Assembly (NCBI RefSeq): GCF_000758165.1
Contig: NZ_JNUP01000072.1
Span: 164,496 to 228,495, forward strand
Length of the DNA stretch: 64,000 nt
Source: Spirochaeta lutea
GTDB taxonomy: Bacteria; Spirochaetota; Spirochaetia; DSM-27196; Salinispiraceae
Reading direction: 5' to 3'
Shown here: positions 1-64,000 of the stretch, in pieces
How the letters are laid out: each line of letters begins with the position of its first letter
Position numbering within the stretch: position 1 is the first letter of the stretch
The notes under the pieces: model-generated
Seen by the model: the letters and a program-made list of their open reading frames with translations, nothing else
Told to the model about the DNA's origin: nothing
The model's database searches: none
Position numbers and translations under genes: made by a program

Positions 1-771
1 GTCCCCCAGCCCGCCCCCGCCGATCCCCCGCAGCTCCGACTCCCGGGGGGTACAGGGAATTCCCCGCAGCTCCAGCTCCCGGCGAGTACAGGAAATCCGC
101 CGAGCCAGGGGCGAACCCTGAAGGAACAGTACATCATCCCGCCAACCGGTTTTCCACCCCTGGTGACCGTATGCCCGGTGAATCAGCATCTCAAGATCGA
201 ATCCGAACACGGCCTGGTCCGCCCTCAGAACCGAATACCCCTGGGCCTGAAGATCCGCCGTCAGAAGACCCTGGATGAACATGTCCATGGGACCGGGAAA
301 CAGCTCCAGGGCCTGGGGATACCAACCCAGCACGATGGACGCCCCGCTCCGGGAATAAGCCAGACACTCAGCCTGAAAAAACTGGGTCACCCGAGAAACA
401 TGGGCCGAAATATCCCGGACCACCTCCCCAGCAGGAATCAGGGAATAGAGGGCCCCCAGGCTGCTGTGGGGCAAAAACCGGAACTGCCGTCCCGCCGGAC
501 CGAAGATACGGTGGGTACCACCGGGCCCGCTCTGAGCCATCAGGTTCCGGAATAGCACCGCGGTATCTCCGGTCGAAATCCAATGTCCCGGTTCATCCAA
601 ATCATCCCGGGACACCGATACCCCGTGGAATAGATCCTCCCGGGCTATCCCGAGGTGGGTTAGGGCATAATCGGCCAGGTGGGCCCCGCACTCCCCCGCT
701 AGCCCCGGGTTCTGCCCAAGGATGCCGGGCTGGGTTGTAGAATCAGAAAGAAGGTCCTTCGGTAAAATCAT
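1..771 (-). CDS. Unrecognised protein, 3' end cut by window edge
   Basis: An open frame of 257 codons runs from an ATG at 771 off the left edge without a stop, so the C-terminus is missing. I do not recognise it with certainty. The first 180 residues look like a soluble sensor-type domain (segments HWISTGDTAVLF, GTHRIFGPAGRQFRFLPHSS, GASIVLGWYP). They loosely recall the helical N-terminal sensor regions of some spirochaete regulators and cyclases, but no catalytic motif lies in the visible part. There is no signal peptide or membrane segment. Near the edge are two copies of a 12-residue repeat (ISCTRRELELRG then IPCTPRESELRG), encoded by a 36-bp tandem repeat. A TATACT box lies 9 bases before the ATG and there is no clear ribosome binding site. 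It is transcribed away from the glycosyltransferase gene at 931. Confidence 0.6.
   Translation of the reverse strand, partial: MILPKDLLSDSTTQPGILGQNPGLAGECGAHLADYALTHLGIAREDLFHGVSVSRDDLDEPGHWISTGDTAVLFRNLMAQSGPGGTHRIFGPAGRQFRFLPHSSLGALYSLIPAGEVVRDISAHVSRVTQFFQAECLAYSRSGASIVLGWYPQALELFPGPMDMFIQGLLTADLQAQGYSVLRADQAVFGFDLEMLIHRAYGHQGWKTGWRDDVLFLQGSPLARRISCTRRELELRGIPCTPRESELRGIGGGGLGD
25..96. repeat. 36-bp tandem repeat, two copies, in frame
   Basis: Positions 25-60 and 61-96 are imperfect copies of a 36-bp unit (core CCCCGCAGCTCC...GTACAGG). The unit length is a multiple of three, so it adds 12 residues per copy to the edge-cut protein. Further copies may lie outside the window. Confidence 0.75.
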
Positions 772-780
772 ACTTATAAC

Positions 781-786
781 AGTATA
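781..786 (-). promoter_or_regulatory. -10 box of the edge-cut gene
   Basis: On the minus strand TATACT lies at 786-781, nine bases before the ATG at 771. No convincing -35 box is seen. Transcription would start within a few bases of the ATG. Confidence 0.45.
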
Positions 787-894
787 GCCATTTATCGAGA
801 CTTTAGGGTAATTCTAGGGTGATTTTAATGCCCCAACCCGGTTCATGTTCCCGGTGATCCGGATGCCCCCAGGTCCCCTCCATGGCGGTTTAAT

Positions 895-923
895 TTGCTG
901 AAATCACTCGGGCGTAGTATAGT
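895..923 (+). promoter_or_regulatory. Promoter of the glycosyltransferase gene, leaderless type
   Basis: TTGCTG at 895-900, a 17-base spacer and TATAGT at 918-923 form a good sigma-70 promoter. The predicted transcript start is about 930-931, on the ATG at 931. The in-frame TTG at 895 is therefore the -35 box, not a start codon. Confidence 0.6.
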
Positions 924-930
924 GACCTCC

Positions 931-2112
931 ATGGCAGAAAAAGAGCGTATCCTGTTTCTATACCTACCCACCGGCGGCGGACATATAGCCGCTGCCCGGG
1001 CCCTCCAGCGGGAGATAACCAGCAGCTATTCCCCCGATGAGGTGGAGCTGTTTCTCCTCGACGGATTGAATCCCAACAGCAGGGTTCAGCGCGCTCTGGT
1101 GGAGCAGGGGTATCAGTTTTCAACCTTCACAGTCCCGATTTTATGGCCTCTGATATATCAGATGAGTCTGATTCCCTGGGTTATGCACGTCCACACCTTT
1201 GCTATGGTCCTGTACTCCACAGGACATATCCGTCGCTTCATCCGGGAACATAAGATCACCAAGGTGGTAAACCTGCATTTTCTACTCACCCGGCCCCTCT
1301 ACCGGGCCTTGAGTCAACTGAAAAAACGCGGAATGCCCAGCCTTACCATCGTTTTGGACCCCTTCTCCTGCCACCCCATGTGGTTCTTCTACCAATTCAT
1401 GAACATGATTGTATTCAGCACCAGGGCGTGGAAGGAGGCCAAGATTGACCTCTTTTTCTACCGTAAACGGGGTATCCTCACCAATCTTAAAAAACCGAAG
1501 GTCATGCGCTACCCGCCCATCCTGAATTCCCGGTTTAACCGGGCCATGGATCCGGGAGACATCCCCGCGGTCAAGGAGCACCTGGGGTTCACCCCCCATG
1601 AGCCCCTGGTGCTCATCGCCGGGGGCGGAGAGGGATTGCCCCAGGGTGAAGAGGTGCTCCAGGAGCTCCTCCAGGCACGGCTTCCAGTGCAGATCGCCAT
1701 GGTCTGCGGAAAAAATGCTCACCAGAAACAGCGGGCCGAGGAAATCGCCGGTGCCTACCCGGATGCCCGCATTCGAATATTCGGATTCATCGATTTTATG
1801 TATGAACTGATGAACAGTGCGGACCTGGTAATTACCAAGGCCGGACCGGCTACCATCTTTGAATGCCTGCTCCTGTGCAAACCCGTTCTCCTGAGTCAGC
1901 GCCTCTACGGCCAGGAGCAGGGGAATGTAAGCTTCGTGGTTCGGAACGGTTTTGGATGGTTCCTGCCCGAACCCCGGGATCTGGTCGATCAGGTCCGCCG
2001 GATCATCGACAATCCGGAAATCCTGGAGGAAGCAACCCGGCGGATCCGGAACCGCAAACTGCGGAACGGAACCCCGGAAATCGCACGATACATTATGGAG
2101 TCTATGAAATGA
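931..2112 (+). CDS. MurG/MGDG-synthase-like glycosyltransferase
   Basis: A 393-residue protein with the N-terminal signature TGGGHIAAARAL of the MurG/monogalactosyldiacylglycerol-synthase group (GT28 fold, GT-B). The C-terminal half has the nucleotide-sugar site (VLIAGGGEGLPQGEE about residue 215, then VITKAGPATIFECLLL about 290). It probably moves a sugar from a UDP-sugar to a membrane lipid such as diacylglycerol. True MurG is less likely because the gene is not in a cell-wall cluster and the first segment resembles the MGDG type. No signal peptide; a peripheral membrane enzyme is expected. I chose the ATG at 931 over the TTG at 895 because a promoter occupies 895-923. The stop codon overlaps the start of the next gene, so the two are translationally coupled. 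Confidence 0.8.
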   Translation: MAEKERILFLYLPTGGGHIAAARALQREITSSYSPDEVELFLLDGLNPNSRVQRALVEQGYQFSTFTVPILWPLIYQMSLIPWVMHVHTFAMVLYSTGHIRRFIREHKITKVVNLHFLLTRPLYRALSQLKKRGMPSLTIVLDPFSCHPMWFFYQFMNMIVFSTRAWKEAKIDLFFYRKRGILTNLKKPKVMRYPPILNSRFNRAMDPGDIPAVKEHLGFTPHEPLVLIAGGGEGLPQGEEVLQELLQARLPVQIAMVCGKNAHQKQRAEEIAGAYPDARIRIFGFIDFMYELMNSADLVITKAGPATIFECLLLCKPVLLSQRLYGQEQGNVSFVVRNGFGWFLPEPRDLVDQVRRIIDNPEILEEATRRIRNRKLRNGTPEIARYIMESMK

Positions 2113-3350
2113 CCGCGGCGCCGTCTCCGCCTACCCTCACCCTGGGTCCCGGAAAGGATAAACTTCCCCGAAACCGTCATCCCTGGATCTTTTCAGGGGC
2201 CTTAGAATCATCCTCCAAGGCCCGGCTGTCCCTCTGGGAATCCGATCCCGCTGTCGCGACCCAGGCCGCCAGGGTACAGACCGCGGATCACCGGTTCATA
2301 GGACATGCCTGGGTGAATCCGCGATCTAAAATCGCCTTGCGGATGATCAGCTGGGATGACCAGCTGCCGCGAGAGGACGAATGGCTCCAGACCATGCTTC
2401 GCCGGGCCTTTGCCCTGCGCCGAGATCTGGGGATCGCCGAGGATGGCATCACCACTGCGGGCCGGTTGGTGTTCAGCGAGGGTGACGGGATACCCGGGGT
2501 GGTGGTGGACCGCTTCGCTGATTATTTGGTTCTGCAACTGGAAACCTACAGCGCCGAGGTCCGCCGGGACATGATAATCCGCGGACTGGAGGGCTGCGCC
2601 GGAGAGTTCATGCCGAACCTGAAGGGCATTCTGGAGGTCAGCTCGGGTGACGGCCGGGCCATGGAAGGCCTGCCGCCCCGGGAGGCCCTGGTCTGGGGCA
2701 GTCCGCCTCCGGATATGGTGCCGATTCGGGAATACGGCGTGCAGTCCTGGGTCAGTCTCGGCCTGAGCCGCCAGAAGACCGGGTTCTATACGGACCAGCG
2801 GGAGAACCGGCGGCGGGTTGCTGCCTATTCCCGGGGCTTGAATGTCCTGGATATCTGTAGTTTCACCGGCGCCTTCAGCACCGCCTGCCTGTCCGCCGGG
2901 GCCGCCAGCAGCACCGCGGTGGATACCAGTCAGGAAGCCCTGGACCGGGCAGTTCTCAATGCCCGAAGCTGGGAGGACAGGTTCTCGGTGGTACGAGAGG
3001 ATGCCTTTGAGTTTCTCCGGAATCTCGCCCCCGAAAGCCAGGACATGATCATCCTCGATCCGCCGAAGCTGGTTCCCAGCCGGAGAATAAAAGACCGCGG
3101 CCTTCGAGCCTACAAGGACGGGAATCTCCATGCCTTGGCGGCCCTCCGCCCGGGGGGCTACCTTGCCAGTTTCAGCTGCAGCGGTTTAGTCACCCGGGAG
3201 GATTTTGTCGCCATGATTCAGTGGGCGGCTAAAGACGTACAGCGGGATGTTCAGATCCTCGAACACCTGTCCCAGGCGCCCTGCCACCCCGTCCGGACCA
3301 GTTTTCCCGAGGGGCTCTACCTGAAGGGAGTCATCGCCCGGGTCCTTTAA
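2109..3350 (+). CDS. Class I rRNA large-subunit methyltransferase, RlmI-like
   Basis: A 413-residue protein of the RlmI/RlmK-type SAM-dependent methyltransferases, which make m5C in 23S rRNA. An N-terminal PUA-like RNA-binding region (PRNRHPWIFSGALE) is followed by a linker (GIPGVVVDRFADYLVLQ) and the catalytic Rossmann domain, with motif I NVLDICSFTGAFS, acidic residue VDTS and motif IV DMIILDPPKL. A cysteine sits in SFSCSGLV where the family has its SCS element. The length fits the family (about 395). The ATG overlaps the preceding stop in an ATGA arrangement, so the gene is expressed with the glycosyltransferase. The exact target nucleotide cannot be told from sequence. A longer frame starting at 1863 lies inside the upstream gene and is not credible. 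Confidence 0.88.
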   Translation: MTAAPSPPTLTLGPGKDKLPRNRHPWIFSGALESSSKARLSLWESDPAVATQAARVQTADHRFIGHAWVNPRSKIALRMISWDDQLPREDEWLQTMLRRAFALRRDLGIAEDGITTAGRLVFSEGDGIPGVVVDRFADYLVLQLETYSAEVRRDMIIRGLEGCAGEFMPNLKGILEVSSGDGRAMEGLPPREALVWGSPPPDMVPIREYGVQSWVSLGLSRQKTGFYTDQRENRRRVAAYSRGLNVLDICSFTGAFSTACLSAGAASSTAVDTSQEALDRAVLNARSWEDRFSVVREDAFEFLRNLAPESQDMIILDPPKLVPSRRIKDRGLRAYKDGNLHALAALRPGGYLASFSCSGLVTREDFVAMIQWAAKDVQRDVQILEHLSQAPCHPVRTSFPEGLYLKGVIARVL

Positions 3351-3674
3351 GATCCCCCCGGTTATATCCCCCAGTATGCTCTCCTGTTCCCCTGGCGTAC
3401 CCTAGAACCCCCGTCGGCTTCTCTAAAAAGAGCCCGGTGTGCGTACAGCCCTTCTGAGGACCTAGGCGGTTGAAACGAACACCAGACCTTGCGGGGTAAC
3501 CTGTAGTCCCCCTTCAGGGGATGGGCTGCCCTTAGGCACCCTTACAATCATCAGCCCACCAGGAAATACACGATTTTTCCCTCCGCCTTGAAGCAAAACC
3601 CCACTTTCCCATGGAAACAATCATATCCACCCCGGACCTAGGCCGGGGGAATTGGTAGATCCAAGGAGGTTTCT
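3351..3674. other. Intergenic region with a possible structured RNA
   Basis: No reading frame of note lies between the methyltransferase and lipoprotein genes. Within 3433-3540 a long-range pairing is possible: GGTG near 3437 with CACC at 3537-3540, and CAGCCC at 3446-3451 with GGGCTG at 3523-3528. Between them are small hairpins, including CCCC-TTCA-GGGG near 3510-3520. A long stem with an internal bubble recalls small regulatory RNAs such as 6S, but no conserved consensus could be recognised. A ribosome binding site AAGGAGG precedes the next gene. Confidence 0.25.
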
Positions 3675-4565
3675 ATGAACAAACAACAATCCGGCACATT
3701 CTTAGGGGCGGTGCTTCTCTGTCTTCTGGGGATTTTGAGCTGCGCCGACCAGCCGATGTTGGAGAAGAATCAGGGCAGCATCCGCGTTCAGCTTGTCCCC
3801 GGCTCAGGAAGCCGATCCAGGGCCGTCCTGGGACCGGAACATTCATCCCTCATCGCCAATGGGTATGAGGTCTTCGCCTACAGTCAGGATGGCCAGGGAA
3901 CCTGGTCGGTAGCGGCGTCCTCCACCCTGGGCCCCGAGGGCTCGGCCATCCTGCCCCTGGAGGCCGGAGAGTATCAAATCAGCGTACTGGCAGGAGTGCG
4001 CCGCAGCTCGACTGCTAAAACAACCCTGCTTCTAGGCAGCGCCACCGCCCCAGCCCCAGTAACCGTCACCCCGGGGCAACGCACCTCCGTGTCCCTCACC
4101 TTGTTTGCCATTGATCTGACCGTTTCGGTTCCCGAATCAGCTCAATGGGGCGATCTGATTTCCGTCCAGGCACAGGGGTCCACCCGGAACACCGGTGTGG
4201 GTATGTCCCTCAGTGGTCCATCCGCCTATGATGGCCCGAGGATTAAATCCACGACCCTATGGGACGGGTACCAGAATTTCTCCCAGCCCGAGGGGACACC
4301 TGATTCCTGGTCAGCCCAGATGGAGATTCTCCTGCCCAATACCCTCACCGAGGCCGATATCCAGTTCTTCGGCGCCGCCGTCATCCTATTACCCCAGGGA
4401 AGCTTGGGACCTGTCCTGCCCCTGCCGGACACAGCCAACTATACCTGGAAGTGGCCGAACCGCCTGGACATGACGGATGACTGCCCCCTTGTTCCCCTGG
4501 TCTACCGTGTCCTACCGGTGACGCCCCCTGATACCGGCCTAGAGCTTCTAGTTCAATGGGAATAG
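3675..4565 (+). CDS. Hypothetical lipoprotein
   Basis: A 296-residue protein with a type II signal peptide: short n-region MNKQQS, hydrophobic core, and lipobox LGILSC with the lipidated Cys at residue 23. The mature part begins with a low-complexity linker and then looks beta-rich, with a repeated tendency toward S/T/P. The end (LDMTDDCPLVPLVYRVLPV) is reminiscent of carbohydrate-binding or Ig-like surface lipoproteins, but no family was recognised. A strong ribosome binding site AAGGAGG lies six bases before the ATG. The gene seems to stand alone between a 320-base intergenic region and the promoter of the flavoenzyme gene. No function is proposed. Confidence 0.75.
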   Translation: MNKQQSGTFLGAVLLCLLGILSCADQPMLEKNQGSIRVQLVPGSGSRSRAVLGPEHSSLIANGYEVFAYSQDGQGTWSVAASSTLGPEGSAILPLEAGEYQISVLAGVRRSSTAKTTLLLGSATAPAPVTVTPGQRTSVSLTLFAIDLTVSVPESAQWGDLISVQAQGSTRNTGVGMSLSGPSAYDGPRIKSTTLWDGYQNFSQPEGTPDSWSAQMEILLPNTLTEADIQFFGAAVILLPQGSLGPVLPLPDTANYTWKWPNRLDMTDDCPLVPLVYRVLPVTPPDTGLELLVQWE

Positions 4566-4605
4566 CCTAGAACGGGGTATATTATAAATTTCTAATATTC
4601 AAACA

Positions 4606-4634
4606 TTGACATATTGATAACATGGTATTAATAT
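4606..4634 (+). promoter_or_regulatory. Strong sigma-70 promoter of the flavoenzyme gene
   Basis: TTGACA at 4606-4611, a 17-base spacer and TAATAT at 4629-4634 make a nearly perfect promoter. The predicted start is about 4641, giving a leader of about 27 bases that carries AGGAG before the ATG at 4668. Confidence 0.75.
4611..4634. promoter_or_regulatory. 24-bp near-palindromic candidate operator
   Basis: The 24 bases are identical to their reverse complement at 20 of 24 positions, centred on CATG at 4621-4624, with ATATT/AATAT outer arms. The element starts at the last base of the -35 box and ends at the last base of the -10 box. A bound repressor would block RNA polymerase directly. No regulator gene lies next door. 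Confidence 0.55.
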
Positions 4635-4667
4635 AGATACATAAATATCGAATACCAGGAGTCAACC

Positions 4668-7226
4668 ATGAAGTACCTTGTCATCGGCGGTGTCGCCGGC
4701 GGCGCAACCACCGCTGCCCGCCTTCGGCGGTTAGATGAACACGCTCAGATTATTATTGTGGAACGCGGAGGATACATCTCCTACGCTAACTGCGGCCTTC
4801 CCTACTACATAGGCGGGGTGATATCCCAGCGGGACCGTCTATTCGTCCAGAGCCCCGAAAGCTTCAAGGAGAACCTCAATATCGATGTTTGGATTCACAC
4901 CGAGGCCCTGTCTATCCAGCCGGAAAAGAAGCAGGTGAGGCTGAAACATCTAGAATCCGGGAAGACCTGGGATGAGTCCTACGACACCCTGGTTCTTTCT
5001 CCCGGTGCAGAACCGGTCCGTCCGCCGATTCCCGGGATCAACAATCCGGGCATCTTTACCCTTAGGGCGGTGAAGGAAACAGATGCCATTTTCCGGTTCC
5101 TGGAAGACAATAAACCGAAGCGCGCCGTGATCCTAGGCGCCGGGTTTATCGGCCTAGAGATGGCGGAGAACCTCCACCGTCGGGGACTCTATGTAACCAT
5201 CGTGGAGATGGCCCAGCAGGTCATGAATGTGGTGGATTATGAGATTGCAGCCCAGGTTCACCAGCATCTCCGAAGCAAACAGGTTGAGTTCTACCTGAAC
5301 GACGGGGTCACCGCCTTCACCCCACTGAATAAACGCCCAGGGGAGGCCTCTCCCGGCATGGAGATTACCCTCTCCAGCGGAAGAACCATCACCGCAGACA
5401 TGGTTATCCTTTCCATCGGAGTACGCCCGGAGAACAAACTTGCCAAGGAGGCTGGTCTTACCATCGGCTCCACCGGGGGTATTTGGGTGAACGAATTCCT
5501 TCAAACCAGCGATGATCACATCTATGCCCTGGGTGATGCGATAGAGTTTCCCAACCCCATCACAAATACTCCGGCCATAACCTACCTGGCGGGACCCGCC
5601 AATAAGCAGGCACGGATCTGCGCTGACAATATTTCCCAGGGGAACCATAAACCCTACAAGGGGGCCATTAACACCGCCATTGCCAAGGTATTTGACATAA
5701 CGGTTGCCTCCACCGGTTTAAGCGAGAAGACCCTGACCAAGGAAGGCATCCGGTTTGAATCCATCATCACCCATTCATCCAGCCATGCCGGATACTACCC
5801 TGATGCCATGGCAATGACCCTGAAAACCCTCTTTGACAGGGAAACGGGCAGGATCTACGGAGCCCAGATCCTTGGGTACCAGGGAGTGGATAAACGTATT
5901 GACCTCATCGCTGCAATAATACGCCGCAACGGTACCGTTGAGGATCTCATTGATCTAGAACACGCCTACGCGCCGCCCTACTCCAGCGCCAAGGATCCGG
6001 TGCACATTGCAGGATACGTGGCGGACAATATCATGACCGGAAGAAGCAGGCATATCCACTGGCACCAGATCCAGGGCTGCGACCAAAACGAAATCCAACT
6101 CATCGACGTTCGTACTGCCGAAGAAGCAGGTCTTGGTACCATCGAAGGGGCAATCAATCTGCCCATCCACGAGCTGCGAAATCGCCTCGGGGAGGTGCCG
6201 AAGAATAAGACTCTGGTGGTCTTCTGCGGCGTTGGACAACGGGCATACATGGCAGAACGAATTCTTCGTCAGTCCGGTTTTGAGGATGTCTACAACCTTT
6301 CCGGGGGATACAAAACCTATGAATTCGCGGTACAGAAACAAAGCAATGAAGATATCTTCGCACGGGATATCATCTGGAAGGATGATCATATCTATCAAGC
6401 CGCTCCCCCGGATTCCCGAACATCCTCAGGTCCTGGGGATAGCCCCATGAGCCCGCCGACATCCCTCCAGGAAATTACACCTCTCGAGGTTGACGCCGTC
6501 GGCCTGCAGTGTCCAGGCCCGATCCTAGCCCTGAAAAAACAGATAGACAAGGCCCAGCCGGGGCAGCGTATCCGCGAGGTTGCCAGCGATCCCGGGTTTG
6601 CCAAGGATGTCGAGGCTTGGTGCACCATGACCGGCAATACACTCCTGGAGTTGGAGGAACATCGGGGAAGAATCACCGCCCTGGTGGAAAAAGCCCGCGC
6701 CCAGGACTCTCCGCCCCTGCACTCGAGCCGGGGCCCCCTTCCCGGAACCGAGTTAAAGAACCATGCCACCCTGGTGGTGTTCTCCGATGATCTTGATCGT
6801 GCCCTGGCAAGCCTGGTAATCGCCAACGGTGCCGCCAGCGCGGGGAAGCAGGTTACCCTGTTTTTTACCTTTTGGGGACTGAGCATTCTTAAGAAAACTG
6901 CAAGACCCCGGGTGCGGAAGGATCTCCTGGGGAAGGCCTTCGGCTGGATGCTCCCCGGAAACACCACCAAGCTCGGCCTGTCCAAAATCAATATGGGCGG
7001 CGCCGGAGCAGCCCTCATGCGCCGGCGCATGAAGGCCAAGGGTGTACAGAGTCTGGAACAGATGCTCACGGATGCCATAGATTCGGGGGTACGCCTGGTA
7101 GCCTGTCAAATGTCCATGGATGTCATGGGGGTCAAGCGCGAGGAGCTCCTGGACGAGGTAGAAATCGGAGGGGTGGCCAGCTACCTGAATGCAGCCTCCC
7201 AGGGTAATATCAACCTCTTCGTATAG
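4668..7226 (+). CDS. CoA-disulfide reductase - rhodanese - TusA - DsrE fusion
   Basis: An 852-residue cytoplasmic flavoenzyme in four parts. Residues 1-450 are a pyridine nucleotide-disulfide oxidoreductase of the CoA-disulfide/persulfide reductase type: FAD site GGVAGGATTAARL, active Cys42 in SYANCGLPYY, NAD(P)H site VILGAGFIGLEMAE. Residues about 465-555 are a rhodanese domain with Cys520 in VFCGVGQRAY. About 608-680 is a TusA-like sulfur carrier with Cys615 in LQCPGP. About 695-852 is a DsrE/DsrF domain with Cys813 in ACQMSMDVMG. All four cysteines are present, so sulfane sulfur could pass along one chain while persulfides or CoA disulfide are reduced by NAD(P)H. This fusion is known in anaerobes, but its exact substrate is not fixed. 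It stands alone behind a palindrome-bearing promoter and ahead of a terminator. Confidence 0.93.
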   Translation: MKYLVIGGVAGGATTAARLRRLDEHAQIIIVERGGYISYANCGLPYYIGGVISQRDRLFVQSPESFKENLNIDVWIHTEALSIQPEKKQVRLKHLESGKTWDESYDTLVLSPGAEPVRPPIPGINNPGIFTLRAVKETDAIFRFLEDNKPKRAVILGAGFIGLEMAENLHRRGLYVTIVEMAQQVMNVVDYEIAAQVHQHLRSKQVEFYLNDGVTAFTPLNKRPGEASPGMEITLSSGRTITADMVILSIGVRPENKLAKEAGLTIGSTGGIWVNEFLQTSDDHIYALGDAIEFPNPITNTPAITYLAGPANKQARICADNISQGNHKPYKGAINTAIAKVFDITVASTGLSEKTLTKEGIRFESIITHSSSHAGYYPDAMAMTLKTLFDRETGRIYGAQILGYQGVDKRIDLIAAIIRRNGTVEDLIDLEHAYAPPYSSAKDPVHIAGYVADNIMTGRSRHIHWHQIQGCDQNEIQLIDVRTAEEAGLGTIEGAINLPIHELRNRLGEVPKNKTLVVFCGVGQRAYMAERILRQSGFEDVYNLSGGYKTYEFAVQKQSNEDIFARDIIWKDDHIYQAAPPDSRTSSGPGDSPMSPPTSLQEITPLEVDAVGLQCPGPILALKKQIDKAQPGQRIREVASDPGFAKDVEAWCTMTGNTLLELEEHRGRITALVEKARAQDSPPLHSSRGPLPGTELKNHATLVVFSDDLDRALASLVIANGAASAGKQVTLFFTFWGLSILKKTARPRVRKDLLGKAFGWMLPGNTTKLGLSKINMGGAGAALMRRRMKAKGVQSLEQMLTDAIDSGVRLVACQMSMDVMGVKREELLDEVEIGGVASYLNAASQGNINLFV

Positions 7227-7281
7227 CCGGGCCCTGGAAGGACCACCCCCCCCCTTCTCTCTAGGCCTAAAACCACCCTCC

Positions 7282-7310
7282 AGCCCCGGCATTTCTTGAA
7301 ATCCGGGGCT
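7282..7310 (+). terminator. Hairpin after the flavoenzyme gene
   Basis: AGCCCCGG at 7282-7289 pairs with CCGGGGCT at 7303-7310, and ATTTC pairs with GAAAT inside, leaving a two-base loop. The following GTTGTGTGT is only moderately T-rich. The second arm is also the spacer of the VanZ promoter. Confidence 0.7.
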
Positions 7311-7324
7311 GTTGTGTGTATAAC
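7296..7324 (+). promoter_or_regulatory. Promoter of the VanZ-like gene inside the terminator hairpin
   Basis: TTGAAA at 7296-7301, a 17-base spacer and TATAAC at 7319-7324. The predicted start is about 7331-7333, leaving only a few bases before the ATG at 7336. Confidence 0.6.
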
Positions 7325-7335
7325 TTGTGGTCTAC

Positions 7336-7719
7336 ATGAAATCAAAAACTATTATAACCATAAGCCGCATTCTCCTCGGATTATCCCTTATCCTGGTATT
7401 CGTCTTGAGTGTGATTCAACTGCCCGACACCTCCCTAACCGCCGGTAGGGACAAATTGTTCCACGGTCTAGCCTACACCGCCCTAGGAGCCCTGGCAGTA
7501 CTATCGGTCTTCAGAAAGAGACACCCCATCCAAACCGTTCTCTTGTCCGCTCTGCTCTGCGCGGTCTACGGTGGATTCCTTGAACTGATCCAACAAAGCG
7601 TTGGGCGCACCTCGGATATCATTGATGCCCTGGTGAACAGCTTCGGTGCCCTCCTGGGCAGCCTCATCGGTCTTGGACTCCACGCCCTTCTGACCCACCG
7701 CACCTCCGTGAATGAGTAG
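7336..7719 (+). CDS. VanZ-like membrane protein
   Basis: A 127-residue integral membrane protein with about four hydrophobic segments and the VanZ-family landmarks DKLFHGLAYTALG (about residue 37) and GFLELIQQS...TSDIIDALVNSFGALLG (about 83-112). Family members sit in the cytoplasmic membrane; some give low-level glycopeptide resistance, but most have no known role. The length is typical of the single-domain form. The ATG at 7336 is preferred to a GTG at 7327 because the promoter places the transcript start next to it. There is no ribosome binding site, so translation probably starts on a leaderless mRNA. A tRNA gene with its own promoter follows. Confidence 0.85.
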   Translation: MKSKTIITISRILLGLSLILVFVLSVIQLPDTSLTAGRDKLFHGLAYTALGALAVLSVFRKRHPIQTVLLSALLCAVYGGFLELIQQSVGRTSDIIDALVNSFGALLGSLIGLGLHALLTHRTSVNE

Positions 7720-7737
7720 CCAGTCCCGGCTTTTCTC

Positions 7738-7767
7738 TTGACAGAATCCCCCGGGATCGTCTATCTT
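7738..7767 (+). promoter_or_regulatory. tRNA promoter
   Basis: A perfect TTGACA at 7738-7743, an 18-base spacer and TATCTT at 7762-7767, ending 10 bases before the mature tRNA. Confidence 0.7.
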
Positions 7768-7777
7768 TTGTCCACCT

Positions 7778-7848
7778 GCGACCATCGTATAATGGTATTA
7801 CCCAAGCTTCCCAAGCTTGTGACGGGGGTTCGATTCCCCCTGGTCGCT
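7778..7848 (+). tRNA. tRNA-Gly (anticodon CCC)
   Basis: A complete 71-base cloverleaf. Acceptor GCGACCA pairs with TGGTCGC, the D stem GTA pairs with TAC, the anticodon stem CAAGC pairs with GCTTG around loop TTCCCAA (anticodon CCC, reading GGG), and the T stem GGGGG pairs with CCCCC around TTCGATT. The discriminator base is T and CCA is not encoded. The tRNA has its own promoter immediately upstream. Confidence 0.95.
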
Positions 7849-7877
7849 TCCTATCCGAACAACTCCCTTCAACCTTG

Positions 7878-7907
7878 TTGCACTCTCCCGCTGATACATG
7901 CCATTAT
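7878..7907 (+). promoter_or_regulatory. Promoter of the ABC exporter gene, leaderless type
   Basis: TTGCAC at 7878-7883, an 18-base spacer and CATTAT at 7902-7907, eight bases before the ATG at 7916. The earlier in-frame ATG at 7898 lies within the promoter. Confidence 0.45.
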
Positions 7908-7915
7908 TTTTGACT

Positions 7916-9691
7916 ATGAGTAAGCAATCCCATCCTCTGATACGCCTGCTTTCCTACCTAACCCCCTTTCGCGGAAAGGTAGTGCTTGCGAGCCTTTTTT
8001 CGGTCCTTAATAAGCTCTTCGATCTGGCCCCGCCGGCCCTCATCGGTGCAGCGGTAGATATCGTCGTCCAGGGAAAAAACAGTCTCATCGGCCGTCTCGG
8101 TTTTCCCGAGCCGGGAGACCAGCTCCTGGTCCTCGGGGGAGTAACCGCCCTCATTTGGATCCTGGAATCGTTCTTCGAGTATCTCTTTCAGGTGTATTGG
8201 CGGAACCTCGCCCAGCTAACCCAGGATCGCCTGCGCAAGGATACCTACCGTCATGTCCAAAACCTCGAACTTGCCTACTTTGAGGACCGCTCCACCGGGG
8301 GGCTCATCTCCATTCTCGGGGATGACGTAAACCAGTTGGAACGCTTCCTGGATCACGGGGCGAACGATCTCATTCAGGTAGCCGTCACCGTTCTGGTTAT
8401 CGGAAGCCTATTTATGGTCTCTGCTCCGGAAATAGGATGGATGGCATTATTACCCATGCCCTTCATTATTGCAGGCTCGGTCTGGTTTCAAAAAAAGCTC
8501 ACCCCGGGTTACGCCTCAGTACGGGAACAGGCAGCCTCGGTCAACGGCCAGTTGGTGAATAACCTGGGCGGGATTGCAACCATCAAAAGCTTCGGGACCG
8601 AAGAGTATGAGAACCGCCGCATTGCAGGTCTGTCGGAACACTACCGAAAGGCCAACGAAGGGGTCATCAAACTGAGTTCCGCCTTTGTCCCCCTTATTCG
8701 GATGCTTATACTCTCCGGATTCATCGGAATTTTAATCTTTGCCGGGTTAAAAACCCTGAGGGGCGACATGGAAGTGGGGCTGTACAGCCTGCTGATCTTT
8801 GTAACCCAACGGCTGCTCTGGCCCCTTACCCGTCTGGGTCAGACCTTTGATCTCTTTCAACGGGCCATGGCAAGCACCCGACGTATCATGAATCTCCTGG
8901 ACACCCGGGAACATCTGCCCCGGGGTGACAAGCCCCTGGACAAGTATTCCATCACCGGTGCGTACAACCTCAAGGACGTACACTTCCAGTACCGGAGCGG
9001 CCCCCCGGTACTCAGAGGGCTGAGCCTCACCATTCCTCCGGGAAAAACCACCGGGATCGTTGGAGCCACCGGAGCCGGAAAGAGCAGCCTCATAAAACTC
9101 CTAACCCGGTTCTACGATGTTACCGCAGGGTCCATCACCCTGGACGGTATAGACATCCGGGAATACCGCAATGAGGATCTAGTGCATGCCGCAGGACTTG
9201 TTAGTCAGGATGTATTTCTGTTTCACGGGTCGGTGGCGGATAACATTGCCTATGGAAGCTTTCAGGCAACCGCGGATCAGATCATTCAAGTGGCGAAGCA
9301 CGCCGAGGCCCACGAGTTTATCCGCTCCCTCCCCCAGGGCTACGAAACCCTGGTAGGGGAACGCGGGCAGAAGCTCTCGGGGGGGCAGCGTCAGCGTATC
9401 TCCATTGCCCGGGCGCTACTGAAAAATCCGCCGGTTCTTATTCTGGATGAGGCCACCTCGTCGGTGGATAACGAAACCGAGGCCGCCATACAGCGATCCC
9501 TCTTGCATATTTCCCAGGGCCGGACGACCATCGTCATCGCCCACCGTCTCTCCACCATCCGTCACGCCGACCAAATCCTCGTCCTGGACGCAGGAACCCT
9601 GGCCGAGCGGGGAACCCACCAGGAACTCATCCAGGCAGGGGGAATCTACGCAGGGCTGTGGAAGGTTCAATCCGGCTTGGCAGTGCAGTAG
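7916..9691 (+). CDS. ABC exporter, fused membrane and ATPase domains
   Basis: A 591-residue half-transporter of the type IV (MsbA/multidrug-like) exporters. The first 310 residues form a six-helix membrane domain (for example VLGGVTALIWILESFFEYLF and LILSGFIGILIFAGL). The nucleotide-binding domain has Walker A GATGAGKSS near residue 383, Q-loop VSQDVFLFHGSVADN, signature LSGGQRQR, Walker B VLILDEATSSVD and the switch His in IVIAHRLSTIRHAD, all intact. It should act as a homodimer, or as a heterodimer with a partner not in this window. The substrate is not predictable. Convergent with valS, with a GC-rich hairpin between them. Confidence 0.9.
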   Translation: MSKQSHPLIRLLSYLTPFRGKVVLASLFSVLNKLFDLAPPALIGAAVDIVVQGKNSLIGRLGFPEPGDQLLVLGGVTALIWILESFFEYLFQVYWRNLAQLTQDRLRKDTYRHVQNLELAYFEDRSTGGLISILGDDVNQLERFLDHGANDLIQVAVTVLVIGSLFMVSAPEIGWMALLPMPFIIAGSVWFQKKLTPGYASVREQAASVNGQLVNNLGGIATIKSFGTEEYENRRIAGLSEHYRKANEGVIKLSSAFVPLIRMLILSGFIGILIFAGLKTLRGDMEVGLYSLLIFVTQRLLWPLTRLGQTFDLFQRAMASTRRIMNLLDTREHLPRGDKPLDKYSITGAYNLKDVHFQYRSGPPVLRGLSLTIPPGKTTGIVGATGAGKSSLIKLLTRFYDVTAGSITLDGIDIREYRNEDLVHAAGLVSQDVFLFHGSVADNIAYGSFQATADQIIQVAKHAEAHEFIRSLPQGYETLVGERGQKLSGGQRQRISIARALLKNPPVLILDEATSSVDNETEAAIQRSLLHISQGRTTIVIAHRLSTIRHADQILVLDAGTLAERGTHQELIQAGGIYAGLWKVQSGLAVQ

Positions 9692-9699
9692 CGCAGAAC

Positions 9700-9750
9700 C
9701 GGCGGTACGCTCCCATGGGTACGAACCCGTACCCTAGCGGGGTACCGCCG
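9700..9750. terminator. Nested GC-rich hairpins between convergent genes
   Basis: CGGCGGTAC at 9700-9708 pairs with GTACCGCCG at 9742-9750. Inside, GGGTACG at 9717-9723 pairs with CGTACCC at 9728-9734. There is no T-run, but the position between two convergent stops suits a bidirectional terminator. Confidence 0.5.
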
Positions 9751-9758
9751 ATACCGCC

Positions 9759-12467
9759 TCAGGCCTGAAGGTCCTCAATGTATCCTTCCATCTTCGCAAT
9801 CAGCTCGGATAGTTCCTCCCGGCGCTGACGTTCCTGTTCGATATACTCTTCCTTGGCATTGGATAGGAAGGCATCATTACTCAACCGCTTCTCAATACCG
9901 CTAAGGGTCTTGGATTCCTTCTCAATACTCTTTCGAAGCCGGGCGATGGCAGCCTCCACATCGATATACTCACGGATATAGACGTACGCCTCAAACCCCA
10001 CCCCCGGGGCCGCCAGGGCGCCGGTGGTATCCGGTTTATCCTGACAGTACTCCAGCACCTCGGTTCCGGTAAGCAACCGGATCAGCTCATCATGGGACTC
10101 GAAAAATTCCCGGTGGTGAAATCCCTCTTCAAACCGGAGGGAAAAGCGGATTTTCCGGGTAGGCGGAACGGTAAACTCACTCCGCAGGGTCCGTACCTTT
10201 CTAATCAAATCCTGGAGGGATTCAAAGGCCAGAGCCTCGCCGGGGAAGTCCCTCCAGTCTTCAGCCTCGGGAAAACCCTCGGCAATCAACGCCCGGCCAG
10301 ATTCAAGACCAAGACTAGCGGCAATATCCGAATCTGCCACCTGGGGTAGTTTCTGGAAAATCTCCTCGGTCAAGAACGGTAGAAAGGGATGGAGCAGTTT
10401 CAGCGACTCTTCCAAGACATACATGAGAATGGAAACCGTCCTGTTCATCTCATCCTCATCCCCTGAACCCAGCCCCAGCTTGCTTGCTTCGATATACCAG
10501 TCACAGAAATCATTCCAGAAAAACTCGTAGGCCGCACTGGTGGCATCGTTGAACCGGTAGGTGTCCATGGCCCCCCGAACCTGGGCCGCACACCGGTTTA
10601 GGCGGTGGAGAATCCACCGGTCCACATCCCTCAGCCCCCCTAACTCACCCCTGGCGATGGACTGAACCCGATACAGGGTCCGGCCCTCGAGGTTCATCAG
10701 CAGGTAGCGGCTGGCATTCCATATTTTATTGGCAAAGCGGCTGCCAAGCCCAAAGGTTTGCTTATCCAGCAAGATATCCTGCCCCTGGGCGGCCAGGAAG
10801 GCCAGGGTAAACTTGAGGGCATCGGCGCCGTACTCATCCACAATCTCCAGGGGATCAATCCCGTTTCCCAGGCTTTTTGACATCTTCCGACCCTTTTTAT
10901 CCCGAACCAGACCGGTAATGTAGATGTCCTTAAAGGGTACCTCACCCATGAACTCAAGGCTGGCCATGATCATCCTGGCTATCCAGAAAAAGATAATGTC
11001 ATACCCGGAAACCAGGGCCGTGGTGGGGAAAAACCGAGCCATATCCTCGGTATCCTCGGGCCAACCCATAACACTGAAGGGCCAAAGCCAGCTGGAAAAC
11101 CAGGTGTCCAAAACATCCTCGTCCTGACGCAACCGCCGACCCGCATTCCCCGGATCCTGGGTCGGATCAGTCCGGCTTACAATCATCTCCCCGGTATCTT
11201 CATCATACCAAACCGGGATCCGATGACCCCACCAAAGCTGCCGGCTGATACACCAATCACGGATATTCCGCATCCAGTGGGTGTAGGTATTCTCCCATTT
11301 TTTCGGATAGAAGGTGATCTTCCCGTCCTCCCAGGCCCTCAGCGCCTTCTGGGCCAGGGGCTGCATTCGAACAAACCATTGTTCAGAGAGGTAGGGTTCA
11401 ATCACCGTATCGGTGCGGTAACAGTGACCGACCTGATGCACATGGTCCTCCGCATCCACGAAGAACCCCTCCTCCTCCATCCTTCGTACCACGGCCTTCC
11501 GCGCTTCTTGCATGGAAAGCCCGCGGTATTCCGACGGAACGGAAGCATTCAGGGTGCCGTCGGGGTTCATAATATTGATCAGCTCTAGGTCATGCCGTTT
11601 TCCGATTTCGTAATCGTTGGGATCATGGGCTGGGGTGATTTTAACGGCACCGGTACCAAACTCCCGGTCTACGTACCCATCAGCAATGATGGGAATCAAC
11701 CGATCCGTCAACGGCAGCCGTACCTTGGTGCCTACCAACCCAGCATACCGCTCGTCTTCGGGATGCACCGCGATAGCCGTATCCCCCAACATGGTCTCCG
11801 GCCGGGTCGTTGCAATCTGAACAAACCCGGATCCGTCCTCCAGGGGGTACCGAAAGTGGTAGAGTTTTCCCTTCACTTCCTTAAACTCAACCTCATCATC
11901 CGACAGCGCAGATTGCACCCCCACGGACCAGTTTACCAGGTAGGTTCCCTTGTAGATGAGGCCGCGCTCATATAAGGAGACAAACACCTCTTTGACAGCA
12001 TCGCTCAAGCCCTGGTCCAGGGTAAACCGCTCCCGGGTCCAATCGCAGCTCGCTCCGATCTTCTTGAGCTGATCCGTTATTATCCGATGGTGTTCTTCCT
12101 TAACCTTCCAGGTTTCATCCAGGAAGGCCCGGCGTCCCAGCTCCTCACGGCTGGTCCCATGCTTCCGCAGTCGCTTTTCTACGATGTTCTGGGTCGCGAT
12201 TCCTGCATGGTCGGTACCGGGTACCCAGAGAGTAGGGTCGCCCTTCATGCGGTGGTAGCGAACCAGTATGTCCTGGAGACTATTGTTCAAACCGTGTCCG
12301 AGGTGGAGTACACCCGTGACATTAGGGGGAGGAATGACCACTACATAGGGGTTCTCACCGTCCTTCGGGGTTCTGGGCTGAAAATACCCCCCCTGCTCCC
12401 AGTAATGGTAGATCCGGTTTTCGAAGTCCCGGGGATTGTACGTCTTTTCAAGTTCAATGGCTTTCAT
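9759..12467 (-). CDS. valS: Valyl-tRNA synthetase
   Basis: A 902-residue class Ia synthetase that charges tRNA-Val and edits misactivated Thr. The catalytic domain has the HIGH-type motif in PPNVTGVLHLGHG (residues 47-59) and KMSKS in GRKMSKSLGNG (about 527). The inserted editing domain contains TTRPETMLGDTAIAVHP. The anticodon-binding domain follows, and the last about 70 residues form the family's C-terminal coiled-coil arm (IARLRKSIEKESKTLSGIEKRL). The length matches the family (about 880-950). A GGGAGGAG ribosome binding site precedes the ATG at 12467. It has its own promoter and is separate from the upstream acetyltransferase gene. Confidence 0.98.
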   Translation of the reverse strand: MKAIELEKTYNPRDFENRIYHYWEQGGYFQPRTPKDGENPYVVVIPPPNVTGVLHLGHGLNNSLQDILVRYHRMKGDPTLWVPGTDHAGIATQNIVEKRLRKHGTSREELGRRAFLDETWKVKEEHHRIITDQLKKIGASCDWTRERFTLDQGLSDAVKEVFVSLYERGLIYKGTYLVNWSVGVQSALSDDEVEFKEVKGKLYHFRYPLEDGSGFVQIATTRPETMLGDTAIAVHPEDERYAGLVGTKVRLPLTDRLIPIIADGYVDREFGTGAVKITPAHDPNDYEIGKRHDLELINIMNPDGTLNASVPSEYRGLSMQEARKAVVRRMEEEGFFVDAEDHVHQVGHCYRTDTVIEPYLSEQWFVRMQPLAQKALRAWEDGKITFYPKKWENTYTHWMRNIRDWCISRQLWWGHRIPVWYDEDTGEMIVSRTDPTQDPGNAGRRLRQDEDVLDTWFSSWLWPFSVMGWPEDTEDMARFFPTTALVSGYDIIFFWIARMIMASLEFMGEVPFKDIYITGLVRDKKGRKMSKSLGNGIDPLEIVDEYGADALKFTLAFLAAQGQDILLDKQTFGLGSRFANKIWNASRYLLMNLEGRTLYRVQSIARGELGGLRDVDRWILHRLNRCAAQVRGAMDTYRFNDATSAAYEFFWNDFCDWYIEASKLGLGSGDEDEMNRTVSILMYVLEESLKLLHPFLPFLTEEIFQKLPQVADSDIAASLGLESGRALIAEGFPEAEDWRDFPGEALAFESLQDLIRKVRTLRSEFTVPPTRKIRFSLRFEEGFHHREFFESHDELIRLLTGTEVLEYCQDKPDTTGALAAPGVGFEAYVYIREYIDVEAAIARLRKSIEKESKTLSGIEKRLSNDAFLSNAKEEYIEQERQRREELSELIAKMEGYIEDLQA

Positions 12468-12493
12468 AGCTCCTCCCTCTCATTTAGAAGGGG

Positions 12494-12523
12494 AGTGTAT
12501 CAAAAAAAACAGCAGGCGTTCAA
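12494..12523 (-). promoter_or_regulatory. valS promoter
   Basis: On the minus strand TTGAAC (12523-12518), an 18-base spacer that includes a T-run, and TACACT (12499-12494). The leader is about 20 bases and carries the strong ribosome binding site. Confidence 0.55.
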
Positions 12524-12596
12524 GAAAGCACCATTGAAGCCCTTCCCCCCTCACCCAGGGGATGGTAATCCGGTTCAGCCCCTGGCTGGTCGTTGC

Positions 12597-13730
12597 CTAC
12601 CAGGAGTCACGGTAGAGCCGGTAGGTCTTGGTGCGTTCAAGCCCCAGATTAACCAATGCTCGGTTCATTCGATGGTTGTTCTCCAAGATCCAATTAGCCT
12701 CCAGGCGAATCCCCCGGGGAGCCAGGGCCTCGTACAGACTCATGTACAGCAGGGCATCCAAACCCCGGCCGTGGTACTCCGGCAGCACCGCCAGGCCGAA
12801 GAGACGGTAATCCCGTACCCGCGGCAGGGTTGTCAGCAGGTGAGTCCACCCGAAGGGCAAAAGCCTGCCCCTGGTTTTCTCCAGCACGAGGTTAAAATCA
12901 GGCCACCCCAGACAGAACCCCACGGGGCGCCCCTGATCCTCTACAAACCAGATTGCCCTGGGATCGATGATGGGCCGCAGTCGCTTTACCATATCCCCCA
13001 TCACCTCTCGGCTCACCGGTACGTAGCCCCAATTCGCAGCAAGGGCGATATTAGAAATTTCGTAGATGGCGTCAGCCTCCCGGTCAATCCGCCGGGGATC
13101 AAAGGGCCGCAGGGAAAACCCGGGATTTCGCTTAAAGAATAGTTCCCGAAAGCGCTGATAGCGGTGGGGTATGGTGTAGCCGGTTTTGGCATCGGCTTGG
13201 TATGCATACAGATCCATTGCCTTTTCCAGACCAGCCATGATGAGATTGTCATGGTAATACCGGTAGTTGTAGGGGGTAAGAAACATGGCGGACTCATCAA
13301 ACCCCTGAATCAACACCCCCCAAAATTCCGCCACCGGGTTAATGGGTCCGAGAATCCCCCGCAACCCCCGATCAGCAGCCCAGACCTTAGCACGGTCCAT
13401 GAGAGATTTGGTTACCCTCCGGTCGTTCACCGCATCGTAGGCGCCGAATAGGGCAACCTGTTCCCCTTGGGACTCATTGAAGGCCCGGTCATGGTACACC
13501 ATCAGCCGCCCCAGGGGCCTCTCCCGGGTGATGTCCTGAGAATCGTAGGCAAGCAAGAGGGTAAAATCCACACCATCCAGCATCGGGTTGGAGGATTGAT
13601 ATCCCCGACGTTCATCCGACCAGAGGGGCGGTACCCATCGGGATTCCTGGGCATAGAGCCGTGCGGGAAGACGATAGAACTGACGGTATAACCGGGGCGA
13701 ATCAACCTCTAAGACTTGGTAGGACTCCAT
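12597..13730 (-). CDS. GNAT-fold protein of the YghO type
   Basis: A 377-residue cytoplasmic protein of the large double-length GNAT-like family that includes E. coli YghO. Landmarks are the N-terminal PARLYAQESRWVPPLW, the central LRGILGPINPVAEFWGVLIQGF and a C-terminal acetyltransferase core with YRLFGLAVLPEYHGRGLDALLY, where the acetyl-CoA loop (Q/R-x-x-G-x-G/A) reads EYHGRGLD. The acceptor substrate of this family is unknown. The ATG follows the stop of the Crp-like regulator by eight bases, so the two form an operon. valS downstream has its own promoter. A 7-bp stem (CCAGGGG/CCCCTGG) lies downstream but is weak as a terminator. Confidence 0.8.
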   Translation of the reverse strand: MESYQVLEVDSPRLYRQFYRLPARLYAQESRWVPPLWSDERRGYQSSNPMLDGVDFTLLLAYDSQDITRERPLGRLMVYHDRAFNESQGEQVALFGAYDAVNDRRVTKSLMDRAKVWAADRGLRGILGPINPVAEFWGVLIQGFDESAMFLTPYNYRYYHDNLIMAGLEKAMDLYAYQADAKTGYTIPHRYQRFRELFFKRNPGFSLRPFDPRRIDREADAIYEISNIALAANWGYVPVSREVMGDMVKRLRPIIDPRAIWFVEDQGRPVGFCLGWPDFNLVLEKTRGRLLPFGWTHLLTTLPRVRDYRLFGLAVLPEYHGRGLDALLYMSLYEALAPRGIRLEANWILENNHRMNRALVNLGLERTKTYRLYRDSW

Positions 13731-13738
13731 AACCGCGG

Positions 13739-14968
13739 TTACCGTGCCACGGTATCCCGGCTTCGGGAGATCCGTTGGAGCTTCCGGTAATACTGAGCCT
13801 GTTTGAGAACCTCATCAATATCCGAGCAGAACACACGGTTTTCCATGGCCCGGATTTTGGGATTTTTCATGAGCTCCATGAGAGCACGATCACCCTCGGG
13901 CTTGCTGAGCCCCACCATATGAACCAACTCCTTAGCCCCGAAGTCAAAGGTATGCGCCTCGTTGGCCTTTATGGGTATCCTGTTTTTCTCCAGCTGGATA
14001 AGCAGGACATCGTAGAGTTTTCCTACCGGATCGCTCAGGAGGGTATTAGCAAGCTGTTTGTAAATAAACCAGATCCGCTCGGAAAGCAGGGTTGTCAGTC
14101 GGGAAATAATCTGGGGTTGGGTTTTTACCATCCGGGCGAAATTTTCCTTCGTAACCGCCAGTAACACCGAGTCCTCAAAGGCGATAGCGCTGGCACTACG
14201 GGGTTTATTTTCCAGGAGAGCCATCTCCCCGAAGATATCTCCCTGCTTGAGTACTGCGAGGAGCACCTCATTTCCGTTTACAATCTTGGTAATCTTAACC
14301 GACCCCTTTTGGATGATGTACAGCTCCTTCCCGGGCATCGCCTCAGAAAAGACCATGGTATCCTTGGGGTACTGCCGGGTAAAAGTCTCTGTCTCATCCT
14401 CCAGAAACACAGCCTTTGAATAGGGCTTGATCTTCATGATCCGCTGTTTCGCCGTATTCACATGCATTCCCTGGGGGCAGAACTTCAGATACTGGTAGTA
14501 GGCGTAATAGGCTTGATTGTACTGGTTCTGTTTTGCGTAGTACTCAGCCACCTCAAATAGATGGTTAATATCCTCATCCGCGTTAGTGGTTTTTTGGGTT
14601 AACCGGGCCAGGGCCTGGTCAAGATACCGCATACGCCGGGAAAAGCTCTCGATAATCTTCATGGCTACCGGGGTATTCCGTTCAATCAGGGTACCGTAAT
14701 TCTCACGGGTTACCGAGATCAGAGAACAATCGGTTATGGCCTGGGCTGTTTCAATATGACTGTGACCGGACATGGTAGCCACAACCCCGAAAAAATCTCC
14801 AGGCCCAAGGAGGTTCCCCCCCTCTTCAGCAACCACCTCAACCTCTTTGCTAATGCGGACCTTCCCCTGGCGAATAATAAAAAACTGATTTGCGTTCTGT
14901 TTACCTTCAACAATGATGTATGCACCTTTGTTAAAGTTCACCATGGAAAGCTGTAAAGGGTTGCTCAT
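13739..14968 (-). CDS. Crp-like regulator with two cyclic-nucleotide domains
   Basis: A 409-residue protein. Residues about 10-120 are a first cNMP-binding fold whose phosphate cassette is degraded (FGVVATMSGHSHIET, no FGE...R). Residues 140-185 look like a TPR-like helical pair (ADEDINHLFEVAEYYAKQ, AYYAYYQYLKFCP). Residues about 195-310 are a second cNMP-binding fold with an intact cassette (FGEMALLENKPRSA). The C-terminal about 90 residues are a Crp-type winged helix (FGAKELVHMVGLSKPEGDRAL as recognition region). The family is common in spirochaetes. A transcription factor responding to cAMP or cGMP through domain two is inferred. It heads an operon with the YghO-like gene. No cyclase with a recognisable catalytic motif is in the window. 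Confidence 0.85.
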   Translation of the reverse strand: MSNPLQLSMVNFNKGAYIIVEGKQNANQFFIIRQGKVRISKEVEVVAEEGGNLLGPGDFFGVVATMSGHSHIETAQAITDCSLISVTRENYGTLIERNTPVAMKIIESFSRRMRYLDQALARLTQKTTNADEDINHLFEVAEYYAKQNQYNQAYYAYYQYLKFCPQGMHVNTAKQRIMKIKPYSKAVFLEDETETFTRQYPKDTMVFSEAMPGKELYIIQKGSVKITKIVNGNEVLLAVLKQGDIFGEMALLENKPRSASAIAFEDSVLLAVTKENFARMVKTQPQIISRLTTLLSERIWFIYKQLANTLLSDPVGKLYDVLLIQLEKNRIPIKANEAHTFDFGAKELVHMVGLSKPEGDRALMELMKNPKIRAMENRVFCSDIDEVLKQAQYYRKLQRISRSRDTVAR

Positions 14969-14997
14969 ACCGTATCCCGTAGTTAGTCTTAGTTCAA

Positions 14998-15026
14998 AGT
15001 ATACGGAGCGCCCTGGGCTAAGTCAA
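14998..15026 (-). promoter_or_regulatory. Promoter of the Crp-like operon
   Basis: TTGACT (15026-15021), exactly 17 bases, TATACT (15003-14998) on the minus strand. The leader to the ATG at 14968 is about 22 bases and has no strong ribosome binding site. Confidence 0.7.
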
Positions 15027-15091
15027 TTGTGATAGCCTGGGAACTTCTTCCTCCAGGATAATCATTTCCGGAATCGCTCCATCCAATACAA

Positions 15092-15118
15092 AAAACCCGA
15101 GGATTTTCCTCGGGTTTT
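15092..15118 (-). terminator. Bidirectional terminator after glyA
   Basis: A perfect 12-bp stem (AAAACCCGAGGA with TCCTCGGGTTTT) and a three-base loop. It ends in a T-run on either strand. It closes glyA and lies between the glyA stop and the Crp promoter. Confidence 0.9.
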
Positions 15119-15149
15119 CCAGCATACCACATCTCCAAGGTTTTGCTAC

Positions 15150-16442
15150 CTATTGTTGTGAAGTTCTTGGGAATTTTGCACTGAACTGGGATACTGCATG
15201 GGCAACGGAAGCAACGGTAGCATCATCACCCTTGCTGGACAAAACGGTGTAGATGAACTCACCCACCGTACGCATATCATCCTCCTTCAGTCCCCGGGTC
15301 GTGAGGGCCGGGGTCCCGATCCGGATACCGCTGGTAACGAAGGGGCTCTTGGTATCGTAGGGAATGGCATTCTTGTTCACCGTAATGTTGGCCTTATCCA
15401 GCATCTGTTCCGCCTCTTTTCCGGTAATCCCCAGGCTGGTCACATCCATAAGCATCAGATGGTTATCCGTTCCTCCGGAGATGAGACGCAGCCCCTTGGA
15501 GGTAAAGTAATCAGCCAAGACCTTGGCGTTCTTGACGATTTGTTTCTGGTAATCCACGAAGGAGGGTTCTAGGGCTTCTTTAAATGCCACAGCTTTGGCG
15601 GCGATAATATGCATCAACGGTCCCCCCTGGATCCCAGGCATAATGGAAGAATCCAGCAACTCGCTCCACAGCTTGGTCCTGCCGGATTTTGCTGCCACCT
15701 TGCCGATGGTATTCTCCCCATCCTTACCGATGAGGATCATTCCGCCCCGGGGGCCACGAAGGGTCTTATGGGTGGTTGTTGTGGTGAAATGGCTTACCGG
15801 TACCGGGTTCGGGTGGAGTTTCGCTGCTACGAGACCGGCAATATGGGCCATATCCGTCATAAACAACGCCCCCACCTCATCGGCAATGGCGCGGAATCGA
15901 TCAAAATCTATGGTACGCGGATACGCCGATGCACCGGCAATTATTAATTTCGGCTTATGCTCCTGGGCAAGACGTAGAATCTCATCATAATTCAGGGTTT
16001 CTGTCTCTTTATCCACACCGTAGTGTACGGCATTGTACAGGGTACCGGATACCGACACGCTGGCCCCATGGGTGAGGTGTCCACCGTGAGCGAGGTCCAT
16101 ACCCAAGATGGTATCACCAGGCTCAAGGACGGTATTGTACACACCGATGTTCGCGCTTGATCCTGAGTGGGGTTGGACATTCACATGGTCTGCCCCGAAC
16201 AGCTGCTTCGCCCGGTCTCTGGCAAGGTCTTCCGCCATATCAACATATTCACATCCCCCGTAGTACCGTTTGCCAGGATACCCCTCGGCATACTTATCGG
16301 TAAGTACTGTACCGGCGGCCTCAAGTACCCCTGGAGAGGTAAAATTCTCCGATGCGATCATCTCCAGCTTCTCGATTTGCCGTTTTTCCTCTAGACGGAC
16401 TACCTTATACAGTTCGGGATCTACCTTTTCTAGTATAGACAC
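15150..16442 (-). CDS. glyA: Serine hydroxymethyltransferase
   Basis: A 430-residue PLP enzyme that interconverts serine and glycine with tetrahydrofolate, the main source of one-carbon units. Seen: [19 protein letters not shown] near the N-terminus, the YYGGCEYVD segment, and the PLP-lysine motif [15 protein letters not shown] at about residues 221-235. The length fits the family. I place the start at the GTG at 16442, preceded by AAGGAG with a six-base gap; this gives the usual N-terminus [11 protein letters not shown] longer in-frame ATG (27 extra residues) would start inside the promoter and is unlikely. Cytoplasmic, homodimer or tetramer. Monocistronic, between its own promoter and a strong terminator. 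Confidence 0.97.
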
Positions 16443-16478
16443 ATGTCGCTCCTTGCTTACGGGGGATTTTATGGCTGC

Positions 16479-16507
16479 AGGATACGGAATCGGAAATAAG
16501 ATGTCAA
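16479..16507 (-). promoter_or_regulatory. glyA promoter
   Basis: Minus-strand TTGACA (16507-16502), a 17-base spacer and TATCCT (16484-16479). The predicted start is about 16472, a 30-base leader to the GTG at 16442. Confidence 0.6.
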
Positions 16508-16537
16508 CAAAGCTCCCGGCCATCCGGGAATGAATTA

Positions 16538-18256
16538 CTAGAATGTTAGGTAGGGAACTTTCCAGCGGGCCTGGCTCAAACGGACACCCTGGGTTGTGTA
16601 AAAGATTCCCGGAAGTGTCTGGGCAATACCGGGCAGCTTAATACTGGTCAACACGGAGTGCTCCAGGGAATCCATATAACCCCTGGGTTCGGTAGCCAAG
16701 AGGATGTGGTAGGCATCAATCCCCCTTCGGTAGAAGTCCTCAGAATCCTTGGGTAATCCGGGATGCTGGCTAACCATTCCGTCCATCAGAGCCGGATCTG
16801 CGGGTATCCAGCCCAACCCGGGCAAAAAGTACTCAATCCATGCATGGGGTACCAGATGATTGTAGGGCAGCACTAGAAACCCGTCGATCATCCGGGCCGG
16901 CACTCCTCCTGCACGGAGCAGATCCACCCCGAGACTGGCATAGTCCCTGGAAGAGCCAGGGGTTACAACCTGTTCATCCTCCAAAGCCTCGGAGGGGTCG
17001 AGCAACACCTCCGTATACCGGCTTGAGAGGCCGTACACCCCCCCGGGCGGACCGGGTTCGAGCTGGCCGGCTAACCAATCGAACACCAGCTGTACTTTGC
17101 GGTAGGGATTCGACTGCCTTCCCACAATCCGCGATGCTGCGGCTTGAATCTGGGTACTCGTTGCATGGGGATGGAGAACCCGGTCCAGTCTGTCCCAGCC
17201 TTCAACCTCGGGTAAAAAACCCTGATAGTTCCCGGAAACCTGCCCAGGGTCAATCTCATATGACAACCCGATGCTGGTACCCCGAACCCCCAGAGTCAGA
17301 TCGATCGGCTGTTCACCTGTCCCGTCAGGTCCTAGGGCGATGACATAGTCCTGACCGGGCTGCTCTGCCACCCGTCGGACGGCTCGCCAACCCTCATCCA
17401 GACCACTGATGGTTTCTGTTTTTTCATGAATCCGTTGGTAAGGTCGCTGGGGAGGGAGGGGCACCCGGATAATGAGTTTATCCTGGGGTTGCCCCTGGGT
17501 CACCCGGGTCTCTAATCCGTAATGGATCATCCAGTTCTGGTGGGAAACCTCAACGGCGGGCAACTCGGATTGTATGAGTATGGGGACGGTCAGGGTAACC
17601 GGTTCCCTTCCGGGAAATTTCAGGGTTACATCCCCGCTACGAGCCCAGGTAGGAATAAAAAACCCGACACTCCCCCGCATCCAGAACTGAGGAACAACAG
17701 CTCCGTTCTCCCCCTGGCTATCCGGGAGGTAAACTGCACCGTTTCCCTGGATATCAGGAATTGATGGATGCTTCACTGTAACAAGGGCACCGGTGGTGTA
17801 TCCTCGGGCGGCTGAGGACAGGACTGGTTCCAATTGTATATCTGAATTGGATTCCAAGCCCTCCCCGGAGCCTGGGGCTTGACTCTCCGCCCTGCGGGGA
17901 ACCTGGGCCCGGTTCGCAAAAAGCAGACCGTTACTTTGGCCATGGTTGGTTTCCAGGGTGATGAGCCCGGATTGCACAGAATCCGGAACCCTCAGGCTGA
18001 TCCGCTGGGGTGTCCACTCGATAATCCGGCTCTGGGTTACCCGTGTGCCGGCAATGAAAATCTGCGAGCTCCCCCTGTTGGATCCGAAATGCCTTCCTTC
18101 GATAACCAACACCTCACCGGGAGAGGCAATACGGGGGTAGACTCCATCGAGGTAGGGCGGCCGGGACGCCTGGTACCAGAGAACAGCGAGCAGAACAACT
18201 AACACGCCGCCGGAAAGCAGTAACCAGAGCCGGATTTTTGTAAAGGAAGGTCTCAT
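16538..18256 (-). CDS. Membrane-anchored IPT/TIG - transglutaminase-fold protein, active Cys replaced
   Basis: A 572-residue protein with one N-terminal membrane helix (residues about 9-30), so the rest lies outside the cytoplasm. An IPT/TIG Ig-like domain follows ([19 protein letters not shown], about 36-110). Residues about 380-500 form a transglutaminase-like fold: [39 protein letters not shown]. The His and Asp of the triad are present, but the catalytic Cys position (two before DYA) is Ser436. It is therefore either a pseudoenzyme or a serine variant. The last about 70 residues are unassigned. It overlaps the upstream secreted-protein gene by four bases and is the last gene of the sigma/anti-sigma operon. 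Confidence 0.8.
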
Positions 18257-18891
18257 TGCCCTTCCTGGCTTTTTTCAAGAAATTCCGAGAGGGATTGGAT
18301 ACGAATATGGAGGACCAGGTTTGCCTTTCCAAGTCCGGCTTCCTGTGAATCGACCCCCAGGGGGTAGAAAATCACCGGATCCCCTAACACGATGGGCACC
18401 GAAGTAAAGGCAGATTGATACTGTACCTCCTTCGTCCCCTCATCCCGCAACCAGGTCTGTCCCTTCGCCAGGAGAACTACATCGCCATTTTGCTGGGTAA
18501 AGGGAGTAAATTCCGCCTCAATAGTCAGGTTCAGCCCGTTGATACGGATCTGCACGCCCTTCCCGTAGACCGTAATCTCCCGGAACTGCATGCTCCATAG
18601 AATCCGGTCGTCATCAGATTCCACCTGGGCTTGAATATCTACTAACAGTGCATCGTCCCGAAGGGCTTCAAGAATGGCCTGGGGATCCTGCTGAATGGCA
18701 TCCTGGCCTGGGGTTACCGTCTCGCCCTGGTTAGGCGTATCCGGAGCGTGTTCGGGAACAGACTGAACCGAGGGAGGATCACCGAGCTGGCTATCCGTCC
18801 GGGGTTGTACATCTTGTCCGTAGACTCCCGCAGTAAAACAGAGCATCAAGAGAGAAACAATTGGAACCCTGGCCCGGTCAGTTCTACTCAT
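18253..18891 (-). CDS. Secreted protein of unknown function
   Basis: A 212-residue protein with a probable signal peptide (MSRTDRARVPIVSLLMLCFTA, cleavage near YGQ). A Q/P/T-rich spacer follows (about 25-65) and then a compact beta-rich domain (DDALLVDIQAQVES ... LGKANLVLHIRIQSLSEF). I recognise no family. The frame is supported by tight coupling: it overlaps the anti-sigma gene upstream by eight bases and the transglutaminase-fold gene downstream by four. A role in the same envelope pathway as its neighbours is an inference from the operon only. Confidence 0.75.
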   Translation of the reverse strand: MSRTDRARVPIVSLLMLCFTAGVYGQDVQPRTDSQLGDPPSVQSVPEHAPDTPNQGETVTPGQDAIQQDPQAILEALRDDALLVDIQAQVESDDDRILWSMQFREITVYGKGVQIRINGLNLTIEAEFTPFTQQNGDVVLLAKGQTWLRDEGTKEVQYQSAFTSVPIVLGDPVIFYPLGVDSQEAGLGKANLVLHIRIQSLSEFLEKSQEGQ

Positions 18892-19771
18892 TGGCGCTGT
18901 TCCCTTGGATGATCAATCCTGAATTCTCCAGGCCTTGGGTCTGGCCTGCTTCGGGGGAAGGGGAAAAATCCAGACCAGGAGGGACCTGCCGTGTACCGCT
19001 AGAGGTAACCAAGGCCGGCTCGCCGATGAGTTCAAGATTCCGCTGTTCCGGCATCTCAATGGTAATCTCTCGGATACGACCTGTTCCCTGTAGGATCTGA
19101 ATCAGTTGGCTCAGGTCTTGAACGGTGATGGTAACCCCGGGCAAGGCTGCCTGAGGGCCGGTTTTCATTTGGTCTAGAGCCTGTTGCAGCACCATAAGCT
19201 GGTCCACCGAGAGGGGAAGACCGTCGAAGCTTGTCCGGGAGTAGAATCCCTGGGGGGTGGAGCCGGTGGTTGATCCGGAGGAGCCTCGGGATGCAACGGG
19301 ATTGAGAAAGCCCTGATCCAGAACCTGAGAAACCTGGGCTTGGGCCTGGGCAGCCGAGAGGTCGGCAACCTGATTATCCATGCGTGGGGTCCGGGATAAA
19401 CTTGCCAGACCAAACCCAAGGCTGAACATGAGCACCAGAGCGGCGGCGGCAGCTGCCGGCAGGGGAAGGCTCATCCGCCATGAAAAAATGCCTCCCCTTC
19501 GAATTACGGAAAAGGGAGAAGTCTTGGCCGGCTTAGCCCCTCCGGATTCAAGGGTCGCATAAATCTTTGATAGTACCTCTTCACCCTGGGGCACAAGATT
19601 CTCTTCAATCCTCGTACTATCGTTCTTCAGCACCCTATGGGCATAGAGGAGTTCATCGTAGGCCTGTTTGGTATCGGCCTCGTTTTCGATCCTGGCGGTT
19701 ATCCGGGATTTCCAAGGTTCGGGTATTTCCCCGTCGATATAGGCGGACAATAATTCTCTATCAAGCCCCAT
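18884..19771 (-). CDS. Putative anti-sigma factor
   Basis: A 295-residue single-pass membrane protein. The cytoplasmic N-terminus (MGLDRELLSAYIDGEIPEP ... YDELLYAHRVLKN) has the layout of anti-sigma domains of the zf-HC2/RsiW group, but no HxxxCxxC zinc motif is seen. A membrane helix (PAAAAAALVLMFSLGFGLA) lies at about residues 105-125, followed by an S/G/Q-rich extracytoplasmic region. The ATG at 19771 overlaps the sigma gene end by 11 bases and is preceded by GGAGGT. Position directly after an ECF sigma gene is the main reason for the call. It probably holds the sigma factor at the membrane until an envelope signal arrives. Confidence 0.75.
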   Translation of the reverse strand: MGLDRELLSAYIDGEIPEPWKSRITARIENEADTKQAYDELLYAHRVLKNDSTRIEENLVPQGEEVLSKIYATLESGGAKPAKTSPFSVIRRGGIFSWRMSLPLPAAAAAALVLMFSLGFGLASLSRTPRMDNQVADLSAAQAQAQVSQVLDQGFLNPVASRGSSGSTTGSTPQGFYSRTSFDGLPLSVDQLMVLQQALDQMKTGPQAALPGVTITVQDLSQLIQILQGTGRIREITIEMPEQRNLELIGEPALVTSSGTRQVPPGLDFSPSPEAGQTQGLENSGLIIQGNSANE

Positions 19772-20291
19772 AGCCACTACCTCCACGCTTCAGTACCTCA
19801 GCAAGCTTTTCACGTCCGCGAAAGGCCCGTACCTTCACATTTCCTTCGCTCAATCCAAGAACCTCGCCAATCTCTCGGTAGCTCAAATCACCGTACTCCT
19901 TCATTACCAATACAACCCGGTACTTCTCGGGAATCTTCTCCAGCGCCTGTTGCACCTCTTCCCGGGTCTCGCTACGGATAGTTAGATCCTCCCCGGATTT
20001 CTGATCCCGGACGGGTTCCTTCAGTAACCGTTCATAAGCCTTCCGTTCACGCTTCTTACGCTTTACGTAATTCAGCGCCAGATTTTTGCTTACCCGGATG
20101 AGCCAGTACTTCGCCTGGTTCTCATCGGGAATCTGATCCAGCCGGTGGTAATACCGTATCATCGCCTCGTGACAAACCTCTTCGGCAGCTTCGCGGCTGT
20201 TGGTTATCCTAGCGGTTACCCGGGCGATTATGGGAAACACCTCGGTATACACGCGGTAAAATAGATCTTCCTGTTCCTTGGTCCACTTCAT
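19761..20291 (-). CDS. ECF-type RNA polymerase sigma factor
   Basis: A 176-residue sigma-70 family protein with only regions 2 and 4. Region 2 spans about residues 20-90 (AAEEVCHEAMIRYYHRL, AKYWLIRVSKNLALNYVKRK). Region 4 spans about 115-165 (ALEKIPEKYRVVLVMKEYG and the helix-turn-helix LSYREIGEVLGLSEGNVKVRAFRGREKL). The length is typical. It lies 25 bases downstream of cysS and overlaps the anti-sigma gene. It should direct polymerase to a small regulon that likely includes its own operon, but no promoter element could be assigned to it from this window. Confidence 0.93.
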   Translation of the reverse strand: MKWTKEQEDLFYRVYTEVFPIIARVTARITNSREAAEEVCHEAMIRYYHRLDQIPDENQAKYWLIRVSKNLALNYVKRKKRERKAYERLLKEPVRDQKSGEDLTIRSETREEVQQALEKIPEKYRVVLVMKEYGDLSYREIGEVLGLSEGNVKVRAFRGREKLAEVLKRGGSGYGA

Positions 20292-20315
20292 TAAACAATA
20301 CGCCTCAGGTATTCG

Positions 20316-21776
20316 TTACAGCTTTTCTTCAGCTGGTGTCCAGGTTGTTCCCTGGGGTGTATCAATGAGCATAATTCCTTCGGATTTGAGCTCATCCCGT
20401 ATGGAATCGGCTAGGGAAAAATTCCGGTTCTTCCTAGCCTCGTTTCGATCTTGAATCCTCAGTTCAATACGCCGGACCAACTCGGGGTCAAGGGACTCCT
20501 GGGAGACCTGATCCTCCTCTGGGGCAGTAAAATCACCCAAGCCAAGCCCAAAGATAGTATCCATCCCCGCGATGAGGAGGCGCTTCTCCCAGGGCTGGAG
20601 CTCCTTATCCTTCACAACAGCCCAGGCGTCCGCCAAACCCCGGGGCATATTCAGATCATCGGCTATGTGTTGGGTAAATTGCCTGCGGTACTCCAGGGCC
20701 TTTTCGGACAATCCGGAGACACCTTCCTGCCGGCGGGCTGTGTCCATGTCGGGCAGGGTACCGACCCGGGACATGAGATTCCGGCGGGCGGACTGAGCGG
20801 CTTGCAGAGCCTGCTCGGTAAAGGTCAACTGGGTCCGGTAGTGAGCCCCGAGGCAGAAAAACCGGTAGTCCATGGGGGTGTAACCCATTTCTTCCAGGCG
20901 GGAGAGGGTAAGAAAATTACCCGAGGATTTACTCATTTTAAAGGCTTTGGTGAGGAGAAATTCGGCATGAAGCCAATACCGCACCCAAGGGGATTTACCC
21001 GTTGCCGCCTCAGTTTGCGCAATTTCATTGGTATGGTGGACGGGAACGTGGTCTACTCCCCCGCAATGGATGTCAAATTGATCTCCCAGGTACTTCCGGC
21101 TCATGGCGGAGCATTCCAGGTGCCAACCCGGATATCCCTGTCCCCAGGGGCTGTCCCAAACCATGGCCTGGTGTTCGAACTTTGAATTGGTAAACCAGAG
21201 TACAAAATCCCTGGGGTTCCGCTTGTTCTGGTCTACCTCGATCCGTGCACCGGCCTGGAGGTTTTCCTGATCAAGGCTGGCAAGCTCGCCGTAGCGGGGG
21301 AATTTACTGATATCGAAATACACGTTGCCCCCGGCCTGATAGGTATACCCCCGATCTTCCAGCTGCTTCACCAGGGCTATCATATCCTGGATGTGTTCCG
21401 TTGCCCGGCAGACAATGCTAGGCTTCTGGATATTCAGCTTTTCGGTGTCCTCAAAAAAGGCCTTGGTATAAAACTCTGCTATCTCCCAGGGGCTCAGCTT
21501 CCGCTCCCTGGCAGTCTTCATCATTTTATCCTCACCATCGTCGCCGTCGTCGGTCAGGTGCCCTACATCGGTGATGTTCATTACATGGGTTACCCTGTAT
21601 CCCAGGTAGGTCAGGGCTCGGACTAACAGATCCTCAAACAGGAATGTTCGGAGGTTTCCAATATGTGCGTAGTTATAGACTGTGGGGCCGCAGGCGTATA
21701 AACGGACCTCGGAATCGTGGATGGGTTTAAATTCTTCAACCCGGCGGCCCATTGAATTATAGAGCGATAGTGTCAC
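20316..21776 (-). CDS. cysS: Cysteinyl-tRNA synthetase
   Basis: A 486-residue class Ia synthetase. Seen: RLYACGPTVYNYAHIGNLRTF with the HIGH-type motif at about residues 38-41 and the zinc-ligand Cys29, the further zinc-site region WHLECSAMS, and KMSKS in KAFKMSKSSGNF near residue 280. I place the start at the GTG at 21776, preceded by an A/G-rich AGGGG stretch; it gives the usual short N-terminus before LYN...EEFKPI. The extra 18 residues from an earlier ATG do not belong to the family. It is followed at 25 bases by the sigma gene, so a housekeeping synthetase probably shares its transcript with an envelope sigma operon. A leader of about 165 bases precedes it. Confidence 0.96.
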   Translation of the reverse strand: MTLSLYNSMGRRVEEFKPIHDSEVRLYACGPTVYNYAHIGNLRTFLFEDLLVRALTYLGYRVTHVMNITDVGHLTDDGDDGEDKMMKTARERKLSPWEIAEFYTKAFFEDTEKLNIQKPSIVCRATEHIQDMIALVKQLEDRGYTYQAGGNVYFDISKFPRYGELASLDQENLQAGARIEVDQNKRNPRDFVLWFTNSKFEHQAMVWDSPWGQGYPGWHLECSAMSRKYLGDQFDIHCGGVDHVPVHHTNEIAQTEAATGKSPWVRYWLHAEFLLTKAFKMSKSSGNFLTLSRLEEMGYTPMDYRFFCLGAHYRTQLTFTEQALQAAQSARRNLMSRVGTLPDMDTARRQEGVSGLSEKALEYRRQFTQHIADDLNMPRGLADAWAVVKDKELQPWEKRLLIAGMDTIFGLGLGDFTAPEEDQVSQESLDPELVRRIELRIQDRNEARKNRNFSLADSIRDELKSEGIMLIDTPQGTTWTPAEEKL

Positions 21777-21947
21777 GCAATACCCCTTTTCTCCGGTTAC
21801 CAGACTAGTCACCCCGGGGCTCAACCGCACCCCCGGTTCGGCGTCGGTTCAGGGACGGGAACAGATCGGTTCCTACCCCCAAGCGGGTTCTGACTGCCCA
21901 AACTGCTAGGACAAAATGCCCGAGAACCCCAGGTTTTGATGACGCCC

Positions 21948-21975
21948 ATTGTACCAGTCTTTTCCATCGGCTCAA
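21948..21975 (-). promoter_or_regulatory. cysS promoter with a long leader
   Basis: Minus-strand TTGAGC (21975-21970), a 16-base spacer and an extended -10 TGGTACAAT (TACAAT at 21953-21948). From a start near 21941 the leader to the GTG at 21776 is about 165 bases, G+C-rich and able to form hairpins. Confidence 0.5.
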
Positions 21976-21999
21976 GCCGATATACCTCCAATATTCTGC

Positions 22000-22028
22000 T
22001 TAACATAGGATAGTTTGGTCGATATACT
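22000..22028 (+). promoter_or_regulatory. murB promoter, leaderless type
   Basis: TTAACA at 22000-22005, exactly 17 bases, TATACT at 22023-22028. Seven bases later is the GTG start at 22036. Confidence 0.65.
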
Positions 22029-22035
22029 GCAGGGT

Positions 22036-22965
22036 GTGAACAGGGTACGTGATCTCTTTGAAAAAATCAATATTGAGGGCAAAATCGCCTTTGGGGAACC
22101 CCTCAGCAACTATACCACCTTTCAGGTGGGCGGCCCGGCCGAGGTCTTCGCCCAACCCAGATCAATTGCGGATGTAAAACGCTTAGTAGAATGTGCAGAG
22201 GAGCACCGAATCCCCTGGTTCATTCTCGGCGGCGGAGCTAATATCCTGGTATCCGATGCGGGCATCTCCGGTTTAGTAATCCATATGGAATCCCTGTCGG
22301 AGATCCGCCGCCAGGGGACTACCCTCTTTGCCCAGGCGGGCATACCGGTGAGCAAGGCTGCAGCCTGGGCCGCCGACCAAGGCCTATCCGGCTTTGATTT
22401 TATTTACGCCATGCCCGGCAGTGTGGGCGGGGCCATCTGGATGAACGCCCGGTGTTACGGCTCTGAGATTGCCGATATCCTTACCCGGGTAACCTATTTG
22501 GATCCCCAGGGTACCATCCGTACCATGGTCCCCTCCAGGGAGGAGTTCCGCTACAAGGACACTCCCTTTATGAAAAACTCGAATGTTATCCTCCAAGGAG
22601 AGTTCAATCTTCACCGGGAGGATTCCAGGGTTCTGTGGAACCGTATGAGGGGGTACGAGGCGGACCGCCGGAGTAAGGGGCATTTTGATGCGCCCTGCGC
22701 CGGCAGTATTTTTAAAAACAACCGCGACTTCGGCGCGCCCTCGGGTAAACTCATCGACAGTCTGGGCCTGCGGGGGCTCGCCTACCGGGGAGCTCAGGTG
22801 AGTCCCGGTCATGCAAATATTATCATCAACAGAGGCGGCGCCCTGGCCTCTGACATCCGAGCATTGATAACCCAGGTGCAGCAGCGGGTGCAGGACGGTC
22901 TGGGCATCACCCTGGAACCTGAGGTTCTCTTCGTGGGAGACTGGGAGCATGAGCAATCTTCGTGA
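22036..22965 (+). CDS. murB: UDP-N-acetylenolpyruvoylglucosamine reductase
   Basis: A 309-residue FAD enzyme that reduces UDP-GlcNAc-enolpyruvate to UDP-MurNAc, the second committed step of peptidoglycan synthesis. Seen: the FAD-binding region NYTTFQVGGPAEVF, WFILGGGANILVSD, YAMPGSVGGAIWMNARCYG, and the catalytic Ser in CAGSIFKN. The C-terminal GLRGLAYRGAQVSPGHANIIIN is typical of the shorter type II form. The GTG at 22036 is chosen because the TATACT box ends seven bases before it; upstream in-frame codons fall inside the promoter. No ribosome binding site is present. mgtE starts inside its last codons (17-base overlap). Confidence 0.95.
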   Translation: MNRVRDLFEKINIEGKIAFGEPLSNYTTFQVGGPAEVFAQPRSIADVKRLVECAEEHRIPWFILGGGANILVSDAGISGLVIHMESLSEIRRQGTTLFAQAGIPVSKAAAWAADQGLSGFDFIYAMPGSVGGAIWMNARCYGSEIADILTRVTYLDPQGTIRTMVPSREEFRYKDTPFMKNSNVILQGEFNLHREDSRVLWNRMRGYEADRRSKGHFDAPCAGSIFKNNRDFGAPSGKLIDSLGLRGLAYRGAQVSPGHANIIINRGGALASDIRALITQVQQRVQDGLGITLEPEVLFVGDWEHEQSS

Positions 22966-24295
22966 AAAACTGAAGGAGTACCTGCACCTGATGGACCAGG
23001 ATGATATTTCCCAGGTACTGAATGAACTGTCCAACACCGAACTCTTGGAGCTCTGGCACGACATGAATGACGAAGAGGCCTCGGAGTTCTTCCTGCTGCT
23101 CTCGGAAAAACGCAAGGTTGAATTTCTTACCCACCTGCCCGAGGGGGATCAGGAATGGCTGCTTCTATCTATTAACCGGGACAGTACCAAAGAGATTCTC
23201 ATGCGCCTGGAACCCGACGATTTGGCAGACATTATCCAGGCCATCAGTCCCGAGGTCCGTGAATCAGTCTGGAACTCCCTCTCCGATGAGGCTAAACAGG
23301 AAACCAGATTCCTCCTTAAATTTGATGAAGACGATGCAGCCGGACTCATGACCCCCAGGTACGTAGCCCTGCGATCGAATATCACGGTTGCCCAGGCCAT
23401 CCAGTTCATCCGCCGGGGCGTAGAGGATATTGAGACCATCTACTATGTCTACGTTGTGGATCCCCTGAAACGACTTCAGGGTGTTATCTCCCTGCGGGAA
23501 ATCCTATTCTCCAACGACAACGACCGCATCGGGGATAAAATGGTCCAGAACGTTGTATCCGTCCGTGAAGATACCGACCAGGAGGAGGTTGCTAAGACCT
23601 TGGAGGATTATGATTTCCTGGCCCTCCCTGTCGTGGACCGCTACAACCGACTCCTGGGCATCGTCACCTTCGATGATGTCATCGATGTAATCCGGGAGGA
23701 ACAGACCGAAGACATCTACCGGATGGGTGCCATGGAGGGATCTGCGGACATCTATTTAGAAACCTCGGTTTGGGGAATGATCAAGAAGCGGATTCCCTGG
23801 CTCATCATCCTCCTGGTCCTGGGTACCGTTACCACCAACGTACTCGATGCCTTCGGTAGCATCTTCGCTTCGGCCTACTTCCTGACCCTCTTCATCCCGG
23901 TCATCACCCAGACGGGGGGTAACTCCGGGACCCAGAGTTCCACCCTGATCATCCGCGGATTAGCCATGGGCGACCTGAACTTCCGGGATATCGGGCGGGT
24001 TATGTTGAAGGAGCTGCTGGTCGGTCTCCTTATGGGGGTTCTCCTGGGACTGGTCATTCTGCTCCGAAGCGTCTTTCTGCCCCCGGGTCTGGAGGTATAC
24101 CAGGCCATGGTCGTCGGGATCAGTCTGGTATTCGTGGTGCTGTTCTCCTCACTACTGGGTGCTCTGGCTCCCCTGGTAATACACCGCCTAGGAGGCGACC
24201 CCACGGTAATCGCCGGCCCCCTCATGTCCACCTTCATAGACCTTACCGGAATAACCATATACTCCACCGTTGCCAAAGAACTGCTCAGCCTCTAA
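22949..24295 (+). CDS. mgtE: Magnesium transporter MgtE
   Basis: A 448-residue Mg2+ channel of the cytoplasmic membrane. Residues 1-125 are the helical N domain (ELWHDMNDEEASEFFLLLSEKRK ends, LMRLEPDDLADIIQ). Residues 130-255 are two CBS domains with GLMTPRYVAL at the start and TFDDVIDVI at the end. Five membrane helices follow, with the signature IPVITQTGGNSGTQSSTL and the pore-lining ending GGDPTVIAGPLMSTFIDLTG. The family senses cytosolic Mg2+ through acidic residues between the N and CBS domains, which are abundant here. The ATG lies within the end of murB and is preceded by GGGAG. Length is typical (about 450). Confidence 0.96.
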   Translation: MSNLREKLKEYLHLMDQDDISQVLNELSNTELLELWHDMNDEEASEFFLLLSEKRKVEFLTHLPEGDQEWLLLSINRDSTKEILMRLEPDDLADIIQAISPEVRESVWNSLSDEAKQETRFLLKFDEDDAAGLMTPRYVALRSNITVAQAIQFIRRGVEDIETIYYVYVVDPLKRLQGVISLREILFSNDNDRIGDKMVQNVVSVREDTDQEEVAKTLEDYDFLALPVVDRYNRLLGIVTFDDVIDVIREEQTEDIYRMGAMEGSADIYLETSVWGMIKKRIPWLIILLVLGTVTTNVLDAFGSIFASAYFLTLFIPVITQTGGNSGTQSSTLIIRGLAMGDLNFRDIGRVMLKELLVGLLMGVLLGLVILLRSVFLPPGLEVYQAMVVGISLVFVVLFSSLLGALAPLVIHRLGGDPTVIAGPLMSTFIDLTGITIYSTVAKELLSL

Positions 24296-24362
24296 TTCCC
24301 TGGTATTCGGGTTTTAAGGTGACTCCACGGCATTGCTAACCTGTACCGCCCCCCGAAACATC

Positions 24363-25946
24363 CTACTTTTGAGAAATCCGTTCCAGTCGCCAGGATAGGG
24401 AGAACTCCAGCTGCTCCTGAAACCCTGGATGCAGCACCAGCGAGACTCCCGCCCCCTGAAGAATTTCTGGAGACAGGAGATCACCTGTCTCCACCCGGGC
24501 TTCCATCTTCAGCCGCCATACAGGGTCCACCCTAAACCTGGCAGTGCCGCGTATGAATCCCCCCACACCGGTGAACGCCCCGAGAAAATCGTCGCCAATT
24601 CCCTGGAATCCGAGGGCAAGCTCTCCCCTATCTCGGATACCCCCGAGACATTCCAGGGTGAATATCCGGGAAGGAAGCTCTTCATCCCGGGCTTTCCACC
24701 CGGCCTCAGCAGAAATTTTCCCGAACACCCTACCAAACCCCTGAACATACACCCGGCCGGTCCCCTCGAATATCCCCGCCGGTCCAGCGGCAATAGCACC
24801 CGACAGCCCAACAGGACCGGCAAATCCGTCCGCAGTCCCTTCATGGATTCCAAGGAAGCCCGGGCCGGCATCCAACCCACCCTGCCAGAGCCTTATCCTC
24901 CATCGGGCACTCAGGCCTATTCTGCCTGCTCCAGGGCTGGCGGCACCTACCTGAAGATTACAAAGCAACCCGCTGGAAAACTCCTTCCCCAGGGAGGCAT
25001 AGCCCTCGGTCCAGATGAGGGGCTTTTCTGTGTAGAGAGCATACCAGGGAATATGAAGGCCCACACCAGCCTCCCACCGGGGGGTCACCAGGGGAGCCAT
25101 GGCCTCCCTGGGATCTTCCTGCCTAGCCCAGCCCCAGGGCAGACCCGGGCTCGATTCAAACCCAACCCCCAGGGCACCCCAAAAACTCCCCCCAACCACC
25201 GGACGTCCCCGGGCCGCTGCCATCCCCCTACCACGGATGCCGAATACCATCTGGTGCTCACCACCACCATCGAAGGCGCCCCAGACCCCCAGAACACTGG
25301 GGAAATCAGCCCGGGATGCCCACTGCCCAATCAGCAGCGATTGGGGACGCTCATCATCGGCAAAACGGAGTGCCCAAAGGAACCGGCCTTCTCCCCCTAC
25401 CCCGGCAACCCCGGGCTTGCCGCTCCCCGGCGATGCGAATTCCGTGGCTCGGGACAGGGGGGCGCCGGACAACACCGCAAAATCAGCAGGACCCGGGTTC
25501 CATGGTCTTCTCAACTGAGCAGTTCCTGCCCCCCAGCTCAGGTTCCCCGCCCAAAATCCCGGGAGGGACACCCGCAGGTCTGCTAATCGGGGATACTGAG
25601 CGGTTTCCAGGGGCTGAAATACATAGACCCGGAGTTCAGCCGGTTCTCGATTGAAGGCCTTCCAAGCCCCCTGGGAGGATCCTACCCCGGGACCACGAGC
25701 CCCCAGAGAGAGGGCGGCGTCCCAAAAAAATCCAGTGTTCTGAGATTTGGCAGTAAACCCTAGGGCCTCCAACACCACCCATCGTTGCAGTCTGCCAAGG
25801 TTCCCGGGCTCCAGCGCATCCGCGCCCCCGGTTATTTCGTCCGCGGGCGATACGACATGTTCAGGTTGACACCATACCCCGGGCATGCCAAACAAGAGAA
25901 GGATGACCGTAATTACCAAAGACTTGACGGCAGAAGAGGTTTCCAT
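24363..25946 (-). CDS. Probable outer-membrane beta-barrel protein, unknown
   Basis: A 527-residue protein with a signal peptide (METSSAVKSLVITVILLLFG, cleavage near VWC/QP). The mature part is rich in Gly, Ala and aromatic residues, with alternating hydrophobic strands throughout (for example MKMEARVETGDLLSP and LEFSLSWRL near the end). This is the look of an outer-membrane barrel; no family was recognised. A cysteine at the end of the signal peptide (GVWCQ) could instead be a lipidation site. Convergent with mgtE, with 67 bases and no clear terminator between. High G+C here creates long open frames on the other strand, which are shadows. Confidence 0.65.
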   Translation of the reverse strand: METSSAVKSLVITVILLLFGMPGVWCQPEHVVSPADEITGGADALEPGNLGRLQRWVVLEALGFTAKSQNTGFFWDAALSLGARGPGVGSSQGAWKAFNREPAELRVYVFQPLETAQYPRLADLRVSLPGFWAGNLSWGAGTAQLRRPWNPGPADFAVLSGAPLSRATEFASPGSGKPGVAGVGGEGRFLWALRFADDERPQSLLIGQWASRADFPSVLGVWGAFDGGGEHQMVFGIRGRGMAAARGRPVVGGSFWGALGVGFESSPGLPWGWARQEDPREAMAPLVTPRWEAGVGLHIPWYALYTEKPLIWTEGYASLGKEFSSGLLCNLQVGAASPGAGRIGLSARWRIRLWQGGLDAGPGFLGIHEGTADGFAGPVGLSGAIAAGPAGIFEGTGRVYVQGFGRVFGKISAEAGWKARDEELPSRIFTLECLGGIRDRGELALGFQGIGDDFLGAFTGVGGFIRGTARFRVDPVWRLKMEARVETGDLLSPEILQGAGVSLVLHPGFQEQLEFSLSWRLERISQK

Positions 25947-26061
25947 ACCCTGATATCCGTCAGAACTAGCGGTTTTACTTCTAAAAATCCGGACTGACTA
26001 CCAAAGGCCGGGAAAAATACCTACTACCACTCATCATCTACAGCCATCCAGGCAGCCGCCC

Positions 26062-26658
26062 TTACTTCGTCGAAAAGCCCTCAAGCCAGGTAAGGGTACT
26101 TTCCGGCTGTAACGTCGCCCTTGCCACCGATTCCGCAGCCTTCTTGCCGGATAAGAGGGAAATAAGCGCGAGGGAAAATTCAGCGGCGGTTCCCGGTCCC
26201 CGGCTGGTAAGGAATGGTTTATCCCAGACCACCCGGTCCTGAACCCAGGTTCCCTGGCTTACCGCCTCTTCGTGGCCCGGATAGCAGGTAAAACGAACCC
26301 CCTCCAGGAGCCCCCAGCCGCCGAGGGCTACCGCCGGGGCAGCACAGATGGCAGCCACGATTCCCCCGGCCTGAAGCACCCGCTTCACCAAATCCCTTCC
26401 CTGGGGAGACTCATAGATATTGGCCGCTCCCGGCATTCCTCCGGGCAATACCACTGCATCGGGGATACCCTGGTAGTCCTGAACAAGGCAGTCGGTAACA
26501 ACGGTGAGCTGCCTGCTCCCGGTAATCGATGTATCACCAATCCCGGCAAGCCTGACCCGTACTCCCGCCCTGCGGAGAAAGTCCATAGGTGTTACCGTTT
26601 CCACCTCCTCAAATCCCGGAGCAACCAAAATACAGACCCCTTTTTGTTGCGTATCCAT
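26062..26658 (-). CDS. DJ-1/PfpI family protein
   Basis: A 198-residue class I glutamine amidotransferase-like protein of the DJ-1/ThiJ/PfpI group. The nucleophile elbow is AAICAAPAVALGG with the conserved Cys at about residue 104. An N-terminal acidic residue is in PGFEEVETVTP, and VLPGGMPGA is the usual oxyanion region. Members act as glyoxalase/deglycase-like or chaperone proteins, and the role here cannot be fixed. The ATG at 26658 follows AGGAGGT by seven bases. Cytoplasmic, probably dimeric. It is alone, between the barrel protein and the OmpA-like gene. Confidence 0.9.
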   Translation of the reverse strand: MDTQQKGVCILVAPGFEEVETVTPMDFLRRAGVRVRLAGIGDTSITGSRQLTVVTDCLVQDYQGIPDAVVLPGGMPGAANIYESPQGRDLVKRVLQAGGIVAAICAAPAVALGGWGLLEGVRFTCYPGHEEAVSQGTWVQDRVVWDKPFLTSRGPGTAAEFSLALISLLSGKKAAESVARATLQPESTLTWLEGFSTK

Positions 26659-26793
26659 CAATGCACCTCCTGACTCGGCTTGAATCCAAGTACGTACACC
26701 CTAGCACGGTTCGGTTTCAGCAGGACAATGCCCGGGTTCGAACCGGAATAATGCCCCATCATCCCGCGTTCCGCTGAAGGGTGTACGCATTAT

Positions 26794-26839
26794 GAAAATA
26801 AAAGGCGGCAGCAGACCCCCTGGGGGTCATACCACCGCC
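26794..26839 (-). terminator. Terminator after the OmpA-like gene
   Basis: On the minus strand GGCGG...CCGCC (26839-26835 with 26808-26804) encloses GACCCCC/GGGGGTC and is followed by TTTTATTTT. A second hairpin, ACCTCTC/GAGAGGT at 26857-26889, lies between it and the stop codon. Confidence 0.8.
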
Positions 26840-26908
26840 TCATCCGTCTATCTCTTACCTCTCATATCGGTGTTACCGGTCCGAGAGGTCCAAGAGCCCC
26901 TTGGCGGC

Positions 26909-29900
26909 CTAGTTCCGCTCAAGGATGAACTCTACACGCCGGTTCTTCCAGCGGTTCTCGGTATCACCATGGGGCACCACCGGCCGGGCTCCCCCGATTC
27001 CCCGGGGTGTCATTCGATTCCAATCTACCCCAAGAATGGTCAATGCCTGACGTACCTCAGAGGCGCGGTTGCGGGAGAGAGGAATCAGAACCTCGCGCTG
27101 CTCCACGGGTCCGCGGACCGAGTCGTTCCAGTAGATCTGAACGGCATGTCCCTCAATGGCAATCTTATAATCCGGATATTTATTGAGGATTTCTGCAAGA
27201 CGCCGCAGGGTATCCAGGTTCCTGGTTAGCATATCTCCGGTCACGTCGAAGAGATCTGCGGTATTCGGAGCAAACACAATGCTGGGAATATTAATCCGTA
27301 ACCGGTCGCCCTCGTCCAGGACAAGCACATCGACAGTGATTACCGCCCCGGATACATGGAAGTTCTTGAGATTATCCTCCAGACGGAATTGGGCGATGTA
27401 GTCCACTGCGGATTGAACGAGCTCTCCACTACCGTTGGTACCGTCCCAAGAAAGGGTTTCCGGAGGTACCCCCTGGCCCGACCACTGCCTGAACAGATTT
27501 CCCATGGGATCAAGGATTTCTACCCGCCAATTATCAATGGGCCGGTCGGCTGCCGTAGCGTCCAGGGAAAGCGTTAGGATATCGTTCTCCCCGTCCCCGT
27601 CGGGACTGAAGCGCTCAGGCGAAACGGAAATCTCACCCTTGGGCGGAGTCTTAACCAGAATAATGCTCTGCTGGCTGACCTTTTCCGTTGCGGTTCCATT
27701 TGAGTATTCCACTCTGAAGGAGGCTTGATAGGTTCCGTCCTCCACGGTACCGGCGTCGTTCACCCCATCCCAGACAATGGTTTCGGGGAGATTCGAACCG
27801 CCCTGAATCAACCGGCGGATCCTGCCGGTCTCGTTAATCAACTCTACTTCCCATCCCCGGAGCTGACCACGGTCCGCCACGGTGGGCGTGAGGGTGACCG
27901 TATCTCGGAAGCCGTCGCCGTTAGGACTGAATACATCCAGGTCCGGCTCGATGCTGATGGTCGCCGACAGGTTATCGATCTTCAGATTAATGAGTTTTGC
28001 AGATCCCACATTTCCGACCTCGTTGGTGGCATAGACTACATACGAGTACATACCATCGGGCAACACCTCTCCCTGATCATCCGTTCCGTCCCAAACGAGA
28101 TCTTCCACCTGGCCATCCCACTCGAAGCTGCGCACCACCTGGTCATCGGCATTCATTACCTCACCGTACCAAACATCTTCCTGGGAGGAGGTCTGCTGAA
28201 TTGTCAGGATATCGTCCTCGCCATCGCCGTTGGGGGTGAAAACTCGCTGGTTTATGGTAGCCGTTACCTGGGGCCTCGTTCTGTTGAGAACGATCTTTTC
28301 ATTGGCGCTGAATCGGGAGGTATCGCCGTTCAGGTACTTAATGGTTACCTCTACACTGTACCGACCGTCCGGTGCAGGGATGCCGTTGTTCCGGATTCCC
28401 GGCCACTCCACATACTGGAGGGCTTCGGTCACCGACCGGCTAAAGACAGGCCTACCGTCCTCGCCGTTAATGGAGAGTACAAAGTACTCCACGTACCTAG
28501 CCGAACTCAGCTCGGGGGTAATCCGGACAACCTCGTATCCCTTATCGCCCCCAGGAGAGAGGGCCGTCTGACTCAACCGTACCCGGTTAGCTGACCGGTC
28601 AGTGGTATCCTTGATGAACCGCGCGCTGTTACTGCTGCCGCGGTTTCCCGCTTCATCGGTGGCTACCAGGCTGATTTGATACAGCCCATCCATGGCCTGG
28701 AGGGACCGGCCGGTTTGCCCGCCAAGGGCGCCGGCAAGGGAACCGGGGACGGTTCCATCCCAAGCAAGGGGGAACTCAAACCCGGCCTCATTAAGAGCCT
28801 CCAGGCTGAGGCTGAAGCTCTGTCCTGACTCATGCTCGACTACGAGCTCCCAATCCTCACCGCTTTCATAATTCGCCTGAATTTGAAGACGGGGCTTGGA
28901 ATCACCCCCAAACACCAGGGGAAGTCCCCGGGGAGTAGCCTCAGGCTGGGTTGCCAAGCTTATACCAGCCTCGGGGGGGGTGTTGTCTAAATAAATATCC
29001 AGGGGCTCAGAAATCGGCACCGTACCGTTCTCGTAGGTTGCGGAAAACTCAGCAGTGTAATGCCCGTCCGGCAGTTCTACATTCTCCAGCTCCGGCCGGC
29101 CGGGATTCCCCATGCCCCGGAACACCAGGGAAGCCGGTACCTCTCCGGTGCCTGTATAACGGCGGACAACAATGCCGTCTTCATCCTTAATTTCAACCTT
29201 CCACGATTCCATGCCGTCGGTATCCGAGATAGTGAGGGAGAGAGGGAGCTCCCCGTCAGCGGCTGCGGAGAAATGCGGACTTACGTCTTCGGGAAGGGTT
29301 ACCCGGATCGCCGATTCATCGGTACTGAGCTGAAATACCACTTCCTGAACCGCGGTATTCCCGGCCCGGTCCACTCCGGTAAGCCGGTAGGTATAGGTAC
29401 CGTCAGCCTGAAGGGCGGACCCGCCCTGGTTAGCCTTCCCGTCCCATTCAACGGTTTCTACCGCCAATACCCCGGGTGCCGTCGGATCCTCAGGAGCCGC
29501 TGTTTGATCGGTCCACACAACCCGGCCTGCATCATTCAGAATCTCATAGACCCAAGATGCCGCCGCATCTGTGCGGTGCCGGAAGGAGATAGTATCCCGC
29601 ACACCGTCATCATTGGGACTAAAGATGCTGGCTGAAGGCCGTACCGAGGTTATTTCCGGTGGAACGGTATCCACCACCACCTGAAGGGGAGCGGTAGAAG
29701 ACTTCAACCCCTGCTTATTGGCCAGGGTCAACTGATAAAAATACACATCATCGGGAACGGTGCTTCCGTTGCTGCTGCCGTCCCAAACGAGGCTGTCGGG
29801 GATATTCAGAATCGGTTTGTTTCCGACGCCGAAGGTTCTTGCAAGGAGGGAGCGGGTATCCTGCACTTCTGCGGTTACGGCGTGCACCACCTCTCCATTT

Positions 29901-30136
29901 TTGTTATAGATTTTTAGTTCGAATACCCGGGCGAATTCGGTGTTCTTGACTGAATCGGGTGAGATTTCGAGAGTCAGAACCCCGTTATCCTGGCTTCCCG
30001 GAGAAATGTAGGTGGGAGCCTTCCGAAAGGTAATTTCGGGCTGGGGTTCAGCTCCGCCCCCGGCAAATACCACCCCGCCAGCCACCATTAACAGTGCGGC
30101 CCATACCGCCCCTAGGGTTTTTGCTGCCTTGTTCAT
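26909..30136 (-). CDS. Large secreted Ig-repeat protein with OmpA-like C-terminus
   Basis: A 1075-residue exported protein (signal peptide ending near FAGGG). Most of it is a series of FlgD-type Ig-like repeats, each starting with an FSPNGDG-like motif and ending with WDG...DGxYxY. Clear copies are IFSPNDDGVRD, VFTPNGDGEDD, VFSPNGDGFRD and RFSPDGDGEND. The last about 130 residues are an OmpA-like peptidoglycan-binding domain (IAIEGHAVQIYW, LSRNRASEVRQALTILGVD, RRVEFILE). Proteins of this make-up are common in spirochaetes, where they may link outer-membrane or periplasmic structures to the wall. A ribosome binding site AAAGGAT precedes the ATG. Monocistronic, with a strong terminator. Confidence 0.88.
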   Translation of the reverse strand: MNKAAKTLGAVWAALLMVAGGVVFAGGGAEPQPEITFRKAPTYISPGSQDNGVLTLEISPDSVKNTEFARVFELKIYNKNGEVVHAVTAEVQDTRSLLARTFGVGNKPILNIPDSLVWDGSSNGSTVPDDVYFYQLTLANKQGLKSSTAPLQVVVDTVPPEITSVRPSASIFSPNDDGVRDTISFRHRTDAAASWVYEILNDAGRVVWTDQTAAPEDPTAPGVLAVETVEWDGKANQGGSALQADGTYTYRLTGVDRAGNTAVQEVVFQLSTDESAIRVTLPEDVSPHFSAAADGELPLSLTISDTDGMESWKVEIKDEDGIVVRRYTGTGEVPASLVFRGMGNPGRPELENVELPDGHYTAEFSATYENGTVPISEPLDIYLDNTPPEAGISLATQPEATPRGLPLVFGGDSKPRLQIQANYESGEDWELVVEHESGQSFSLSLEALNEAGFEFPLAWDGTVPGSLAGALGGQTGRSLQAMDGLYQISLVATDEAGNRGSSNSARFIKDTTDRSANRVRLSQTALSPGGDKGYEVVRITPELSSARYVEYFVLSINGEDGRPVFSRSVTEALQYVEWPGIRNNGIPAPDGRYSVEVTIKYLNGDTSRFSANEKIVLNRTRPQVTATINQRVFTPNGDGEDDILTIQQTSSQEDVWYGEVMNADDQVVRSFEWDGQVEDLVWDGTDDQGEVLPDGMYSYVVYATNEVGNVGSAKLINLKIDNLSATISIEPDLDVFSPNGDGFRDTVTLTPTVADRGQLRGWEVELINETGRIRRLIQGGSNLPETIVWDGVNDAGTVEDGTYQASFRVEYSNGTATEKVSQQSIILVKTPPKGEISVSPERFSPDGDGENDILTLSLDATAADRPIDNWRVEILDPMGNLFRQWSGQGVPPETLSWDGTNGSGELVQSAVDYIAQFRLEDNLKNFHVSGAVITVDVLVLDEGDRLRINIPSIVFAPNTADLFDVTGDMLTRNLDTLRRLAEILNKYPDYKIAIEGHAVQIYWNDSVRGPVEQREVLIPLSRNRASEVRQALTILGVDWNRMTPRGIGGARPVVPHGDTENRWKNRRVEFILERN

Positions 30137-30236
30137 CTAAAACCATCCTTTCAGGATCACTGCGTCGGATTCATCTGCATAGTATCTGTATATAGAACTA
30201 CTATATCATCATGGTGTAACGCTATCCACCATAAAA

Positions 30237-30266
30237 AAGGGACCCCAGTGAATACCGGGATCCCTT
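30237..30266 (-). terminator. Terminator of the proVWX operon
   Basis: AAGGGA-CCC pairs with GGG-TCCCTT at 30237-30266, with one mismatch, followed on the minus strand by a T-run. It lies 45 bases past the proX stop. Confidence 0.75.
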
Positions 30267-30310
30267 ATTCTTAAAGAATTTATCGATGTTCTTTAATTTG
30301 CTCCTGTGGT

Positions 30311-31231
30311 TTAGAGACTCATTCCAGCAGGCATAGCACTGTTGATCAGATCGATATTTGCATCGACGAATTCTTTTGCGCTGTCCCGGGGATCAGCTCC
30401 GTCCTGGTTTGCCACCAGCACCGAACCCAGATCAACCTGGAGCCAGTCAAACTCGCTCAGGAACTTATGAACCTCGGGCATATCCTCGGCAAGACCCAGC
30501 CGGCCGATGTTATGGATGGTTTCAGCCTCGCCGTACACCTTATCCGGATCGTCAAGAATCTTCAGGTCCCAGCGTCCGAACTTCCAGTGGGGAGCCCAGC
30601 CGGTTACGACAATGTACTCTTCGTTGTCGATGGCGTTGCCCAGGGCGGCTGCCATGGTTGCTCCGCTGCCTTCAACAAGCTCAAAGGCGCCCATCCCGCT
30701 GATATTATTTTCAATGGCATTCTCGGTTTGCTGCATCATGCCGGCACCGGGGTCAATTCCGATAATCTGGCCGTCAAAGGCATCGGCATTTGCTGCTGCC
30801 TCGGCAATAGAATCAAACTCGACATAGGTGGGTACCACAAGACCGAGCTTGGCATCCTCATAGGTTACACCCAGGTCTTCAACCTGATCGGTGTATTCAC
30901 CCTCGGGACCGTAGTACATACCGTGGGTTGCGGGCAGCCAGGCTGAAAGGTGTGCATCCGCATCTCCAGAGGCCACAGCAGCCCACATAGCGGCGTTTGC
31001 TACGGAAGTAATATCCACATCGTATCCCAGGCGGGACAGGATCTCACCGGCAACATGGGTAATTGCTACCTCACGAGCCCATTCAACGTAGACCAGATCA
31101 ACCTCACCCTTCTCTTCGGGCTCAGATTGCTGGGATTGCTGAGCCTGCTCCGGCTCATCGCCTCCGCCGCAGGATACCGCCAGCACACCGGCCAGTAGTA
31201 TCACCATAAGTACTCCAAGTACCTTTTTCAT
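30311..31231 (-). CDS. proX: Glycine betaine/proline-type substrate-binding lipoprotein
   Basis: A 306-residue OpuAC/ProX-type binding protein with a lipoprotein signal (lipobox LAVSC, Cys21). An acidic Q/E-rich linker follows, and then the periplasmic-binding fold (VDLVYVEWAREVAITHV, SGDADAHLSAWLPATH, VVTGWAPHWKFGRWDLKILDDP). Several aromatic residues (Trp in SAWLPA and GWAPHW) sit where the family forms its cage for trimethylammonium groups. It collects compatible solutes outside the membrane for ProVW. AGGAGG precedes the ATG. Last gene of the operon, 20 bases after proW, followed by a terminator. Confidence 0.93.
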   Translation of the reverse strand: MKKVLGVLMVILLAGVLAVSCGGGDEPEQAQQSQQSEPEEKGEVDLVYVEWAREVAITHVAGEILSRLGYDVDITSVANAAMWAAVASGDADAHLSAWLPATHGMYYGPEGEYTDQVEDLGVTYEDAKLGLVVPTYVEFDSIAEAAANADAFDGQIIGIDPGAGMMQQTENAIENNISGMGAFELVEGSGATMAAALGNAIDNEEYIVVTGWAPHWKFGRWDLKILDDPDKVYGEAETIHNIGRLGLAEDMPEVHKFLSEFDWLQVDLGSVLVANQDGADPRDSAKEFVDANIDLINSAMPAGMSL

Positions 31232-31251
31232 ACATTCCTCCTACAGAATAG

Positions 31252-32103
31252 TTATTTCTTTTTCGACTTGGCTCCGGGATCACCGATATGTTGGGTAATC
31301 CGGTCCAAGATTATTGCTACTATTACAACACCCAATCCGGCTGCAAACCCTTGGCCGGGGCGCAATCGCTGGATTGCCCGCCATACCTCGCCGCCCAAAC
31401 CGCCGGCACCAATCATGGATGCAATAACAGTCATGGACAGAGAGAGCATGATGGTCTGGTTCACCCCCGCCATAATGGTGGGCATGGCCAAAGGCATCTG
31501 CACCTTGAAGAGCTTCTGGCGGGTGGTGGTACCGAAGCTCACACAGGCCTCGATTAACTCCTTATCAATCTGCTTGATTCCCAGGGCCGTCAGCCTGATA
31601 GCCGGGGGAATAGAGAAGATAACCGTGGCGAAGATCGCCGACACTCCCCCGAGGCCGAAAAACGGAATAGCGGGAATTAGGTAGACGAAGGCCGGCATGG
31701 TCTGCATAAAGTCCAGGATGGGCTTTACAATCTTAAAGAAGGTCTCGTTCAGGGCCGCTACAATTCCCAGGGGAACCCCCACGAGAACAGCAATGCCCGT
31801 GGACAGCAGAACCAGGGTGATGGTTGACACCGTAGGCTCCCAAAGCCCCAGATTCCAGATAAACAACAGACCGATAACCGATCCGATGGCGATTTTCCGG
31901 GTAGAAATGAACCAGGCTAGCCCGCCGATGGCTAGAATCAGGATAATCGGGGGAATAAAGAGCAGCGCCTCGCTGATCCAGTCGATACCGGTGCCTACCA
32001 CCGCAGAAAACGCCCGGGTCAGCCATGAAAAGGTGGTGGTCATCCATTTGAGCAGGCTATCCACCCATTCAGCCAGGGGTATTTGGGGAATTATATTATT
32101 CAT
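31252..32103 (-). CDS. proW: Glycine betaine ABC transporter permease
   Basis: A 283-residue membrane protein with about six hydrophobic segments and the permease landmarks of the ProW/OpuAB family: GIAVLVGVPLGIVAAL, ILDFMQTMPAFVYLIPAIPFFGLG, and the coupling loop EACVSFGTTTRQKLFKVQMPLAMPTIMAGVNQ ends. It forms the membrane channel of the osmoprotectant importer. The ATG overlaps the proV end by eight bases and lies behind AGGAGG within it, showing translational coupling. Confidence 0.94.
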   Translation of the reverse strand: MNNIIPQIPLAEWVDSLLKWMTTTFSWLTRAFSAVVGTGIDWISEALLFIPPIILILAIGGLAWFISTRKIAIGSVIGLLFIWNLGLWEPTVSTITLVLLSTGIAVLVGVPLGIVAALNETFFKIVKPILDFMQTMPAFVYLIPAIPFFGLGGVSAIFATVIFSIPPAIRLTALGIKQIDKELIEACVSFGTTTRQKLFKVQMPLAMPTIMAGVNQTIMLSLSMTVIASMIGAGGLGGEVWRAIQRLRPGQGFAAGLGVVIVAIILDRITQHIGDPGAKSKKK

Positions 32104-33301
32104 CGCTTCCTCCTTCTGAAAGGGCGGCGAATACCGAACCCCGTACGATTACCCCTTTCAGGATATTCTTCTCGTTCACCACAGCCACAGGCCAGCTTTT
32201 ATCCGAGAGCGGCCCGAATAGATCCCTAACCGGAACATCCGGTAGGGTTGTGGGGACCTGATCAAGGGTAAAAATATGATCAAGCCAGCTGTCACCCCGC
32301 TTAACTGCCTCGGCAGCCTGCTCGGCGCTCATGTACCCCACCAACTCGTAGTTCTGCCGCACAATGTAGATACCCGAGTGTCCGGCCTCGGTCATAGCCT
32401 TCAGGGCAACCCGGGGGCCGTCTTTTACGAAGGCCACCGGCCGGGCCTTAACCATGACATCCTCGGCGGTAAGCACCTTGGAGCGGTCCACGTTCTCTAC
32501 AAACTTCGCCACATAGGCATTCGCGGGATTGGAGAGGATCTCTTCGGGTGTTCCGATCTGAACTACCCGGCCGTCCTTCATCAGTACAATCCGGTCCCCC
32601 ATTTTCAGGGCCTCATCTAAATCGTGGGTAATAAACAGGATGGTTTTGTGTACCTGGCTCTCCAGGGACAGCAGCTCGTCCTGCATGTCCGCTCGAATCA
32701 AGGGGTCCAGGGCGCTGAAGGCCTCATCCATCAACAACACATCGGGTTCGATGGCCATGGCCCGGGCCAAACCTACCCGCTGCTTCATTCCCCCGGAAAG
32801 ATTCTCGGGGTAGTATTCCTCCCAGCCGCCAAGACCAACCTGTTCCAGAGCGGCCTGGGCCTTGGGCCGCCGCTCCTCCAGGGGTACGCCCTGAATCTCC
32901 AATCCGAATTCCGCATTCTCAATGACTGTCCGGTGGGGAAATAAGGCAAAACTCTGAAAGACCATGCCGAACTTTTTCCGGCGAACCTCTCTGAGCTCCT
33001 CTTCATTCATCTTTGTAATATCAACACCGTCGATAGTAACCGTTCCGTAGGTGGGCTCAATAAGCCGGTTAATACAGCGCACCAGGGTGGATTTACCGCT
33101 ACCGGAGAGGCCCATGATAACCAGGGTCTCTCCCTCATACACATCGAAGCTGGCATCGGCAACTCCGACAGCCTGCCCGGTCTTCTCCAGAATGTCGTCC
33201 TTGGACACACCCTGCTTAATGAGCTCCCGGGCTTTTTCGGGATGGCGGCCGAATATCTTATACACGCCCTCAACCCGAATCTTAACTTTCCGCTCTTCCA
33301 T
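32096..33301 (-). CDS. proV: Glycine betaine ABC transporter ATPase with CBS pair
   Basis: A 401-residue ATPase of the OpuAA/ProV type. Walker A GLSGSGKSTL, Q-loop MVFQSFALFPHRTV, signature LSGGMKQRVGLARA, Walker B VLLMDEAFSALDP and switch His in FITHDLDEAL are all intact. The C-terminal about 120 residues are a CBS pair (from LTAEDVMVKARPVAF to GVIVRGSVFAAL), which in this family senses ionic strength or c-di-AMP. First gene of proVWX. AAAGGA precedes the ATG. Divergent from the MarR gene across 427 bases that carry several copies of one 12-bp motif. Confidence 0.95.
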   Translation of the reverse strand: MEERKVKIRVEGVYKIFGRHPEKARELIKQGVSKDDILEKTGQAVGVADASFDVYEGETLVIMGLSGSGKSTLVRCINRLIEPTYGTVTIDGVDITKMNEEELREVRRKKFGMVFQSFALFPHRTVIENAEFGLEIQGVPLEERRPKAQAALEQVGLGGWEEYYPENLSGGMKQRVGLARAMAIEPDVLLMDEAFSALDPLIRADMQDELLSLESQVHKTILFITHDLDEALKMGDRIVLMKDGRVVQIGTPEEILSNPANAYVAKFVENVDRSKVLTAEDVMVKARPVAFVKDGPRVALKAMTEAGHSGIYIVRQNYELVGYMSAEQAAEAVKRGDSWLDHIFTLDQVPTTLPDVPVRDLFGPLSDKSWPVAVVNEKNILKGVIVRGSVFAALSEGGSDE

Positions 33302-33364
33302 TGGGTTTCCTTTATTTTGATCTGCAAGTATTAGTTAGTACACTATTTTTTTAAGTCTTGATAA

Positions 33365-33394
33365 AGCATAGTAAAAAGGATATGTTTCTGTCAA
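33365..33394 (-). promoter_or_regulatory. proV promoter
   Basis: Minus-strand TTGACA (33394-33389), an 18-base spacer and TATGCT (33370-33365). One 12-bp motif lies just upstream of the -35 box and another just downstream of the expected start. Confidence 0.6.
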
Positions 33395-33433
33395 GTATTT
33401 ATTCGTATACTAAGTAATTTTTATGGGATATAG

Positions 33434-33497
33434 CATTCAAATCACCGTAATACATCAATAATTTCTTACTTTATAGGTTTTTATGGTGATTTGAATG
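33434..33497. repeat. Perfect 13-bp inverted repeat, 38 bases apart
   Basis: CATTCAAATCACC at 33434-33446 and its exact reverse complement at 33485-33497. It lies midway between the two divergent promoters. It may be a pair of binding sites or a stem. Confidence 0.8.
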
Positions 33498-33613
33498 GGG
33501 TTGGCATCAGATGTGTTGCTTCGTAATCTATGCATATTAATGCAGACCCTTTACAAAACCAACCAACTTTGCTACTATTTGCTTAGTGTACGAAACTTTA
33601 GCACTCTAATACT

Positions 33614-33619
33614 TATAAT
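33614..33619 (+). promoter_or_regulatory. -10 box of the MarR operon
   Basis: Consensus TATAAT with a poor -35. Two 12-bp motifs (33583-33594 and 33613-33624) cover the -35 and -10 positions, as expected for autorepression. The leader to the ATG at 33729 is about 100 bases. Confidence 0.5.
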
Positions 33620-33728
33620 ACGAAGGAATTGACCAAGAAAATCCCCGGGTATATGCTTAGTACGGGCATAGAACCACCCGGGGTTGAGGAATAACCGTCC
33701 CCGGGCATCACAGTGAACCGAGGGATAC

Positions 33729-34235
33729 ATGGATAGAACGGTGAGTTTATTGGTGGTTAAAACCCTGCGTCAGATAATCCGCGCAGTCGACATACATTCT
33801 CAACACCTGAAAAAGACCATAGGACTGACCGGTCCGCAGCTGCTGCTGCTGAACGAGATCAAGCGCAGCGGTGAAATCGCCACCGGCGACCTGGCCAAAG
33901 CGGTGAACCTGGCCCAGGCCACCGTTACCAGCATCATCGACCGGTTGGAAAAAAAGGATCTAGTGGTACGCAATCGGTCGTCCGAGGACAAACGCCGGGT
34001 CTTTCTTACCCTGACCTCCAAGGCGCAGATCCTCCTGGAGGCTAGCCCATCCTTCATCCAGGATGAATTTCTTGACCAATTTGAACAGTTGGACACATGG
34101 GAGCAGAGCCTGATTCTCTCAAGCCTTCAGCGCATCGCCAAGATGATGAACGCCCACGAAATCCAGGCCGAGCCCATATTAACAGCAGATTCCCAATCCC
34201 AGCATAACGAAGAACAAAAGGAGCAAGTAGAATGA
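33729..34235 (+). CDS. MarR-family transcriptional regulator
   Basis: A 168-residue winged-helix protein. The helix-turn-helix is GEIATGDLAKAVNLAQATVTSIIDRLEKKDLV (in pieces: GDLAKAVNLAQATV is the recognition region), with the wing RNRSSEDKRRVFLTLT at about residues 82-97. Helices for dimerisation lie on either side. The C-terminus is an acidic Gln/Glu-rich tail of unknown role. It faces proVWX and heads a three-gene operon. Repeated motifs cover both promoters, so control of its own operon and of the osmolyte importer is likely. This parallels GbsR/OpuR-type MarR proteins of Bacillus and EctR of halophiles, but the orthology is not shown. Confidence 0.9.
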   Translation: MDRTVSLLVVKTLRQIIRAVDIHSQHLKKTIGLTGPQLLLLNEIKRSGEIATGDLAKAVNLAQATVTSIIDRLEKKDLVVRNRSSEDKRRVFLTLTSKAQILLEASPSFIQDEFLDQFEQLDTWEQSLILSSLQRIAKMMNAHEIQAEPILTADSQSQHNEEQKEQVE

Positions 34236-34690
34236 GCGACAAAGCCTCAGCAGACATTACGGTTATAACCAAGGAAAACCTGTCAACCAGCGGGGTTACC
34301 CTAGAGCAGGCCGTGGCGTTTTTACACGATCACCTGGAAGAGTTCCGGGATACCCCGGCCGCTATTGAGAATGCCATCCGGTTCGCCCTGTCGGCCAACA
34401 ATAGAGAGAAGGGATTTCTCATCGCCGCCCACAAAGGCGGCGAGCTGGCAGGTCTGGTCGTGATGAATGAAACGGGCATGGACGGGTACGTGCCTCCCCA
34501 CTTTCTCGTGTACATCGCGGTAAACCGTAACTTCCGAAAACAGGGCATCGGTAAGCAGCTTATGAAAACCGCCATATCCGAGACCAAGGGTGACATTTCC
34601 CTCCACGTTGAGTACGACAACCCGGCCAAAAAACTCTATGAAGCCGTGGGCTTTACCTCAAAATACGCCGAAATGCGGCTCCCCCGGTAA
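34232..34690 (+). CDS. GNAT-family N-acetyltransferase
   Basis: A 152-residue single-domain acetyltransferase. The acetyl-CoA loop is NRNFRKQGIGKQLMKTA (about residues 91-107, motif A R-x-x-G-I-G) and the end is NPAKKLYEAVGFTSK, as in classic GNATs. The acceptor is unknown. The ATG overlaps the MarR stop in ATGA and has AAAGGAGC before it, so it is coupled to the regulator. The racemase-family gene follows at 31 bases. The neighbours suggest an amino-acid or diamine acceptor, but this is inference. Confidence 0.85.
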   Translation: MSDKASADITVITKENLSTSGVTLEQAVAFLHDHLEEFRDTPAAIENAIRFALSANNREKGFLIAAHKGGELAGLVVMNETGMDGYVPPHFLVYIAVNRNFRKQGIGKQLMKTAISETKGDISLHVEYDNPAKKLYEAVGFTSKYAEMRLPR

Positions 34691-34721
34691 GATTCCCCGG
34701 CATCCCAGGAAGGAGGCCACC

Positions 34722-35822
34722 ATGGCCGAATTGGTAATATACAAAGAACGAATCCTTAAAAACATCCGGACCCTCAACACCTATTTTGAAAAACACGGCA
34801 TCACCTGGACCCTCATCGTTAAGATGCTCTCGGGGAATAAGCGGCTTTTAAAAGAAATTCTTACCGATCCCATTCTCAGCGGCGCCCTGCAGTCCGTGGG
34901 AGACAGCCGGCTCACGGGACTGCGCCATGTGAAGGAGCTGAATCCGGAAATTCAAACCATGTACATCAAACCCCCGGCTATCCGCTTTGCAGACCAGGTA
35001 GTTACCTATGCCGACGTATCCCTGAACAGCTCCTTCCGAACCATCGAGGCCCTGAATAGGGCTGCAGGCAAGCAGAACAAGGTCCACAAGGTCATTATTA
35101 TGATCGAGATGGGGGAACTCCGGGAGGGAATCCTGGGGGATAACCTCATAGATTTTTACACCAGGGTCTTTGCCCTGGAACACATCGACATAATCGGGAT
35201 CGGCACCAACCTCGGCTGTCTTTTTGGGGTGGAACCCACCCGGGATAAGCTCGTCCAGCTGTCCCTCTATAAACAGCTCATCGAGGCCACCTTTAAAACC
35301 AAGGTAAGCCTCGTCAGCGGCGGCACGAGCATCACCCTGCCAGTCATCGAACAGGGCAAACTTCCCAAGGCCGTGAACCACTTCCGGGTGGGGGAAGCAG
35401 TATTCATGGGGACAAGTCCCCTGGACCAGAAGCGCTTTAGCACCCTAAGCGAATCAGTCTTCGAATACGATGCCCAGATCCTGGAAATTGAGGAAAAGGA
35501 CGCCCAGCCCGACGGGGTAATCGGAGAAGGAAACATCGGCCACGCCATTGAGGCCCAGGAAGACGACCCTAGCGATAAGAGTTTCCGCGCCCTGGTGGAC
35601 TTCGGATTAATCGATGTTGATGCTGCGGATCTCGAACCCCTGGATCCCGAGGTCAGCCTCTTCGGGAGCACCAGCGATATGACGGTGTACAGCCTGGGTA
35701 GCAACAAGACCCCGTCTGGCCAGAAAAAATACCAGGTCGGCCAGTCCCTGCCCTTCAAGCCGAGCTACATGGCCGTGGCACGCCTCATGAGCTCCAAGTT
35801 CATCGATAAGCGGGTGGTGTAG
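34722..35822 (+). CDS. Ornithine/alanine racemase-family PLP enzyme
   Basis: A 366-residue fold-type III PLP protein of the alanine/ornithine racemase family. The PLP lysine is Lys34 in WTLIVKMLSG. The phosphate-binding stretch is VSGGTSITLP near residue 200, followed by NHFRVGEAVFMG. The C-terminal beta domain contains RALVDFGLIDVD. The length fits ornithine racemase (about 355) and YhfX-like proteins. It would invert the alpha-carbon of an amino acid such as ornithine, but the substrate is not determined. A strong AAGGAGG precedes the ATG at 34722; an earlier in-frame start lies within the acetyltransferase gene and is not credible. Last gene of the MarR operon. Confidence 0.82.
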   Translation: MAELVIYKERILKNIRTLNTYFEKHGITWTLIVKMLSGNKRLLKEILTDPILSGALQSVGDSRLTGLRHVKELNPEIQTMYIKPPAIRFADQVVTYADVSLNSSFRTIEALNRAAGKQNKVHKVIIMIEMGELREGILGDNLIDFYTRVFALEHIDIIGIGTNLGCLFGVEPTRDKLVQLSLYKQLIEATFKTKVSLVSGGTSITLPVIEQGKLPKAVNHFRVGEAVFMGTSPLDQKRFSTLSESVFEYDAQILEIEEKDAQPDGVIGEGNIGHAIEAQEDDPSDKSFRALVDFGLIDVDAADLEPLDPEVSLFGSTSDMTVYSLGSNKTPSGQKKYQVGQSLPFKPSYMAVARLMSSKFIDKRVV

Positions 35823-35874
35823 GAAATCCGATAGAATTTGAAGCAACCCGGCTCTTTCTTGCGGTAATAGGTGT

Positions 35875-36591
35875 ATGAAAACACCCTTATACCAGAATCA
35901 TGGATCTGCCGGAGAGCCGGGACTCCCTATCCTCCATGGCAGATCCTTAAAACCCAACATCCGGGAGCGGGCGGTTTCCTCCGGAATTGCCGGACTCTCC
36001 GATGAAGAACTCCTCGGCCTGATGATCGGAAGCGGCATTAAGGGACACCCGGTCTCGAAACTCAGCAAGCTTCTTCTTCCCCTGCTCAGTCTGCAGGGCC
36101 ACCGGGGTCCCGAACCGGAGATCTTCTCCCGCATCCCCGGGATCGGCGCTGCCAAGGCCGCCATGCTCAGCGCTGCGGCTGAGTACTTTCGCCGGGTATA
36201 CACCCCCCGGGGTAAAAAGATATCAGCCCCCCAGGATGTCCTTTCCCATATCAATCACTATTCCCACCGCAACCAGGAACACTTCATATCGATCTACCTC
36301 AACGGCGCCCACGAGATTATCCAGGTTCGGGTAACCTGCATCGGGCTTATCAACCGGACTATTGTCCACCCCCGGGAGGTCTTTGCACCGGCAGTGGAGC
36401 TCCGGGCGGTGGCGGTCATCGTAGCCCATAACCACCCCTCGGGGAACCTGGAACCCAGCAGGGAGGATCTGGAGGTTACCGAGCGGCTGTTACGCGCCGG
36501 GGAGATCATCGGGATCGGCCTTTTGGATCATATTATCCTGGGCCCGAACGGGTCGGCCAGCCTTCTTGAGTTGGGCTTGTTTCCCGGTTAG
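35875..36591 (+). CDS. radC: RadC family protein (JAB/MPN domain)
   Basis: A 238-residue RadC-type protein. The N-terminal about 100 residues hold a helix-hairpin-helix-like element (IPGIGAAKAAMLSAAAEY). The C-terminal JAB/MPN metal domain contains HFISIYLNGAHEII and the zinc motif AHNHPSGN at about residues 184-191, followed by SREDLEVTERLL and IIGIGLLDHIIL. Despite the name, a DNA-repair role is not established; these proteins look like metalloproteases or DNA-associated hydrolases. Its stop codon shares bases with the stop of the convergent aldo-keto reductase gene. The start is weakly supported, as no good ribosome binding site is seen. Confidence 0.92.
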   Translation: MKTPLYQNHGSAGEPGLPILHGRSLKPNIRERAVSSGIAGLSDEELLGLMIGSGIKGHPVSKLSKLLLPLLSLQGHRGPEPEIFSRIPGIGAAKAAMLSAAAEYFRRVYTPRGKKISAPQDVLSHINHYSHRNQEHFISIYLNGAHEIIQVRVTCIGLINRTIVHPREVFAPAVELRAVAVIVAHNHPSGNLEPSREDLEVTERLLRAGEIIGIGLLDHIILGPNGSASLLELGLFPG

Positions 36592-37568
36592 GGCATGACC
36601 GCACCCCGGGCGGCGGTGTAGAGATGGTACCATTCCTCCCGGGAGAGTCGTACCTGGTCTGCTTGGGCGCAGGCGTTAATCCGGGCGATATTGGTGGTTC
36701 CGATAATCGGAACGATGGCTCCAGGATGGCGAAGAAGCCAGGCCAGGGCAATAGCTTCCTCGGCCACCCCGTGCTGCTGGGCATACCGGCCCACCAGCTC
36801 CGCGACCTGGGCCAGATGGGCGTGCTGATCGTCCAGGGGCCTGCCGGTGAGATATCCCTGGGCCAGAGGGCTCCAGGCCTGAAGCTGAATCCCCCGGCGT
36901 CGGCAGTACTCTAGTGTTCCCTCTAATCCCTGGGGATACCGGGGACTGAACTGGTTCAGGCTTACCCCGGCTTCAACAAATCCGTAGTGAGCCAGGCTCA
37001 TCTCGATTTGATTCACCACCAGGGGGCGGGTGAGGGTAGATTCTAGGAGCTGAATTTGCGCCCAGTTATGGTTTGATACACCGAAGTGCAGAACCTTCCC
37101 CTGGGAATGGAGCTGCTCAATGGCCCGGGCCACCTCCTCGGGCTCGCAGAGGGGATCAGGCCGATGGAGCAGGAGGATATCCAGGTAGTCCGTACCCAAA
37201 CGACGAAGACTGGCGTTTACCGCCTGAATAATGTAGTCATAGGAAAAGTCGTACCGGCCCGGTGCGCCGGGTTCAGGGGTATCGGCGAACCGGATACCGC
37301 ATTTTGACTGAATGACCATGGACTGGCGTAACCCGGGCTGCTGTTTGAGCAACTCTCCGAAGGTTTCCTCAGCCTTGCCCCGGGTATAGATGTCGGCGTG
37401 GTCGAACAGGGTGAACCCCGCTTGTAAGGCCGCTTCCACCACCTCCCGGGCCTGATCCACCGCCCGGGCCGATAGAGGAGCATCGGTCCAATCACCCCCC
37501 AGGCCCATACAGCCAAAGCCGATCCGCGAGACTACCGGTCCATTCGTTCCTACAGGTTGTGTGGTCAT
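36588..37568 (-). CDS. Aldo/keto reductase (YdhF-like)
   Basis: A 326-residue NADPH-dependent TIM-barrel oxidoreductase of the YdhF-like AKR group. Seen: FGCMGLGGDW, the catalytic Asp/Tyr region LFDHADIYTRGKAEE, Lys in VIQSKCGIRF, His in DILLLHRPDPL, and the cofactor end VPIIGTTNIARINAC. Reduction of small aldehydes or ketones is the general role. The ATG at 37568 follows AAGGAG by six bases; an in-frame ATG 15 bases earlier contains that site and is rejected. It lies 29 bases downstream of the MgtC-family gene and is probably co-transcribed. It ends inside the radC stop codon. Confidence 0.92.
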   Translation of the reverse strand: MTTQPVGTNGPVVSRIGFGCMGLGGDWTDAPLSARAVDQAREVVEAALQAGFTLFDHADIYTRGKAEETFGELLKQQPGLRQSMVIQSKCGIRFADTPEPGAPGRYDFSYDYIIQAVNASLRRLGTDYLDILLLHRPDPLCEPEEVARAIEQLHSQGKVLHFGVSNHNWAQIQLLESTLTRPLVVNQIEMSLAHYGFVEAGVSLNQFSPRYPQGLEGTLEYCRRRGIQLQAWSPLAQGYLTGRPLDDQHAHLAQVAELVGRYAQQHGVAEEAIALAWLLRHPGAIVPIIGTTNIARINACAQADQVRLSREEWYHLYTAARGAVMP

Positions 37569-37597
37569 GATTTGCTCCTTCATTATGGTTCTTGGTT

Positions 37598-38317
37598 CTA
37601 GGTACCGGGGTGGAACTCAAGGTTGACCCGTTTAACCCCGGGTATATCGGAAAGGGATACCACCAGCTGGTTGACCGGAATGTCCTTCGGAATGAGTACA
37701 TCCAGATGCATGGTGACCCCCTCCTTCTTAACCTGGTAATCAATGCTCATTCCGTGAATCTCCACCCGCTGATCCTCGATGATCCCCCGGATAGTCTCAA
37801 CCCGTTCCTGGAGGCCTTCCCCGGATAAACTCAAACGCCGGGTTACCGCCTTGGGAAACACCTTGGTGGATATCCGTTCCAGAATCCCCAGAGCAAAGAG
37901 TACGATGCCCACCGCAATAACGGCAGCAGCGTACATGCCCGCGCCGGTCACCAGACCGATAGCCGCAACCACCCAGATACTGGCTGCGGTAGTCAGACCC
38001 CGGATATCCAGTCCCATGCGGACAATGGCCCCGGCTCCGAGAAATCCGATACCCGAGACCACCTGGGCGGCGATTCTGGAGGGATCCGCCGCATCCCCGG
38101 GAAAGGCCTGGGCCATGTAGATGGAGAGCATCATGAGAATGGTAGCGCCGAGGCAGATCAGAAGATGGGTACGGAGACCGGCGGCCTGATTTTTGCGCTC
38201 CCGTTCTAATCCCACCATACCCCCAAAAATAGCAGAGAGGGCAAGCCGCAGCACCAGGGTGTCCAGCTGGATTTCTTGTTTTGTAAAAAGCTCACTAAGC
38301 CAGGTAAGGAGATCCAT
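37598..38317 (-). CDS. MgtC/SapB family membrane protein
   Basis: A 239-residue protein. Residues 1-150 carry about four or five membrane helices with the MgtC signature ([27 protein letters not shown] ends, and [13 protein letters not shown] with [15 protein letters not shown]). The C-terminal about 85 residues form a small cytoplasmic ACT-like domain ([20 protein letters not shown]). MgtC of pathogens acts on ATP synthase and Mg2+ homeostasis, while SapB-type relatives in free-living bacteria have no fixed role. A TATACT box lies six bases before the ATG, with no ribosome binding site. It is divergent from glnS across 59 bases. Confidence 0.9.
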
Positions 38318-38323
38318 GGCACC

Positions 38324-38352
38324 AGTATATGCTCCCTTCTATGCAATATAAA
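38324..38352 (-). promoter_or_regulatory. Promoter of the MgtC-family gene, leaderless type
   Basis: Minus-strand TTTATA (38352-38347), a 17-base spacer and TATACT (38329-38324), six bases before the ATG at 38317. It overlaps the upstream part of the glnS promoter. Confidence 0.55.
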
Positions 38353-38360
38353 TACCTTTT

Positions 38361-38369
38361 TGCTATACT
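38361..38369 (+). promoter_or_regulatory. glnS extended -10 promoter, leaderless type
   Basis: TGCTATACT, an extended -10, ends seven bases before the ATG at 38377. The -35 (ATGCAA at 38341) is poor, as usual for extended -10 promoters. Confidence 0.6.
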
Positions 38370-38376
38370 GCCCGGC

Positions 38377-40077
38377 ATGAGTGATGAAACACGACCAGGA
38401 TTAGACTTTTTACGGCAAACAGTTAAGGACGACATGGATTCCGGACGGTTTCCCCCTCCGGTTACAACCCGATTTCCTCCGGAACCCAACGGCTACCTGC
38501 ATATTGGGCATGCCAAGGCCATCTGCTTGGATTTCGGGATTGCCGAAGAATGGCAGGGCAAAACCAATCTTCGCTTCGATGACACCAACCCCACCAAGGA
38601 AGATGTAGAGTTCGTGGATTCCATAAAACGAGATATCCACTGGCTTGGTTTTGACTGGGAAGACCGGGAGTTTTTTGCCAGCGACTATTTTGAACAGCTG
38701 TACCAGTGGGCACAACAGCTCATATCCAAGGGGCTTGCCTACGTTGACAGCCAGAGTCCCGAAGAGATCAGCAAGAACCGGGGAACACCCACCCAGGCCG
38801 GCATTGAAAGCCCCTACCGAACCCGCACCGTTGAGGAAAACCTCGAGCTTTTTCAGGACATGCGGGACGGGAAATTTCCCGACGGCTCCTGCGTGCTCAG
38901 AGCAAAGATTGATATGGCCCATCCAAACCTCAATATGCGGGATCCGGTGATGTACCGGATTAAACATGCCCACCACCACCGTACCGGCGATGCATGGTGC
39001 ATCTACCCCATGTACGACTGGGCCCACGGACAAAGCGATGCAATAGAGGGAATAACCCACTCCATGTGCACCCTGGAGTTCGAGAATCACCGGCCCCTGT
39101 ACAACTGGTATCTTGAGAAGCTGGAACTGCCCAACCCTCCCAGGCAGATAGAATTTAACCGACTGAACCTTACCTACACCGTCCTGAGCAAGCGTAAGCT
39201 CCTGGAACTCGTGCAGAAGAATATTGTCGAGGGCTGGAACGATCCCCGGATGCCAACCATCTCGGGTATCCGCCGGAGGGGCTACCCTGCAGGTGCCATA
39301 CGGGCCTTCGTGGGTGCGATGGGGGTTAGTAAAACCGAAGGGATGGTGGATCTCTCGGCCCTGGAATACTACGTCAGGGAGGAGCTGAACCGTACGGCCC
39401 GGCGGGTGATGGTAGTCCTTGATCCGGTAAAGGTAGTGATTACCAACTACCCCGAGGGAAAAACCGAGCAGATAGATGCGGAGAACAATCCCGAGGATGA
39501 ATCTGCCGGCTGGAGGACCATTCCGTTCTCCCGGGAGCTATTCATTGAGCGGGCAGATTTTATGGAAGCCCCCCCCAAGAAGTACTTCCGGCTATCACCC
39601 GGTAAGGAGGTCCGCCTCAAACACGCCTACTTCATTACCTGCCAAGAGGTAATTAAGGATGCCCGGGGAATTATCACTGAGCTTCGCTGCACCTACGATC
39701 CCGAAAGCCGGGGCGGATCAAGCCCCGATGGCAGAAAGGTCAAGGGCACCCTGCACTGGGTAAGCTGTCAGGAATCCGTGGATGCCCGGGTCCGGTTGTA
39801 CGACAACCTATTTGTGAAACCCGACATGGGAACCCTCGAGGAAGGCAAGGATTACCTGGATTACCTGAATCCGGAGAGTCTGGTGGAGGTGACTGCTAAG
39901 GCTGAACCCTGTATGACGGATGCGAAAGCCGGGGAGCACTACCAGTTCCTGCGCAACGGCTATTTTACCGCCGATGAAATCGACCACCTTCCTCAGGACG
40001 GCACCCTGGTATTCAACCGGACCGTCACCCTGAAGGATAGTTGGGCAAAAATGGAACGGAAGGGTCAAACCAACTAA
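38377..40077 (+). CDS. glnS: Glutaminyl-tRNA synthetase
   Basis: A 566-residue class Ib synthetase. The catalytic Rossmann domain has HIGH in [17 protein letters not shown] (42-45), the acceptor-binding insertion follows ([25 protein letters not shown]), and the KMSKS-type motif is VLSKRKL near residue 268. Two beta-barrel anticodon domains make up the C-terminal 230 residues. The discriminating segment RFDDTNP and the overall length (E. coli 554) point to GlnRS rather than GluRS. Direct charging of tRNA-Gln is implied. The ATG at 38377 gives [16 protein letters not shown]; the in-frame ATG at 38329 lies upstream of the -10 box. Confidence 0.96.
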
Positions 40078-40125
40078 GGGGATCGGAACACCTGCCTCCG
40101 ATTCCGGGGGCAGCACGATTTTTCC

Positions 40126-40150
40126 GGGGCAGGAGGTATTCTCCTGCCCC
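40126..40150. terminator. Hairpin between convergent glnS and hypothetical gene
   Basis: GGGGCAGGAG pairs with CTCCTGCCCC around a five-base loop, a perfect 10-bp stem. There is no T-run on either side, so termination is inferred from position. Confidence 0.55.
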
Positions 40151-40181
40151 TCATGCCTGATCGAACCGGCTGTCTTGCTTT

Positions 40182-40772
40182 TTAATTGCTGTGAGGCATG
40201 TAGTGGGCACTGCTGGCAGCACCGAGCTTGGGGAATTCCCGTTCTTCTTCGGGGGTATAGAGGCTGTCCAGGGGTTCGGGCTTGGGCTGGTAATCCCGGG
40301 AAATGCCGGGACTCTGCTCCCTGCGCCAGGGGTAGGTAGCGTGGGTGTCTTCGTAGGGGATTTTTTTAATGATCTCCACCACCAGTTTTCCCTGCTCCCG
40401 GCGTTCTTCCACCACTCCAAAACACCCTGCCCCGATATAGGTGATCCGTTGCCCTTCGGTAAGCTCCTCCTGGCCCTCCAGGGTCCGGATTACACTCTCG
40501 ATATTCGCCGGCTTTCCCGTGGAGGGGTGGGCAATGGCTGCCAAGATATTCTCAATCGGATCGCCTGTTATGGGATCCGGATCGTATTCCCGGATCGGGG
40601 GAGGATCCGGCATGTAGGTACGGGAAGGATCGTCGTAGGGAGTTAGGGCCCGGACCTTGGGTCCCCGAGAGCCCCCCCTCCCCTGCCCTTTGCCAAGAGA
40701 CTGGGATTGATCTTGTTTGTTTTTTTTCTTGCGACGGCCTCGTTTACGCCGATTTTGCTGAGAATCTGCCAT
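40182..40772 (-). CDS. Hypothetical protein with basic N-terminus
   Basis: A 196-residue protein. The first 40 residues are extremely basic (RRKRGRRKKKNKQ, then a G/R stretch), which suggests nucleic-acid binding. A proline- and aspartate-rich linker follows (YMPDPPPIREYDPDPI). Residues about 70-140 form a small domain (ENILAAIAHPSTGKPANIES, ITYIGAGCFGVVEER, KLVVEIIKKIPYED). I know no named family. It starts four bases after the ROK kinase stop and so belongs to that transcript. Cytoplasmic; no signal peptide or membrane segment. Confidence 0.7.
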   Translation of the reverse strand: MADSQQNRRKRGRRKKKNKQDQSQSLGKGQGRGGSRGPKVRALTPYDDPSRTYMPDPPPIREYDPDPITGDPIENILAAIAHPSTGKPANIESVIRTLEGQEELTEGQRITYIGAGCFGVVEERREQGKLVVEIIKKIPYEDTHATYPWRREQSPGISRDYQPKPEPLDSLYTPEEEREFPKLGAASSAHYMPHSN

Positions 40773-40776
40773 ATGG

Positions 40777-41682
40777 TTACTGTACTGCTCCTAACTGGTC
40801 CTGGGCAAGTAGAAGCGCACCGGTAATACCCGCCTGGTTCTCTCGCTCAGGAAATACGATATAATCTTCCCGTTCTTCGGTAATCTCCGGTCTGTCAACA
40901 TACCCGTTGAGAAACTCCTTCAAATACCGCCGAAGAGCCGGAAATATCTGGGGTTGATGCATGACACCGCCGCCCATGATAATGCGCTGAGGACTCAGGG
41001 TCAGTACCATAGCAGCCAGCCCCTGGGCCAAATAATAGGCCTCAAGATCCCAGGCCGGATGGTCCTCGGGTAATTCGATACCCGGTTTGCCCCAACGCTC
41101 CTGAATTGCCGGGCCGGCAGCCATACCCTCTAAGCAGGTGCCGTGAAAGGGACAGGTACCTTGGAAGGTATCATCCTCCCGGGGTACCAACCGAATATGT
41201 CCCACCTCCGGATGAACCAACCCGTGAAGCGCCTTATTATCTACCACCACACCGCCGCCGACTCCGGTTCCAATCGTCAGGTAGAGAAAGGTATCGCAAC
41301 CCCGGCCGGCACCGTACCGTCCCTCTCCCAATGCTGCGGCGCCGGTATCGGTATCAAACCCAATAGGCACATCCATTCTACTCTTAAAAAATCCGACGAT
41401 ATCCGTACCAGCCCAGCGCACCTTCGGGGTGGATGTAATATACCCGTAGGTCTTGGATCGCCGATCCAAATCCACCGGACCGAATGAGCCGATTCCCAGG
41501 GATGCTATGGGCCCGTACTCTTCCTGGCATTCCTTAAAAAAATCATAGGCCCGGGTCATGGTCTCTTCCGGGGTCGTAGTGGGAAATCGGATTTCCTTGA
41601 GGATATCCACCGGGGAATATCCGACCGCACAGACAAACTTCGTTCCTCCGGCCTCAATTCCGGCAAGCAGGGGTTTCGACAT
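40777..41682 (-). CDS. ROK-family sugar kinase, fructokinase-like
   Basis: A 301-residue kinase. The N-terminal phosphate loop region is AGIEAGGTKFVCAVG, the sugar-binding Asp lies in GFDTDTGAAALGE, and TIGTGVGGGVVVD is the second phosphate motif. The zinc site is GHIRL...CPFHGTCLEGMAAG with His and three Cys, as in the fructokinase/GmuE-type branch of ROK proteins. ATP-dependent phosphorylation of fructose at C6 is the best guess; mannose is also possible. AAGGAG precedes the ATG by seven bases. A hypothetical basic protein is co-transcribed downstream. No sugar transporter lies nearby. Confidence 0.9.
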   Translation of the reverse strand: MSKPLLAGIEAGGTKFVCAVGYSPVDILKEIRFPTTTPEETMTRAYDFFKECQEEYGPIASLGIGSFGPVDLDRRSKTYGYITSTPKVRWAGTDIVGFFKSRMDVPIGFDTDTGAAALGEGRYGAGRGCDTFLYLTIGTGVGGGVVVDNKALHGLVHPEVGHIRLVPREDDTFQGTCPFHGTCLEGMAAGPAIQERWGKPGIELPEDHPAWDLEAYYLAQGLAAMVLTLSPQRIIMGGGVMHQPQIFPALRRYLKEFLNGYVDRPEITEEREDYIVFPERENQAGITGALLLAQDQLGAVQ

Positions 41683-41812
41683 AGCATGGCTCCTTGTATG
41701 GTGTGTTCCAAGGGTAGCATCTTAGGCGCGCTTTGTCAGCACGCCTGCAGGTTCCTCGCGGTCACGACCGTTTTAATCACTCCAGGGGAAGGACGGGAGT
41801 TTATTGAAGGGT

Positions 41813-42655
41813 CTAGGCGTTGGGCCGGCGACCCAGCAGATACGCCGCCCCAGCACCGCCGAGGAAACTGAGAACAGACACGCCACCGGTAAGGTCCAGG
41901 GTGATTCCGGGCCACAGCTCGACCAGGGACCCCAACACCAACCCGATGATGGCAGCGTAGGTCAGACTATGAAATCGCCGGAGCAGGAACCCCATGAGTT
42001 TGCTGACACCGATAATGCCCAGGGCAGCCCCCAGAACCAGAATACCCAACAGGGGCAGATTGAAATCCTTAATCGCCCCGATGAAGGTGCTGTACAATCC
42101 CAGAATCAACAGAATAAAGCTGCCGGAGATACCCGGAATGACCATTGCAGCCGAAGCAATGACCCCTGCCGCGAAGATACCCAGGGCGGATTCCGGGGTA
42201 AGCTCACGCATGGCGCCGGATTCCAGGGGTTCGGGCTGGAGACTCAGGAGAATCATCCCCGCTAAAAAAACAAGAAATACCACCCCATGGTACCAGCGGA
42301 ACTCCTTTGGACGGGCAATATGGAGGAGGAAGGGAATACTCCCGGCGATTAATCCCATAAATCCGAAGGTGGTTTGCTGAGGAGCCCGAAGGAAGAGCCA
42401 GTCCACCAGATGGGCAATAGCGATGATACCCAGACCCAGGCCGACCCCGACCTGCACCAGGTACCAGAGATTCTGTTTCCACCCGTACTCGTTGGAAAAG
42501 AAACCGCTCACGGCAGAAATGAGCCGGTCATAGATTCCGGTAACTACGGCGATGGTGCCGCCGCTAACCCCGGGTACCGCATTCGCCGCACCGATGGCCG
42601 CCCCGGAAAGAATTAGCCCAGGATTGGGTAAAACCTTGAACGTTTTTTGATTCAT
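41813..42655 (-). CDS. DUF368 family protein, probable undecaprenyl-phosphate translocase
   Basis: A 280-residue membrane protein with about eight hydrophobic segments. The family hallmark NAVPGVSGGTIAVVTGIYD lies near residue 25, and its internal repeat VIPGISGSFILLILGLY near residue 168. DUF368 (PopT) proteins have been shown in other bacteria to help recycle the lipid carrier undecaprenyl phosphate across the membrane, with DedA proteins as the alternative. This serves wall synthesis, together with murB and pbpC in this window. The extended -10 box TGATATACT lies six bases before the ATG, and no ribosome binding site is present. Confidence 0.93.
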   Translation of the reverse strand: MNQKTFKVLPNPGLILSGAAIGAANAVPGVSGGTIAVVTGIYDRLISAVSGFFSNEYGWKQNLWYLVQVGVGLGLGIIAIAHLVDWLFLRAPQQTTFGFMGLIAGSIPFLLHIARPKEFRWYHGVVFLVFLAGMILLSLQPEPLESGAMRELTPESALGIFAAGVIASAAMVIPGISGSFILLILGLYSTFIGAIKDFNLPLLGILVLGAALGIIGVSKLMGFLLRRFHSLTYAAIIGLVLGSLVELWPGITLDLTGGVSVLSFLGGAGAAYLLGRRPNA

Positions 42656-42661
42656 GCAGGG

Positions 42662-42670
42662 AGTATATCA
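42662..42670 (-). promoter_or_regulatory. Extended -10 promoter of the DUF368 gene, leaderless type
   Basis: Minus-strand TGATATACT, ending six bases before the ATG at 42655. It separates this gene from the hypothetical gene that ends at 42679. Confidence 0.6.
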
Positions 42671-42678
42671 ACAAGCCC

Positions 42679-43725
42679 CTACTGGTTCGAGGCCTGGGGT
42701 TGTTTTACCGTATGAATTTCATTAAACACATCCAAAACGGTCTGAAACAACTGCCTGGCCTCTCGGGAATAATCCTCCAGCCCCCGGGCATTCAGGGAAT
42801 CCAGGTCGATCCGGGCCATGTACTCCAGGGTGGAGACCAGGGGATGTTCAGCATTCAGGACAAACAGGGGCTCCCGGGTTTTTTCCAGCTGCTCCAAGGA
42901 ATCTGGGCGGTGGAGGGGAAACTGCAGGCTCTTCCCCTCATGGGGTTTGGGTCCGGCCTGTTCGGCGCTGTTGTCCGGGGTGATTTCCCGGGCCGGGGTA
43001 GATGGAACACTGCCGGATCGGCGTTTTACCCGGAGGCGCAGGGGCTTTTTCCGGAGTTCGGCGGGACCTGCTATTTCCGGGGCTGCTTCTTCCCCGACTC
43101 CTGCTTCCCTGGCCGGGGTCTCACGGGAGGTCTCGGCGGATTCCGGCACACCCCCTGGCTCCAAGGTATCCAGGGTCTTAGAATCGGCAAAATCATCCTG
43201 ATCGATCTCGTAACTTCGGAACGCCTCAACCTGGCGGGCTACCCGCTTACTGCGATGGACCTCATCTAAGCGGGTTTGGTGCTGAAGCCGTTCCAGGGCA
43301 GTCAGCGGCGCGCGAACCTCCTGGGACTCATCATTCTGAGATGTCTCCCCGGGAGTCGCTGCGATGGAAGGATTATATTCCTGGGTACTATGGGAAACCC
43401 AGTCCATAAAGAGAGAAAACTCCAGAGATTCCTGGGGTCCAGCGAAATCCTGACGCAGGTTTTCTAAGCGGTCGCAGATACCGCATATATCCTTATCACA
43501 CCGCCCCCCCAGGGGCATCTGGGAAAAAAACTGGTTCAGAACACGGTTGAACCGAAGCTTTTTGGCCGGTTCGATCTCGTACCCCAGGTCCTGGGTGTAG
43601 GGAGTCGACATCCGGAGAGCGATTACATATCGCTTATCTTCTGTTGAAAGAATACGTAACTTGTTAGCAACGCCAACCAGATGCAAAAGCTCCTGGGGAC
43701 TGAATAGATCAATGAGGTACTGCAT
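42679..43725 (-). CDS. Hypothetical protein with a Cys cluster
   Basis: A 348-residue cytoplasmic protein. Residues 1-110 look like a folded domain (YLIDLFSPQELLHLVGVANK) ending in a CX4CX2C cluster (GGRCDKDICGICDRLENL). The middle (about 130-290) is low-complexity, charged and rich in P/E/S/A. The last about 60 residues are a helical segment (HPLVSTLEYMARIDLDSL ... QLFQTVLDVFNEI). No family was recognised. The three cysteines could bind a metal, but a fourth ligand is not obvious. I prefer the ATG at 43725 to an ATG 18 codons earlier, because the residues between are not protein-like. The ribosome binding site is weak at both. Confidence 0.65.
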   Translation of the reverse strand: MQYLIDLFSPQELLHLVGVANKLRILSTEDKRYVIALRMSTPYTQDLGYEIEPAKKLRFNRVLNQFFSQMPLGGRCDKDICGICDRLENLRQDFAGPQESLEFSLFMDWVSHSTQEYNPSIAATPGETSQNDESQEVRAPLTALERLQHQTRLDEVHRSKRVARQVEAFRSYEIDQDDFADSKTLDTLEPGGVPESAETSRETPAREAGVGEEAAPEIAGPAELRKKPLRLRVKRRSGSVPSTPAREITPDNSAEQAGPKPHEGKSLQFPLHRPDSLEQLEKTREPLFVLNAEHPLVSTLEYMARIDLDSLNARGLEDYSREARQLFQTVLDVFNEIHTVKQPQASNQ

Positions 43726-43903
43726 GATGTTTAAGCCTTTTATGTAGGGGTCTCGTTTATGAGCGTGTGGGGCACACAATAAAAAATAGCTGAATAATGT
43801 TCAAGGGGGCTGTTCCATCTTTCTTGGGTAGGAGGCAATCCGGTACCGATGCCGGGTTGTAGCCCTCGCTGGGCGGCCGGTTCCCGGGTGAATAGATCAA
43901 GAG

Positions 43904-44725
43904 TTAGGAACGACTTCCGGGTCCTGTCACTTGGTTTTTACCCTGGGATTTTGCCTGGTACATACGGCGGTCGGCTGTATCCAGGAGATCCCGTACCTTC
44001 ATGCCGTCCTCCGGAAAGACAGCGACCCCCGCAGAAAGGGTTATGGAATAGGGCAGTTTCATGGATGCTACGGCCTGACACAGCCGTTGAGCAAACACCA
44101 TAGCACCCTGACCGTCGGTATGGGGCAGGACCGCCACAAACTCTTCACCCCCGAACCGGGCCGTTATATCCTCGATCCGGGCGTTTTTCTGAAGGCACCG
44201 GGCGATCCGGATCAGGGCCATATCCCCTGCCTTATGCCCGAACTCATCGTTAATGCTCTTAAAATCATCCACATCCGCAAAGACCAGAGCAATCCGGTAG
44301 CCGTGTCGCCGGGCCCGGTGCAGCTCCTGGGTGCATTGGGTCTCAAAAAACCGGCGGTTGCTCAGGCCGGTCAGGAAGTCTGTCAGGGCGTGGTTCTGCT
44401 GCTGTTCATACTCTTGGTACTCCACCACCGTCGGAAAGGTGTAGAGCGACTCCTGGGAGAGCAAATACTCCATGAGGGCGGATCTAAAATCCACCGAAGC
44501 GTGCATTCCCGTAGATAACCGTTCCTGAAGATCCTGGGCTGCCCGGTATATTTCCCGGGCACGGTGGGGTTCAATGGCCTTCTGGGCCAGTAGGCGTATG
44601 AGAATGGAATAAAACTCGGGATTATCACCGTAACTGGATTGAAGGGATGAAAGTGCTTCATTGAAGCATAGAGAATCAGACAAAAGGGTTTGCTTAATAC
44701 TCCGACTTATCTGAACCTGATTCAT
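43904..44725 (-). CDS. Diguanylate cyclase (GGDEF)
   Basis: A 273-residue cytoplasmic protein. The N-terminal about 105 residues are helical and unassigned. The GGDEF domain covers about 110-270: DFLTGLSNRRFFE, VFADVDDFKSINDEFGHKAGD, active site RFGGEEF, and SAGVAVFPEDG near the end. The inhibitory I-site RIED lies five residues before GGEEF. An active, feedback-inhibited c-di-GMP synthase is expected. The input signal is unknown because no sensor domain is recognisable. A full promoter ends six bases before the ATG; there is no ribosome binding site. Confidence 0.95.
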   Translation of the reverse strand: MNQVQISRSIKQTLLSDSLCFNEALSSLQSSYGDNPEFYSILIRLLAQKAIEPHRAREIYRAAQDLQERLSTGMHASVDFRSALMEYLLSQESLYTFPTVVEYQEYEQQQNHALTDFLTGLSNRRFFETQCTQELHRARRHGYRIALVFADVDDFKSINDEFGHKAGDMALIRIARCLQKNARIEDITARFGGEEFVAVLPHTDGQGAMVFAQRLCQAVASMKLPYSITLSAGVAVFPEDGMKVRDLLDTADRRMYQAKSQGKNQVTGPGSRS

Positions 44726-44731
44726 GAATGA

Positions 44732-44761
44732 ATACTACGTCTCCCCCACTGGTTTTGTCAA
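44732..44761 (-). promoter_or_regulatory. Promoter of the diguanylate cyclase gene, leaderless type
   Basis: Minus-strand TTGACA (44761-44756), an 18-base spacer and TAGTAT (44737-44732), six bases before the ATG at 44725. Confidence 0.65.
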
Positions 44762-44871
44762 GATTGACTCCGGTGTCTCGGCCCGGCTCAATGGGGTTCA
44801 ACCCCGGGTGCCCGGCATGGTGCCGCTCGGCGCAATGCAACCAGGGCCGCCCCCTGGTATGTTCATGCTAT

Positions 44872-45885
44872 TCAGCCCTCGAAAACACCCTCCGGACCCG
44901 ATGCCGGTTTTCGCGCCACCACCATGTGCCGCTTAACTCCGAAACCGGGCCGGCGGACTACCTGGAACCCCGCCCGGCGCAGTCCGGCCTTCACCACCCC
45001 GGCCGCACTGTAGGTAACCGCGAATCCCCCGGGCAAGGTTAATGCGCCGACATCCTGCAGCACCTCCGAAGACCACATCTGGGGATTCTTCTCCGGGCTG
45101 TGGCCGTCCAGGAACCAGCCATGGAAGGACACGCCGGAATGGCCTAGGGCCGAGAGCATTCCCTCCACATCACCCTGCCAGAGAGCCAGCCGTACCCGCC
45201 AGCCCCGAAAGTCCCAGGAAGACAGGTGCCACCCCAGCCGCCCCAGTCCAAGCCCCAGTGCCTGGTACCAAGACCGTACATCACCGGGGTTCAGGGCCGA
45301 CAACTCCCCGCTGTCCCAGTAGGGCTGTAGCCATTCTTGCAGTTGGTCCCATTCCAGCGGATACGCATCCACGGACCAGTACCACAACTCTGGCGACTCT
45401 TCCGCCGGATTCTTTCGCTCCCTTGGTTGGCCGCGGAGCCTGTCGACCACATCCCGCTCCTCGGCCGGATTCTGTAAATCCGCCGGTCTACTATGCGCCT
45501 CAGCCGGTTGGCCCTGCGCCTCGGCCGGATTCTGCGATCCAGCCATGGGGTTCTCATTTTCTGCCGGATCTCGCGATCCGGCCGGGCTGCTCTGGACTCC
45601 CGCCGGTCTACTATGCGCCTCGGCCGGTTGGTCCAGCGCGTCTGCCGGCCCCTGGGGCCTCCCCGGGAAGGCACCGGACTGCCGGCTACAGTCAGGTAAG
45701 TGGGTCAGAAGGGCCCAGAGATTCAGGCCGGTGCCGAAGCCCGTCTCACCGATGGTGATTCCCCGGGGGATGTTCAGGTCAAGTCCCGATCCGCGGATGA
45801 ATACGTGGGTAGCCTCGGCAAAGCCGGCTCCGGGGGAGAAGTAGGGATCATCGTAATGGGGATTATAAGGAAAGGAGGTGTTCAT
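44872..45885 (-). CDS. MnmD-type tRNA U34 methyltransferase with a repeat insertion
   Basis: A 337-residue protein of the DUF752/MnmC methyltransferase family, which methylates aminomethyl-(thio)uridine at the tRNA wobble position. Seen: N-terminal FPYNPHYDDPYFSP, SAM motif I IGETGFGTGLNLWALL (about residues 43-58), SVDAYPLEWDQLQEWL, the hallmark FLDGHSPEKNPQMW, and GFGVKRHMVVARKP at the end. The FAD-dependent oxidase half of MnmC is absent, so it is MnmD-like. Between motif I and the acidic strand (about residues 70-165) lies a large non-family insertion of repeated PAE/PAG units. The Rossmann core is intact on both sides, so it may still be active. Divergent from the small protein at 45928. 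Confidence 0.85.
   Translation of the reverse strand: MNTSFPYNPHYDDPYFSPGAGFAEATHVFIRGSGLDLNIPRGITIGETGFGTGLNLWALLTHLPDCSRQSGAFPGRPQGPADALDQPAEAHSRPAGVQSSPAGSRDPAENENPMAGSQNPAEAQGQPAEAHSRPADLQNPAEERDVVDRLRGQPRERKNPAEESPELWYWSVDAYPLEWDQLQEWLQPYWDSGELSALNPGDVRSWYQALGLGLGRLGWHLSSWDFRGWRVRLALWQGDVEGMLSALGHSGVSFHGWFLDGHSPEKNPQMWSSEVLQDVGALTLPGGFAVTYSAAGVVKAGLRRAGFQVVRRPGFGVKRHMVVARKPASGPEGVFEG
45406..45660. repeat. In-frame repeat insertion within the MnmD-like gene
   Basis: About ten diverged units of roughly 21 bp, each encoding PAxxxx plus Q/R/N/S. A 31-bp segment (starting CGCCGGTCTACTATGCGCCT) at 45481-45511 recurs at 45601-45631 with one mismatch, exactly 120 bp later. Confidence 0.85.
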
Positions 45886-45927
45886 ACCAGGCGTTTCACT
45901 GTATCATTTCCCTTCGAAGGAGAGAAG

Positions 45928-46128
45928 ATGCAAAAGGGTACATTCTACGTACGGCTCATTTTAGATACGGTTCCGGAGGAGCGTCGGGCTACCCTGGCCT
46001 TCCGGGATGAACGGAACTACCCGGTTCTCGGACTGGACAGCGAGAAAGGACGACTGCTTCTGCCCGATGACGCCAATAAACTCGTGTGGATTCCTATGGG
46101 CATCTGCCGCTTCGTAAAACTCACCTAG
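45928..46128 (+). CDS. Small protein of 66 residues, unknown
   Basis: A 66-residue soluble protein (starts MQKGTFYVRLIL, contains VPEERRATLAFRDERNYPVL and ends MGICRFVKLT). It is probably a small beta-rich fold, with no signal peptide. AAGGAG lies five bases before the ATG at 45928, which supports translation. I recognise no family. The marC-type gene follows at 26 bases and is likely co-transcribed. Earlier in-frame starts would extend it across the MnmD gene and are rejected. Confidence 0.65.
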   Translation: MQKGTFYVRLILDTVPEERRATLAFRDERNYPVLGLDSEKGRLLLPDDANKLVWIPMGICRFVKLT

Positions 46129-46154
46129 ACCCTGAATCACCCGAAGGAAACACC

Positions 46155-46778
46155 ATGGTACAACAGATCATTCCCATTTTTCTGGCCCTCTTCATCCTCA
46201 TAGATCCCCTGGGAGTATCCATGATCTACCTCTCCTTGACCGCAGAAATGCCCCTGGCAAAACGCCGGAAAATCGCCCTGCGTGCCCCCTTGATCGCCTT
46301 CATCGTCCTGGGACTCTTCATATTTCTCGGTCAGACCATCATCGGGGCCCTGGGAATCATGCCGGGCAGTCTGTACGTTGCCGGCGGAATCCTCCTGTTT
46401 TTTGTTGCAACGGACCTATTATTTGCGAAACCTAAGCGGACCAAAACCTCCGAGCAGGAAGAGGATTCCCCGGGGCAGGATGTGGCGATTTTTCCCCTGG
46501 CCCTGCCCCTGCTTTCCGGCCCCGGGGCGATAACTGCTATTCTGCTCTACCTGAGCGACAATCCCCACAACCTCGTCTTTTCCCTGGTGCTTCTGGGAGT
46601 GGTTGCCGTGGTCTTAGGGTTGGGGGTGATTTTCATGCTCGGCAGCCGTTTTGTGCGAAAGGTGCTCCGGGACACGGGGGTTAAGGTCATTGAACGGATC
46701 ATGGGAATCCTTTTGGCCGGAATGAGCGTACAATTCGTATACAACGGCCTGGTGAAGCTCGAAATACTTCCGTTATAA
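46155..46778 (+). CDS. MarC-family integral membrane protein
   Basis: A 207-residue protein with six hydrophobic segments, typical of the MarC/UPF0056 family. It starts with VQQIIPIFLALFILIDPLG. GALGIMPGSLYVAGGILLFF and the re-entrant-like FPLALPLLSGPGAITAIL are family hallmarks. The function is unknown; the name comes from a gene near the marRAB locus, and a role in drug resistance has been ruled out there. CGAAGGAAA precedes the ATG at 46155. It is co-directional with the small protein upstream, and the Fur-type gene follows behind its own promoter. Confidence 0.92.
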   Translation: MVQQIIPIFLALFILIDPLGVSMIYLSLTAEMPLAKRRKIALRAPLIAFIVLGLFIFLGQTIIGALGIMPGSLYVAGGILLFFVATDLLFAKPKRTKTSEQEEDSPGQDVAIFPLALPLLSGPGAITAILLYLSDNPHNLVFSLVLLGVVAVVLGLGVIFMLGSRFVRKVLRDTGVKVIERIMGILLAGMSVQFVYNGLVKLEILPL

Positions 46779-46791
46779 GCCGGTTTCAGTG

Positions 46792-46797
46792 TATACT
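46792..46797 (+). promoter_or_regulatory. -10 box of the Fur-family gene, leaderless type
   Basis: TATACT at 46792-46797, six bases before the ATG at 46804. No good -35 is seen. Confidence 0.5.
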
Positions 46798-46803
46798 ACC
46801 CCC

Positions 46804-47199
46804 ATGACTGTTTCAAAATTCAGGAAAAGTGCACAACGCGAGCGCCTGTTCCAGGTAATAGCAGCCACTGATACCCATCCCACCGCCCAATGGCTCTACG
46901 ACCAGTTGAAGCCCGAATTTCCCTCTCTGAGCCTGGGCAACCTCTACCGTAATCTACACATCCTCCAGGAACAGGGCAGGATCGAACGCCTGAACATCCC
47001 CGGAAGCGATACCGACCGCTACGATGTTATGGATACCCCCCACTACCACCTGATCTGCACATCCTGCAACCGGATCTTCGATGTGCCCGCCGAGGGACTG
47101 GATGGGGTGATAGCCCGGGTCCAAGGAACGGCCGGATTTACCGTTTCCCAGGCCTATGTACAGTTCACCGGTCTATGCGCGGATTGCAGGAACCGCTGA
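46804..47199 (+). CDS. Fur-family regulator, PerR-like
   Basis: A 131-residue metal-dependent repressor. The winged helix occupies about residues 1-80 (THPTAQWLYDQLKPEFPSLSLGNLYRNLHIL). The metal domain has HYHLICTSCNRIFDV (His-x-His plus CxxC) and the C-terminal CADC, giving the structural zinc site of four Cys. An N-terminal His in THPTA and an Asp in RIFD fit the PerR-type regulatory metal site, so a peroxide sensor is more likely than an iron sensor. This is inference from motif spacing. The ATG at 46804 is six bases after a TATACT box, without a ribosome binding site. No peroxidase gene is adjacent. Confidence 0.88.
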   Translation: MTVSKFRKSAQRERLFQVIAATDTHPTAQWLYDQLKPEFPSLSLGNLYRNLHILQEQGRIERLNIPGSDTDRYDVMDTPHYHLICTSCNRIFDVPAEGLDGVIARVQGTAGFTVSQAYVQFTGLCADCRNR

Positions 47200-47240
47200 A
47201 ATCTGCCCACCGGTAACCCTCCCCTCCTAAGGAATAATCA

Positions 47241-47411
47241 TTGACAGCCCCAGAACCCCGGGGTACTCTTAGGCATCTATCACGAACGAATACGATGGTG
47301 TATACTTTATGAGTCATTTGCAATTTGTATGCGTATTACATGGAAACCAGTAAATCATTTCAAAGAAATGGGTTGCTAGTGTTAGTCCGGCGCATGGCGC
47401 TTTCAACACTA
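47241..47411 (+). promoter_or_regulatory. Intergenic promoter and hairpins before the lipoprotein gene
   Basis: TTGACA at 47241-47246, a 17-base spacer and TACTCT at 47264-47269 form a possible promoter; a TATACT also occurs near 47301. Downstream are CATTTC/GAAATG around 47355-47370 and a larger hairpin at 47377-47411 (TAGTGTT/AACACTA with an inner GCGC pair). It may be a long structured leader or a small RNA. Confidence 0.3.
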
Positions 47412-47480
47412 CGGTTTGAATGAGTCTCGTAACTATACATGCATTGCAGTCAGATAACGGGAAGACCTGAGGGGCCGGGA

Positions 47481-48206
47481 ATGGACAACAAACGCAGATT
47501 CATCGCACAGTTGAATTACCCTATGAAAAAACACAGCATAGTTAATCCAGGACTGATGGGTCTGATCCTGGTCCTGGCCCTCGCCGGATGTTCCTCCGAA
47601 GGAAGTTTGTCATCCCTCACCCAGACGGTACGGAACAGTATTACCTCCGGCGTGGAGGCCGTGGGTGAGAGCACCAGGGGGGTACCCGCTGTGGGGTTGG
47701 CAGAAGCTCCCCTGCACCGCGCCCAGGGTCCTCAGATCGCCCAGGATTCCCTTGCACCCCATCAAACCACCGATATATACATTGGCATGTCCAAGGCCGA
47801 GCTTCTGGCCCTCTATCCTCGGGCGAAGGAAACCACCGCCAGCACCATCGAGCTCCAGGATGCAGCCTTCGATGTGTCCGGTGTTTGGACCTTCAGCTTC
47901 CGGGACAATAAACTCTCCTGGTTCGTCTTCAACGGCTATAACCAGGATATTACCTCCGACTCCTTTACCCGAACCCTGAAAACAGCGGAGACCCTCATTG
48001 ACAGCTACACCGCCATCCTCGGTCTGCCCGGACAAATTTCCCGGGGCATCTCGGTATTCAAGGATCCCCGGATCCAACGCCACCAGGGATACCAGGTGAT
48101 TAGCGCCCAGTGGAACACCCCCAAGGGCAAGATAGTTGTAGACTTTTCCTTCTTGGGGGAGGGAAACGACTATTCCTTCCTGGTGACCCTTCAGGCCTCA
48201 GCTTGA
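47481..48206 (+). CDS. Lipoprotein with a SmpA/BamE-like motif
   Basis: A 241-residue lipoprotein (lipobox LALAGC). After a Ser/Thr-rich linker, the segment IGMSKAELLALYPRAKETT resembles the start of SmpA/OmlA/BamE folds. The compact beta domain FSFRDNKLSWFVFNGYNQDI ... KGKIVVDFSFLGEG follows. Attachment to a membrane from the outside is expected; a role in envelope assembly is only suggested by the motif. The start is uncertain: the ATG at 47481 has GAGGGG upstream, while the ATG at 47523 gives a more usual short signal peptide (MKKHSIVNP) but has no ribosome binding site. Confidence 0.7.
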   Translation: MDNKRRFIAQLNYPMKKHSIVNPGLMGLILVLALAGCSSEGSLSSLTQTVRNSITSGVEAVGESTRGVPAVGLAEAPLHRAQGPQIAQDSLAPHQTTDIYIGMSKAELLALYPRAKETTASTIELQDAAFDVSGVWTFSFRDNKLSWFVFNGYNQDITSDSFTRTLKTAETLIDSYTAILGLPGQISRGISVFKDPRIQRHQGYQVISAQWNTPKGKIVVDFSFLGEGNDYSFLVTLQASA

Positions 48207-48369
48207 TTCCAACAAGATCCCATATGCCTCCCCCTAACCCCTCATTACTCCTGGGTACCCTGACTCCCTAGATTCCCTGCCGGGCCTTCCCCCTCATTCC
48301 ATACCCCATGGGTCGTCTCGATCTAGGAGAATGATCTGCCCGTCCTACTGCAGTGCCGGGTTTTTGCGT

Positions 48370-48375
48370 TATACT
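48370..48375 (+). promoter_or_regulatory. -10 box upstream of the alpha-2-macroglobulin gene
   Basis: TATACT with a weak -35. It gives a leader of about 82 bases that carries AGGAG before the ATG at 48464. The rest of 48207-48463 holds nothing else I can name. Confidence 0.4.
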
Positions 48376-48463
48376 GTTCTGCGCAAACCAGCGATAAACG
48401 CCCCGGAGTAACCAATACCTGTTTGGGCTGTTATGGATACAATGCAGAATCAGGAGCGTAGCT

Positions 48464-51400
48464 ATGATACACCCCGGACATAATAATCCCCAGAGCCCTT
48501 CAATAACCCCGGATCCCGTTGATGAGGCCCGGCCCGGATCTTCTGTTGGTTCTTCTGTCGGTTCCTCAGACAGGCACTCCCCGGCGGCCCGGGTTATCCG
48601 CCGGGCCCGGAGGGTGGGTACGGCGGCGGTTATTCTTATTCTTGGCGTTTTGCTGGCAGGCTGCAGCACCGGAAGTCTGCCCCGGGGGGCGGGTGAGCAG
48701 GAGGCAGCCCGTTTTTTGGCCTTCAGTCCGGGACCACGGATCAATCCCGGAGACGGGTTAGTATTCCGGTTTCACCACGAGTACGGCCGGGCGGGAGAAG
48801 CGCTCTCCCAGGATCTGCTTTCCCAGGTGGTAGGGATTCAGGATGTTGGCAGGCTTACCGCCCGGTGGCAGGATGCCCGGACCATGGTGGTCTACCCCGA
48901 AAGCGAGCCCTGGCCCCAGGGCAGGGTCCTGGAGGGCTGGATGAACCTCAGCGCCCTCCATGGCCGGGGCGGGGCGGAACCCTCGGCCGATGTGATTTTT
49001 CGCTTCTCCTCCGAGGTGGCGGTCCAGGGTATTTACCAGAGCCGGTTCAGTCTCGGTCAGGGCCAGGCCGGGGAGGATTTGTATCCCCAGGTCCGGCTTT
49101 CCCTGGGCATTCTGCCCGGGACCGGCGATATTGATTCCGCTCCGGAGCTTTCCTTCCAAACAGCCCGGGGTTCTATTCCGGCCCGGGTGAGCCTGGAGGG
49201 TTCTGAGTTGCTGGTAACCGGTACAAGTCCGATTTCCCGGGGGCAGTCCACCCAGACTCTGGGTATTGAGATCCCCCGGGGTTACCTTGATTTACCCCAG
49301 ACCTGGCAGGCCCAGTGGACGGTTCCCCCCCGGGGAAGCCTCCAGCTGGAAGAGGTCGTGGAGGATGAGGTGCTGGAGCTGGTATTCAGCGAGGATATTG
49401 ATCCGGCTCAGCAGCTTGGCGGGGCCGTGTTTACCACACCGGAAACCGATTTAGTGTTTGAGGTGCGGGGCAATCGAATCATCATTACCCAGGGGCTCGA
49501 ACGGGGCGAGATCTATCAAATTACCATTACCCCTGCCCTCCGGAGCATCTACGGAAGCCGCCTATCCAAGGAACTTACCTTCCAGGGGGGGGTGCCGAAC
49601 CATAAACCCAAGGTCGAGTTTTTACAGAGCGGCTCCATCCTCACCTCCGGAGCGGATTCCCGGATTTACATCCGGACCATGAATCTCCGGGGGCTGAGTG
49701 TCCGGATCCAGGAGGTGTTTGAGAACAATCTGGTTCAGTTCCTTCAGACCCAGAGTCTCGGGGGCGAAATCGACCGCTCCCGGGAATTCGACGGCTACGA
49801 GGTCAACCGGGTGGGCCGTACCCTGGCCAGCCAGGAGCTGGAGATCGGTGAGACCGAAAACGAATGGCTGGTCCACGAGCTTGATTTATCCCCCTTACTA
49901 CCGGATAGCAGCCAGAGCCTCTACCTGGTGTCCCTGGAGTTCGACCGGGAGGATATGATTTGGGAGAGCCCGGAGGATGGTGAGTACCATTACGGAAACG
50001 ATTATTATGAAAACCCCTCCAGCTGGGGCTACCTGTATCAGCATGGCCGGCGCTACAAACCCATCCTGGTAAGCGACCTGGGGCTGACCTTTCTGGCGGG
50101 ACAGCATGACGGGCTTGCCGCTGTCACCCACATACCCGCAGGCACCCCCCTCTCCGGGGCTGAGGTGGAGGTGTACTCCTTCCAGAACCAGGTTATCGCC
50201 CGGGGTAGAACCGACAGCCGTGGTCTGGTCCGCCTTTTCTGGGGCCCGGGGAGCACGGGAACCGGCGGGTCTGGCGCTTCAGGTCCAGGAGCCGGGGATA
50301 GTTCCGGGGCGGCAGGATCTGCCCGAAGCGGGATGGTTACCTCCGGTCCCGGATTACCCGGCCCGAGTGGTGAAGGTCCGACTGCCGCCCCCTTCATCGT
50401 ATTCGCCCGGACCGGAGATTCCCAGGCCGTATTGCCCCTGGACCAGTTCACCTGGAACCTCTCGGGGTTCGATGTGGGGGGGCAGCAGGAAACGCCTTCG
50501 GGGCTCCGGGGCTACCTTTTTACCGAACGGGGGGTGTACCGCCCCGGAGATACGGTCACTCTGTTCTCTGTAATCCGCAACTCCCAGGGAAGTTTTCCTG
50601 ATAACCATCCTGTTACCCTGGAGGTTTTCAACCCCCGGGGACAGCTGTACCTGGAGCGCAGTTCTACCGACGGCAGGGACGGGCTCTACCGGTTTTCCAT
50701 CCCTACCCGGGCAAGTGACCCCACCGGGGGCTACCGGGTCCAGATTCAGGCAGGGGATGCAACCTTTACCCACATTATCCGGGTGGAAACGATTCTGCCA
50801 GACCGTCTGCGCTTATCCATGGATGCTGAGCCCGAGACCTTGGAGCCCCGGGCGGAGCAACTGACGGTGAATCTGACCAGTGAGTACCTCTTCGGCAGTC
50901 CTGCAGCGGGTCTGCCGGGAGAGATCAGCCTTACCGTGGAGGATAGGCCCCTTCGAATCCCCGGCTATGAGGAATTTCATTTCAGTCATCCTACCAAGCC
51001 CTCTCAGCCCTACAGCGAGGTACTGTACTCCGGCCCCTTGGACGAGGGCGGCGGGGTTTCGGTGGATGTAGATATTCCCGTGATGAAAGACCCGCCGGGT
51101 GCCCTGGTATTGGGGTTCTCCGGCCGGGTTACCGAGGCCGGGGGACGGTCGGTCCGGGGCATCACCGCTGTGCCCTACGATCCCTACCATGCCTATGTAG
51201 GAATCCGGGCACCCGATTTTGATTTCGGCTACGCACCCCTGGGGGAAGAGAGCCAATTTCAGATCATCCTTACGGATCCCCGGGGTTCATCCATAGAAAA
51301 CCGGACCCTCCAGTACCGTCTCTATAAAAACGACCGGTATTGGTGGTGGGAATATGACGACTACCGGGATTTCCGCCTGAGTTATAAGAACGACCGGCAT

Positions 51401-54373
51401 ACCCAGGTGGTGAGCCAGGGCACCATAACCACCGGAACCCTGCCCAAAAACCTGGGGCTTACCCCGGATGAGTGGGGCGAGTACATGCTCGAGGTTGAGG
51501 ACCCCCAGGGGCATAGCGCCGGCATCTTCTTCCGGGCAAGCAGCTGGTCAAGCCCGGGGAACGCCCCGGACAGCGGTATCATGGAACTGAAAACCGATAA
51601 AACCAGTTACCGGCCGGGCGACACCGCCCGGGTAACCATCCCCACCACGCGAGACACCCAAATTCTCGTCACCCTCTCCAGGGGCGCCGCCATCCTCGAC
51701 AGCTACTGGTACCCGGCCCAGGGCGGACAGACCGAGATTCCCGTGGAGCTCATGGCCGAGCACGCCCCGGGGGTGTACCTGAGTATCAGCGCGATCCTGC
51801 CCCTGGAAAAGGCGGATTCCGGCCAGGCCCTGCGCCTCTTCGGCGTTAGCCACCTGGAGGTTACCGATCCGGCGACCCGGATTCCCCTAAAAATTCACGC
51901 CCCCGAAACCCTTGAACCCGAGAGCAGGGTGAGCCTGGAGGTAGAAACCGAAACCGGCCGCCCGGCCCAGGTAGTCATTGCCCTGGTGGACGAAGGGCTG
52001 TTGAACCTGACGGGATTTGAAACACCCGATCCATGGAAATCCTTCTACGGAAAACTTGCCCTGGGCGTGCGGGGGGCTGACATGTTCGATCAGGTTATCG
52101 GAGCCTTCCATGACGCGGTGTACCGCCGGTTCTCCATCGGCGGGGGCGAAGGGGAGGAGAGTTTCGCCGCCCGAGCAGCAGCCCCCATGATGGAAGCAGC
52201 CATGGACAAAGCAGGGGGGCAGGAGGAACGGGGGCTTCAGTTTGAGCCCCTCTCCCTGGTCGCCGGGCCCCTGACCACCGATTCCCGCGGCAGGGTTCAG
52301 GCCGAATTCGAGCTACCCAACTATCTGGGATCGGTACGGATCATGGCCGTCGCCCTGGAGGGCATGGCCTTCGGCAGCACCCACATAGACCGCCCGGTTC
52401 AGCGCCCCCTGGTCACCCTACCCTCCCCGCCGCGGTTCCTGGGCCCCGGGGACAGCTTCGAGCTCCCGGTCAGTCTCATACCCCTGGAGAAGGATATCAG
52501 CCAGGTGAGGGTGACCCTGGATTCCAAGGGGATTCTAACGCCGGGCTCTCAAACACGGCTAGTAGACCTCACTCAGAATCAGGGGGGCACCACCATCCTC
52601 CTGCCCCTGACAGCTCCTCTTCAGGTGGGTAGAGCCGACCTGGAACTGGTAGTCGAGTACCGGGATTCAGTGGGTACATCCCGGGAAGACCGGTACCCCC
52701 TCCAGCTGGATGTACAACCCGCAACACCCCAGATCAGCCGCAGCAGTGAGGTGCGGATTCCCCAAGGCGGAACTGAGAATCTGGGTATCCTGGCCGACGG
52801 ACTGCCGGGAACAAACAGCCTCAGCCTTTCGGTTTCCACGGTGCCAAACCTGAACCTGGAAGAACGCCTCTCCTGGCTCCTGGGTTATCCCTACGGATGT
52901 CTTGAACAGACGATTTCTGCGGTCTTTCCCCAGCTCTTTCTTGAGGGTCTGGTGGATCCCCAGGTACTCCAGGAAACCCGGGATCCCCGGGGCCGGTTGC
53001 CTGCCGAGGCAGCCATAGACCGGAACATATCCAGGGCCCTGGAAACCCTAACCCGGTTCCAGCTGCCCAACGGAGGCTTCAGCTACTGGCCCGGACAATC
53101 CGAGGCCAGCCCCTGGGGCACGAACTACGCCGGCGCCTTTCTTCTGGAAGCCAAGGCTGCGGGGCATGAACTTCCCAAGGGTATGATGGAAGGCTGGCTG
53201 GAGTTTCAGTCCATCCGTAGCCGCTCAACCCGGGAAGACATGACCAACCGGGTGTACCGCCTCTACCTGCTCGCCAAGGCGGGAAAACCCGAGATCGCCG
53301 CGATGAACCTTATTCGGGAAACAGCTCTCGGGGAACTAACCGATCCGGAGCTGTGGCTGCTGGCGGGCAGCTACCACCTCTCGGGACTGGAGGACCTCGC
53401 CCGGAGTATCCGGGAGACTGCGGGTACCCGGGTGGCATCCACCGAGGTGGATTACCGGACCTACGGCAGTCCCCAGCGGGACCGGGCCCTAATCCTGGAA
53501 CAGGCCCTAATCCTCGGAGATCAAGAAACAGCCGATAAGCTCTTTGCAGATCTCTCCGCGGATATCGCCTCCCGGACCTGGTACTCAACCCAGACCCTGG
53601 GGTACAGCTTAGCGGCCCTGGGTAAATACCTGGGTATCCAGGGGGATCCACGAGGCGGGACCCAATCAAATCACCCTCAAACCCCCGGCCAAAATCCCAG
53701 CATCCGGCTGAACCTCCCCGGAGGAGGGACCCGGGAGCTTGTGATGTCCGGTCTGCGTTCAACCCTAGACCTGGGAACTGAGGTGTTTCCTTTGGACAAT
53801 CCTGACCAGCCGGTGACCATCGGACTTTCCTACCGGAGCGGGGCAGCACCCCGGGTATTCGCCCGGTTGAGCTGGTCGGGTATCAGCCTGACCAGCCAGG
53901 ATCAAGAACAAACCCAGGGTATGAACCTGGGCATCTCCTGGTTTACCCCCCAGGGTTCACCCCTGGATGTCCGCCAGCTTGACCAGGGCCAGGAATTTTA
54001 CGCCCTCATCCGACTGGCCATGGATAGGGACCGGTTGGAGGAAGCCTACCTGGACTTCGGGATTCCCGGAGGCTGGGAGATTGTGCCCACCCGGCTCACC
54101 GGCGAGGCGCCCCCTGTTTGGGCGGGAAACCTGGAATACGGCACCACCAACCTGCCCGTGGAGTACCAGGATCTCCGGGACGACCGATCCCTCTGGTTCT
54201 TCGACAGCTTCTCCCCGGGGCGCAGCATGCTCTTTCTGGTAAAACTCCAAGCGGTAACCCCGGGACGGTACAGTCTGCCGCCGGTAAGCGCCGGGGGAAT
54301 GTACGACCACCGGTACCGGGCCCTCTACCCCGGAGGGCAGGTGATGGTCCGGGCATCCGAACCGGCACAATGA
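48464..54373 (+). CDS. Bacterial alpha-2-macroglobulin, thioester type
   Basis: A 1969-residue lipoprotein. An unusually long n-region (about 45 residues, containing SSVGSSVGSS) precedes the hydrophobic stretch and lipobox LLAGC (Cys66). MG domains fill the first 1000 residues; RGYLFTERGVYRPGDTV and FELPNYLGSVRIMAVAL are typical of the MG2 and MG10-side regions. The thioester motif GCLEQ is intact (Cys1479), inside a helical complement-like domain (YPYGCLEQTISAVFPQL). The protein should trap attacking proteases in the periplasm or at the surface. Two Ser/Gly-rich linkers (about 595-635, and about 1730-1745) are unusual. The stop overlaps the pbpC start, matching the YfhM-PbpC pair of E. coli. 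Confidence 0.95.
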   Translation: MIHPGHNNPQSPSITPDPVDEARPGSSVGSSVGSSDRHSPAARVIRRARRVGTAAVILILGVLLAGCSTGSLPRGAGEQEAARFLAFSPGPRINPGDGLVFRFHHEYGRAGEALSQDLLSQVVGIQDVGRLTARWQDARTMVVYPESEPWPQGRVLEGWMNLSALHGRGGAEPSADVIFRFSSEVAVQGIYQSRFSLGQGQAGEDLYPQVRLSLGILPGTGDIDSAPELSFQTARGSIPARVSLEGSELLVTGTSPISRGQSTQTLGIEIPRGYLDLPQTWQAQWTVPPRGSLQLEEVVEDEVLELVFSEDIDPAQQLGGAVFTTPETDLVFEVRGNRIIITQGLERGEIYQITITPALRSIYGSRLSKELTFQGGVPNHKPKVEFLQSGSILTSGADSRIYIRTMNLRGLSVRIQEVFENNLVQFLQTQSLGGEIDRSREFDGYEVNRVGRTLASQELEIGETENEWLVHELDLSPLLPDSSQSLYLVSLEFDREDMIWESPEDGEYHYGNDYYENPSSWGYLYQHGRRYKPILVSDLGLTFLAGQHDGLAAVTHIPAGTPLSGAEVEVYSFQNQVIARGRTDSRGLVRLFWGPGSTGTGGSGASGPGAGDSSGAAGSARSGMVTSGPGLPGPSGEGPTAAPFIVFARTGDSQAVLPLDQFTWNLSGFDVGGQQETPSGLRGYLFTERGVYRPGDTVTLFSVIRNSQGSFPDNHPVTLEVFNPRGQLYLERSSTDGRDGLYRFSIPTRASDPTGGYRVQIQAGDATFTHIIRVETILPDRLRLSMDAEPETLEPRAEQLTVNLTSEYLFGSPAAGLPGEISLTVEDRPLRIPGYEEFHFSHPTKPSQPYSEVLYSGPLDEGGGVSVDVDIPVMKDPPGALVLGFSGRVTEAGGRSVRGITAVPYDPYHAYVGIRAPDFDFGYAPLGEESQFQIILTDPRGSSIENRTLQYRLYKNDRYWWWEYDDYRDFRLSYKNDRHTQVVSQGTITTGTLPKNLGLTPDEWGEYMLEVEDPQGHSAGIFFRASSWSSPGNAPDSGIMELKTDKTSYRPGDTARVTIPTTRDTQILVTLSRGAAILDSYWYPAQGGQTEIPVELMAEHAPGVYLSISAILPLEKADSGQALRLFGVSHLEVTDPATRIPLKIHAPETLEPESRVSLEVETETGRPAQVVIALVDEGLLNLTGFETPDPWKSFYGKLALGVRGADMFDQVIGAFHDAVYRRFSIGGGEGEESFAARAAAPMMEAAMDKAGGQEERGLQFEPLSLVAGPLTTDSRGRVQAEFELPNYLGSVRIMAVALEGMAFGSTHIDRPVQRPLVTLPSPPRFLGPGDSFELPVSLIPLEKDISQVRVTLDSKGILTPGSQTRLVDLTQNQGGTTILLPLTAPLQVGRADLELVVEYRDSVGTSREDRYPLQLDVQPATPQISRSSEVRIPQGGTENLGILADGLPGTNSLSLSVSTVPNLNLEERLSWLLGYPYGCLEQTISAVFPQLFLEGLVDPQVLQETRDPRGRLPAEAAIDRNISRALETLTRFQLPNGGFSYWPGQSEASPWGTNYAGAFLLEAKAAGHELPKGMMEGWLEFQSIRSRSTREDMTNRVYRLYLLAKAGKPEIAAMNLIRETALGELTDPELWLLAGSYHLSGLEDLARSIRETAGTRVASTEVDYRTYGSPQRDRALILEQALILGDQETADKLFADLSADIASRTWYSTQTLGYSLAALGKYLGIQGDPRGGTQSNHPQTPGQNPSIRLNLPGGGTRELVMSGLRSTLDLGTEVFPLDNPDQPVTIGLSYRSGAAPRVFARLSWSGISLTSQDQEQTQGMNLGISWFTPQGSPLDVRQLDQGQEFYALIRLAMDRDRLEEAYLDFGIPGGWEIVPTRLTGEAPPVWAGNLEYGTTNLPVEYQDLRDDRSLWFFDSFSPGRSMLFLVKLQAVTPGRYSLPPVSAGGMYDHRYRALYPGGQVMVRASEPAQ

Positions 54374-56703
54374 AGCGAGTCCTCCGGACCCGGTCCGTAC
54401 TTATGACCCTGGCTTGGACGGGTCTTACGGCGGCGGTATGGATGCTCTTTCTGACCTACGGCCCCCTGCCCGATCCGCGGCCGGATCCCCGGGAGGTCAG
54501 CACCCTGGTAATGGACCGCCGGGGAGAGCTGCTGCGAGCCTATCGGGGAAGCCGGGGAGAATGGTACTTTCCCCTGGAACAGGAAGCCGTGGCGGACCTG
54601 GGTCTTTCCCGGGATTCCAAGCTGGTCCACGCCCTTACCCTCGCGGAGGATAAGCGGTTTTTCAGCCATCCGGGAATCGATCCCTGGGCGCTGTTTCGAG
54701 CAATCCGCCAGAACCTTCGATCCGGGAGGGTCGTAAGCGGGGGTTCCACCCTGACCATGCAATTAACCCGGCTGGTGGGCAGGCGTCCCCGCACCCTGGT
54801 ACATAAATCCATCGAGGCGGTTCAAGCCCTTATGTACCAGCGCCGCTACAGTAAGGAGCAGATTTTGGTCTGGTACCTTGCCCAGGCTCCCTTCGGGGGG
54901 AATATCCGGGGCATCGGGGCCGCCAGTGTACTCTACTTCGGTACCGCTCCGGGACAGCTGACCTGGGCGCAGGCAGCCCTCCTGGCGGTGCTCCCCAATG
55001 CCCCTGGGCTCATCCACCCCGGAGCCAATACCCGGGAACTAGAACTTCGGCGTAACAATCTCCTGGATTCCCTGGCAGATGAAGGGTTTCTTGATCGCCA
55101 AGGCCTGGATGCCGCCAAGGCCGAACCCCTCCCCCGGGGACGCTTCCCCCTGCCCTTTGTGGCCCCCCATGCCGCAGACATGGTCGCCCCCTCGGGACCG
55201 GGACGGGTGAATACAACCCTGGACGGTGAACTGCAGCTCCAGGTGGAATCCCAGGCCCGCCTCGCCGGTCACCGGCTTCAGTCCCAGGGTATCGAGAACC
55301 TGAGTATCCTGGTGGTGCACAATCCCAGCGGACAGGTTCGGGCCTTGGTAGGGAATCCCTTTTACGGTGATTCAAATACCTCAGGGTTCGTAAACGGGGT
55401 AACCGCCCGGCGCAGCACGGGTTCCATCCTCAAACCCCTGCTCTACGGCCTGGCCTTCGACCGCGGTCTGGCGCTACCGGAAAGCCTGGTAGCCGACATC
55501 CCTATGCAATTCGGCAGCTTCGCCCCCCAAAACGCCGATCAGCGCTTCCGGGGTCTCATACCCCTGAGCCGGGCTCTGGCAGAAAGCCTGAACCTGCCGG
55601 CGGTTGCCATGCTGGAGTCCCTGGGGGTAGGAACCCTGTACCGCGCCCTGGAAACTGCCGGGTTTCGTGGACTGTTCAGATCCAGTAGGGAATACGGGTT
55701 ATCCCTGGTGCTGGGCGGAGCCGAGGCCAGCCCCTGGGAGGTTGCCTCCCTGTACCGGAGTTTCGCCCTGGGGGGCCGGGCCGCCCCCATCCATCTGGAA
55801 CCCCGCAACGACCGGGGCCCCGGTCCGGCCGTCCTGAGTCCCGCAGCCGCTTTCCAGCTGGCCGAAATCCTCCAATTGCCCAGCCGGCCCCAAAACCAGC
55901 GGGGCTGGGAACATACCCTGGAGGGATTCCCGGTGGCGTGGAAAACCGGGACGAGCTACGGTCAGAGGGATGCCTGGGCCGCAGGATTCACCCCGTTGTG
56001 GACCGTGGTGGTTTGGGCCGGGAATTTCTCAGGCAGCCCAAGCGCCAACCTCAGCAGCACCGAGTCCGCGGGCTCCCTGCTCTTCGAGGTGATGCGCCTT
56101 CTGGGAGGCTGGCAGCCTGCCCCCGCCCCAGAAGGCCAGGCATCCTCCCCGCATCACGGAACTACCTCGGACCGGGGAGCCTGGTTCGTCCGGGATCCCG
56201 AGTGGTTCCGAGAGGTGCAGATCTGCGCCCATACGGGCTACCGGGCCGGCCCTGACTGCCCGGAGGTCGTAGTATCCTCCATGCCCCGGAACGCAGCGCC
56301 CCTGGCTCTCTGCCCCTTCCATTCGGATAACATTGATCCGCGGATACTCAACTTCTACCAGGCTCAATCCCTGGGATTAACCCCGGTATGGCTGCAGACC
56401 ATTGCAGTCTCCCAGCCGGCAGAACATAGAATTCTCTACCCCGAGGATGGGATCAATATCATCCTGCCCGAAAGCGGTACTCTGCGGATGCGGGGAATCT
56501 ATCCCCAGGAGGGGGGACGGCTCTACTGGTATTTGGATGGAAGGTATCTGGGAAGTACGGATACCCCGGGGCAGCATTGGATAGACATTACAGCCGGGGA
56601 TGCTCAGCCCGGTAGTACCCACCGCCTGACCCTGGTAAACGATCGGGGCGGACGGGTGAGCAGCCGGTTTACCCTGGAGCAGGGAGGTGTTACCGGAAGG
56701 TAG
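54370..56703 (+). CDS. pbpC: Penicillin-binding protein 1C
   Basis: A 777-residue bifunctional murein synthase. There is one N-terminal membrane helix (about 12-32). The glycosyltransferase-51 domain has LAEDKRFFSHPGIDPWAL and GGSTLTMQLTRL. The transpeptidase has the S-x-x-K serine in RRSTGSILKP (about residue 348), the SxN-type motif ESLN, and KTGT near residue 523. The C-terminal about 80 residues form the domain characteristic of PBP1C (ILYPEDGINIILPES). The length matches E. coli PbpC (770). The start is fixed by the ATGA overlap with the A2M gene; longer in-frame extensions lie inside that gene. Coupling suggests that wall repair and protease trapping act together. Confidence 0.96.
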   Translation: MKRVLRTRSVLMTLAWTGLTAAVWMLFLTYGPLPDPRPDPREVSTLVMDRRGELLRAYRGSRGEWYFPLEQEAVADLGLSRDSKLVHALTLAEDKRFFSHPGIDPWALFRAIRQNLRSGRVVSGGSTLTMQLTRLVGRRPRTLVHKSIEAVQALMYQRRYSKEQILVWYLAQAPFGGNIRGIGAASVLYFGTAPGQLTWAQAALLAVLPNAPGLIHPGANTRELELRRNNLLDSLADEGFLDRQGLDAAKAEPLPRGRFPLPFVAPHAADMVAPSGPGRVNTTLDGELQLQVESQARLAGHRLQSQGIENLSILVVHNPSGQVRALVGNPFYGDSNTSGFVNGVTARRSTGSILKPLLYGLAFDRGLALPESLVADIPMQFGSFAPQNADQRFRGLIPLSRALAESLNLPAVAMLESLGVGTLYRALETAGFRGLFRSSREYGLSLVLGGAEASPWEVASLYRSFALGGRAAPIHLEPRNDRGPGPAVLSPAAAFQLAEILQLPSRPQNQRGWEHTLEGFPVAWKTGTSYGQRDAWAAGFTPLWTVVVWAGNFSGSPSANLSSTESAGSLLFEVMRLLGGWQPAPAPEGQASSPHHGTTSDRGAWFVRDPEWFREVQICAHTGYRAGPDCPEVVVSSMPRNAAPLALCPFHSDNIDPRILNFYQAQSLGLTPVWLQTIAVSQPAEHRILYPEDGINIILPESGTLRMRGIYPQEGGRLYWYLDGRYLGSTDTPGQHWIDITAGDAQPGSTHRLTLVNDRGGRVSSRFTLEQGGVTGR

Positions 56704-56719
56704 GTATTCGGAGGGTCGA

Positions 56720-57337
56720 CTAGGGAGTCGAGCCGGTATCCTCGGTAGTCTCGGGCTCAGGAGCCGAGGACTGGGCTGCCGGGGAATCAGAGGCTTCTTC
56801 CGAAGCGGAGGCAGTGGAATCACCTGAAGAATCCAACCCCAGTAGGGTGGAAATCTGCTGCCAGGCTTCGCGCCGGTAGGTCTGGAATTCCTCCCCGGTA
56901 TTCTCCTTGTCATTAATAAAGAGAATCAGAGCCTCAGCTTCCTTGGTAAGGGTTGAATAGGTCTGGGCGATACGCTGCACCGCCGCCGCATCCTCCGCTG
57001 CGAGGCGTCCCCGGGACAGGAGCTGTTCCAGAGCGCGTTGGGCGTTGGTATTCATGAACATCGCCTCATTGGTTAGGCTGGCGGCAACCTCCTCGGTGTA
57101 GATCCCCTGGGAGTAGGAATCGGCAACGGTACCGAGCACGAGGTAGCTCAGGTACAGGTTGCTGGCCGAGAGGGATCCCACGGCGTACAAGGCCACATCA
57201 ATGTCCCCGGGAAATTCTTCTTTGGGAGGGGCATCTCCGCTTTTTGCCCCGGATTGGGCTGCCATAGGAGCCACAATGGTCAGAAATACCACCATGAGCA
57301 GGAATATTCCACGAAATCCTGGTTGATTGTGCTTCAT
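56720..57337 (-). CDS. Secreted hypothetical protein
   Basis: A 205-residue protein with a signal peptide (hydrophobic FLLMVVFLTIVAPMAA, cleavage near AAQ). It then has a helical domain (DIDVALYAVGSLSASNLYLSYLVLG ends, ALEQLLSRGRLAAEDAAAV) and an acidic Ser/Glu/Thr-rich tail from about residue 160. No family was recognised. The ATG could be the first or second of a doublet (57340 or 57337). It lies seven bases after the M16 protease stop, so it is almost surely co-transcribed. Convergent with pbpC, with 16 bases between stops. Confidence 0.72.
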   Translation of the reverse strand: MKHNQPGFRGIFLLMVVFLTIVAPMAAQSGAKSGDAPPKEEFPGDIDVALYAVGSLSASNLYLSYLVLGTVADSYSQGIYTEEVAASLTNEAMFMNTNAQRALEQLLSRGRLAAEDAAAVQRIAQTYSTLTKEAEALILFINDKENTGEEFQTYRREAWQQISTLLGLDSSGDSTASASEEASDSPAAQSSAPEPETTEDTGSTP

Positions 57338-57347
57338 CATACCGTCC

Positions 57348-60300
57348 TTATCGGCTCAAGGGCCGGATTACTGGAGTACCGAATTGTCCTCCCAGGTCCG
57401 GGTTTCCCTCCCGTACCTGGGATTCAGTCGCCTGAAGCAGTTCCTTACCGGCCAGAATGGCCCGTCTGCCGGATGTATCCAGGGCCTGGGCAAGACGCTC
57501 CGCCGCCTTCTGTAGATCCCCGGGCTCGGCGGACAGGGTCAGGTCCCGGCGATGTTGACGGATTCGGTCCGATATTCCGTAGAGACTGCGTTTGAACCCT
57601 ACGATTCCCTTTTCTCCCGGGCTCAGGGGTTTGAGTTCCCGGGAGATACTGCCGATTTTCGCCAGATCCAGGCTTGTCCGGTCCAGGGGTGTTGCAGCCA
57701 TGGCCTGAAGGGTTTGACGGTACACCTCCAGGGTCCGGATGGTTTGGGGATCCCGGTATGAGGCAAGACTAAAGATGCCTCCCATCCCGTCGGAGCTGGC
57801 ATGGGCGCCGTACGCCCCTCCCTTCATGCGGATATCCTCCCAGAGTGGTCCGGTCTTCAGTACATGGGCCAAGAGCTGCTCATAGGCCTGTTCGGCGCTG
57901 CCCAAATACGCCCCTGGCATGGCTGCCGCCACGTAGGCCACCTTGGATGGATAGTCCAAGAATTCGGTGCGCTGAAGGGGTTCGGGCAGTTCCATGGCTT
58001 TGAGGGCGGCCTCTGCAGCAGCGGTCACCGAGGCAGGACCAACGGCGGGGTTCCCCGGGGACGATTCCCCTTCGGGGTATCCCGATGCCCGGGCCACCAG
58101 GGCAGGCAATTCCCCCAGCCACCGGGCAAGGGTCGCATCCAGGGCCCGGACCTGCCCGGCCTGGGCGGTTATGTTCAGCTTCACACCCTGGGGGGAGATA
58201 ATCTTCCGGCGAAGGGCTGACAGCGCCTGGGCCAATTCCCAGAGTGCTGGCTGGCCCTCGGGGGTGGACCCCCTGGCCTCCCGTTCCCTGCGCTGGGCGG
58301 CGATCGGCTCTGCCAGCTCCTCCAGGAAGAGGTACTGGGTGAGGCCCCGAAGCCGCTCCTCGGTATCCTGCACCGGATGCAGCCCCGCTTCCGCCCGCAG
58401 GGACGCATAGGAGCTTCCCCCGGGCAGGATGGAAGACTTCATATCGTTGCGCATCTCAAAAAACACCTCGGCCAGGTGATCAAGGTCGGTGAAATCAGCC
58501 TGGGTTACCAGGGATTGAACCCAGCCCAGAGCCTGGGCCGCGGTAGAATCCAGGGCCTTCAACCGGAAAAAGAGGTGGCTGTGTATCCGGGCGGAGCCTG
58601 CTCTGCTCCGGTCACCCTTGGCACCGGCCAGGAGATCCACGCCGGCATTAACCTCGGGATAGGCGGAAAACCCGCCGCTCACCATGGCGAGCTGCCGGCT
58701 CACCTCCTCATACCCCATGCCGGGCAGCCCCGCCGAGGGCACAAAGGCGGCGAAGAGGGGCACCAAGAGCTGCTCCCGGGGGGTGAGTCGGGAGAGATCA
58801 AAGGCGATATCCAGATAGGTAATCCCGTTGGTATAGAGATCGTGGTACCAGACCCTGGCCGGCGCGGCCCCGGAACCCCCTGCTGCAGGCCCCCCGGGGG
58901 TTAAGCCGTCCCCTCCCTGGGTCCGGGGGGATTCAGCGGACCGGGGGGATTCAGCGGACCGGGGGGATTCAGCGGACCGGGTGGGTTCGGCGGACCGGGG
59001 GGATTCAGCGGACCGGGCGGGCGATGCCGGAGATGCGGGTCTGGAGGGTGCTGCCGGCGAGGTGGGCTTGGCGGGTTGGTCAGGAATCCCGGCACCCGGC
59101 CTTGGAACGGTCCGGGGATTCACGCCCCCTTGAGGGGGAACATCAGTTGCCCCGCCGCCATTGGCCTGGGCCCCGTCCGCGCCCCCCCGCTGCCCCTGAG
59201 ACTCCGAGGAGAGACCGCCGAAAATAGGACGCAGTTCGGACTGCTTACCGGGAATTGATTCAACCTCCCGGGGAATATCTGTTACCGATAAGAAGGGGAT
59301 CTTCGCCATATCCTCGGGACTATCAGCCTGGCTTTGAAACGCCTCCAGCTCCACCTGAGCCTTCTGAACGGCAGCTCTGAACGACTCTTTCTCGGCTTCC
59401 GAGAGACCGGCCTCTAGGGAAGCCAGATCCTCGGCTTCTTCCCGGGCTTCCCGCTCGTTCTGCTGGGCATCGGGGTAGACTGTCACCGTGGTCCGATGGG
59501 GATTATCCAACAGATCCTCCTGGATAAGGGTTTCGAGGTAGCGGGTCCCCCCGTCGATCAGGTTACGCAGCTCGGTCATATGCCTCTCAAAGAGAAGACT
59601 ATGCTCAGCCTCGGCCCCATGAAGCCAGGCCCGGGAGAGCTTACGCAGCAGCCGTAACCCGAAGGGACCGCCCCCCTTGATTTCCCGGCTGCGGAACTCA
59701 AATTTTCGTAAAATTCCCTCCACCAGATCGGTATTGAGTCCATCCCGGACAATGCGCCGTAATTCATCCAGGAAAAGGGTCTCAACCTGCTCGGCCTTGT
59801 CGGCTCCGGTACCCTGAATCCCCACTGAAAACACCGTTTCCCGCAGCTCAGATTCAAACCCGCTGGTGGGAGAAAGATCATCCCCCAGGCTGGACTGGCT
59901 TACCAGCTTCTGGAGGGGACTGGCAGCACTGCCCATGAGCACCTCGGTCAACACCTCCCAGCTCAAGAGTCTCAAGCTGTCCTCCACGGGAAACAGCAGC
60001 CAGTTGAGGGTAATGGAACAGGAATCGTCCTGGGAATCCCCCTCCCCGGCTGGATAACTCACCGCCAGGCGGCGCGGCTGGGTCCATCGGGGCTGCAACA
60101 CCAGGGGAGCAACCGGTTCCTGGGCTTCGAACCGGGACAAAAACCGCCGATCCAGGAACTCCAGGTACTCCTCCGTAGGGGTATTCCCGTAGAGGTACAC
60201 CAGGGTATTGGAGGGATGGTAGTATTTTCCATGGAATGCCAGAAAATCCTCATAGGTCAGGTTCGGGATCTCCTTGGGATCCCCCCCGGAATCGTAGGCG

Positions 60301-60866
60301 TAGGGAGTATCGGGGAAGAGCCCCCGGTAACACCATTCCCCCGCCACCGAATCGTGGGTGGAATAATTCCCCTTCATCTCGTTATACACAATCCCGGTCC
60401 GTACCAGCCGTCCGGATTCATCAATCTGCAGCCGGTGCCCCTCCTGATTAAAGAGCTGCTCCTTCAAGAGGGGAAAAAACACCGCATCACCGTACACCTC
60501 CATGAGGTTGAACAGATCCTGCTTAACCGTCGAGCTGGCGGGGTACACCGTTTTATCCGGAAAGGTAAAGGCGTTCAGGAAGGTCTGCATACTACCCTTC
60601 ATCATCAATAAAAAGGGATCCTTCACCGGAAAATCCCGGGAACCGCATAACACGGTATGCTCTAAAATATGGGCAACCCCGTTGGAATTCTCGGGAACCG
60701 TCTTAAACAAAAAGGCAAAAAGATTCTCCGTATCATCGTTTACGGTATGAAAAACCTCACAGCCCGTGGCATCATGCCGGGCAACGACCCCGGTGCTCCG
60801 GTATTCCGGCAAATCCACCAGCCGAGTAATTGTAAAACCATGTATGTTCTGACCTGCTTCAAGCAT
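57348..60866 (-). CDS. M16C zinc metalloprotease, PreP-like, with repeat insertion
   Basis: A 1172-residue peptidasome. The inverted zinc motif HILEH is at residues 66-70 in NGVAHILEHTVLCGS, with the distal Glu region in GIVYNEMKGNYS. The M16C-associated helical segment is at about 480-540. The inactive second half contains VWYHDLYTNGITYLDI and MRNDMKSSILPGG. PreP enzymes degrade peptides inside a closed chamber. Normal length is about 970-1000; the excess is mainly an inserted low-complexity linker at about residues 542-668, with five SAESPR-like repeats, between the two halves. The ATG at 60866 has AAAAGGA before it; an earlier start at 60959 coincides with the -35 box. Confidence 0.93.
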   Translation of the reverse strand: MLEAGQNIHGFTITRLVDLPEYRSTGVVARHDATGCEVFHTVNDDTENLFAFLFKTVPENSNGVAHILEHTVLCGSRDFPVKDPFLLMMKGSMQTFLNAFTFPDKTVYPASSTVKQDLFNLMEVYGDAVFFPLLKEQLFNQEGHRLQIDESGRLVRTGIVYNEMKGNYSTHDSVAGEWCYRGLFPDTPYAYDSGGDPKEIPNLTYEDFLAFHGKYYHPSNTLVYLYGNTPTEEYLEFLDRRFLSRFEAQEPVAPLVLQPRWTQPRRLAVSYPAGEGDSQDDSCSITLNWLLFPVEDSLRLLSWEVLTEVLMGSAASPLQKLVSQSSLGDDLSPTSGFESELRETVFSVGIQGTGADKAEQVETLFLDELRRIVRDGLNTDLVEGILRKFEFRSREIKGGGPFGLRLLRKLSRAWLHGAEAEHSLLFERHMTELRNLIDGGTRYLETLIQEDLLDNPHRTTVTVYPDAQQNEREAREEAEDLASLEAGLSEAEKESFRAAVQKAQVELEAFQSQADSPEDMAKIPFLSVTDIPREVESIPGKQSELRPIFGGLSSESQGQRGGADGAQANGGGATDVPPQGGVNPRTVPRPGAGIPDQPAKPTSPAAPSRPASPASPARSAESPRSAEPTRSAESPRSAESPRSAESPRTQGGDGLTPGGPAAGGSGAAPARVWYHDLYTNGITYLDIAFDLSRLTPREQLLVPLFAAFVPSAGLPGMGYEEVSRQLAMVSGGFSAYPEVNAGVDLLAGAKGDRSRAGSARIHSHLFFRLKALDSTAAQALGWVQSLVTQADFTDLDHLAEVFFEMRNDMKSSILPGGSSYASLRAEAGLHPVQDTEERLRGLTQYLFLEELAEPIAAQRREREARGSTPEGQPALWELAQALSALRRKIISPQGVKLNITAQAGQVRALDATLARWLGELPALVARASGYPEGESSPGNPAVGPASVTAAAEAALKAMELPEPLQRTEFLDYPSKVAYVAAAMPGAYLGSAEQAYEQLLAHVLKTGPLWEDIRMKGGAYGAHASSDGMGGIFSLASYRDPQTIRTLEVYRQTLQAMAATPLDRTSLDLAKIGSISRELKPLSPGEKGIVGFKRSLYGISDRIRQHRRDLTLSAEPGDLQKAAERLAQALDTSGRRAILAGKELLQATESQVREGNPDLGGQFGTPVIRPLSR
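58923..59012. repeat. 18-bp tandem repeat, five units, in the M16 gene
   Basis: Unit CCGGGGGGATTCAGCGGA at 58923, 58941, 58959 and 58995 without change, and a diverged copy at 58977. A decayed sixth copy follows at 59013-59030. It encodes SAESPR per unit on the minus strand. Confidence 0.95.
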
Positions 60867-60929
60867 GTATGTTCCTTTTTTTTCCAAGGTGATTCTCATG
60901 CCCCTCCATCCTGGGAACGGCAATAGATA

Positions 60930-60959
60930 ACCATACTCATTGGCCCCCGCTCCCGTCAA
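60930..60959 (-). promoter_or_regulatory. Promoter of the M16 protease operon
   Basis: Minus-strand TTGACG (60959-60954), an 18-base spacer and TATGGT (60935-60930). The leader to the ATG at 60866 is about 55 bases and carries the ribosome binding site. Confidence 0.5.
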
Positions 60960-61062
60960 GCACAGTCACCCTGCGCCGTCAACAGATCATTCCCTCACGT
61001 GTATGTAAAATCGGCTTGACTTTTTGTACAGCTGAGTTAACATTGTCTCATGGAGGTTTACC

Positions 61063-61539
61063 ATGAATACCCATTCCCATCCACAGAACCAAAATTGGCA
61101 CCGATTCGGCCTGCCCTTGATGGTGCTGCTGTTGATGGTTTTCATACCCCGTCTTGTCCCAGCCCAGGGGCCTTCCGAACCCCCGGAGTCCGGGAAGGAG
61201 CTTGTCCAAGCCCAAACCGGATCCCAGGGGGCCCAGGTACGCAGCTTTACGGATCTGCCGTCAGCCCAAAGTCTTGCCCGCACTCGGCGGGTGGTCCTCT
61301 TTTTTTATGCATCCTGGTGTCCTACCTGCCGAGCCGCGAAGCAGGACATCGCCGCCCGCCTGGATACCATGCCCGATGATCTCACCCTTCTGTATGTCGA
61401 TTACGATTCCTCCGACGCCTTGAAACAGGAATACAGGGTCACATACCAGCACACCTTCGTGCAGATTGATCCCCAGGGAAAGGCCCTGGCTGCCTGGAAC
61501 GGCGGCGGATCCGACCGGATTCTTGCCCAGCTTCGGTAG
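61063..61539 (+). CDS. Secreted thioredoxin-like protein
   Basis: A 158-residue protein. A signal peptide or membrane anchor (PLMVLLLMVFIPRLVPAQG) is followed by a linker and a thioredoxin fold, with the redox motif YASWCPTCRAAKQDI (CPTC at about residues 86-89) and the cis-Pro region replaced by YQHTFVQIDPQG. Periplasmic disulfide exchange is expected; its partner is unknown. ATGGAGG lies seven bases before the ATG. A TTGACT-16-TAACAT promoter lies at 61016-61043. It is divergent from the M16 operon. Confidence 0.88.
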   Translation: MNTHSHPQNQNWHRFGLPLMVLLLMVFIPRLVPAQGPSEPPESGKELVQAQTGSQGAQVRSFTDLPSAQSLARTRRVVLFFYASWCPTCRAAKQDIAARLDTMPDDLTLLYVDYDSSDALKQEYRVTYQHTFVQIDPQGKALAAWNGGGSDRILAQLR

Positions 61540-61582
61540 GTTCTGGATAGGGCGGAGCAGGGTGTAAACCACCCCGGACATA

Positions 61583-61632
61583 GGGGGCTGCCGGAGCCCC
61601 CGCCCCAGGAATAGCCCCGCTGAGAGGCGGGG
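61583..61632. terminator. Two GC-rich hairpins between convergent genes
   Basis: GGGGGCT/AGCCCCC at 61583-61601 and CCCCGC/GCGGGG at 61615-61632. They lie between the thioredoxin stop and the stop of the small minus-strand gene. No T-run. Confidence 0.5.
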
Positions 61633-61665
61633 GTACCTTCTTGTAGGCACCGCGGTAGGGTTGTA

Positions 61666-61983
61666 TCATCCCAGGGGTAAAAACCACATATTCATTACCT
61701 GTGCCCGGCTGAGAACGAACCGCCTGGTTTCCCCGGTGGCAGCGGCAGTGTGGTACAGCTCCGAAGATGTATGCCAAAAGGGCTGACGGCAGCCGGCAAA
61801 GAGCTGTGTCCCTGCCAGGGGTGTACCCGGCCCTGCAAGCCAGGCGGCCCCGGCTTCCAGAACAAACTCCCCCTGTGTCTTTCTTCGACGTTTCATGGTG
61901 AGCTTATCACCTGGGTGAACCAACAAGTCCTGGCCTCCAGGCCAGGTGACTGCCCAAGAGTTTCCTCCCCGGGTATGTTCCAT
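61666..61983 (-). CDS. Small protein, possibly DUF2917-like
   Basis: A 105-residue soluble protein behind an excellent ribosome binding site, AGGAGGG seven bases before the ATG at 61983. That site is the main reason to accept it. The sequence GQDLLVHPGDKLTMKRRRKT ... GEFVLEAGAAWLAGPGTPL has the layout of DUF2917 cupin-like proteins (a GxVWLT-type strand after a basic turn), but the match is weak. Two Trp and several Gly fit a small beta-barrel. It is divergent from the MocR regulator across 216 bases and might be its target, which is inference only. Confidence 0.5.
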   Translation of the reverse strand: MEHTRGGNSWAVTWPGGQDLLVHPGDKLTMKRRRKTQGEFVLEAGAAWLAGPGTPLAGTQLFAGCRQPFWHTSSELYHTAAATGETRRFVLSRAQVMNMWFLPLG

Positions 61984-62187
61984 AGCACCCTCCTGTCACC
62001 GGCCGGAGTCCGGAAGCGGAGCACCTCGGTTCCTCTTCAACACCCAACCGGTGTTCAAAGGGTACAGAGCCCGGGAACAGGAAAACAGAACGAGATTCTC
62101 CCTTCTGTGTGGGAACAATCCAGCTTATAATCGAACTGTGTGGTTATCCTAAGGGTAAACTGTGAGTAAATCCCGAGGAAAATACTT

Positions 62188-62193
62188 TACAAT
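62188..62193 (+). promoter_or_regulatory. -10 box of the MocR gene, leaderless type
   Basis: TACAAT six bases before the ATG at 62200; no ribosome binding site and a weak -35. The remainder of 61984-62187 holds no gene that I can see. Confidence 0.5.
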
Positions 62194-62199
62194 AGTGGT

Positions 62200-63654
62200 A
62201 TGAAATCAGATGTAACCCAGACCCGCAGACTCCCCAAGTACCGCCAGGCGGCTGAATATATTGAGAACCTTATAAATAAAGGCAGCTTAAAACCCGGGGA
62301 TGCCATACCATCCCTCCGGACCCTGGCATCCACCCTGGGAATTGGCCTGAATACCGTACGCGATGCCTATTGGGACCTGGAACGCCGGGGGATCATCATA
62401 ACCCTTCCCCAGTCGGGGCATTACGTCCGCAGCCGCGAAAAGGCCCTAAAACCATCCACCACCGCCATTTCCCATCCGACGGAGGTCAGCCTCTGCCGGA
62501 TATACGACCAACATGTAAACCGGGTGAAGTCCGGAGCCTCCGCCGCCCTTTCCATTGTCCAACTCGACTCCCAGCTTTGGCCGAGCTGGAAATCCATGGT
62601 GCGCTGGGCGGGTCAGCTCCCGGGCATATCGGAACAGCGGCTGCTCGAATACGCTATGGCCCCGGGATTACCGGTTCTTCAAAAGGCTCTGGCCCGACAG
62701 TTCTCCCTCTGGGGGCTTGCTGTGGAGCCGGAAACCATCCTAATAACCGGAGGCTGCAACGAGGCTATTTCCCTGACCCTCGGGTTGCTCTGCAAACCCG
62801 GGGATGTAGTGGTGGTGGAAAGCCCCCTCTACTTCGCCTTCCTAAGCCTGTTGAAACACCTGGATGTTCAGATCATCGAGATTCCCAACCATCCCGAAAC
62901 CGGGTTAAACCTGGACATCCTGGAGTTTGTGTTATCCCGCCAGCCCGTCAGGGCAGTCCTCTGCAGTCCGAACTTCTCCAATCCCCTGGGATGTCTGATG
63001 CCCGAGGATCATAAACTGCGGCTCATCAAACTTGCCAGACAGTACAATACCCTGATCGTTGAGGATGATATTTACGGCGATTTACCCCACCGGGGCTCCC
63101 GCCCCAAACCCCTCAAGGCATTTGATCTGGAAGACCGGGTCATCTACTGTTCCAGCTGTTCTAAAACCATCGCCCCGGGGCTCCGGGTAGGCTGGATAAT
63201 TAATAAAGCCTACTTTGATGCCCTGGCCGCCAGAAAAACCATGATGAATCTGGCCAGTTCCACCCCCAGCCAGGCCATGCTCGCCGGGTTTTTAGAAAGC
63301 CGGAGCTACGACCGCTACCTACGTCGCATCCGGAGAATTATCAGCGGAAACTGTAATGCAATCCGTCAGGTTATTCTCCGGGAATTCCCCCAAGGAACGG
63401 CCGTCTCAAGCCCCCAAGGTGGCCTGGCCCTATGGGCCGAGCTTCCCCGGGAGGTTGACTGCGGATACCTCTACGACCGGGCGATACGGGAGGATATTCT
63501 CCTTGCCCCGGGCATGCTCTTTACCGTCAACGCCGGCCTCTCATCCTGCCTACGAATAAACATTGGAGTCTGGAATCCCCGGGTCGAAGCCGTGCTTATT
63601 CGGGTCGGCGCCCTGGCTCGAGAGATTGCCGCTACAACAACAGGAGCCCATTGA
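62200..63654 (+). CDS. MocR/PdxR-type GntR - aminotransferase regulator
   Basis: A 484-residue chimeric regulator. Residues about 10-78 are a GntR winged helix (YRQAAEYIENLINKGSLKPG, SLRTLASTLGIGLNTVRDAY). The rest is a fold-type I aminotransferase-like domain that binds PLP: ITGGCNEAISLTLGLL, VESPLYFAFLSLL, CSPNFSNPLG, DDIYGDL, and the PLP lysine in YCSSCSKTIAPGLRVGW near residue 325. Members control pyridoxal synthesis, GABA or taurine use, or efflux genes; the target here is unknown. A TACAAT box lies six bases before the ATG. Confidence 0.93.
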   Translation: MKSDVTQTRRLPKYRQAAEYIENLINKGSLKPGDAIPSLRTLASTLGIGLNTVRDAYWDLERRGIIITLPQSGHYVRSREKALKPSTTAISHPTEVSLCRIYDQHVNRVKSGASAALSIVQLDSQLWPSWKSMVRWAGQLPGISEQRLLEYAMAPGLPVLQKALARQFSLWGLAVEPETILITGGCNEAISLTLGLLCKPGDVVVVESPLYFAFLSLLKHLDVQIIEIPNHPETGLNLDILEFVLSRQPVRAVLCSPNFSNPLGCLMPEDHKLRLIKLARQYNTLIVEDDIYGDLPHRGSRPKPLKAFDLEDRVIYCSSCSKTIAPGLRVGWIINKAYFDALAARKTMMNLASSTPSQAMLAGFLESRSYDRYLRRIRRIISGNCNAIRQVILREFPQGTAVSSPQGGLALWAELPREVDCGYLYDRAIREDILLAPGMLFTVNAGLSSCLRINIGVWNPRVEAVLIRVGALAREIAATTTGAH

Positions 63655-63755
63655 GGTCATAGGAGCCCACGTTGATCCAGGTGCAGGTGTGGGAATAGGT
63701 CGTCTGGCTTTGAAACGTACAACCGTTTGCGCACTAAGATAAGGACTTCGGGAAC

Positions 63756-64000
63756 CTAATCCAATTCTCGGAGCACAATGAACTGATGGGCCTCGGGACC
63801 CCACACGTAGAGCCAGGAAAAGGGCCACAACAGGGCACCGAAGATGGCGTTTGCCACCTTAATCTCCCGTTCCACCTCGCCGTAGTAGGTCTTGTATCCC
63901 TCAGCCTCCACCATGATATCCGGATTCTTCCAAGCCGCATTGGACAGCCGGATTCCTTCGTGCTCCTGTATCTCCTTACCTTCCACCGTGATGGTCGCAT
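63756..64000 (-). CDS. PEGA-like surface protein, 5' end cut by window edge
   Basis: An open frame of 80 codons enters from the right edge without a start in the window and stops at 63756. It ends with an EGYKTYYGEVEREIKVANAIF segment and a hydrophobic FGALLWPFSWLYVWGPEAHQF. This is the pattern of PEGA-type or carboxypeptidase-regulatory-like domains followed by a short hydrophobic turn and a final strand, seen in many bacterial lipoproteins. The family call is tentative. An internal GTG at 63986 could be mistaken for a start, but the frame stays open beyond it. The 100 bases between it and the MocR stop hold no clear terminator. Confidence 0.6.
   Translation of the reverse strand, partial: ATITVEGKEIQEHEGIRLSNAAWKNPDIMVEAEGYKTYYGEVEREIKVANAIFGALLWPFSWLYVWGPEAHQFIVLRELD

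Follow-up and report, generated by a model that had tools for sequence, protein, structure and literature searches.

The mnmD gene in the 64,000-nucleotide stretch of Spirochaeta lutea DNA analysed here (the window) raises the question whether the repetitive sequence inside it is a variable element that sets the activity of a tRNA-modifying enzyme, or an addition that the enzyme tolerates. The initial annotation had described an MnmD-like methyltransferase split by an expanding coding minisatellite that could vary between strains and tune its activity. The features of the locus, together with a comparable one in the same window, are collected in Table 1.

Table 1. Location of mnmD, its insert and repeats, and the PreP insert in the window
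Feature	Position	Strand	Basis
mnmD, stand-alone MnmC2-type tRNA mnm5U34 methyltransferase, 337 aa	44872-45885	(-)	NF033855, PF05430, Foldseek
Lineage-specific repetitive insert in mnmD, ~95 residues, codons 65-164	~45394-45690	(-)	Orthologue alignment, HMM gap, AlphaFold2
31-bp direct repeat copy, nearer the gene 3' end	45480-45510	(-)	30/31 identical to the other copy
31-bp direct repeat copy, nearer the gene 5' end	45600-45630	(-)	Exact core of 22 bp, 45600-45621
P/A/S-rich insert with 18-bp repeats in PreP (M16C peptidase), codons 573-702	58854-59243	(-)	Family comparison

The enzyme and its insert

The product of mnmD scored 168 bits with the MnmC2 profile NF033855 (curated cut-off 136), which confirmed the proposed identity of the enzyme, and it also matched PF05430 (E 5.6e-29). 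NF033855 aligned in two pieces, profile positions 1-59 on one side of the insert and 63-208 on the other, and the core was found to continue correctly on both sides, as had been stated before. The AlphaFold2 model, built with 13 sequences, had pLDDT values of 85-97 in most blocks of the core. Foldseek analysis of this model recovered the MnmC2 fold, with 2qy6 (E 5.2e-17), 3ps9 and 3vyw (E 5.8e-8) as the best matches. In E. coli MnmC, Asp-178 is catalytic, Lys-236 binds RNA and Glu-101 binds ribose (PMC3648344). In the alignment, D260 of MnmD occupied the Asp-178 position, with G261 and P264 likewise conserved, and K318 the Lys-236 position. The SAM motif I Gly-Phe-Gly-Thr-Gly was kept at G49-F50-G51-T52-G53, as were D13, a further MnmC2 core residue, and the KRHM end motif. 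Asp173 stands where the ribose-binding Glu-101 is expected, and the relative G001 likewise has Asp there. MnmG, which makes the substrate group of MnmD, is encoded in the same genome. Judged from sequence and model, the catalytic residues are intact and the enzyme is probably working.

In MnmD, 111 residues separate the end of motif I (GLN) from strand b2, as compared to 16 in the nearest member of the family that has the gene. The same loop has about 16-24 residues in most MnmD/MnmC2 orthologues, and its length varies elsewhere too. As most relatives have a loop of about 16 residues, the insert was estimated at about 95 residues, which agrees with the size given in the initial annotation; the interval reported there (45406-45660) falls within the insert, and its roughly 300 nt stay open in frame. 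The insert had been placed right after SAM motif I. It is indeed close to the motif, but one helix of about 13 residues intervenes, and the insert joins this helix (54-67) to the strand at 166-173. The insert peptide is rich in proline, alanine and glutamate, has a net charge of -6, and is predicted to be unstructured, with residues 73-134 at pLDDT below 50. Such a connection from helix to strand sits, in Rossmann methyltransferases, at the sheet edge opposite the SAM cofactor. The insert, although near motif I in sequence, is therefore not expected at the active site, and with an unstructured peptide predicted in such a connection the proposal that it tunes activity found no support.

Within the insert we identified eleven PA-type units of 6-7 residues, ten of them starting with Pro-Ala and one with Met-Ala. 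The units are spaced by 6-7 residues, except for a final gap of 20. The most enriched self-similarity shifts (60, 120, 99, 21, 81 and 39 bases) are all multiples of 3, and the best direct-repeat score was 34 as compared to a maximum of 16 among 200 shuffles of the insert's own codons, so that in-frame units are repeated beyond chance. The 31-bp direct repeat noticed earlier was recovered with its copies 120 bp apart, one mismatch and a longest exact run of 22 bp. However, adjacent near-identical units were not found, as Tandem Repeats Finder did not report the array even at score 40. Being too degenerate for this program, the array is regarded as old and worn rather than as a clean or fresh minisatellite. 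The term minisatellite thus fits the in-frame repetition and not the present state of the array, and the word expanding found no support, because the units have diverged and one 31-bp pair alone is still nearly identical. This remaining pair predicts one specific possible change, in which 40 codons (120 bp) would be gained or lost. The third base of the Ala codon in the Pro-Ala anchor takes all four bases across the units while the anchor itself is kept, so the insert peptide could be under weak selection, which counts against reading the insert as near-neutral.

Relatives and comparable inserts in the genome

The same fixed insertion was looked for in relatives and found in none with an assembled gene: Salinispira pacifica (G002) and G001, both of the same family, and the order member G007 have mnmD without it. 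In the family member G003 the gene is interrupted by the contig end. Since none of the three family or order relatives whose mnmD is assembled has the insert, we consider it lineage-specific, its presence being known from one genome of S. lutea, the sole representative of its genus in the comparison. The genes of S. lutea and G001 are orthologous, since the MarC-like neighbour of mnmD is retained in G001. A survey of 393 genomes of the phylum gave an mnmD match in 134, and among the matches listed the only other within-gene splits concerned G273, where the copy is frameshifted, and G240, where it meets a contig edge. In S. pacifica we also observed a 624-aa frame (L003:1264-3138; G002:C1 ~755.4-757.3 kb) in which an MnmC2 domain is joined to a DNA methylase domain (N6_N4_Mtase, PF01555, E 6.6e-45); for MnmC2 this is an unusual partner in place of the MnmC1 oxidase.

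Similar inserts were found in other conserved enzymes of S. lutea. PreP (window 57354-60959) has 1202 aa, as compared to 1037-1050 aa in family members, which lack its repeat-rich insert of about 120 residues and show a gap at 572-702. The beta-galactosidase LacZ (L064:8471-12100) carries about 83 extra residues at about 1049-1132 that are missing in G001; they are Gly/Ser/Pro-rich and repetitive, and lie within the small-chain domain. Comparable arrays were also present in a short-chain dehydrogenase and, at the N-terminus, in a peptidase and two transporters. A unit common to the mnmD and PreP arrays was considered and rejected because the units differ, and the units of the mnmD, PreP and LacZ inserts are all unrelated to one another. 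The mnmD insert is therefore nothing special to tRNA modification. Repeat inserts in housekeeping genes seem to be a general feature of these spirochaete genomes and should not be taken as evidence of regulation.

The coding repeats were counted over about 646 kb of the genome, sampled in stretches, in ORFs called mechanically, a few of which may not be genes. They occurred in 14 of 475 ORFs in S. lutea and 6 of 471 in S. pacifica, which is not a significant difference (Fisher p = 0.11), and in 2 of 347 in G007 (p = 0.02). The excess in S. lutea is modest, which counts against the explanation that we prefer below. The best-hit pairs available for judging a systematic insertion asymmetry were few (11, 21 and 17). 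Two further observations were made in this genome. At L055:496-711 (G000 contig C69, ~40.5-40.7 kb) an 18-bp coding unit (EELEEA) is repeated twelve times with 96% matches; as a candidate for a live variable repeat it is much superior to the mnmD array. In the window at 48464-54373, a putative alpha-2-macroglobulin-like ORF of 1969 aa, recognised by eye, has a Gly/Ser/Pro-rich low-complexity stretch in mid-protein (GSTGTGGSGASGPGAGDSSG...).

Origin of the insert

We consider it likely that this is a working MnmD with a coding minisatellite, born by slippage or recombination in a length-tolerant surface loop and now degraded, that has little effect on catalysis. Slippage or unequal recombination would have enlarged the in-frame minisatellite in a surface loop that connects the motif I helix with strand b2 and presumably tolerates changes in length, and point mutations would later have degraded the repeat. 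The outcome would be a disordered loop rich in proline, alanine and glutamate, most likely of little consequence for catalysis. Slippage would account for the repeats themselves, and the insert is probably near-neutral. Because other ordinary enzymes of this bacterium hold similar repeat-filled loops, the insert seems to be genetic padding that is tolerated, and not a switch.

The insert might instead be a selected, functional disordered arm, for example one that tethers tRNA or a partner protein, or an adaptation to the cell interior. The Pro-Ala anchor, retained despite the silent third-base variation, is consistent with this. Arg-94 and Leu-95 of E. coli MnmC, just before the equivalent strand, are reported to lie in or close to the contact surface with the MnmC1 oxidase (PMC3648344), so this face could host a partner; the absence of the MnmC1 domain from the stand-alone MnmD may have freed the loop to grow. 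However, relatives that also have a stand-alone MnmD do without the insert, unrelated enzymes of the genome carry compositionally similar ones, and the net charge is negative, not positive as expected of an RNA-binding arm. We regard a functional arm as rather unlikely. Even less probable is a currently hypervariable VNTR, with a number of copies that varies from strain to strain and thereby tunes MnmD activity. The 31-bp near-exact repeat with its 22-bp exact core could delete or duplicate the intervening 40 codons in frame, and the repeat content of the same loop differs between species in an Alteromonadaceae genus (see below). The array is nevertheless too degenerate for Tandem Repeats Finder, with units of 6-7 codons and many substitutions. 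Frame-preserving changes cannot switch mnmD on and off, and an effect on the activity found no support.

An in-frame insertion within a conserved gene, with a partial dyad in its unit, would also be expected of a dispersed mobile repeat like the Rickettsia palindromic elements. A search of the insert DNA against its own genome matched the mnmD locus only, with no second copy. As the insert matches nowhere else and the units in PreP and LacZ are unrelated, it is not a spreading element; this origin is largely refuted and retains a minimal probability. An assembly artefact is just as hard to credit. The genome is a draft of 69 contigs, but the units are diverged rather than identical, the frame is open for 300 nt and the core is continuous on both sides.

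Comparison with known systems

The MnmD of Aquifex aeolicus (3vyw) and the MnmC2 domain of E. coli MnmC (2qy6/3ps9) have in common with the present enzyme the Rossmann core, motif I, the catalytic Asp, the RNA-binding Lys and KRHM. MnmD of S. lutea differs from them in having about 95 more residues after the motif I helix and before the next strand, which are repetitive and probably disordered, and, as does G001, in the Asp that replaces Glu at the ribose-binding position.

A parallel was found in another phylum. Among four genomes of an Alteromonadaceae genus, this loop of MnmC contains coding repeats of 12 bp in two of the four species and none in the other two, the units being NKAQ in one species and NNKQ in the other (L017, L019; L102, L103). 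As in MnmD, the loop holds tandemly repeated coding sequence, but the units are short (12 bp), there are about 20 extra residues at most, and the enzyme is bifunctional (FAD domain confirmed in L019). As the sequences are unrelated, the loop repeats of Alteromonadaceae and S. lutea are independent in origin, and a loop that takes up repeats independently in another phylum points to a permissive site. Recurrent repeat growth at one MnmC2 loop is a modest point of interest and the most interesting by-product of this analysis. That this helix-to-strand loop is a recurrent repeat hot spot whose length modulates the handling of tRNA or of the partner domain, and so provides a heritable setting of wobble-uridine modification, is a speculation that we find very doubtful.

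Bacterial intragenic coding minisatellites have units in multiples of 3 bp and a disordered low-complexity product. The mnmD array shares both properties, but it is degenerate and, instead of a surface protein, affects the catalytic domain of a housekeeping enzyme. Rickettsia palindromic elements are in-gene insertions that add extra peptide to conserved genes at tolerated sites. The mnmD insert resembles them in this, but lacks dispersed copies of its unit in the genome. No report of repeats in MnmD was found in the open-access literature. Both the MnmD family and the repeat phenomenon are already known; the locus adds one more example, unusual in how large an insert the catalytic domain of a housekeeping enzyme has taken up, and is a clear natural case of a conserved RNA-modifying enzyme that tolerates a large repetitive insert there.
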